Below the pieces are notes generated by a model. The model saw only the letters and a list, made by a program, of their open reading frames with translations. It had not been told where the DNA came from and did not search any database. Source: an uncultured Clostridia bacterium (GTDB lineage: Bacteria > Bacillota > Clostridia > TANB77 > CAG-465). Taken from it: a stretch of DNA of 32,176 nt. The position numbers and the translations under genes were made by a program. Shown here piece by piece: positions 1-32,176 of the stretch (positions are counted from its first letter, which is position 1; each line of letters opens with the position of its first letter). The DNA is taken from the NCBI GenBank assembly GCA_944386605.1, contig CALXBS010000001.1, positions 93,718 to 125,893 on the forward strand, in the 5' to 3' direction.

Positions 1-20
1 AATTTTTTAATTCACTATTT

Positions 21-49
21 ATTATACCATAAAAATACGATTATGTAAA
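21..49 (-). promoter_or_regulatory. Divergent sigma-A promoter reading off the left edge
   Basis: On the minus strand TTTACA (49-44) is followed after 17 bases by TATAAT (26-21), with TGG just before the -10 (extended -10 pattern). It points out of the window, away from groES, so it probably drives a gene beyond the left edge. No coding sequence for it is visible here. Confidence 0.55.
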
Positions 50-125
50 CCCTTTGTAATAAAATATGATGAAAAATCATATATTGAGAAAGATAAAACA
101 TTTTTGTGAAAGTTATGTGAAATGC

Positions 126-154
126 TTGAATTTGCAAATTTCGTGTGATATAAT
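126..154 (+). promoter_or_regulatory. groESL sigma-A promoter
   Basis: TTGAAT (126-131), 17-base spacer, TATAAT (149-154), with TGA directly before the -10 (extended -10). Transcription should start near position 161, inside the left arm of the CIRCE element, so bound HrcA repressor would block initiation. Confidence 0.85.
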
Positions 155-157
155 GAG

Positions 158-184
158 TTAGCACTTAAGAAAAGAGAGTGCTAA
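158..184. promoter_or_regulatory. CIRCE operator (HrcA binding site)
   Basis: Inverted repeat TTAGCACTT, nine-base spacer, GAGTGCTAA. The CIRCE consensus is TTAGCACTC-N9-GAGTGCTAA, so only the last base of the left arm differs. It lies between the -10 and the groES ribosome site, the usual position for HrcA repression of groESL. hrcA itself is not in the window. Confidence 0.95.
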
Positions 185-204
185 AAAAGAATGGAGGCGA
201 TTTT

Positions 205-486
205 ATGTTGAAACCATTAGAAGATAGAGTAATTATTAAATTACTAGAAGCACAAGAAACATCAAAAGGAGGGATTTTGTTACCAACTTCTGCACAAGAA
301 AAATCAAGTGTAGCAGAGGTAGTAGCAATAGGACCTGGTAAATTAGTAGATGGAAAATATGTTCCAATGAATGTTAAAGTTGGAGATAAGGTATTATTTT
401 CAAAATATGCAGGAACAGAAATAAAATATGAAGGTGTTGAATATTCTATTTTAAAACAAGAGGATATTCTTGCTATTGTAGAATAA
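205..486 (+). CDS. groES: Co-chaperonin GroES (Hsp10)
   Basis: A 93-residue protein, the normal length for GroES. It forms the heptameric lid on the GroEL ring and closes the folding chamber in the cytoplasm. The N-terminal LKPLEDRVIIK, the GGILLPTSAQEK mobile-loop region (about residues 23-34), and the central VGDKVLFSKYAGTEIK stretch (about 60-75) are family signatures. I chose the ATG at 205 because GGAGG (193-197) lies seven bases upstream. A longer reading from a GTG at 178 would overlap the CIRCE right arm and adds residues not seen in the family. groEL follows after 17 bases, so the two are cotranscribed under HrcA/CIRCE control. Confidence 0.97.
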   Translation: MLKPLEDRVIIKLLEAQETSKGGILLPTSAQEKSSVAEVVAIGPGKLVDGKYVPMNVKVGDKVLFSKYAGTEIKYEGVEYSILKQEDILAIVE

Positions 487-494
487 GGAGGTAA

Positions 495-2135
<1,641 letters not shown>

Positions 2136-2144
2136 AAAAAATAA

Positions 2145-2175
2145 GGTATCAGAAAAAAATCTGATATCTTTTTTT
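2145..2175 (+). terminator. Intrinsic terminator of groESL
   Basis: An 8-bp stem (2145-2152 with 2161-2168, one G-U pair), an 8-base A-rich loop, then seven T. It lies just after the groEL stop and just before the mrnC promoter. Confidence 0.85.
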
Positions 2176-2176
2176 A

Positions 2177-2205
2177 TTGCTTTTTGTAAAAAAGTATTAT
2201 ATAAT
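2177..2205 (+). promoter_or_regulatory. mrnC promoter
   Basis: TATAAT (2200-2205) with a weak TTGCTT -35 (2177-2182) at 17 bases. The -35 begins two bases after the T-run of the groEL terminator. It separates mrnC from the heat-shock operon. Confidence 0.55.
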
Positions 2206-2234
2206 GATACAAATGAGTATAAAGGAAAAAGAAA

Positions 2235-2630
2235 ATGGAAGAATATATAGATAAGATTGACTTAGATAAAGTTTCAATGCAAACATTGGCTTTTATTGGC
2301 GATGCAGTATATAACGTATATATTAGGTGTTATCTTGCTTCTAAAAGTAATAAAAAAACAGGAAAATTACACCAAGACTCTATTAAGTACGTTAGTGCCA
2401 AAGGCCAATCCGAAGTCATAGAGGAAATGATGGACTTATTATCAGAAGAAGAAAAAATGATTTATAAAAGAGGGAGAAATACAAATATTCAAAATGTTTC
2501 TAAGCATATAGATGTGATTAGTTATAAAAAAGCGACTGGATTTGAAGCTTTAATTGGATATTTATATGTAAAAAAAGATACAAAAAGATTAGAAGAATTG
2601 ATTCATATTTGTATTGATAAGTTAGATTAG
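2235..2630 (+). CDS. mrnC: Mini-ribonuclease III
   Basis: A 131-residue stand-alone RNase III catalytic domain without the double-stranded-RNA-binding domain. Mini-III processes 23S rRNA precursor ends in Firmicutes. The signature LAFIGDAVYNVYIR spans residues 18-31, and its Asp23 is the expected metal-binding catalytic residue. A second conserved stretch, YKKATGFEALIGYLY, near residue 95-110, matches the other acidic active-site helix (E of FEALIGYLY). A purine-rich AAAGGAAAAAGAAA precedes the ATG. Mini-III genes often sit next to cysS. Here the upstream neighbour is groEL and the downstream one is an unknown protein ten bases away, probably in the same operon. Confidence 0.93.
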   Translation: MEEYIDKIDLDKVSMQTLAFIGDAVYNVYIRCYLASKSNKKTGKLHQDSIKYVSAKGQSEVIEEMMDLLSEEEKMIYKRGRNTNIQNVSKHIDVISYKKATGFEALIGYLYVKKDTKRLEELIHICIDKLD

Positions 2631-2639
2631 GAGGATACA

Positions 2640-3185
2640 ATGGCTGAGAATAATGTAAGAAGCAATGAACCACAAAAAGAAAATAAATCAACAGGGGTTA
2701 CTTTTTATGAATTAGATAGTAATTTAAAGGAAATTATTATAAAAGCAGATAAACAAGAAAAATTATCCAAAGAAGAAATTGAGGCTTTGAAAAAAGAAGC
2801 TTTAGAAAGTGTTAATTTTGTGGATAAGATAGATGAAATTGATTTAAAATTTGATAAATATGTTGTTTTTACGGATGGAAATGATCAATTAATTTATGAG
2901 AATGGGGAATTTTTTGTAGTTTCTACAACCGATTCTAAAAAGAAGAAAGAGAAAAAGAAAAAAGAAGAAGCTAAAAACATGTATTTGGAATATTTTATAC
3001 GTTATGTGTTAAATCCTATTATCAAACAAAAACAAATGGAAGAACATTCTAAAGTTGCCCCAATTCCAATTAAAGAAAAAACAAGGGAAAAAGCAAAAGT
3101 AAAGGAAAAAGAAGAAAGAGTAAAAATAGTATCACGTCCAAAAGAAAAAATAAAGGATGATGATGATATTTCATTAGAAATTTAA
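2640..3185 (+). CDS. Lys/Glu-rich hypothetical protein
   Basis: A 181-residue protein I do not recognise. It has no signal peptide or membrane segment. Residues 1-70 look like a soluble, partly helical domain (VTFYELDSNLKEIIIKA near 20-36). Residues 75-97 are a short beta-rich stretch (KYVVFTDGNDQLIYENGEFFVV), followed by a Lys/Glu run, a hydrophobic helix (MYLEYFIRYVLNPII near 114-128), and a basic, charged tail rich in KEK repeats. The tail suggests nucleic-acid or ribosome contact, but that is only inference. The GGAGG site overlaps the mrnC stop codon, so it is co-translated with mrnC. An RNA-related role would fit the context but is unproven. Confidence 0.75.
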   Translation: MAENNVRSNEPQKENKSTGVTFYELDSNLKEIIIKADKQEKLSKEEIEALKKEALESVNFVDKIDEIDLKFDKYVVFTDGNDQLIYENGEFFVVSTTDSKKKKEKKKKEEAKNMYLEYFIRYVLNPIIKQKQMEEHSKVAPIPIKEKTREKAKVKEKEERVKIVSRPKEKIKDDDDISLEI

Positions 3186-3216
3186 AAAGTGACTGTTTTA
3201 TTTTCAGTCACTTTTT
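3184..3216. terminator. Bidirectional terminator between convergent operons
   Basis: A perfect 12-bp stem (3184-3195 with 3205-3216), loop of nine bases, with A-run on the left and T-run on the right, so it can end transcription from both sides. It serves the mrnC unit on the plus strand and the coat-protein unit on the minus strand, and starts within the stop codon of the upstream gene. Confidence 0.88.
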
Positions 3217-3220
3217 ATCG

Positions 3221-3463
3221 TTAATTAATTGAATTTTTTACTTGTTCTATATCAGCCTGACCTGCAGGTGCAGCTGGAACATAATATCCTTTTTCTTTAT
3301 TAATTAAATAAATTTGCCATTGTAGATTTTCAAGACTATCTCTTGCATTTGTAATCGTATCTCTAAAACTTTTATTATTTGCTTGTTGAATTGTATAATT
3401 TAACATTGTAATCATTGAATTTGTACATGAAAGTACATCATCTAAAGCTACTTTTTCATTCAT
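3221..3463 (-). CDS. CotF-like spore coat protein
   Basis: An 80-residue protein resembling the Coat_F family: an antiparallel helical pattern (MITMLNYTIQQANNKSFRDT, then LENLQWQIYLINKEKGYY) ending in the family's typical KGYYxP motif (usually KGWYxP), followed by a short Ala/Pro-rich tail. CotF-type proteins are found in the spore coat. A GGAGG site precedes the ATG. It is second in a two-gene minus-strand unit, 13 bases after the 60-residue gene, and ends at the shared bidirectional terminator. Assignment is from recalled family features rather than alignment. Confidence 0.7.
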   Translation of the reverse strand: MNEKVALDDVLSCTNSMITMLNYTIQQANNKSFRDTITNARDSLENLQWQIYLINKEKGYYVPAAPAGQADIEQVKNSIN

Positions 3464-3476
3464 TTTTATTTACCTC

Positions 3477-3659
3477 CTATAACATTTGTGATAGTTCTTG
3501 CTTTAAACTAGTTAATTCTTGGCAAAGACTATCTAGATTTGTCATTACATTTTCATCTTGTGTTAGTGTTTTATAATATGCAATTTTTTCACAGAAATTT
3601 GTGCTGTGACCACAGATGTGTCTAATATTTTGTAATTCTATTTGATTTAAATTATTCAT
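3477..3659 (-). CDS. Small CotF-related protein
   Basis: A 60-residue protein with the pattern ELQNIRHICGHSTNFCEKIAYY (about residues 9-30) and a second helix rich in Leu, Gln and Ser. The NxRHxxxGH start resembles the short CotF-related proteins that often pair with a longer CotF protein in spore-formers. It has two Cys and three His residues but no clear metal site. AGGAGG (3672-3667) lies seven bases before the ATG. It is the first gene of a two-gene unit with the 80-residue CotF-like protein. A coat role is inferred from family resemblance and pairing. Confidence 0.6.
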   Translation of the reverse strand: MNNLNQIELQNIRHICGHSTNFCEKIAYYKTLTQDENVMTNLDSLCQELTSLKQELSQML

Positions 3660-3687
3660 AAAAAAACCTCCTTGAATATTACATTAT

Positions 3688-3717
3688 TATTATCTCCAAA
3701 ATAGAAAAGAATATTCA
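3688..3717 (-). promoter_or_regulatory. Possible promoter of the coat-protein pair
   Basis: On the minus strand TGAATA (3717-3712), 17 bases, GATAATA (3694-3688). This is one mismatch from the forespore sigma-F/G pattern (GHATR, CATWHTA), but TTGAAT with GATAAT at 18 bases could equally be read as a sigma-A site. Coat genes would be expected under mother-cell sigma-K or sigma-E, and I see no clear match to either, so the sigma factor is undecided. Confidence 0.35.
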
Positions 3718-3744
3718 AAATTTTTTAAATTAGAAAAAATTGTT

Positions 3745-3772
3745 AAAAAAGTAAACTGGTAAATTACCAGTT
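3745..3772 (-). terminator. Terminator of the spoVA operon
   Basis: On the minus strand an 8-bp perfect stem (3772-3765 with 3761-3754), three-base loop, then TACTTTTTT. It lies just after the spoVAE stop. Confidence 0.75.
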
Positions 3773-3784
3773 ATACAAAATTTT

Positions 3785-4150
3785 TTATTTAATATTTGGT
3801 TTGGCAAATAAAGAGGCTAAGAATCCGAAAAAGATCGCAGCACTAATACCAGCAGCGGCGGCTTTGATTCCACCTGTAAAGATTCCTAAAAAACCAATTT
3901 CGTTTACTTCTTTTATAACGCCATTTGCTAAAGAATATCCAAAACCTGAAATAGGTACTGTAGCACCTGCACCACCAAAATCAATTAGTGGTTTATAAAT
4001 TCCAAATGCGGTTAAAAAGACACCTAAAGTTAAAAATAATACTAGAATTCTTGCAGGAGTAATTTTAGTTTTATCAATTAAAATTTGACCAATAGAACAA
4101 ATAATACCTCCTACTAAAAAAACTTTTAAGTATGTTATCAAAATTTCCAT
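3785..4150 (-). CDS. spoVAE: Stage V sporulation protein AE (SpoVAE/SpoVAEb type)
   Basis: A 121-residue integral inner-spore-membrane protein of the SpoVA complex, which moves Ca-dipicolinic acid into the forespore and releases it on germination. It has about four membrane segments and the family signature GAGATVPISGFGYSLANG (about residues 60-77), also shared with SpoVAC. The start at 4150 lies three bases after the spoVAD stop, and its GAGGTG site is inside the end of spoVAD, so the two are translationally coupled. The set spoVAC-AD-AE without AA, AB or AF is the usual clostridial form. Confidence 0.93.
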   Translation of the reverse strand: MEILITYLKVFLVGGIICSIGQILIDKTKITPARILVLFLTLGVFLTAFGIYKPLIDFGGAGATVPISGFGYSLANGVIKEVNEIGFLGIFTGGIKAAAAGISAAIFFGFLASLFAKPNIK

Positions 4151-4153
4151 GAT

Positions 4154-5170
4154 TTACACCTCGTTTTCAATTGCTACAGCATGTGCAATACTTGGAATAG
4201 ATTCCCCTTGTTGAATAGACAAGGGACTCATTAATGCACCTGTAGATACGATGAGAATTTTATTCATTTTTTTACTTTTTAATTGTTCGAAAAAGTAACC
4301 ACTAAAAACACTTGCCATACAACCACATCCACTTCCTCCACAATGTGTGTCTTGTTTTTCTTTGTCATAAATCAGTACACCACAGTCTTTGTGAATGTGA
4401 GAAATATCATAGCCTTCTTTTTGAAACTGATCTACCAAAAGTTCAGATCCAAGTATTCCTAAATCTCCTGTTACAATTGCATCATAATAATCTAATTTTC
4501 TTTTTGTATCTTGTAAATGTGTTGTAATAGTAGAATAAGCAGCTGGCATCATAGCAGCTCCCATATTGGTCATATCTTTAATACCAAAATCAATGACTTT
4601 TCCAAATGTTACATGAGTAATATATAGAGAATGAATACTAGAAGAATTTGGAACCACAAGAGCGGCACCTGTACCAGTTACAGTGCATTGAGAAGTAGGA
4701 CTTTGCTGATTTCCATGTTCTAATGGCATTCTAAATTGTCTTTCTGCACTACAAAAATGAGAAGAAGTAGTTGCTATAATATTTTTTCCATAATTTGCAT
4801 TTACAAAACTTGCTGCTAATGCTAGTGATTCGCAGAAGGTAGAGCATGCACCATAAAGTCCAATAAATGGAATGTTTAAATTTCTAATGGCATATCCAGA
4901 AGAAATACACTGATTTAATAAATCACCTGCAAAAATATAATCAATCATGGAATTGTTCATTCCGGCTTTACTAAGAAGATGATTGACACATTGTTCTAGC
5001 ATTTTACTTTCTGCTTTTTCAAAACTTTTTTCTCCTAAAAAGACATCATCGGTATGCAAATCAAAAAATTGATTTAAAGGTCCGTCCATTTCTTTAGGAC
5101 CTACCATACTTGCAGTTTGAAGTAATTTAGGAGTATTTTCTAGTTGAATTGTTTGACTTCCTATTTTCAT
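4154..5170 (-). CDS. spoVAD: Stage V sporulation protein AD
   Basis: A 338-residue soluble thiolase-fold protein that binds dipicolinic acid and works with the SpoVAC/SpoVAE channel. It begins MKIGSQTIQLEN and contains the conserved PIGLYGACSTFCESLALAA-like block (seen here as PFIGLYGACSTFCESLA, about residues 103-119), a GNQQSPTSQ-type loop near 152-160, and a CGGSGCGCMASV loop near 276-287. Its length matches the family (about 335-340). AGGAGG lies just upstream of the ATG, and ten bases separate it from spoVAC. It is transcribed with spoVAC and spoVAE. Confidence 0.96.
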   Translation of the reverse strand: MKIGSQTIQLENTPKLLQTASMVGPKEMDGPLNQFFDLHTDDVFLGEKSFEKAESKMLEQCVNHLLSKAGMNNSMIDYIFAGDLLNQCISSGYAIRNLNIPFIGLYGACSTFCESLALAASFVNANYGKNIIATTSSHFCSAERQFRMPLEHGNQQSPTSQCTVTGTGAALVVPNSSSIHSLYITHVTFGKVIDFGIKDMTNMGAAMMPAAYSTITTHLQDTKRKLDYYDAIVTGDLGILGSELLVDQFQKEGYDISHIHKDCGVLIYDKEKQDTHCGGSGCGCMASVFSGYFFEQLKSKKMNKILIVSTGALMSPLSIQQGESIPSIAHAVAIENEV

Positions 5171-5180
5171 AATTTACCTC

Positions 5181-5639
5181 CTATAAAAAAATTTTAATAA
5201 GCCAGTAGAAGAAACCTACGATAATAGAGCTTGTAACACCATATACCAAAACGGGTCCGGCTATTTTAAACATGTTTGCTCCAAGACCTAGTATATATCC
5301 TTCTGTTTTAAATTCGATTGCAGGTGCTACTACTGAATTTGAAAAACCTGTAATTGGTATAACAGAACCTGCACCAGCAAATTTTCCTAATTTAGAGTAT
5401 AAATTAATAGAAGTTAAAAAGGCACCTAGGAAAATTAAAATAATAGTCGTGTAAGTACTAGCTTGTTCTTTTGGAAAACCAAATTTAAGAAAAACATCTG
5501 TGATTGCTTGCCCAATCATGCAAATAATTCCACCTACTAAAAAAGCCCAAAAAATATTTTTTAATAAAGGACTATTGGTAGCTTTTTTTTCCACATAGTC
5601 TGAATATTCTTTATTCGACATATCAATATTTGTATTCAT
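5181..5639 (-). CDS. spoVAC: Stage V sporulation protein AC
   Basis: A 152-residue membrane protein, the mechanosensitive-channel-like part of the SpoVA complex for Ca-dipicolinate movement across the inner spore membrane. A hydrophilic N-terminus (NKEYSDYVEKKA) precedes about four membrane segments and the signature GAGSVIPITGFSNSVVAPA (near residues 88-106). I chose the ATG at 5639, six bases after AGGTG. A GTG at 5648 and an ATG at 5645 are in frame but sit on or next to that site. First gene of spoVAC-AD-AE. Confidence 0.93.
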   Translation of the reverse strand: MNTNIDMSNKEYSDYVEKKATNSPLLKNIFWAFLVGGIICMIGQAITDVFLKFGFPKEQASTYTTIILIFLGAFLTSINLYSKLGKFAGAGSVIPITGFSNSVVAPAIEFKTEGYILGLGANMFKIAGPVLVYGVTSSIIVGFFYWLIKIFL

Positions 5640-5655
5640 AATCATCACCTGTAAA

Positions 5656-5685
5656 TATTATTTGCAAAAAAAATGATTTTATTAA
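5656..5685 (-). promoter_or_regulatory. Possible forespore promoter of spoVA
   Basis: On the minus strand TTAATA (5685-5680), 17 bases, AATAATA (5662-5656), one base off the sigma-G -10 CATWHTA and one off the -35 GHATR. spoVA operons are known sigma-G targets. The predicted start would be about ten bases before the spoVAC ATG, giving a very short leader. Confidence 0.4.
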
Positions 5686-5701
5686 ATTTATTTTAAATTT
5701 G

Positions 5702-5730
5702 TTGAAATAGAAAAAATTATCTGATATAAT
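5702..5730 (+). promoter_or_regulatory. Promoter of the DivIVA-like gene
   Basis: TTGAAA (5702-5707), 17 bases, TATAAT (5725-5730) with TGA before the -10. A strong extended -10 sigma-A promoter, divergent from the spoVA operon. Confidence 0.82.
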
Positions 5731-5770
5731 TATTTCAAGTTTATAATGAGCAGTAATGGAGGTAGTTATC

Positions 5771-6190
5771 ATGGAGAATGAAAAGAAATTTAGTAATGAA
5801 ATGTTTGGTTATGATAAAAAAGAAGTTGAGGAATATGTAAAGGCTTTGAAGGCAGAATATGAAAGCAAGTTACAAGCGGAACGTTCTGAAGCAAATAGAG
5901 TAGCAAATGAACTTACCATTGTTAGAAAAAAATTAGAAAAATTTGAACTTGATTATGTGCAAAGACAAGAAAAAGTGGCAAATGCATTAATTACTGCAGA
6001 AGATCAAGCAAAAAAGATTATAGAGAGCTCTAGAAGTGAAGCAATGCAAGAGAAAGACAGAATTGAGCATTTAATTGAAATGGAAAAAGAAAAATTATTA
6101 GACTTAAAAAGAGATGTGATTGATTTGAAAGAAAAAACTGTAAGATTATTGGATCAATATAGTCAAGAAATGAATAATTTGCTAGATTAG
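5771..6190 (+). CDS. DivIVA-domain coiled-coil protein
   Basis: A 139-residue cytoplasmic protein. The N-terminal segment FSNEMFGYDKKEVEEYVKAL (residues 6-25) is the DivIVA lipid-binding signature. The remainder is long, charged coiled coil (about 25-135) with no membrane segment. DivIVA-family proteins sense negative membrane curvature at poles and septa and recruit partners. It is shorter than B. subtilis DivIVA, nearer GpsB or clostridial DivIVA-like proteins, so I give no symbol. The start at 5771 is chosen because GGAGG (5758-5762) is eight bases upstream; an ATG at 5756 overlaps that site. spoIIP follows after 49 bases without a visible terminator, so read-through is possible. Confidence 0.85.
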   Translation: MENEKKFSNEMFGYDKKEVEEYVKALKAEYESKLQAERSEANRVANELTIVRKKLEKFELDYVQRQEKVANALITAEDQAKKIIESSRSEAMQEKDRIEHLIEMEKEKLLDLKRDVIDLKEKTVRLLDQYSQEMNNLLD

Positions 6191-6239
6191 TAATATCTAA
6201 AAAATAACCGTAATAAAATAAAACATAGGAGTGTGTTTT

Positions 6240-7391
6240 ATGAAAGTTGTGGCTATTTTTTTAGGAAAGAAAAATAAAAGTGGTTTTTTAACATCTATAA
6301 AAAAAATAATGTTAAATATGTATTTGGCTATTTATTTGTGTATTTTTGCTGGAATTTTTTATGTTTTGTTAAATTGTACTAGTTTATCAGAATATATTTT
6401 ACTATTTTCTACCAATTTTAGACAAACAAATCAAAATAAAACCAGTATAATGGAAATGGCAAAAGGATATGGTATTTTTAATGAAGATAATTATCATGTA
6501 GAGGAAGTACCGGAAGAAAAAGAAGATGTAATTATTCAAGCAAATAATGAGAAAAATAGTACAGAATATGATTTACTAGATAGTATTGCAAAAGAATATG
6601 AAACGGTAAATGTATTTTCAAGTGTTCCAAATACAACCATTACTTCTGAAAATGCTTCGTTACAAAGAATTACAGTAGGAGATAGTACTTATTTATTAAA
6701 TTATTCTTCAAAAAGAAATATAGATTTTAATCAATTATTTAGTAAGAATATTTATTTAACAAAGAAAAATGATAGAATTTTGTTATATAGTACTCATACC
6801 TCTGAAACATATACCAATAGTGACAAATATCAATTTGAGTATTCTGGAACTATGCGTTCTTTAGACGCAAATTATAATATGTTAAAAATTGCAAAAGAGT
6901 TAAATGAAAATTTGTTATTCAAAGGTTTTTTATCAGAACATAATACCACACCACATGATTACGGGTCTTATACAAGTGCTTATGCAAAATCGCGTACGAC
7001 TGTGGAGGAAGCTTTAAACAAAATGGGTGGAGCTTCTTTGATTATCGATGTACATAGAGATGCAATTGAAGATTTAACATATAGACCTGTTACAGAAATT
7101 AAAGGATTACAAGTAGCACAAATTATGCTTGTAATGGGGGTAGGATATGATGGTGAAGAAAACCCTTATTATGAAGATAATTTAGCATTTGCTCTTCAGT
7201 TACAAAGGTTAGCAGACCAAGTATATCCAGGGCTATTTAAGCCAATGATTATTAGAGATGCAATTTATAATCAAGATTTAAGTAAGCATTCTTTTTTGGT
7301 GGAAATGGGAGCAACTGGAAATACAATTGATGAGGTATTGCTTGCTACACGATGTTTAGCAAATTTATTAAATATATTATATAAAGATTGA
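6240..7391 (+). CDS. spoIIP: Stage II sporulation protein P, peptidoglycan hydrolase
   Basis: A 383-residue membrane-anchored amidase/endopeptidase. With SpoIID and SpoIIM it thins septal peptidoglycan to drive forespore engulfment. One membrane segment lies near residues 26-45 (MYLAIYLCIFAGIFYVLLN). A low-conservation linker follows, then the catalytic domain from about 165. Zinc-site motifs visible are LLYSTHTSETY (near 182-192), LIIDVHRDAI (near 262-271) and FLVEMGATGNT near 350. The ATG at 6240 is preceded by TAGGAGTG; a GTG at 6231 overlaps that site. Expected control is mother-cell sigma-E, but I see no clear sigma-E promoter. In Bacillus the gene follows gpr; here gpr is about 4.5 kb downstream. 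Confidence 0.93.
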   Translation: MKVVAIFLGKKNKSGFLTSIKKIMLNMYLAIYLCIFAGIFYVLLNCTSLSEYILLFSTNFRQTNQNKTSIMEMAKGYGIFNEDNYHVEEVPEEKEDVIIQANNEKNSTEYDLLDSIAKEYETVNVFSSVPNTTITSENASLQRITVGDSTYLLNYSSKRNIDFNQLFSKNIYLTKKNDRILLYSTHTSETYTNSDKYQFEYSGTMRSLDANYNMLKIAKELNENLLFKGFLSEHNTTPHDYGSYTSAYAKSRTTVEEALNKMGGASLIIDVHRDAIEDLTYRPVTEIKGLQVAQIMLVMGVGYDGEENPYYEDNLAFALQLQRLADQVYPGLFKPMIIRDAIYNQDLSKHSFLVEMGATGNTIDEVLLATRCLANLLNILYKD

Positions 7392-7416
7392 TTGTCGTTT
7401 TTATATATGCTATAAT
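7388..7416 (+). promoter_or_regulatory. topA promoter, overlapping the spoIIP stop
   Basis: TTGATT (7388-7393), 17 bases, TATAAT (7411-7416) with TGC before the -10. The -35 contains the spoIIP stop codon (7389-7391), so the two units are packed without spacer. Confidence 0.75.
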
Positions 7417-7469
7417 GAGTGAGTATCTTTGTAAAAGTGTAAACAAGTATATAGAAAGGTTTGATTAAA

Positions 7470-9443
7470 TTGGCAAATAAATTAGTGATTGTGGAGTCAC
7501 CTTCTAAGGCTAAAACAATAAAAAAATATTTGGGAACAGATTACGAAGTAATTGCTTCTCAAGGACACATTATCGATTTACCTAGTAGTAAAATGAGTGT
7601 AGATATTGAACATGATTTTAAACCGGAATACAAGGTGATGAAAGGAAAAGCAAAACTTGTTAAAGAGATAAAAGCAGAAGCAAAGAATAAAGAGAAAGTC
7701 TATCTTGCAACCGACCCTGACCGTGAAGGAGAGGCGATTGCTTGGCATATTAAAAATGTACTCGATATTGCAGATCATGAAAAATGTAGAATAGAATTTA
7801 ATGAAATCACACAAAATGCAGTTAAGAAAGCCGTACAAAAGCCTAGAGAAATAGACATGAATTTGGTAAATGCACAACAGGCAAGACGTATTTTAGATAG
7901 AATTGTTGGATATAAATTATCCCCTCTATTATGGAAGAAAGTAAAAAAAGGATTAAGTGCTGGTAGGGTACAATCAGTTGCTTTAAGAATTATCATGGAT
8001 AAAGAAAGACAAATTCGTGATTTTAAGTCAGAGGAGTATTGGGTAATTTTAGCAAGATTAGCTTTTCAAAAGGATGTTGTTTTAGCAAAATTTTATGGAG
8101 ATATTCATGGAAAAATTGAATTAAAGAATGAAAAACAAGTAAAGGAAATTATTAAGAAAATTGATCAAAAAGAATATAGTGTTGTGGATGTGAAAAAGAG
8201 CGAGAGAAAGAAAAATCCACCTCCTCCTTTTACGACATCTTCCTTACAACAAGAAGCTTCTAGAAAATTAGGCTTTGGTGTAAAAAAGACCATGATGGTT
8301 GCTCAAAAACTATACGAAGCCGGTCATATCACTTATATGAGAACAGATTCTACAAGACTATCAGAGGAAGCTAAAGTAATGGCAAAAAACTATATTTTAG
8401 ATAAATTTGGAAAAACATATTATTTGGATAGGGTTTTTAAAGCAAAAGAAAGTGCACAGGATGCGCATGAGGCAATTCGTCCTACTCATTTGGAAAATGA
8501 TATAGAAGAATTGGCTTCTGATGAAATGAAATTATATACACTAATTAAAAATAGATTTTTAGCTTCACAAATGGCGGTAGCACTTTATGATACTACCAAA
8601 ATAACCGTAAATGTAGAAGATTATATTTTCTATATTAATGGAAGTGTTATGCGATTTGATGGATTTATGCGATTATATGTAGAAGGTAAAGATGTAAAAT
8701 CTAAAGGAAAAGAAGAGGATGTGGAGGAAGAGGAATCTCAAAATGCAATGTTACCAGACTTTAAAATAGGAGATATCCTTGAACAAAAAGAGTTAAAACC
8801 AGAACAAAAATTTACAGAACCACCCGTTCGATATACAGAAGCAACTTTGGTAAAAGTAATGGAAGAAAAAGGGATTGGTAGACCTAGTACTTATGCTCCA
8901 ACGGTATCTACTTTAGAGGAAAGAGCCTATATTGAAAAGCAAAACAAATATTTGGTTCCTACTGAATTAGGAGAAGTTGTTGATAACTTAATGGAAGAAA
9001 ATTTTCAAGATATTGTTGATTTAAAATTTACTGCAGATATGGAAAATAAATTGGATTTGGTTGCAGAAAATAAAGAAAATTATATTCAAATGTTGCATGA
9101 ATTCTATGAACCATTTATTACCAATTTAGAAGCGGTAGAAGACAAAATTGAAAAAGTAAAATTAGAAGATGAAGTAAGTGACGTAAAATGTGAATTGTGT
9201 GGAAGGAATATGGTTATAAAGCAAGGAAGATTTGGTAAATTTTTAGCGTGTCCTGGATATCCAGAATGCAAAAATACCAAACCGATTGTTCAGACTATTG
9301 ATATTCCTTGTCCAAAATGTGGCGGTAAAGTATTGATTAAGAAAACAAAAACCAAGAGAAGTTTTTATGTATGTGAAAATAATTCGAATACAGAAGATAG
9401 TAAATGTGACTTTATCTCTTGGAATAAACCAAGTAAAAAGTGA
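7470..9443 (+). CDS. topA: DNA topoisomerase I
   Basis: A 657-residue type IA topoisomerase that relaxes negative supercoils. The Toprim domain begins LVIVESPSKAKTIKKYLG and carries TDPDREGEAIAWH (about residues 77-89). The active-site Tyr is in HITYMRTDSTRLS (Tyr289). Two C-terminal four-Cys zinc ribbons follow (CELCGRN...CPGYPEC and CPKCGGK...C...C). I chose the TTG at 7470, ten bases after AAAGG, giving MANKLVIVESP. An upstream TTG at 7461 sits one base from that site. It has its own promoter and an intrinsic terminator overlapping its stop. The pairing with trmFO is common in Firmicutes. Confidence 0.96.
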   Translation: MANKLVIVESPSKAKTIKKYLGTDYEVIASQGHIIDLPSSKMSVDIEHDFKPEYKVMKGKAKLVKEIKAEAKNKEKVYLATDPDREGEAIAWHIKNVLDIADHEKCRIEFNEITQNAVKKAVQKPREIDMNLVNAQQARRILDRIVGYKLSPLLWKKVKKGLSAGRVQSVALRIIMDKERQIRDFKSEEYWVILARLAFQKDVVLAKFYGDIHGKIELKNEKQVKEIIKKIDQKEYSVVDVKKSERKKNPPPPFTTSSLQQEASRKLGFGVKKTMMVAQKLYEAGHITYMRTDSTRLSEEAKVMAKNYILDKFGKTYYLDRVFKAKESAQDAHEAIRPTHLENDIEELASDEMKLYTLIKNRFLASQMAVALYDTTKITVNVEDYIFYINGSVMRFDGFMRLYVEGKDVKSKGKEEDVEEEESQNAMLPDFKIGDILEQKELKPEQKFTEPPVRYTEATLVKVMEEKGIGRPSTYAPTVSTLEERAYIEKQNKYLVPTELGEVVDNLMEENFQDIVDLKFTADMENKLDLVAENKENYIQMLHEFYEPFITNLEAVEDKIEKVKLEDEVSDVKCELCGRNMVIKQGRFGKFLACPGYPECKNTKPIVQTIDIPCPKCGGKVLIKKTKTKRSFYVCENNSNTEDSKCDFISWNKPSKK

Positions 9444-9470
9444 GTAGATAAGCTTCTACTCTATTTTTTT
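9442..9470 (+). terminator. topA intrinsic terminator
   Basis: A 7-bp perfect stem (9442-9448 with 9455-9461), six-base loop AT-rich, then TATTTTTTT. The stem starts inside the topA stop codon. Confidence 0.82.
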
Positions 9471-9479
9471 ATGGAAAAT

Positions 9480-9508
9480 TTGTAAAAATGAGGAAAATAT
9501 ATTATAAT
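9480..9508 (+). promoter_or_regulatory. trmFO-holA promoter
   Basis: TTGTAA (9480-9485), 17 bases, TATAAT (9503-9508), directly after the topA terminator. Confidence 0.7.
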
Positions 9509-9530
9509 AACAAATGAAGTGAGGGAATGC

Positions 9531-10853
9531 ATGGAAGAAATGAAAGTAAATGTAATAGGAGCTGGCTTGGCTGGCTGTGAATGTGCATATATTTTGGCAC
9601 AAAATGGTATAAAAGTAAGATTATACGAAATGAAACCACAATATAAATCAGAAGTACACAAAAACGATAATTTTGCAGAATTAGTATGTAGTAATTCCTT
9701 AAAATCAGAAGTGCTTACCAATGCTTGTGGTTTGTTAAAAAAAGAAATGGAAGCATTAGGAAGTTTATTTATAAAATGTGCATATAAAAGCAAAATCCCA
9801 GCAGGGCAAGCTTTAGCAGTTGATAGAGAAAAGTTTTCTGAGTATATGACACAGGAAGTTAAAAATCATCCTAATATAGAAATTGTTTATGAAAAAGTAG
9901 AGGATATTCAGAAAATAGATGGAATTGTTGTAGTTGCTACAGGGCCTTTAACAGATCAAGTCTTATTAGAAAATCTACAAAAAATTGTTGGAACACATCA
10001 GTTGTATTTTTATGATGCTGCTGCTCCGATTGTAGACGCAGATACAATTGATAAAGAAATAGCATTTGTAAAAGATCGTTATGGAGAAAATAATGTAGGA
10101 GATTACTTAAATCTTCCTATGACGAAGGAAGAATATGAAAGATTTTACCAGGCTTTAATACAAGCGGAAGAAGCACCACGTCATGAGTTTGATAAGGTTG
10201 TATTATTTGAAGGATGTATGCCAATAGAGTATATGGCTAAACGTGGAGAAAAGACATTATTATTTGGTCCATTAAAACCTGTAGGTCTTGATAAACCTAA
10301 TGGTGAAAAAAATTATGCAGTAGTACAACTAAGAGCAGAAAATGAAGAAAAAACGATGTATAATTTGGTGGGATTTCAGACAAGTTTAAAATTTGGAGAA
10401 CAAGCAAGGGTATTTAGGTTAATTCCTGGATTAGAAAATGCTGAATTTGTTCGTTATGGGGTTATGCATAAAAATTCATTTATCAATGCAGGAAATTTAT
10501 TAGATGAGAATTTTTGTATGCGAGACTTTCAAAATATCTATTTTGCTGGACAAATTTCTGGTGTTGAGGGATATGTAGAATCTGCTGCTTCTGGTTTAAT
10601 GGTAGCATATAGTATTTTGGCAAAAAAACAGGGGAAAAAGATTACTTTTCCGGATACCACTGTATTAGGAAGTTTAGCCAAATATATTTCTACTCCTAAT
10701 AAAAATTTTCAACCAATGAATGCAAATTTTGGAATTTTAAAGCCTTTAGACAAAAAGATAAAAGACAAGAAGGAAAAATATCAAACATTGGCAAATATTT
10801 CATTACAAAGTCTTAATCTATGGAAAGAAGAGGTTTTAAAAAAGAGTATTTAA
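9531..10853 (+). CDS. trmFO: Methylenetetrahydrofolate-dependent tRNA m5U54 methyltransferase
   Basis: A 440-residue FAD protein that makes ribothymidine-54 in the T-loop of tRNA, using methylenetetrahydrofolate as carbon donor. The N-terminal FAD Rossmann motif is VIGAGLAGCECAYILA (about residues 7-22). Then come the family blocks YEMKP (near 32), FAELVCSNSLKS (near 47-58) and FEGCMPIEYMAKRGEKTL (near 227-244). The C-terminal NIYFAGQISGVEGYVESAASG (starting near 339) is diagnostic of TrmFO/Gid. I chose the ATG at 9531, five bases after GAGGG; a GTG at 9519 overlaps that site. holA follows after 25 bases. Confidence 0.95.
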   Translation: MEEMKVNVIGAGLAGCECAYILAQNGIKVRLYEMKPQYKSEVHKNDNFAELVCSNSLKSEVLTNACGLLKKEMEALGSLFIKCAYKSKIPAGQALAVDREKFSEYMTQEVKNHPNIEIVYEKVEDIQKIDGIVVVATGPLTDQVLLENLQKIVGTHQLYFYDAAAPIVDADTIDKEIAFVKDRYGENNVGDYLNLPMTKEEYERFYQALIQAEEAPRHEFDKVVLFEGCMPIEYMAKRGEKTLLFGPLKPVGLDKPNGEKNYAVVQLRAENEEKTMYNLVGFQTSLKFGEQARVFRLIPGLENAEFVRYGVMHKNSFINAGNLLDENFCMRDFQNIYFAGQISGVEGYVESAASGLMVAYSILAKKQGKKITFPDTTVLGSLAKYISTPNKNFQPMNANFGILKPLDKKIKDKKEKYQTLANISLQSLNLWKEEVLKKSI

Positions 10854-10878
10854 AAAGATGAAAAGGGATGATGAATGA

Positions 10879-11787
10879 GTGGGAAAGATTTATTTATTAT
10901 ATGGTCCTGAGAAATATGATTTAAATTTAAAAGTGGAAAAAATAAAAAAAGAATTTGAAAAGTTAGAACTTGGTGTAAATCTTTTTTATATCACAAAAGA
11001 AAATATAGAAGAATTAGAGTCTTGTTTGCAAAGTGTTACTTTTTGGGGAACTTCCAAACTAATTATCATAAAGGATACAAAATTAAAATTTCCAGTCGAT
11101 TTATTAAAAGAAATTAGTGACGATGTTGTGGTTGTGATATTAGAAGATAGTGTAGATAAGAGAACATCAGATTACAAAGCAATTAGTAAAATAGCACAGT
11201 GTATTGAATTTAAACAATTAGATAGTAAAGAATTGATACAATATATTATCCAAGTGTTAGGAAAATATGGTATTCAAATATCTTATTTAGACGCAGAATA
11301 TTTTCAAAGTTTATGTGGTGAAAGTAAAGAAAATTTAGTAAATGAATTAAAAAAGTTAGTGATTTATCTAGATGGTGACACTAAGGTAAATAAAGAAATA
11401 ATTGAGCAAGTGTGTTCTAAAACATTAAATGCCGAGATTTTTGATGTATTGTCAAAGATTATTCATAAGAAGAAAAAAGAAGGAATTTTGTTATTAGAAA
11501 GTTTGTTAAAACAAAAAGAATCTATTATAAAAATCTATATTATGTTGTATAAACAAATCAAACAAATGTATATGATTAAATATTTAAACAATGCGAAAGT
11601 AAAAGACATTTCTTCCGTTATAAAAATTCATCCATATGTTTTAAAGAATTTAACACAAGCAAGTGAGCATTATACTTTGCAAGAACTTAAAAATATTTTG
11701 TATCAATTTGATGAATATGATCAAAAAACGAAATTAGGAGAAATGGATTTTGAAATTGGTTTAAAAAAATTGATTGCAAGTATGTAA
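10879..11787 (+). CDS. holA: DNA polymerase III delta subunit
   Basis: A 302-residue clamp-loader subunit that opens the beta sliding clamp. It begins KIYLLYGPEKYDLNLKVEKI, matching the degenerate AAA+ N-terminus of delta (usual form YLLYGEExYL). The middle part has the expected pattern: DLLKEISDDVVVVILEDSVDKRT near 75-97, and a helical C-terminal collar domain with KEGILLLESLLKQKESIIKIY near 197-217. It is slightly shorter than typical (about 330). The start is a GTG preceded at 11 bases by AAAAGGG, a weak arrangement; no better in-frame start is close. The downstream hairpin at 11800-11839 probably ends this transcript before gpr. Confidence 0.85.
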   Translation: MGKIYLLYGPEKYDLNLKVEKIKKEFEKLELGVNLFYITKENIEELESCLQSVTFWGTSKLIIIKDTKLKFPVDLLKEISDDVVVVILEDSVDKRTSDYKAISKIAQCIEFKQLDSKELIQYIIQVLGKYGIQISYLDAEYFQSLCGESKENLVNELKKLVIYLDGDTKVNKEIIEQVCSKTLNAEIFDVLSKIIHKKKKEGILLLESLLKQKESIIKIYIMLYKQIKQMYMIKYLNNAKVKDISSVIKIHPYVLKNLTQASEHYTLQELKNILYQFDEYDQKTKLGEMDFEIGLKKLIASM

Positions 11788-11791
11788 TACA

Positions 11792-11822
11792 TGCATATTA
11801 CCTCATATATTGATTCATAATA
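11792..11822 (+). promoter_or_regulatory. Sigma-G (forespore) promoter of gpr
   Basis: GCATA in TGCATA (11792-11797), 18 bases, CATAATA (11816-11822). This fits the sigma-G pattern GHATR-N17/18-CATWHTA at every position. gpr is a known sigma-F/sigma-G gene. The start is predicted near 11828-11830, giving a leader of only 10-12 bases that begins at the gpr ribosome site. Confidence 0.75.
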
Positions 11823-11839
11823 ATGTATGAGGTGTTTTT
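11800..11839 (+). promoter_or_regulatory. Hairpin masking the gpr ribosome site; also possible holA terminator
   Basis: A perfect 8-bp stem, ACCTCATA (11800-11807) with TATGAGGT (11826-11833), loop of 18 bases, followed by GTTTTT. The right arm contains the gpr ribosome site GAGGTG (11829-11834). RNA read through from holA can fold it and would hide that site, or terminate at the T-run. RNA started at the sigma-G promoter lacks the left arm and cannot. The structure is seen in the sequence; the regulatory effect is inferred. Confidence 0.65.
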
Positions 11840-12790
11840 ATGGAAAAAGAAAATTTTAATTTTAGAACGGATATGGCTGATGAAAGAGTGGATAGCTATA
11901 AAAAGATCAATAACTTAAGCGAAGTGGATGGAATTAAAGTATCTACGGATTCCAAAGATGGCGTTCATACAACCATAGTAGATGTACTAAATGAAAATGG
12001 AGAAAAAGCAATTTCTAAAAAGATAGGAAGATACATTACATTAGAAATACAAGATTTAAAATATTTAGAAGAGGAGCAAAAAGAAAATATTGTAAGTATG
12101 ATTTCCAGTATGTTAAAAGAATTGCTTCCACAAGACTATAAAAAATCAATTATTGTCTTAGGTTTAGGTAATGAATATGTAACTCCCGATTCGTTAGGAC
12201 CAAAAGTTGTTAAAGATATTGAAATAACAAGACATTTAATTAAGTTAGCTAAGGAATTTATCGATGATAATACAAGAGAAATATCTGCACTAGCTCCTGG
12301 AGTACTTGGTACGACTGGAATTGAAACATCTGAAATTATCTCTGCAGTCGTAGAAAAAGCAAAAATTGATGTTATTATTGCAATTGATAGTTTAGCGTCT
12401 CAAAATATGGATCGTTTAGGAACGACCATTCAAATTACCAATACAGGGATTACCCCTGGATCGGGTGTTCAAAATAAACGTGAGGGGATTACACAAGAGG
12501 TACTTCATGTCCCTGTTATTGCAATTGGCGTTCCTACTGTGGTAGATATGGCTTCCATTACCAATGAAGCAATTGATAAAATGATTCATCAAGTAGGAAA
12601 TGAAGAAGAAAAGGCTGAAAAAGAAGAAAAATTATTCTCTGATCTAGAAAAAGATGAAAGATATCAAATGATTGCTAAATTATTAGATACGAAGAATTAT
12701 ATGGTAACTCCAAAAGATATTGATGCAGTTATTGAAATTGTTTCCAATATGATATCTAAAAGTATCAATTTGTCATTAAAAGTAGAATAA
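11840..12790 (+). CDS. gpr: Germination protease GPR (SASP-degrading)
   Basis: A 316-residue peptidase of family A25. It is stored as a zymogen in the spore and degrades small acid-soluble DNA-binding proteins at germination. The N-terminal FRTDMADE (about residues 8-15) is the conserved RTDxAxE segment next to the propeptide. The core has IIVLGLGNEYVTPDSLGPKVV (near 104-124), SALAPGVLGTTGIETSEII (near 149-167), IAIDSLAS, and VIAIGVPTVVDMA near 230-242. The ATG lies five bases after GAGGTG, inside the hairpin described above. Downstream is a strong terminator, so it is a single-gene forespore unit. Confidence 0.95.
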   Translation: MEKENFNFRTDMADERVDSYKKINNLSEVDGIKVSTDSKDGVHTTIVDVLNENGEKAISKKIGRYITLEIQDLKYLEEEQKENIVSMISSMLKELLPQDYKKSIIVLGLGNEYVTPDSLGPKVVKDIEITRHLIKLAKEFIDDNTREISALAPGVLGTTGIETSEIISAVVEKAKIDVIIAIDSLASQNMDRLGTTIQITNTGITPGSGVQNKREGITQEVLHVPVIAIGVPTVVDMASITNEAIDKMIHQVGNEEEKAEKEEKLFSDLEKDERYQMIAKLLDTKNYMVTPKDIDAVIEIVSNMISKSINLSLKVE

Positions 12791-12798
12791 ATGATAGA

Positions 12799-12837
12799 AA
12801 ATACTATTTCTGTAAAAGGAAATAGTATTTATTTTTT
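12799..12837 (+). terminator. gpr intrinsic terminator
   Basis: A perfect 12-bp stem (12799-12810 with 12819-12830), eight-base loop, then ATTTTTT. Confidence 0.9.
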
Positions 12838-12851
12838 CGCTAGAAAGTTAC

Positions 12852-12880
12852 TTGATTTTTTACTTGCTTTAGTATAAAAT
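12852..12880 (+). promoter_or_regulatory. Promoter of the beta-helix protein / Ca-ATPase unit
   Basis: TTGATT (12852-12857), 17 bases, TAAAAT (12875-12880). Moderate match; it lies 34 bases before the ATG at 12914. Confidence 0.45.
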
Positions 12881-12913
12881 ACATAATAAATTCACACTGA
12901 GGAGGTATAGCCT

Positions 12914-14128
12914 ATGAAGAAAATGAAAATAGGAAAAGTGATACTTTTGTTCACATGTTTCTTATTGATGAATATCTTAACTAGTAATGCAACCAATATA
13001 TATGCTCAAGAAGTAGATAATATGGGGATTTTTGATATGAAAGAAAAAGATGGAATTTATAAAATGAGTGAAGAAAAAATTACCATTCCATTTTTTAGAT
13101 TTGCAACCGAAAGAATTGAAATAGATCAAGAGATAGAAAATATGGGAATGATCTTTGCAAATGGTGGTATCGATGTTAATGAATCTATAAAGGAATTTCA
13201 GATTTTATTATCTAATGATACAATTCGTGTAAGTTCTATTTTAGAAAATGCTATTATTGCTACTAGGGGAAATGTGATTATCGATTCTTCTGTTGATAAA
13301 TCCATTATAGTTTTTGCAGGAGAAAAAGTTACAGTCACTGAAAATGCTACTTTAAACGGTGATTTGATTTGTTTTTCTAATGAATTAGAAATTAAGGGTA
13401 ATGTAATGGGAAGTGTTATTGGTACTAGTACTACCACTACTATATCAGGAAAAATAGGAAAAGATGTAAGAATGTATCTAAATGAAATCATCGTTACTCA
13501 AAATGATAATATTGTCGGAAATATTTATTTAGAAACAGAAAATAATGCAATTTCCATAGCAGAACAATATCCAGAAGCAGTTGTAAATATTATACAGGAA
13601 TCAAAAGCAGCTTCTATTTTAAATCTTATTATAGGAGTGATTAAGACAGCTCTTGTTTATGCATTAGCATATTTGATAATCTTTAAACTATCCAAAGAAA
13701 AGCTAATGGATAAGGTGCTTAGTAATACTATTAAAAATAAAGGCCATGTTATCATGAGTAGTGCTATTATCACATTAAGTATTCCTTTAATACTTTCTAT
13801 AGGATTATTTGCTTACTTCATGGGATTAGAGGAAATTATTTTCCCACTTATGATATTATATGGTGGTTTTGTTTTATTTTTTGGAATGATTTCTACTTTC
13901 TTAGTTGCTTCATTAGTATTTGAATATATTGCAAATAATCATTTAAATAATCCAAATATCACCACAAGAATGGTTTCAAGCTTTTTTGCATTTTTATCCA
14001 TTCTATTTTTAACAAAGATACCTACAGTTGGTGTCTATCTTCAAATGATTTTTGTTATATTAAGTTTTGGTATTGCTTTTTCATATTTATGGAAACGCAA
14101 TGAAACTGTGAACAAAAAGAAAAAATAG
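12914..14128 (+). CDS. Exported beta-helix protein with C-terminal membrane domain
   Basis: A 404-residue protein of unknown function. A signal-like N-terminus (hydrophobic residues 7-23, possible cleavage near NIYAQE) leads to a repetitive region (about 70-220) with short alternating beta strands and motifs such as ATRGNVIIDSSVDKSIIVFA and NATLNGDLICFSNELEI. These resemble bactofilin-like right-handed beta-helix repeats. From about residue 230 there are roughly five membrane segments, and the end is basic (WKRNETVNKKKK). GGAGG (12901-12905) precedes the ATG. The Ca2+-type P-ATPase starts ten bases after its stop, so the two are cotranscribed. A role in sensing or shaping the envelope is guesswork. 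Confidence 0.75.
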   Translation: MKKMKIGKVILLFTCFLLMNILTSNATNIYAQEVDNMGIFDMKEKDGIYKMSEEKITIPFFRFATERIEIDQEIENMGMIFANGGIDVNESIKEFQILLSNDTIRVSSILENAIIATRGNVIIDSSVDKSIIVFAGEKVTVTENATLNGDLICFSNELEIKGNVMGSVIGTSTTTTISGKIGKDVRMYLNEIIVTQNDNIVGNIYLETENNAISIAEQYPEAVVNIIQESKAASILNLIIGVIKTALVYALAYLIIFKLSKEKLMDKVLSNTIKNKGHVIMSSAIITLSIPLILSIGLFAYFMGLEEIIFPLMILYGGFVLFFGMISTFLVASLVFEYIANNHLNNPNITTRMVSSFFAFLSILFLTKIPTVGVYLQMIFVILSFGIAFSYLWKRNETVNKKKK

Positions 14129-14138
14129 GAGGAAGGAA

Positions 14139-16814
14139 ATGGAAAAAGAGGTCTATAAAAAAAAGGTTGAGAAAGTATTAGAAGATTATCATACATCTTT
14201 TGAGGGATTAAGTAGTGATAAAGCTCAGGAGCTATTAAAGAAAAACGGTTTAAATAAATTAAAAGAAGTAAAGAAAAAAAGTTTATTTGTGATGTTTTTA
14301 GAGCAGTTTAAAAACTTAATGATTATTATTTTAATCATTTCTGCTATTTTATCTGCAGTAGTATCTTATAAAACAAATGAGCCTTTTACAGATACGATTA
14401 TTATTCTTGTAGTGGTTATTCTAAATGCAATTTTAGGAGTTATGCAGGAAAGTAAAGCAGAAAAGGCAATTGAAGCTTTAAAACAAATGTCTTTACCTTA
14501 TATCAAGGTAAGAAGAGATAATACGATTCTTAGTGTAAAAACAGAAGAATTAGTTGTAGGAGATATTGTCATTTTAGAGGCTGGGGATTATATTCCAGCG
14601 GATATGAGAATTATAGAAAATCATAGTTTAAGAATCGAAGAATCTGCACTTACTGGTGAGTCTGTTCCTGTAGATAAAGATATAAAAGAAATTTCTAGTA
14701 ATAAAAGTATCCCTTTGGCTGAAAGAGTAAATATGGCTTATTCAGGTAGCAGTGTTGTTTATGGTAGAGGAGAAGCAGTAGTAGTTGCAACAGGGATGGA
14801 TACAGAACTTGGAAAAATTGCAGAAGCAATATCAAATCAAAAAGTAGAAATTACCCCTTTACAAAAAAAGATTAATGAGCTAAGTAAAATATTAAGTATT
14901 ATTGTAGTAGTTATTGCTATTGTGATGTTTATTGTAGGATATTTGCAAGGAAATAATGCTTTAGATGTATTTATGCTTGCTATTTCGCTTGCTGTTGCAG
15001 CGATTCCAGAAGGATTATCTGCAGTAATTACCATTACACTTGCTTTAGGAGTACAAAAAATGGCAAAAGAAAAAGCCATTGTAAGAAAGCTTTCTGCAGT
15101 TGAAACATTAGGTTCTACTCAGGTAATTTGTACAGATAAAACAGGAACATTAACACAGAATAAAATGAATTTAAGACAAATTTATTTAGAGGATGAGTTA
15201 GTTTCTGTTATTGAAGATACAGAAGTTGAGGCGTTAAAAAATAACCAAAAATTTCAGTTTGGGCTTGAAAAGCTTTTAGACATTATTTTGCTTTGTAATG
15301 ATACAGAATTTGGAGAAGATAATGGACAAAAAGTATTATTAGGTGATCCAACAGAAACTGCTTTGGTAGATTTTGGAAAAAGAATTGGATATGACAAAGA
15401 GGCACTAACTGAAAAATATAAACGTATTGATGAAATACCATTTGATTCTACTAGAAAGTTGATGACAACGATTCATCAAATGTCAGAGCAAGAATATTTG
15501 GTGTTTACAAAGGGTGCTGTAGAATCTCTTTTAAATGTTTGTACCAGAATTTTAAAAAATGGGAAAATTGAAAAATTAACTGAAAAAGATAAAAAGAAAA
15601 TTTTAGACAATCATTTGGTGATGGCAAAATCTGCTTTACGTGTTCTTGCATGTGCTTATCGTGAAACACAAAAGGATAAAAAAGCAGAAGAGGTAGAAAA
15701 TGATTTGATTTTTGTCGGATTAGTTGGAATGATAGATCCACCTAGAAAAGAGGCAAAAAGAGCAGTTGAAAAATGTTTTATGGCTGGAATGATTCCGGTT
15801 ATGATTACAGGAGACAGTAAAGAAACTGCAATTGCGATTGCAAAAGAACTAGGAATATTACAAAATGAAAATGAAGCTATTACGGGTACTGAATTAGATA
15901 AAATGTCAGATGAGGAATTAAGTCAAAAAGTAGGACAAATTCGTGTGTATGCAAGGGTTTCTCCAGAAAATAAGATAAGAATTGTAAAAGCTTGGAAAAA
16001 ACAAGGAAAAATTGTGGCTATGACAGGAGATGGTGTAAATGACGCACCAGCTCTAAAAGGAGCAGATATTGGTATTGGAATGGGAATTAATGGTACAGAA
16101 GTATCTAAAAGTGTTTCTTCCATGGTTCTTGCAGATGATAATTTTGCAACCATTATAGTAGCCGTAAAAGAAGGTAGAAGAATTTATAATAATATTCAAA
16201 ATGTAATTGCTTATTTACTTGCGTCTAATTTAGCAGAAGTTTTAATTATTGCAATTGCAACATTTCTTAATAAGACATTACTATTACCAATTCAAATATT
16301 ATGGATTAATTTGGTAACAGATACAATTCCTGCAATTGCACTGGGATTTGAAAAAGAAGAAAAAGGAATTATGCGTCAAAAGCCACGTGATTCACAAGAA
16401 AGTATATTTACGCCTTTCTTGATTTCTAGAATTGTGATTCCAGGAGTTATCAAGACGATTATTGTATTTATTTTATACTTTATGATGGATAATTTATATG
16501 GTCATGAAATTGCAAGTGCTACGATTTTTATTACGTTAACATTTATTGAAATTTTATTTGCTTATGTTTATAGATCTAGCAAAAAGTCAGTATTTAAAAT
16601 AGGAGTATTTTCTAATAAACCTATGTTATTATGTGTTTTAGGTACGTTAGCTTTACAAATATTTATCTTTTCAATACCATCACTAGCAAATTTATTAGCG
16701 GTTCCTATGATGCCATTTTCTATTTATATGATTATTGGTTTAGTATCTGTTTTAACAGTTATTTTATTTGAAATGATAAAATTAATTTTAGCCAAGGTAT
16801 TTAAACAGAATTAA
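14139..16814 (+). CDS. P-type Ca2+-transporting ATPase (type IIA)
   Basis: An 891-residue cation pump with the full P-ATPase layout: actuator TGES loop, phosphorylated Asp333 in CTDKTGTLTQNKMN, KGAVESLL nucleotide-site motif, and GDGVNDAPALKGADIG hinge. Ion-site segments favour calcium: TM4 AAIPEGL, TM5 ASNLAEV (Asn and Glu), TM6 INLVTDTIPA (Asn, Thr, Asp) and TM8 FIEILFAY (Glu) match both SERCA-like sites. It probably exports Ca2+ from the cytoplasm at the cost of ATP, as in PacL or YloB. The ribosome site AGGAGGAAGG is just upstream of the ATG. It is downstream of, and likely cotranscribed with, the beta-helix membrane protein. Sporulating cells need Ca2+ handling for dipicolinate, but a link is not shown. 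Confidence 0.93.
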   Translation: MEKEVYKKKVEKVLEDYHTSFEGLSSDKAQELLKKNGLNKLKEVKKKSLFVMFLEQFKNLMIIILIISAILSAVVSYKTNEPFTDTIIILVVVILNAILGVMQESKAEKAIEALKQMSLPYIKVRRDNTILSVKTEELVVGDIVILEAGDYIPADMRIIENHSLRIEESALTGESVPVDKDIKEISSNKSIPLAERVNMAYSGSSVVYGRGEAVVVATGMDTELGKIAEAISNQKVEITPLQKKINELSKILSIIVVVIAIVMFIVGYLQGNNALDVFMLAISLAVAAIPEGLSAVITITLALGVQKMAKEKAIVRKLSAVETLGSTQVICTDKTGTLTQNKMNLRQIYLEDELVSVIEDTEVEALKNNQKFQFGLEKLLDIILLCNDTEFGEDNGQKVLLGDPTETALVDFGKRIGYDKEALTEKYKRIDEIPFDSTRKLMTTIHQMSEQEYLVFTKGAVESLLNVCTRILKNGKIEKLTEKDKKKILDNHLVMAKSALRVLACAYRETQKDKKAEEVENDLIFVGLVGMIDPPRKEAKRAVEKCFMAGMIPVMITGDSKETAIAIAKELGILQNENEAITGTELDKMSDEELSQKVGQIRVYARVSPENKIRIVKAWKKQGKIVAMTGDGVNDAPALKGADIGIGMGINGTEVSKSVSSMVLADDNFATIIVAVKEGRRIYNNIQNVIAYLLASNLAEVLIIAIATFLNKTLLLPIQILWINLVTDTIPAIALGFEKEEKGIMRQKPRDSQESIFTPFLISRIVIPGVIKTIIVFILYFMMDNLYGHEIASATIFITLTFIEILFAYVYRSSKKSVFKIGVFSNKPMLLCVLGTLALQIFIFSIPSLANLLAVPMMPFSIYMIIGLVSVLTVILFEMIKLILAKVFKQN

Positions 16815-16865
16815 ATCATAAAAATAAATATTTGACATAAGTTATATTAAAGGAGTGGTATACTT

Positions 16866-17270
16866 ATGTTTGAAAATTTATTTACTAATTTCTTTAAAAA
16901 TGGTAATAGGATGTTTAGAAATAGAAGTGCAGGAAATTATAGGAATTATTTAAACTATAAGTTGATTAATTTTGAAACAGCAAAAGATTATATTGAAAAT
17001 AATAAAGTACTACTATTAGATGTAAGATCAGAAGGAGAATATAGTTTAATGCACATTCAAAATGCAATTAATATGCCTGTAGAAGAGATTGAAAAACAAA
17101 TTTTAATCTATGAACAGACACAACCCATTATGGTATATTGTTCAAGTGGTTCTAGAAGTAAAAATGCAATTATCATTTTAAATCAATTAGGATATAATAA
17201 TATATATATATGGGAATATGGTTCTTTAGCCAATTTCCCATATAAGAATATGATAGTATATAATAAATAG
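16866..17270 (+). CDS. Rhodanese-domain protein
   Basis: A 134-residue protein with one rhodanese domain (about residues 34-130). It contains LLLDVRSEGEYSLMHIQNAINMP, and the active-site loop VYCSSGSRS with Cys92, which would carry a persulfide. The six-residue loop after Cys (SSGSRS) is typical of sulfurtransferases rather than of phosphatases. A basic, Asn-rich N-terminal extension of about 30 residues has no signal peptide. AAAGGAGTGG precedes the ATG. It is followed after nine bases by a thioredoxin, so the pair may act together in sulfur or redox chemistry; the substrate is unknown. No promoter is clear in the 51-base gap after the ATPase. Confidence 0.9.
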   Translation: MFENLFTNFFKNGNRMFRNRSAGNYRNYLNYKLINFETAKDYIENNKVLLLDVRSEGEYSLMHIQNAINMPVEEIEKQILIYEQTQPIMVYCSSGSRSKNAIIILNQLGYNNIYIWEYGSLANFPYKNMIVYNK

Positions 17271-17279
17271 GAGGTAGTT

Positions 17280-17609
17280 ATGATAAAACATATCAGTGAT
17301 GATGACTTTGAAAAAGAAGTTTTTAGTAAAAAAGGGGTTTGTTTAGTGGATTTTTATGCAACATGGTGTGGACCTTGTATGATGGAATCGAAAGTATTAG
17401 AAGAAATTGGACAGAGCCGAGCAGGATATGAGATTTTAAAAGTAGATGTTGATAAAAATTCAAGAGTGGCTTCTGAATTAGAGATTGATACAATTCCAAC
17501 TATTTGTATCTATAAAGATGGAAAATTAGTTGAAAAAAGAATTGGATTTATGGATAAAGAACAGATTTTAAATTTGATTGAAAAGTATAGCGATGAACTT
17601 CAAATGTAA
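17280..17609 (+). CDS. Thioredoxin
   Basis: A 109-residue thioredoxin-fold protein with active site WCGPC (Cys30 and Cys33) in VDFYATWCGPCMME, and the cis-Pro loop DTIPTICIYKDGK near residues 71-83. It is normal length for a cytoplasmic thioredoxin, without a signal peptide, and would reduce protein disulfides or the rhodanese persulfide. GGAGG lies just upstream of the ATG, nine bases from the rhodanese stop. The stop codon lies in the loop of the terminator hairpin. It may not be the main TrxA of the cell. Confidence 0.93.
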   Translation: MIKHISDDDFEKEVFSKKGVCLVDFYATWCGPCMMESKVLEEIGQSRAGYEILKVDVDKNSRVASELEIDTIPTICIYKDGKLVEKRIGFMDKEQILNLIEKYSDELQM

Positions 17610-17624
17610 ATTTGAAGTTTTTTT
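17596..17624 (+). terminator. Terminator overlapping the thioredoxin stop codon
   Basis: A perfect 10-bp stem (17596-17605 with 17610-17619) with four-base loop GTAA, then a T-run to 17624. The last thioredoxin codons form the left arm and the stop codon (17607-17609) is in the loop. Confidence 0.88.
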
Positions 17625-17631
17625 GCCTAGA

Positions 17632-17797
17632 TTTACATAATAAAAATGTGATTTTTATTGTAAAGTTTACATCAAGTTTTGTTGAATAAATAAACAAATA
17701 TGAATCAAAAATGTTAAAATTGTAACAAAAATGTAATATAAATTAAACATTACTGTTATTGCATTTTATTCTAGCATTCTATATAATGTAATTACAT
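17632..17797. repeat. Cluster of TTACAT/ATGTAA motifs and palindromes
   Basis: This region between the thioredoxin terminator and the 290-residue gene is non-coding. It holds an imperfect palindrome 17632-17664, the palindrome TGTAAA-G-TTTACA (17659-17671), a lone ATGTAA at 17731, and the perfect 12-base palindrome ATGTAATTACAT (17786-17797) at the end of the -10. TTACAT or ATGTAA occurs at 17633, 17667, 17731, 17786 and 17792. It looks like a repressor or activator binding region, but I cannot name the protein; AT-rich chance is a real alternative. Confidence 0.45.
17759..17787 (+). promoter_or_regulatory. Promoter of the 290-residue protein
   Basis: TATAAT (17782-17787) with a weak TTGCAT -35 (17759-17764) at 17 bases. 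The palindrome ATGTAATTACAT overlaps the end of the -10. A second TATAAT at 17802-17807 lacks a good -35. Confidence 0.5.
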
Positions 17798-17843
17798 AAA
17801 GTATAATAACGTTTATTGTATGATACAAAAGAGGTGTTTTTAT

Positions 17844-18716
17844 ATGTTAGAGTTTTGGAAAAATGAATGGAGTTTATTTTTAGAAGATATGAAATCTTTT
17901 AAAGATGCGTTTGTAAGGATTTTTACTGGAAAACAAGAGTATTTAATGTTAGACAAAGGCGCAGAACAAGCACCAGAAGCTGAACCTATGGCAGTTGAAG
18001 AAACAACTGTTGCACAACCAGTAGCTACTTATGAACCTGATGCTGTAGATCATAAAGTAACAGCATATTTTGGTGAGAATATTGATGAGCTTAGAAAAAA
18101 TGTTAGTGGAGATAAAACACAACATGAAGTTTTAAGAGAATATGCTCAATTTTTCAAGCCATATGCAGATTCTCAAGAAATGTGCAATAGCGCTTTTAGA
18201 AAATATTATGATAGACACGCATTAAAAATTGCTACTGAAGAATTACCTGTTGAACAAGCTAGAATTATTCAAAACAATGTTGATCTATTTATTAAAGGAC
18301 AAGAAGTGTTTGGAGAAAATGGACAATTCATTGATTCAAGAGTAGATAGTATTTTTGAAAAAGTTGGAATTGATCAAGTAAACAAGGTAGTTAATATTTT
18401 ACATGATAATACTGAAGGTGGAGTAAATACACAAGGAGAAAGATTATTTGCTGAAGTAGTTAACTATATGGTAGATAATGGTGTAAAAGTTGAAAAGAAT
18501 GCTTCTATTATTAATTCAGTAAAATCTGTATTAGAAGAAAAATTAAACGAAGTTCATGCTAATTTAAGAAGTCATGAAGATTGGAATGATGAATATCAAG
18601 CTTTACTTTCTCAAGAAAGAAAATATTTATATGCATTAAATAGAATAGAGCAATATGAAACAGAACAAAGAATTTCTGATTTTGAAGATAAACTTAACAA
18701 TCTAGATGCTATTTAA
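17844..18716 (+). CDS. Soluble hypothetical protein, own transcription unit
   Basis: A 290-residue protein that I do not recognise. It has no signal peptide and no membrane segment. Residues 1-32 are aromatic-rich and amphipathic (MLEFWKNEWSLFLEDM). Residues about 36-65 form an acidic Pro/Ala/Glu/Thr linker. Residues about 66-290 look all-helical and hydrophilic, with heptad-like stretches near the end (QERKYLYALNRIEQYETEQR). The chosen ATG at 17844 lies seven bases after GAGGTG; an in-frame ATG at 17820 lacks a site. It stands alone between terminators and has the motif-rich upstream region noted above, which suggests regulated expression. A structural or scaffold role is possible but unsupported. 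Confidence 0.75.
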   Translation: MLEFWKNEWSLFLEDMKSFKDAFVRIFTGKQEYLMLDKGAEQAPEAEPMAVEETTVAQPVATYEPDAVDHKVTAYFGENIDELRKNVSGDKTQHEVLREYAQFFKPYADSQEMCNSAFRKYYDRHALKIATEELPVEQARIIQNNVDLFIKGQEVFGENGQFIDSRVDSIFEKVGIDQVNKVVNILHDNTEGGVNTQGERLFAEVVNYMVDNGVKVEKNASIINSVKSVLEEKLNEVHANLRSHEDWNDEYQALLSQERKYLYALNRIEQYETEQRISDFEDKLNNLDAI

Positions 18717-18739
18717 TAAATGTAGTAAAATGACAAAAT

Positions 18740-18776
18740 AAGTCTGTTAATGGAAAATGTTAACAGACTTTTATTT
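18740..18776 (+). terminator. Terminator of the 290-residue gene
   Basis: A perfect 11-bp stem (18740-18750 with 18760-18770), nine-base loop, then TTATTT. The T-run is short of ideal. Confidence 0.8.
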
Positions 18777-18791
18777 ATATAGCTTTTTTAC

Positions 18792-18820
18792 TTGAAAAAA
18801 AGTTCATGTTGTGCTATAAT
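18792..18820 (+). promoter_or_regulatory. Promoter of the nucleotidyltransferase-dnaG-rpoD operon
   Basis: TTGAAA (18792-18797), 17 bases, TATAAT (18815-18820) with TGC before the -10. A strong extended -10 promoter. No other clear promoter or terminator appears until 24571, so it may drive five genes. Confidence 0.8.
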
Positions 18821-18874
18821 GTTGGAGTAATTTTTAGTTACAAAATGTTAAAATATTTTAAGGAGAGATTATTT

Positions 18875-19612
18875 ATGAAATGTATTTTATTATGTGCAGG
18901 ATATGCAACAAGATTATTCCCTTTAACTGAAAATTTTCCTAAAGCACTATTAGAAGTTGGAGGAAGAGCAATACTAGATTATACGTTAGATAAAGTAAAT
19001 GAAATAGATGAAATAGATCATATTTATTTAGTAACTAACGCAAAATATACTCCTCATTTTCAAGAATGGGCTAGTAAAAAAAATAATGTAAAACCAATTA
19101 CTGTTTTTAATGATGGTACAAGCACTAATGATGATCGTTTAGGTGCAATTGGTGATATGCAATTTACAATTGAAAAAGCAGGTATTGATGATGATATTTT
19201 AGTACTTGCTACTGATAATTTATTTGATTTTAAATTAAAAGATTTTGTAGAATTCTACAATCAGAAAAAATCACCTGCTGTATGCGTAAGAGAAGAACAA
19301 GATATAAACTTGTTAAAAAGAGTAGGTGTAGCTAAAATTGATGAGGATAATAAAATTATCGATTTTGTTGAAAAACCAGCAGAACCACAAAGTAAATTTG
19401 CTGTTTATGCAGAATATATTTATCCAAAAACAGTTTTACCAAAAATAAAAGAATACTTAGACGCTGGTAATTCTTGTGATGCACCTGGTAACTTAGTAGC
19501 TTATATGTATAAGCAAACACCAACATACGCTTATGCTTTTCAAGGTGAATGTTATGATATCGGTACACACGAAGCTTTAGCTCAAGTAAATGAGTTATAT
19601 AAAAATAAATAA
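18875..19612 (+). CDS. Sugar-1-phosphate nucleotidyltransferase
   Basis: A 245-residue single-domain NTP_transferase protein. LLCAGYATRLFPLTENFPKA (residues 4-23) is the nucleotide-binding P-loop-like signature with the key Arg and Lys. ATDNLFDF near residue 110 supplies the metal-binding Asp. VEKPAEPQSKFAVYAEYIYP and GNLVAYMYKQTPTYAYAFQGECYDIGTHE follow. It would join NTP and a sugar phosphate to make an activated sugar, for envelope glycans. It is close to glucose-1-phosphate thymidylyl- or uridylyltransferases, but the substrate cannot be told. I chose the ATG at 18875 after AAGGAGAG. An upstream ATG at 18806 lies inside the promoter. The membrane protein follows after 32 bases. Confidence 0.9.
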   Translation: MKCILLCAGYATRLFPLTENFPKALLEVGGRAILDYTLDKVNEIDEIDHIYLVTNAKYTPHFQEWASKKNNVKPITVFNDGTSTNDDRLGAIGDMQFTIEKAGIDDDILVLATDNLFDFKLKDFVEFYNQKKSPAVCVREEQDINLLKRVGVAKIDEDNKIIDFVEKPAEPQSKFAVYAEYIYPKTVLPKIKEYLDAGNSCDAPGNLVAYMYKQTPTYAYAFQGECYDIGTHEALAQVNELYKNK

Positions 19613-19644
19613 TAAAAGTAGAATGAAAAGTAGGTAAAAAAGTA

Positions 19645-20874
19645 ATGAATATTAGTAAAATATCACGTAGTATAGTAGTAGGATTATTTATAATAATGAT
19701 TATATTTTTTAGTGTTATCAATATTAAAGTTATCAATAGCGGTGTAGAAGTTACAAATTCTGTAACTTCTAATATTGCTAAGCTATGCTATGTGATTATT
19801 TTAATAACTTTAGTATTAATATATATGTATATAAAAGAAAAATTATATCGTTTAAAAGTAAAGAAAAAAGTAGCTCTTATTTATAGATATATTTATATTG
19901 TATTTGTTTTAATTGCAACTAGCATTACAGTAGCATATTCTGATATAAAAATATTATCACGCTCTATGTTGTGTGTATATATTCTAATATCTGTTTTAAC
20001 AGGTTTAGTTGTAAAAAGAATCATATTTAATGTATCTAAAAGCGATATGTTATCTGTTTTTGGTATGTTTGCAAATACCATGTTAATTAATGTAATTCAT
20101 GATAAAACAATTATGTTACACTCTATGTTATTAGAGCTTTTTACACTTTTAACGATCTATATTTTTCAAAAATTAATCGATGAATTAAAACAAAGAGGAA
20201 TTAAAAATAACAAGTATTTGAATTTGTCAATTGTATTAGGACTTAGTGTTGCTTTTAGTATCCTTTTTGGAGTGAATCAATATGTATGGATTGTTCTAGG
20301 AATTGTTTTGTTTTTCTTAACTAGTAATTTAGATAGAACTTCTTTTGTTTTATCTCAGAAAACAATGGATAAGCATAAAAAAGAGGGGATTTTAAAGGTA
20401 GATAAAATTAATATTAGTAAATTACTAATATCACTGATTGTGATCTTAATTACTTCTTTTGTAACTTATCAAATCATGATTAGAATAGTTAATATCTTAC
20501 CATCTAGTAGTATAGTAGAAAGCATTACTTATTTTCGAGTAGTACAAAATTATCAATTGGAGTTTGCAAGTCTAAAAATGTATACAGAAAATTTTGTTAG
20601 CTTTTCAAAAACTTATTATATGATTTTATTTATATATATATTATTATTAGAAATATTAGCAATTTGCTTGCATAGAAGATATGATACGAAATCTACTGTC
20701 ATAAAATTTATTTTTATGGGAATATTTCTATTAATGGTAATGACAAATAAAAATATTTATTATTATCAACCTTTATTTAGTACCATGTTAATGTTGATAG
20801 CAATTGTAAATACTACCAATATTTATTATAACAGGGAAGAAAGAATTAAACTGTTAGTTGCGCAAGGAAGGTGA
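19645..20874 (+). CDS. Polytopic membrane protein of unknown function
   Basis: A 409-residue integral membrane protein with about ten to eleven hydrophobic segments. These are near residues 10-30, 43-64, 77-98, 106-126, 134-175 (two), 194-230 (two), 255-275, 330-350 and 356-400 (two). The loops are basic and there is a short charged loop near 230-255. I recognise no motif. It lies between a sugar nucleotidyltransferase and dnaG. A glycan-related transport or polymerase role is only a guess from the first neighbour. Its stop (20872-20874) overlaps the dnaG ribosome site, so dnaG translation is probably coupled to it. The ribosome site before its own ATG is weak. Confidence 0.75.
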   Translation: MNISKISRSIVVGLFIIMIIFFSVINIKVINSGVEVTNSVTSNIAKLCYVIILITLVLIYMYIKEKLYRLKVKKKVALIYRYIYIVFVLIATSITVAYSDIKILSRSMLCVYILISVLTGLVVKRIIFNVSKSDMLSVFGMFANTMLINVIHDKTIMLHSMLLELFTLLTIYIFQKLIDELKQRGIKNNKYLNLSIVLGLSVAFSILFGVNQYVWIVLGIVLFFLTSNLDRTSFVLSQKTMDKHKKEGILKVDKINISKLLISLIVILITSFVTYQIMIRIVNILPSSSIVESITYFRVVQNYQLEFASLKMYTENFVSFSKTYYMILFIYILLLEILAICLHRRYDTKSTVIKFIFMGIFLLMVMTNKNIYYYQPLFSTMLMLIAIVNTTNIYYNREERIKLLVAQGR

Positions 20875-20879
20875 ATGAA

Positions 20880-22682
20880 GTGGCTTATTATTCAGATGAT
20901 TTAATCGAAGAAGTTATTTCTCAAAATGATATAGTAGAAGTGATCTCTGAATATGTATCACTAAGAAAAAGTGGTCGAAACTATATGGGCCTTTGTCCTT
21001 TTCATAGAGAGAAAACACCTTCTTTTTGTGTCTCAATGGATAAGCAGATTTTTAAATGTTTTGGATGTTCTGTTGGTGGAAATGTCATTAGCTTTATCAT
21101 GAAAATAGAGAATTTAGAATTTTGGGAGGCAATAGAATTTTTAGCGGAAAGAGCACATATTGATACAGAGCGATATGAGATAAAGCAAAATAGTTTTGGC
21201 GCCTCTTCAGTAAAGAAAGAAGATAAAAACCGCATGTATGCTTTGTATAAAGATGTTGCTAGATTTTATCATCAAAACTTGGTTACTCTATTAAAAGAAA
21301 AAAATAACCCAGTTAAGGACTATGTTATAAGAAGAAATTTAGATGTAAAAACATTAAATAAATTTGGAATTGGGTTTGCTAATGGAAAAATGCCATTATA
21401 TGAGCATTTAAAAAAGTTAGGGTATTCAGAATCTGAAATGTTAAAATCCAATGTAGTGATTAAAAATGATCGCGGAAAGATGTATGATAAATTTTATGCA
21501 CGACTTATTTTTCCAATATTTGATATTCGTGATCGTGTCATTGCGTTTGGTGGACGAGTCTTAGACAAATCTTTACCTAAATATATGAATTCTTCAGAAA
21601 ATGAAATTTATCATAAAGGAAAAACGTTATATTTAATGAATTTTGCAAAACGTGAGCCATTAGATAATATTATCATTGTAGAAGGATATATGGATGCTAT
21701 TTCATTACAAAAAAGTGGATTTCATAATGTAGTTGCTTCTCTTGGAACTGCACTTACAGAAAACCAAGCAAGATTAATCAAAAAATATACAGATTGTGTC
21801 ATTATTGCTTATGATCAAGATGGAGCCGGTCAAGAGGCTACATTGAGAGGATTAGATATTTTAAGTGCACAACAATTAAATGTAAAAGTTTTGATTATGG
21901 ATAAAAAAGATGTTAAAGATGTAGATGAATATATTAATAAATATGGAGCAGAAAGATTACGAAATTGTATAAATCAGTCTATTTCTTTAGTAGAATTTAA
22001 AATTAAACAGTTTGAAAAAATACTAGAAAATGATACTAGTTTAGATGCCAAAATTCAGTTTTTAACACAAGCAGCAGATGTTTTAGCTAAAATAGATAAC
22101 CATATTGAAAGAGAGCTATATGTTGATAAAATAGCTAAAAAGTATAATATTGGAGTGGGACCTATTTTAGCAGAGATAGAAAAAAAGAATCAAAATGGAA
22201 AACAAGTTCTTCCTGTATCGGAGTTTCAGAGTTTTAACAATAAGTTAACACTAGTAACAGATATTAGAAAAAGACAAGAACAATATATTATTGCTTTATT
22301 GCTTACTAAGGATAAAGCCATTCAAAAGGCTATATTTGATAAAATTAAAATAGAAGATATTGAAGATGAAAAAATCAGAAAAATTTATCAATTTTTGAAT
22401 GATTTAAAAAAGGAATGTGATATAAGTAACGTCGATATATTGGTAAAAATACATGATGAAGAATTAATTAAGGAAATAACAGATATAATGTATATAGATA
22501 TTTCAGATGTAGATAGAAAAAAATTACTTCAAGATGTATTAAAATCCAAAGAAAAGGAAAAATTATATAAAAGAAGGGAAGAAATTGTTAAAAGAGTTGG
22601 AGAAAATATTTCAAGTGATGAAAGAGAAATCTTGGAATTAGAATTAAATCAGATCATTTTAGAATTATCAAAATTAAAGTAA
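20880..22682 (+). CDS. dnaG: DNA primase
   Basis: A 600-residue primase that makes RNA primers for replication. The N-terminal CHC2-type zinc-binding domain shows CPFHREKTPSF followed by FKCFGCSVGGN (about residues 38-66). The Toprim core has IIVEGYMDAISLQKSG (near 266-281) and AYDQDGAGQEATLRG near 313-327. The C-terminal helical region is the expected DnaB-interaction domain. I chose the GTG at 20880, eight bases after GGAAGG. A GTG at 20871 lies within that site. It overlaps the upstream gene's end region and is followed after 19 bases by rpoD, forming the classic dnaG-rpoD unit. Confidence 0.96.
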   Translation: MAYYSDDLIEEVISQNDIVEVISEYVSLRKSGRNYMGLCPFHREKTPSFCVSMDKQIFKCFGCSVGGNVISFIMKIENLEFWEAIEFLAERAHIDTERYEIKQNSFGASSVKKEDKNRMYALYKDVARFYHQNLVTLLKEKNNPVKDYVIRRNLDVKTLNKFGIGFANGKMPLYEHLKKLGYSESEMLKSNVVIKNDRGKMYDKFYARLIFPIFDIRDRVIAFGGRVLDKSLPKYMNSSENEIYHKGKTLYLMNFAKREPLDNIIIVEGYMDAISLQKSGFHNVVASLGTALTENQARLIKKYTDCVIIAYDQDGAGQEATLRGLDILSAQQLNVKVLIMDKKDVKDVDEYINKYGAERLRNCINQSISLVEFKIKQFEKILENDTSLDAKIQFLTQAADVLAKIDNHIERELYVDKIAKKYNIGVGPILAEIEKKNQNGKQVLPVSEFQSFNNKLTLVTDIRKRQEQYIIALLLTKDKAIQKAIFDKIKIEDIEDEKIRKIYQFLNDLKKECDISNVDILVKIHDEELIKEITDIMYIDISDVDRKKLLQDVLKSKEKEKLYKRREEIVKRVGENISSDEREILELELNQIILELSKLK

Positions 22683-22701
22683 TGAAAGGGAGTCTTAAGG
22701 A

Positions 22702-24027
22702 ATGGAAAAAAAAGAAAATGTAATTAGTGAAGAAAAAACTATAACTTCTAAAAAAGAAAACAAAAAAATAAAAGAAAATAGTGGAGGACAACATATGACA
22801 GATGAACAAAAACAAAAAGTTACAGAATTTATAAGAAATGCAGTAAGAAATAATAAAATAACATATAAAGAATTAGTAGATTTCCTAGGTGATAATGACT
22901 TTACTCCAGAACAGGTAAGCAAAATATATGACGAACTTTCAAAAGCAAATTTAAATGTTATTTTAGACGAAAATAATGAAACTGAAAAAATCAAAAAATA
23001 TAGTGCTGTTACAGATATGAATAATGATGAAATCGAAGAAGATAATGATGAGGAGAAAGTTCCTGTAGATGATGATTCTGTTTCTTCGATGGCAGAACTA
23101 GATATTGAACCAAATCTTGAAGATATTGATGAGATTGAAAAAGATATGTTATTTCAGGATATGAAAGATATGTCTTTTGTGGATAACTTAAATGTGGATG
23201 ATCCTGTAAAAATGTTCTTAAAAGAAATTGGTAAAATAAGATTGCTTACTTATGAAGAAGAGAATATTTTAGCTGAAAGAATGTTAAGAGGAGATAAAGA
23301 GGCTAAGAAACAATTAATTGAATCTAATTTAAGATTGGTAGTAAGTATCGCTAAAAAATATATTGGAAGAGGAATGCATTTCTTAGATTTGATTCAAGAA
23401 GGAAACCTTGGACTTATCAAAGCAGTAGATAAATTTGATCAATCAAAGGGATATAAGTTTAGTACATATGCTACTTGGTGGATTAGACAAGCAATTACAA
23501 GAGCAATTGCAGATCAAGCAAGAACCATCAGAATTCCTGTACACATGGTAGAGACAATTAATAAGTTGATTAGAACTTCTAGACATTTATTACAGACTTT
23601 AGGTAGAGAACCAACTCCTGAAGAAATTGCTGCTGAATTAGAAATGCCAGTAGAAAAGGTAAGAGAAGTACTTAAAGTAGCACAGGAACCGATTTCTTTA
23701 GAAACACCTGTAGGGGAAGAGGATGAAAGTAATTTGGGAAACTTTATTCCAGATGATGAAGCTCCATCACCTTCTGAACAAGCTGCAGATGTATTATTAA
23801 GAGAACATATTGAAGAGGTTATGCAAACACTAACTCCTAGAGAAGCAAAAGTTTTAAAACTAAGATTTGGATTACAAGATGGTAGAATGAGAACTTTAGA
23901 AGAAGTTGGAAAAGAATTTGATGTAACACGTGAGCGTATTAGACAAATTGAAGCAAAGGCTTTAAGAAAATTAAGACATCCTAGCAGAAGTAAAAGATTA
24001 AAAGATTTTATGAATTCTGAATCATAA
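22702..24027 (+). CDS. rpoD: Housekeeping sigma factor (sigma-A/sigma-70)
   Basis: A 441-residue primary sigma factor (also called sigA). Region 1.1-like residues 32-82 are preceded by a Lys/Glu-rich leader. Region 1.2 begins [17 protein letters not shown]. Region 2 has [21 protein letters not shown] and [20 protein letters not shown] for core binding and -10 recognition and melting. The region 3/4 end has [20 protein letters not shown] for -35 recognition. GGGAG lies nine bases before the ATG at 22702. A second in-frame ATG at 22795 has a stronger site (GGAGG) and would give a 410-residue protein beginning MTDEQKQK. The last part of the dnaG operon, it is followed by a small membrane protein. 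Confidence 0.97.
22783..22797 (+). promoter_or_regulatory. Internal ribosome site and start in rpoD
   Basis: GGAGG (22783-22787) seven bases before the in-frame ATG at 22795. It is stronger and better placed than the site of the annotated start at 22702, so either this is the true start or two forms are made. The 31 extra residues upstream are Lys/Glu-rich. Confidence 0.5.
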
Positions 24028-24046
24028 AATGAAAGGAGTGTTTTAT

Positions 24047-24580
24047 ATGGCATTCATGTCAGTATTAATGGTATTGGGATTTTTAGCAATTATAATGGCA
24101 ATTATACTAGCAATAGCGGTTCTTATGTATGTATTTACAGGAATTGGTTTAAGCAAGATTGCTAAAAAATTGGGTGAAGAAAATTCTTGGCTTGCTTGGA
24201 TCCCTGTTGCTAATTCCTATTTAGTTGGAAAATTGGGTTGTAATGTAAAAACAGGTATCTTTTTAGCAGTGGCTTCACCAGTAAGTGGAATTATTTCTGG
24301 AATTATGAATATTATGATACAAAATCAACCAGTAGATTTGTTAAATAATGATGTGATAGCAATTGCTTTTTGGATGGTTATCATTGCCTTAAGTTTGCTT
24401 TCTATTGCATTATCGATTACAATGCTTGTTTTCTATTTGATAGCGGTGTATCATATTTATGAAAAATTCAGTAAAGAGGCTGTTATTATGACAGTATTTA
24501 CTGCTTTAAGTGCAGGAATCCTTTCTCCAGTTTTCTTGTTTGCAATACGTAATCATGAAGTACGAAAAGAATACACTTGA
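24047..24580 (+). CDS. Small membrane protein (DUF5684-like)
   Basis: A 177-residue membrane protein with about four hydrophobic segments (near residues 3-32, 60-85, 105-128 and 150-172). The motif LAKKLGEENSWLAWIPVANSYLVGKLG (here starting IAKKLGEEN, about residues 35-60) resembles the DUF5684 family, in which a membrane helix is followed by a Gly-x-Trp-x-x-x-IP-x-x-N motif. Function is unknown. The start at 24047 is chosen because AAAGGAGTG precedes it. It is 19 bases after rpoD and is the last gene before the terminator at 24571, which contains its stop codon. Confidence 0.8.
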   Translation: MAFMSVLMVLGFLAIIMAIILAIAVLMYVFTGIGLSKIAKKLGEENSWLAWIPVANSYLVGKLGCNVKTGIFLAVASPVSGIISGIMNIMIQNQPVDLLNNDVIAIAFWMVIIALSLLSIALSITMLVFYLIAVYHIYEKFSKEAVIMTVFTALSAGILSPVFLFAIRNHEVRKEYT

Positions 24581-24595
24581 CAAAGTGTATTTTTT
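24571..24595 (+). terminator. Terminator containing a stop codon and the ctsR -35
   Basis: A perfect 8-bp stem (24571-24578 with 24583-24590), loop GACA, then a T-run to 24595. The stop codon of the small membrane protein (24578-24580) is inside it, and the ctsR -35 (24577-24582) covers the loop. Confidence 0.85.
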
Positions 24596-24606
24596 CGTAG
24601 TATAAT
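24577..24606 (+). promoter_or_regulatory. ctsR operon promoter (sigma-A)
   Basis: Perfect TTGACA (24577-24582) and TATAAT (24601-24606) with an 18-base spacer. The -35 lies in the loop of the upstream terminator. The CtsR box begins directly after the -10. Confidence 0.92.
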
Positions 24607-24623
24607 AGTCAAAGAAAGTCAAA
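24607..24623 (+). promoter_or_regulatory. CtsR operator
   Basis: AGTCAAA-GAA-AGTCAAA, matching the CtsR heptad tandem repeat (RGTCAAANANRGTCAAA) exactly. It covers the region from the -10 end to the expected start, so CtsR would repress its own operon and heat or arginine phosphorylation would relieve it. Confidence 0.95.
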
Positions 24624-24643
24624 GTTAAAAATAGGAGGTAAAA

Positions 24644-25114
24644 ATGAATTTATCAGATCAAATTGAAGAATATATTCGTGCAATTATAGCAGAAGAGAGA
24701 AGTATTGAATTAAGAAGGAATGAACTTGCTAATTATTTTCATTGTGTTCCATCACAAATTAATTATGTAATCGCTACTCGTTTTATACCAGAATTAGGTT
24801 TTTATGTAGAAAGTAGAAGAGGTGGCGGAGGTTATATTAAGATTAGTAGAGTAGGACTTGAAAAATCTGAATATTTACCGACTATTATTGACAAAATAGG
24901 TCGAAAAATGTCACAAAGCGTTGCAAATGTTTACTTAAAAGAATTAGTGGAGTATAATGTATTAGATTATAAAATTGCACAATTGATTAAAATAGCTATA
25001 TCAGATCATTCATTAAATCAAGTGGAAAGTCAAAAAAGAGATATGGTAAGAGCAGATATCTTTAAAAATTTAATGATTAATTTGTTAGGGAGTGATAATT
25101 ATGAAATGCGATAA
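24644..25114 (+). CDS. ctsR: Transcriptional repressor CtsR
   Basis: A 156-residue dimeric repressor of class III heat-shock genes. The winged-helix N-terminus has LRRNELANYFHCVPSQINYVI (residues 23-43) and the beta-wing RRGGGGYIKISRV near 62-74, whose Arg is the target of McsB. The C-terminal domain is the dimerisation and ClpC-recognition part. AGGAGG precedes the ATG. It is first in ctsR-mcsA-mcsB-clpC and represses itself through the tandem box at 24607-24623. Confidence 0.96.
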   Translation: MNLSDQIEEYIRAIIAEERSIELRRNELANYFHCVPSQINYVIATRFIPELGFYVESRRGGGGYIKISRVGLEKSEYLPTIIDKIGRKMSQSVANVYLKELVEYNVLDYKIAQLIKIAISDHSLNQVESQKRDMVRADIFKNLMINLLGSDNYEMR

Positions 25115-25574
25115 ATGTAAAAAAAGAGAGGCAAATATTGAGTATAGTGAAAATATTAATGGAAAGAAACAGAAATTAAATTTATGTTATGAATGTGCTG
25201 AAAAACTTGGAGTGATTCATTTTTCTAATAGTTTTGTTCCTATGTTTTCTTCTATGTTTGAAAGCAAAATGCCTTTCATAGAGGAAGCGGTATGTGATCA
25301 ATGTGGATATACCTTAGAAGATTACAAAAAGACCGGACTTTTTGGTTGTGATCATTGTTATGAAGTCTTTGAAGATCATATAGATGATTTGTTATTAAAA
25401 ATTCATGGAAAAAATAGACATGTTAGTCAAACAAATGTTAAAACAAAAGTGAATTCAAAACAAACAAAATTAGAAGAGTTAAAAGAAAAATTAGAAAAAG
25501 TAATTAAAGAAGAAAAATACGAAGAAGCAGCAGTGATTCGTGATGAAATTAAGAAAATAGAAGGAGGAAAGTAA
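25101..25574 (+). CDS. mcsA: McsA, activator of arginine kinase McsB
   Basis: A 157-residue protein with four CxxC motifs (CDKCKKRE, CYECAEKL, CDQCGYT, CDHCYEVF), which bind zinc, and a C-terminal UVR-type helical hairpin (KLEELKEKLEKVIKEEKYEEAA). It activates McsB. The ATG at 25101 is chosen after GGGAGTGAT; a GTG at 25092 lies within that site. It overlaps the end of ctsR by 14 bases, and mcsB follows after four bases. Confidence 0.94.
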   Translation: MKCDKCKKREANIEYSENINGKKQKLNLCYECAEKLGVIHFSNSFVPMFSSMFESKMPFIEEAVCDQCGYTLEDYKKTGLFGCDHCYEVFEDHIDDLLLKIHGKNRHVSQTNVKTKVNSKQTKLEELKEKLEKVIKEEKYEEAAVIRDEIKKIEGGK

Positions 25575-25578
25575 CAGT

Positions 25579-26580
25579 ATGTGGTATGATGAAGTTTCTA
25601 AAGATTCTGATGTAGTCATTTCTACAAGAGTAAGATATGCAAGAAATATAAAAGACCATAAATTTCCTCATATGTTAAATAATAAACAAAAAGAAGAAAT
25701 CATTCAGTTAGTGGAAAATGCAATTGATAAAAATAAGTATCAGGTATTTCGTTTAAATAATATGGATAAAATTACGAAAGGAAGTTTAGCAGAACGCCAT
25801 TTGATTTCTAAAGAAATGATTGATAGTACTAGTGGTGGTATTATTGCAAATGAGGATTATAGGTTAGTTGCTATGGTAAATGAAGAAGATCATTTAAGAA
25901 TTCAAGCGTTTGAGAGTGGATTTAATGTAGATAAGTGTTATGAACGTTTAAAAAACTTTACAGATCACTTAGAAGAAAAAATAGAATTTGCCGAAAGTGA
26001 GAAGTATGGATATATTACGTCTTGTCCTACTTGTATCGGATCAGGTTTAAGAATTTCTGTAATGCTTCATTTACCTGGTCTTGCAAAATTACATTTGCTA
26101 AATAAATTGCTAGAACAAGCGGTTAGTATTGGTTTATCTGTACGTGGTATTTATGGTGAAAATACAAATGGATATGGATTTATATATCAAGTATCTAATC
26201 GTAAAACATTAGGAATAAGTGATGAGGAAATTGTTAATAATATCAAGATGATTATTCACACGATCATCGAGCAAGAAAGAAATGCTAGAGAGATTCTTCT
26301 TAAAAACAGTTCTATAGAGCTTGAAAATGAAGTATATAGAGCATACGGAATTTTAAAAAATGCTAGAATGTTAGAAGAAGAGGAAATGATAAAGTTATTG
26401 TCTCAAGTAAGACTTGGTATTGCTATGAAACTTATTCCAGAGGTGTCTTTGGAAAAAATTCATTTGTTAATGAATAATGCACAATCTTATTCTTTAAGTA
26501 CGATTATTAAAGAAGAATTAGATGAAAAAATGGATGAAATAGAAAGAGCAAAATATGTTAGAGAGGAGTTGAATAAATAA
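25579..26580 (+). CDS. mcsB: Protein arginine kinase McsB
   Basis: A 333-residue ATP:guanido-phosphotransferase that phosphorylates Arg in proteins, marking them for ClpCP. Visible motifs are [10 protein letters not shown] near residue 15-24 and [17 protein letters not shown] near 98-114. The active-site [21 protein letters not shown] near 150-170 has the catalytic Cys in the expected place. [21 protein letters not shown] near 192-212 is the allosteric and nucleotide region. AGGAGG precedes the ATG. Its stop overlaps the clpC start by one base (TAATG). Confidence 0.96.
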
Positions 26581-29006
26581 TGTATGAGTTTACAGGAAGA
26601 GCAACAAGGGTATTGGAAATTGCAAAGGAATTTTCAGTAGAACATCAATATTCTTTTATTGGTACAGAACATATTTTATATGGTTTAATAGAAGAAGGAG
26701 AAGGACTTGCAAGTCAAATACTACAAAAACAGGGTATTACCAGTGAATATGTAGAACAAGAAATTTTAAAAATTGATGGGGTTATGAATACATTAGAGGA
26801 AGAACCAGAATTTACGCCAAGAGCAAAGAGAATTATAGAAAATAGTGCTCGTGAGTCTAAAAGATTAGGACAAAATTATGTTGGAACAGAACATATATTA
26901 ATTTCTTTGATGCGTGAAATTGATAGTGTAGCAATTAGAATTTTAATAGACGCCAATATTGATCCGCAGAAAGTCTTTACAGATTTACTTTATGTTTTAA
27001 GTGATGAGGCTCCAACAAATCATATGGAAAATATAGCTGAGGGAGGTTCTAATTCCTATACTCCAACCTTAAATCAATATGGTAAAGATTTAACAAGTTA
27101 TGCAAAGGAAAATAAATTAGATCCCGTGATAGGAAGAGGAAAAGAAATTGAAAGAGTTGTAGAGATTTTAAGTCGTAGAACCAAAAATAATCCTGTTTTA
27201 ATTGGAGAACCTGGTGTTGGTAAAACAGCAGTGGTTGAAGGATTAGCACAAATGATTGTAAATGGAAACGTTCCAGAAGTTTTAAAGAATAAAAGAATTG
27301 TAAGTTTAGATATGTCTTCTATGATAGCTGGTGCTAAATATAGGGGAGATTTTGAAGAAAGACTTAAAAAGTCTTTACAAGAAATTAAGAAGGATGGAAA
27401 TGTTATCTTATTTATTGATGAGCTACACACCATTATTGGAGCAGGTTCTGCAGAAGGTGCTATGGACGCTGCTAATATTTTAAAACCTTTACTTTCTAGA
27501 GGAGAAGTTCAAATCATTGGTGCTACTACTTTAAATGAGTATCGAAAACATATTGAAAAAGATAGTGCTTTAGAAAGAAGATTTCAAAGTGTGATGGTAG
27601 ATGAGCCAAATGAAGAAGATACTATTAAAATTTTAGAGGGATTAAAAGATCGATATGAAGCACATCATAAAGTAAAAATAACTCCTGAGGCAATTGAAGC
27701 GGCAGTAAGATTATCTAAGAGATATATTACGGATCGTTTTTTACCAGATAAAGCAATTGATTTAATAGATGAAGCTTGTTCAAAGTTACGTTTAAAATCC
27801 ATTACAATGCCTTCAGGTTTATCGGATATTGAAAAAAATATTGAAAAGGTTGCTAAAGAAAAAGAGGAAGCAATTATTTCACAATCTTTTGAATTAGCTG
27901 CAAAATTAAGAGATGAAGAAAAAGCATTAAAAGAAAAACTAAAACAAGAAAAAGAAAAATGGAATAAAAATCAGTCTGATAAGGATTTATTTGTAACTGC
28001 AGATCATATAGGAGATGTAGTGTCTGTATGGACAAAAATTCCAATTACCAAATTAAATGAAACAGAAACAGAAAAATTAAAACATTTAAGTGAAAAATTA
28101 AAAGAAAGAGTGATAGGGCAAGACGAAGCCGTTGAATCCTTAGCTAGAGCAATTAAAAGAGCAAGAGTGGGATTAAAAGAAGAAAATAGACCGATTGGAT
28201 CTTTTATGTTTTTAGGACCTACAGGCGTAGGAAAAACAGAGCTTACAAAAGCTTTGGCTTTAAATTTATTTGGAAATGAAAATTCTATGATTCGTTTAGA
28301 TATGTCTGAGTATATGGAACCTCATAGTGTTTCAAAATTAATAGGTGCTCCTCCTGGATATGTTGGATTTGATGATGGGGGACAACTAACAGAACAAGTT
28401 AGAAGAAAACCATATAGTATTATCCTTTTTGACGAAATTGAAAAAGCTCATGCAGATGTTTTTAATATTTTATTACAAATTTTAGATGATGGACGTTTAA
28501 CAGATTCTACGGGTCGAACAGTAGACTTTAAAAATACAGTGATTATTATGACTTCTAATGCAGGTGCAAGAAATATTATCGAAAAACATTCTATTGGTTT
28601 TGTAAATAAAGAGGATAGCAAAAGAGATTATGAAAATACCAAATCACAAGTAATGGATGAGTTAAAAAAGATATTTCGCCCTGAATTTTTAAACCGTTTG
28701 GATGAAATCATTGTGTTTAAAAAATTAAGTCAAGAGAATATTGATAAGATTACGCATTTGATGTTGGATGAATTTGCTTTAAGGGTTAAAAATAAAAATA
28801 TGAAGATTATTTTTGATGAAGAGGTCGTAAAATTTATTTCTAAAGTTGGATTTGATGAAGTATATGGAGCAAGACCATTAAAAAGAGCAATTCAAAGTAA
28901 TATAGAGGATAAGTTTGCAGAAGCTATTTTGGATAAAAAGATAAAAGAGGGTGATCAAGTAGAGATTTCTTTAAAAGATGGTAATATTCAAATATCTCGA
29001 AAATAA
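26580..29006 (+). CDS. clpC: AAA+ protease subunit ClpC
   Basis: An 808-residue Hsp100 unfoldase. The N-domain has two Clp repeats ([17 protein letters not shown] and [20 protein letters not shown]). AAA1 has Walker A GEPGVGKT at 209 and Walker B FIDELH. A short middle domain ([21 protein letters not shown]) is the ClpC-type UVR/M-domain that takes the adaptor MecA. AAA2 has GPTGVGKT at 546 and [10 protein letters not shown]. It works with ClpP to degrade proteins bearing phosphoarginine. It overlaps mcsB by one base and has a weak AGGAG site, so translation is probably coupled to mcsB. Confidence 0.97.
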
Positions 29007-29010
29007 ATAC

Positions 29011-29039
29011 TTGAAGATTTTGTAAGGATATGATATACC
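29011..29039 (+). promoter_or_regulatory. Possible promoter of the zinc-ribbon protein
   Basis: TTGAAG (29011-29016), 17 bases, TATACC (29034-29039) with TGA before the -10. Moderate match. If real, the zinc-ribbon gene has its own transcript after clpC. Confidence 0.4.
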
Positions 29040-29062
29040 ATTCATAGAAGGGGGAAATTCAT

Positions 29063-29581
29063 ATGGAATTTATGAAAAAGGTAGAAGAAATTTCTAAAAT
29101 AGTAGGAGATACTGCTTCTAACACCTATAATGTAGTGGCAGATAAATCAGGAAAGCTAATAGAAGAGACAAAACTAAAAATTGCAATTTCTGATAAAGAG
29201 GCAGATATTGAGAAACTACATGAAAGTATTGGAAAAACTGTATATGATATGTACAAAAATGGAGAAGATGTAGGAGAAGTTTTTGAAAAAGAATGTAAAA
29301 AAGTGGATAAAATTCAAAAAGAAATTACAGAAATGAATACTAAAATTTTGTATAATAAGGGACTTAGAGTATGTCCTGTTTGTGGGGAAATCATTCCACT
29401 TGAAAGTGAATTTTGCCAAAATTGTGGAAAAAAACAAAAACCTGTAAAAATAAAGAAAGATAAAAAAGAGGATAAGAAAAAAGAAAAAGTAGAAGAAAAA
29501 GAAGACAAGGTTTGTCCTACATGCGGTTTGATTTGTGCAGGTCAAGCAAAATTCTGTGGAAAATGCGGATATAAGTTCTAG
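29063..29581 (+). CDS. Coiled-coil protein with two zinc ribbons
   Basis: A 172-residue soluble protein of unknown function. The first 100 residues are helical and highly charged (YNVVADKSGKLIEETKLKIA; DKIQKEITEMNTKILYN), probably coiled coil. Two zinc ribbons of four Cys each follow: CPVCGEIIPLESEFCQNCG (about residues 109-127) and CPTCGLICAGQAKFCGKCG (about 151-169), joined by a long Lys-rich linker. GAAGGGGGAAA precedes the ATG. Its position after clpC could suggest a link to protein quality control, but there is no sequence support, and it has its own possible promoter and terminator. Confidence 0.8.
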   Translation: MEFMKKVEEISKIVGDTASNTYNVVADKSGKLIEETKLKIAISDKEADIEKLHESIGKTVYDMYKNGEDVGEVFEKECKKVDKIQKEITEMNTKILYNKGLRVCPVCGEIIPLESEFCQNCGKKQKPVKIKKDKKEDKKKEKVEEKEDKVCPTCGLICAGQAKFCGKCGYKF

Positions 29582-29583
29582 TA

Positions 29584-29620
29584 AAAAATACTGGTCATTT
29601 GTCGAATGATCAGTATTTTT
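29584..29620 (+). terminator. Terminator of the zinc-ribbon gene
   Basis: A 16-bp stem (29584-29599 with 29605-29620, one G-U pair), five-base loop, ending in a T-run. Confidence 0.92.
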
Positions 29621-29678
29621 GTCTTTTGCATTGTACTTTCTTAAAACTTGTGATAAGTTTTGCTTAGCGGTGATGATT

Positions 29679-30329
29679 ATGAAAAATATAAGGAAATTAA
29701 GTTTTGTTTTTGTATGTGTTGTTATAGTTGGTATTATTAGCTTTTTACAAATAAAATGGACTTTTCAAGAAAGTAAAGCTAGTTTGACTTTAAATATGGC
29801 AAGTGATACAATAAAAGAGGAGATTTTTTCTTATGTGATAAAATTTGACAAAGTAATTTTAAAATCATTACAAGTAGAAAATAATGCTCAAATGAGTTTA
29901 AGTATGGAACAAAGAATGGATATTATCATTAAATATATTATTGAAAATTTATCAGAGTTTCAAAATGAAGTGATTCAATTAGAAGACGGATGTACGTTAG
30001 AAAAAGATGGATCTTTATATCATTCTATTGGATATATTGATAAAGAAGTACTTTTAAGAGTAAGTGAAGAGTTATTTCCTGGAAAAGAGATGGATTATAA
30101 AACATCTATTTATTACGATAAAGAAAAAGATCTTATATGTTTGTTTTGCATTTATGGAGATGCAGTAAGATTTGATGAAAGAGAAATTGTTGATTTTTTA
30201 AAAGAAAATAACCAATATATTATATTAGTAAAGTATAGTAGTCACTTTGGTACCTCTTTTATCATAAAATATGATATTACGGAAAATAATTCACATACAT
30301 TTTGCATAGAAAAAATTACAACTTTATAG
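29679..30329 (+). CDS. Membrane-anchored protein of unknown function
   Basis: A 216-residue protein with one N-terminal membrane helix (residues 8-27) and the rest outside or free. I recognise no family. The region has helical and beta parts (MSLSMEQRMDIIIKYIIENLS near residues 73-93). A late part is KDLICLFCIYGDAVRFDEREIV near 149-170. The ATG at 29679 is chosen after GCGGTGAT; longer readings from 29619 start inside the terminator. It lies ten bases before the VanY-type carboxypeptidase gene and probably forms a unit with it. A spore or envelope role is possible but not shown. Confidence 0.72.
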   Translation: MKNIRKLSFVFVCVVIVGIISFLQIKWTFQESKASLTLNMASDTIKEEIFSYVIKFDKVILKSLQVENNAQMSLSMEQRMDIIIKYIIENLSEFQNEVIQLEDGCTLEKDGSLYHSIGYIDKEVLLRVSEELFPGKEMDYKTSIYYDKEKDLICLFCIYGDAVRFDEREIVDFLKENNQYIILVKYSSHFGTSFIIKYDITENNSHTFCIEKITTL

Positions 30330-30339
30330 GGGGAGTATT

Positions 30340-31938
30340 ATGTCAAAAAGAAAAGATTTGAATAGAAATAAAAAGAATACTAAGAAAAGAGCTGTTTGGT
30401 GGATTTTAGGAATACTTTTCATTTTGATTTTATCATTTGTAGGAGGATATAATATTAGAAATAATCGTCTATATCAAGTGCTTATCAAAGATGAAAGTAA
30501 AGTTGCTACTATTTTTTATAAACAACCTTATATGCTTTTATGGAATAAGACATTAGGATTTATTAGGGAAAATAAAGATAGTGTGGTATTTGCAAGTGAT
30601 AATTATAAAATAACTATACCAAGTGATAAAATTTCTAAATATTATCATATGAATTTAGATTTGGAAAAAGGTAATTATCAAGGATTTGAGGAAGCTATTG
30701 TTTATGATTTTAATCTTCAAAATTTTTCTGACTTATATGCAGTTAGTGATATTTCAGTAAAATTGCCTGAGGAACTTAAACAAAAAGATAGAATAGATGT
30801 ATATGGAATAGAAAATGATGAGTTAAAAATTTATAAAAAAGCTTTGGCTGTTGATGAGGAAGGATTTATTTCATTTCCAATTGGAGATTATCAGAGTTAT
30901 GCTTTGGTTTATGTTCCATTGGAAAATATTGAATTTACTTCAAATGAAATCACATTAAAGAATAAAGAAAGTATTTCTTTAGAAATGAGAACCATTCCTG
31001 AGAATGCTACTTTAGATAAAATTGAATTTGAATATGATACAGAGGCTCTTGTTATTTCATCAGATGGGGTTTTAACTGCTAAAAAAGCAGGAGAATTTAT
31101 TGTAAAGATAAAAAATATGACAGAAGCGCAGGAAATAAAGGTGGTAGTATTACCAGCTTTAGAAAATATAAAAGTGGATAAAAATAACATTGTATTAAAG
31201 CAAGGAAATACTTCTACAATAAGTGTTCGTATAGAACCAGTAGATGCAGTTGATCAAGAGATTAAATTTGAAAGTTTAGATGAAAATATTGCAACTGTAG
31301 ATGATAATGGTATGATTACTGCAAAAAATGTTGGAAATTGCGAAATTAAAATAAGTGCTGTTGCTAATGAAGAAATTTATACGTTAGTGCAAGTAACGGT
31401 AGAAGAAAGAGCAGAAGAAACAACTGAAAATGGAGTGACAGAATTAACTTATATTAAAGGTGTTTTAATTGCTAATAAACAATATGCATTGCCATCTACT
31501 TATAATCCAGGTGTAGATCCTACTGCCTTGGCAGCATATTATCAAATGAAAGAAGCAGCTGGATTAGAAGGGTTTAGTTTGCCGATTATTTCAGGTTTTC
31601 GCTCTTATGAAACCCAAAAAGGATTATATCAAAGATATGTGAATAATTATGGACAAGCAGCAGCAGATAGATTTTCTGCTATGCCTGGAAAATCAGAGCA
31701 CCAAACTGGTTTAGCTTTTGATTTAGGCTGGGTAGATGATAGTTATGGTACAACTGCAGAAGGAAAATGGCTAGCCGAGAATTGTTATAAATATGGCTTT
31801 ATTATAAGATATCCTGAGGGAAAAGAAGAAATTACTGGATATATGTATGAGCCATGGCATGTTCGCTATCTAGGAAATCCATTAGCAACGGACGTTTATA
31901 ACAGCGGTTTGTGTTTAGAAGAATATTTAGGAATTTAG
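30340..31938 (+). CDS. VanY-type D-Ala-D-Ala carboxypeptidase with two BIG2 domains
   Basis: A 532-residue anchored cell-wall enzyme. One membrane helix (about residues 18-38) leads to an unknown region (40-200), then two bacterial Ig-like (BIG2) domains (about 205-275 and 276-360), each with the typical GxxTAKxxGxxxIxI pattern. The C-terminal VanY domain (about 385-525) has the zinc ligands: SEHQTGLAFD (His453, Asp460) and EPWH (Glu504, His507). It trims the terminal D-Ala from peptidoglycan stem peptides. BIG2 domains are often used to bind or space surface enzymes. GGGGGAG precedes the ATG. It forms a unit with the upstream anchored unknown gene. Confidence 0.93.
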   Translation: MSKRKDLNRNKKNTKKRAVWWILGILFILILSFVGGYNIRNNRLYQVLIKDESKVATIFYKQPYMLLWNKTLGFIRENKDSVVFASDNYKITIPSDKISKYYHMNLDLEKGNYQGFEEAIVYDFNLQNFSDLYAVSDISVKLPEELKQKDRIDVYGIENDELKIYKKALAVDEEGFISFPIGDYQSYALVYVPLENIEFTSNEITLKNKESISLEMRTIPENATLDKIEFEYDTEALVISSDGVLTAKKAGEFIVKIKNMTEAQEIKVVVLPALENIKVDKNNIVLKQGNTSTISVRIEPVDAVDQEIKFESLDENIATVDDNGMITAKNVGNCEIKISAVANEEIYTLVQVTVEERAEETTENGVTELTYIKGVLIANKQYALPSTYNPGVDPTALAAYYQMKEAAGLEGFSLPIISGFRSYETQKGLYQRYVNNYGQAAADRFSAMPGKSEHQTGLAFDLGWVDDSYGTTAEGKWLAENCYKYGFIIRYPEGKEEITGYMYEPWHVRYLGNPLATDVYNSGLCLEEYLGI

Positions 31939-31944
31939 TAAACA

Positions 31945-31971
31945 AAAGAGTACTTTTTAGGAGTACTCTTT
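31945..31971 (+). terminator. Probable terminator after the VanY gene
   Basis: A perfect 10-bp stem (31945-31954 with 31962-31971), seven-base loop, then a weak TACTATTT run. Confidence 0.65.
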
Positions 31972-32018
31972 ACTATTTAAAAAAATTTACAAAAAATAAA
32001 AAAATATTGAAAAAAGTG

Positions 32019-32047
32019 TTGACAAAGGGGAAAAAAAGTGGTAACAT
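32019..32047 (+). promoter_or_regulatory. Upstream promoter (P1) of a stable-RNA-like pair
   Basis: Perfect TTGACA (32019-32024), 17 bases, TAACAT (32042-32047). Just upstream is a long A-rich tract resembling an UP element. It is the first of two in a tandem pair about 105 bases apart that points out of the right edge. Confidence 0.65.
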
Positions 32048-32122
32048 ATTGCAAGTCGCAACGAGATGAAAGATTGTCAATAAAGTAAAAGAAAAAAAGT
32101 TATAAAAAAAAGAAAAAAAGTA

Positions 32123-32152
32123 TTGACAAAAGTAATCGAATTGTGTTATACT
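32123..32152 (+). promoter_or_regulatory. Downstream promoter (P2) of a stable-RNA-like pair
   Basis: Perfect TTGACA (32123-32128), 18 bases, TATACT (32147-32152) with TGT before the -10, preceded by an A-rich tract (32081-32120) like an UP element. Tandem strong promoters with such tracts are typical of rRNA or tRNA operons, so the next feature is likely a stable-RNA gene beyond the window. Confidence 0.75.
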
Positions 32153-32159
32153 AAAAACG

Positions 32160-32176
32160 TTCACACGGAGTGTGAA
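32160..32176 (+). promoter_or_regulatory. 5'-end hairpin in the leader of the outgoing transcript
   Basis: A perfect 7-bp stem TTCACAC/GTGTGAA with loop GGA, beginning at the predicted P2 start (near 32159). It would cap the 5' end of the RNA. The window ends here, so its role in leader processing or stability is unknown. Confidence 0.5.

Follow-up and report, generated by a model that had tools for sequence, protein, structure and literature searches.

The 45 bases that precede gpr, the gene for the germination protease, would act as a single compact gate, terminating and masking RNA that reads through from the upstream gene holA and letting RNA from the forespore promoter of gpr pass. We give this reading a probability of about two in three. 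It is supported by the anatomy of the junction, its conservation, the co-variation of the hairpin arms, the U-tract, the distribution of stand-alone terminators and the rarity of the arrangement elsewhere. It provides a concrete and testable answer to the question of how gpr, located 52 nt behind holA, stays forespore-specific. Gpr degrades the proteins that protect spore DNA, and leaky synthesis from a housekeeping operon would therefore plausibly be costly.

In the window (the whole analysed stretch of 32,176 nucleotides from an uncultured Clostridia bacterium), holA and gpr both lie on the forward strand, as do all features described for their junction. holA, the presumed source of read-through, encodes the DNA polymerase III delta subunit (10879-11787; TIGR01128 equivalog, 180.8 bits against a cut-off of 80), and gpr (GPR endopeptidase; 11840-12790) matches the TIGR01441 equivalog with 345.3 bits (cut-off 120) as well as PF03418. 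The 52-nt gap between the holA stop codon and the ATG at 11840 contains a sigma-G-type promoter with the −35 element GCATA (11793-11797), an 18-nt spacer (11798-11815) and the −10 element CATAATA (11816-11822). Both elements recur in relatives, where GNATA is likewise placed in most cases. A perfect 8-bp core pairs ACCTCATA at 11800-11807 with TATGAGGT at 11826-11833. The complete stem has 12 pairs including one G-U, formed by the left arm ACCTCATATATT (11800-11811), which lies within the −35/−10 spacer and is complementary to the Shine-Dalgarno sequence (anti-SD), and the right arm AATGTATGAGGT (11822-11833). The original prediction had placed the −10 element in the loop of a perfect 8-bp hairpin. 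The 8-bp core was found as described, but since the stem reaches 12 pairs, 11812-11821 remain as the loop, and the −10 element has its final A paired in the stem. The Shine-Dalgarno sequence (SD) of gpr, GAGGTG (11829-11834), overlaps the right arm and is paired in the fold. It is followed by a T5 tract (11835-11839) that is at once the spacer between SD and ATG and the U-tract of a terminator-like site, as 11799-11834 followed by TTTTTATG was called a terminator in a scan of the window. The hairpin, the sigma-G-type promoter and the position of the SD in the right arm were thus all confirmed in the window sequence.

An Rfam scan of the window gave no match. A short stem 3′ of topA (9442-9461) is symmetric, has T-runs on either strand and resembles a stand-alone, bidirectional terminator. 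The gene 3′ of gpr (12914-14128) encodes an apparently membrane-bound protein of 404 aa that has no match in Pfam and none near the cut-off in NCBIfam. A usual neighbour of gpr is spoIIP, which is not present beside gpr in the window.

We propose that a transcript derived from holA carries both arms of the hairpin, and that the hairpin and the U-tract would terminate it at the start of gpr. Read-through RNA that escapes termination would have its ribosome-binding site closed in the stem, so that one hairpin would supply two layers of control. The forespore polymerase would contact the −35 element just 5′ of the left arm and the −10 element in the loop, and its RNA would start in or beside the right arm, at the putative position 11828-11830, placed 6-8 nt past the −10 element. 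Without the left arm this RNA would neither terminate nor fold, leaving the SD open and the T-tract as a mere spacer. As the promoter RNA would omit the left arm, Gpr would be made only from the forespore promoter. The proposal presumes that transcription starts there, that sigma-G is the factor, that holA is read through and that both termination and translation are affected.

To follow the hairpin in relatives, gpr was searched for in 28 genomes of the genus, 36 of the family and 287 sampled from the order, and was found in 27, 34 and 267 of them, respectively. The named records encountered in the order are metagenome-assembled. No gpr match was obtained in G014, G031 and 18 further genomes of the order, most of them more than 90% complete, and some of these 20 may have lost gpr or sporulation. 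We collected 87 gpr upstream regions, picked by match strength and genus spread, and scored a hairpin when a z of −2.5 or lower coincided with pairing of half or more of the SD to upstream bases. By this rule 49 of the 87 loci carry the hairpin (median −17.3 kcal/mol), namely 20/27 in the genus, 2/7 in the rest of the family and 27/53 in other families, and it is absent from the other 38. The hairpin-bearing sequences appear unrelated by eye (for instance L008, L083 and L090), and 38 of the 49 show mutual differences above 30% in ungapped comparison of 40 nt. The putative module is thus spread across the entire order of small-genome Clostridia, often though not always present. In computed folds the SD is paired in the read-through stem, with a median unpaired probability of 0.00 in read-through RNA against 0.80 in RNA from the inferred start, in line with the expectation that read-through RNA can hide the SD.

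The hairpin element also resembles an intrinsic terminator, because a T-tract usually follows that doubles as the spacer between SD and ATG. A stable stem-loop with an immediate U-tract was found by the scan in the window, and at least five T in the 6 nt before the start codon occur in 88% of the hairpin loci, compared with 29% where gpr lacks the hairpin and 6% at the gene starts of the own genome. The suggestion that the RNA may end at the T-run is thereby strengthened beyond its first wording, as the element is terminator-like in most of these genomes. Of the 38 hairpin-less loci, 10 have a stand-alone terminator located between promoter and upstream gene, but only 2 of the 49 hairpin loci do (P = 0.004), and the intergenic gap is 111 nt in the former and 56 nt in the latter. 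In L004, L005 and L012 the stem lies upstream of the −35 element. In the genus tree, the window gpr, which has the hairpin, pairs with L005, which has a stand-alone terminator (support 99/95), and the hairpin-bearing L014 pairs with L004, again with a stand-alone terminator (84/91). Most simply read, two devices that can replace each other would insulate gpr against holA, one a separate terminator and the other a hairpin with three roles.

From sequence, termination and masking of the ribosome site are inseparable, and two narrower explanations have to be weighed here. The element might be only the terminator of the holA operon, compacted into the start of gpr, with SD pairing as a by-product that has no masking role. 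We regard this as unlikely, though it deserves serious consideration: it would account for the T-tract enrichment, the complementary distribution with stand-alone terminators and the shorter gaps, whereas L008 has a 14-bp SD-pairing hairpin without a T-tract. The stem also lies on the SD in 49/49 loci, although placement upstream of the −35 element is possible, as L004, L005 and L012 demonstrate; this carries little weight, the 49 loci having been selected for SD pairing. Alternatively, the hairpin might be a translational lock only, comparable to that of phage T4, with termination negligible given the A+T-rich stem and the short U-tract. The computed occupancy of the SD in read-through RNA and the documented T4 precedent (PMC2988022) agree with such a lock, but the strong T-tract association (88% versus 29% and 6%) makes it improbable.

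The promoter of the window fits the sigma-G pattern (−35 GNATR, 17-18 nt, −10 CATAMTA-like) exactly, so the full consensus fit that had been claimed holds. By itself this fit is no evidence, because exact matches to GNATA-N18-CATAMTA number 5 genome-wide compared with 4 for a reversed control. The conservation of the candidate promoter across relatives, unlike the consensus fit, does count as evidence: the strict pattern GHATA-N17/18-NANWMTW is present in 60 of the 87 gpr upstream regions, whereas shuffled sequences give 2.6 (7 at most). The anti-SD bases are located upstream of the inferred start in every one of the 49 hairpin loci. The anti-SD arm lies wholly between −35 and −10 in 46 of the 49 and partly in two, and in L076 a weak promoter call puts the anti-SD bases outside the spacer; this geometry is partly constrained by the search, because promoters were called within that same short stretch. 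No such constraint applies to the recurring GNATA...NANAMTA motif with its 17-18 nt spacing. This motif bears on a further explanation, in which the gpr transcript begins upstream of 11800 and the hairpin, present in gpr's own mRNA, dampens or conditions translation. A small hairpin at the ribosome-binding site of the B. subtilis sigG leader is described as damping (PMC5942855) and offers a precedent, but −35 and −10 elements at a fixed 17-18 nt spacing straddle the left arm across the order, and we consider an upstream start very improbable.

With the start placed as in the gate model, the predicted leader measures only 10-12 nt and carries the SD at the extreme 5′ end, which would be unusual in an efficiently translated RNA. 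Sigma-G is presumed as the gpr factor, because the genus protein, encoded by the sigma-G-like gene G000:C9:2606-3364 (L224), scores 336 bits and stays under the TIGR02850 cut-off of 457. Sigma-G-like proteins of the genus score about 335 bits against this model, and those of other families of the order mostly 410-470. The genus protein may be a divergent sigma-G or a merged forespore factor.

The co-variation of the arms was examined by a swap test in 77 genomes, in which promoter calls were made blind to pairing and each spacer was paired with its own or with a foreign leader (−10 to ATG). This unselected version was run because an inner-arm swap test on hairpin-selected loci is partly circular. 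Pairing between spacer and leader reached −10.45 kcal/mol for own and −6.01 kcal/mol for swapped leaders (permutation z = −17.4, a value that overstates independence because there are related genomes among the 77); dinucleotide-shuffled spacers gave −5.91 kcal/mol. Swaps between near relatives act against the effect. At most inner stem positions, within the SD, four to six standard pair types were observed, which together with the swap test reveals compensatory change that maintains base pairing. Conservation of the complementary arm in related strains, proposed earlier as a check, is therefore seen as co-variation across the order.

Within its own genome the gpr hairpin is also conspicuous. 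The 101-nt fold has −21.1 kcal/mol and z = −2.67, with 1 of 200 shuffles equally good; shuffling confined to the bases 5′ of a constant SD gave z = −4.4, and in 300 such shuffles no fold that paired the entire SD was as stable. Among 263 predicted SD-bearing gene starts in 426 kb of stretches, three, gpr among them, have z below −3 while the SD is paired. The other two do not reach −16 kcal/mol, and the SD-pairing hairpin of gpr is the most stable of the set. A chance inverted repeat, to which the window fold z of −2.67, weak alone, and the terminator-like sites found in the window region (4 against 2.4 expected) might have pointed, is rejected by the recurrence in unrelated sequences across the order and by the swap test.

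The device is rare in the controls. None of 28 genes for small acid-soluble proteins (SASP) of the genus carries it; these are as forespore-specific as gpr and yet lack the device, in a comparison limited to the hairpin itself. This rules out a general feature of forespore genes. Other gene starts in the fetched loci gave 1/38, 1/41 and 2/57 (about 1-4%), which together with the 3/263 in the own genome excludes a general feature of gene starts in small genomes; the genus SpoIVB set was left out of the controls for its many misassigned starts. In a class sample of 38 gpr loci, of which 37 are truly outside the order because L215 (G039) belongs to it, three exceeded a loose threshold and a single one, L211, has a strong SD-pairing hairpin. 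According to these controls the device is no trait of all forespore genes, of all gene starts or of gpr generally. L211 (G304) and L208 (G391), both from family f23 outside the order, have very stable hairpins at or adjoining the gpr SD (z of −8.8 and −5.5), perhaps of independent or older origin.

A second gene with the device is sigG. In the order's other families 26 of 30 sigG loci have a promoter within a hairpin (L245-L273 and L217, the latter included in the count). Their anatomy comprises a −35 GNATA, 14-15 nt, a GGAAATAATG-type −10 element, an AGGAGG-like SD in the right arm and TTTTT ahead of a TTG or ATG start. The −35/−10 spacing is of the sigma-F/G type, 14 nt and 15 nt being found in 13 loci each; in PMC5942855 the 14-nt spacing is described as conserved in Bacilli and not in Clostridia. 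Among the sigG-like genes of the genus the device was found in 0/24. The exception from the genus, L217, is a second and more canonical sigG copy in G011 and is possibly a contamination. Given the 26/30 sigG loci and the spoIIIG system (PMC5942855), the order has the known sigG case, in a terminator-like form, plus an apparently unreported gpr case. On balance, and with less confidence than for the gate at gpr itself, we lean towards the view that forespore genes of this order, gpr and sigG, use a three-in-one element of terminator, SD lock and promoter body as a one-way valve, kept up by compensatory change despite sequence divergence. The combination of an anti-SD in the promoter spacer, an SD in the right arm and a T-tract before the start codon provides a sequence-only signature for insulated developmental genes.

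Taken together, these comparisons of sequences support the interpretation put forward in the original prediction, and they indicate, across an order of Clostridia, a logic known from T4 and spoIIIG that is here fused with a terminator. We found no report of the gpr hairpin, of a terminator-embedded promoter or of gpr start mapping in the open-access literature searched, subscription journals being mostly outside this search. T4 late genes and Bacillus spoIIIG already provide the logic; what is new is its occurrence at gpr, its combination with a terminator and its spread across the order.

Compared with an intrinsic (rho-independent) terminator, the gpr element shares the stem, the loop and the U-tract. 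It differs in that its stem is A+T-rich and holds the promoter and the SD of the next gene, and in that it would halt upstream-derived RNA only. The protection of IS10 against read-through is a further possible analogue. Masking of the ribosome site had been said to be proposed for spoIIIG (sigG) of B. subtilis, which agrees with PMC5942855: a large hairpin is proposed there to block translation of spoIIGA-sigE read-through RNA and cannot fold in transcripts of the sigG promoter. Both cases have a forespore gene behind an operon and a hairpin proposed to block read-through RNA, which at gpr, too, would be absent from the RNA of the gene's own promoter. They differ in the gene and in the length of the hairpin, which has more than 20 bp in B. 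subtilis, and the portion of PMC5942855 available describes no terminator function for spoIIIG. In phage T4, hairpins that sequester the ribosome-binding site are known for the late genes I-TevI, soc and e, and also for segB and Aeh1 mobE (PMC2988022). Early and middle T4 RNA hides the ribosome-binding site, and the late promoter is positioned so as to leave the upstream arm out of late RNA, which is translated (PMC2988022). At gpr, likewise, read-through RNA would mask the site and the RNA of a later-acting promoter would omit the upstream arm. However, T4 employs this arrangement in phage late transcription, whereas gpr is a gene of a host chromosome with a presumed sporulation sigma factor and cell-type timing, and its stem is followed by a U-tract that makes it terminator-like and serves as the SD spacer.
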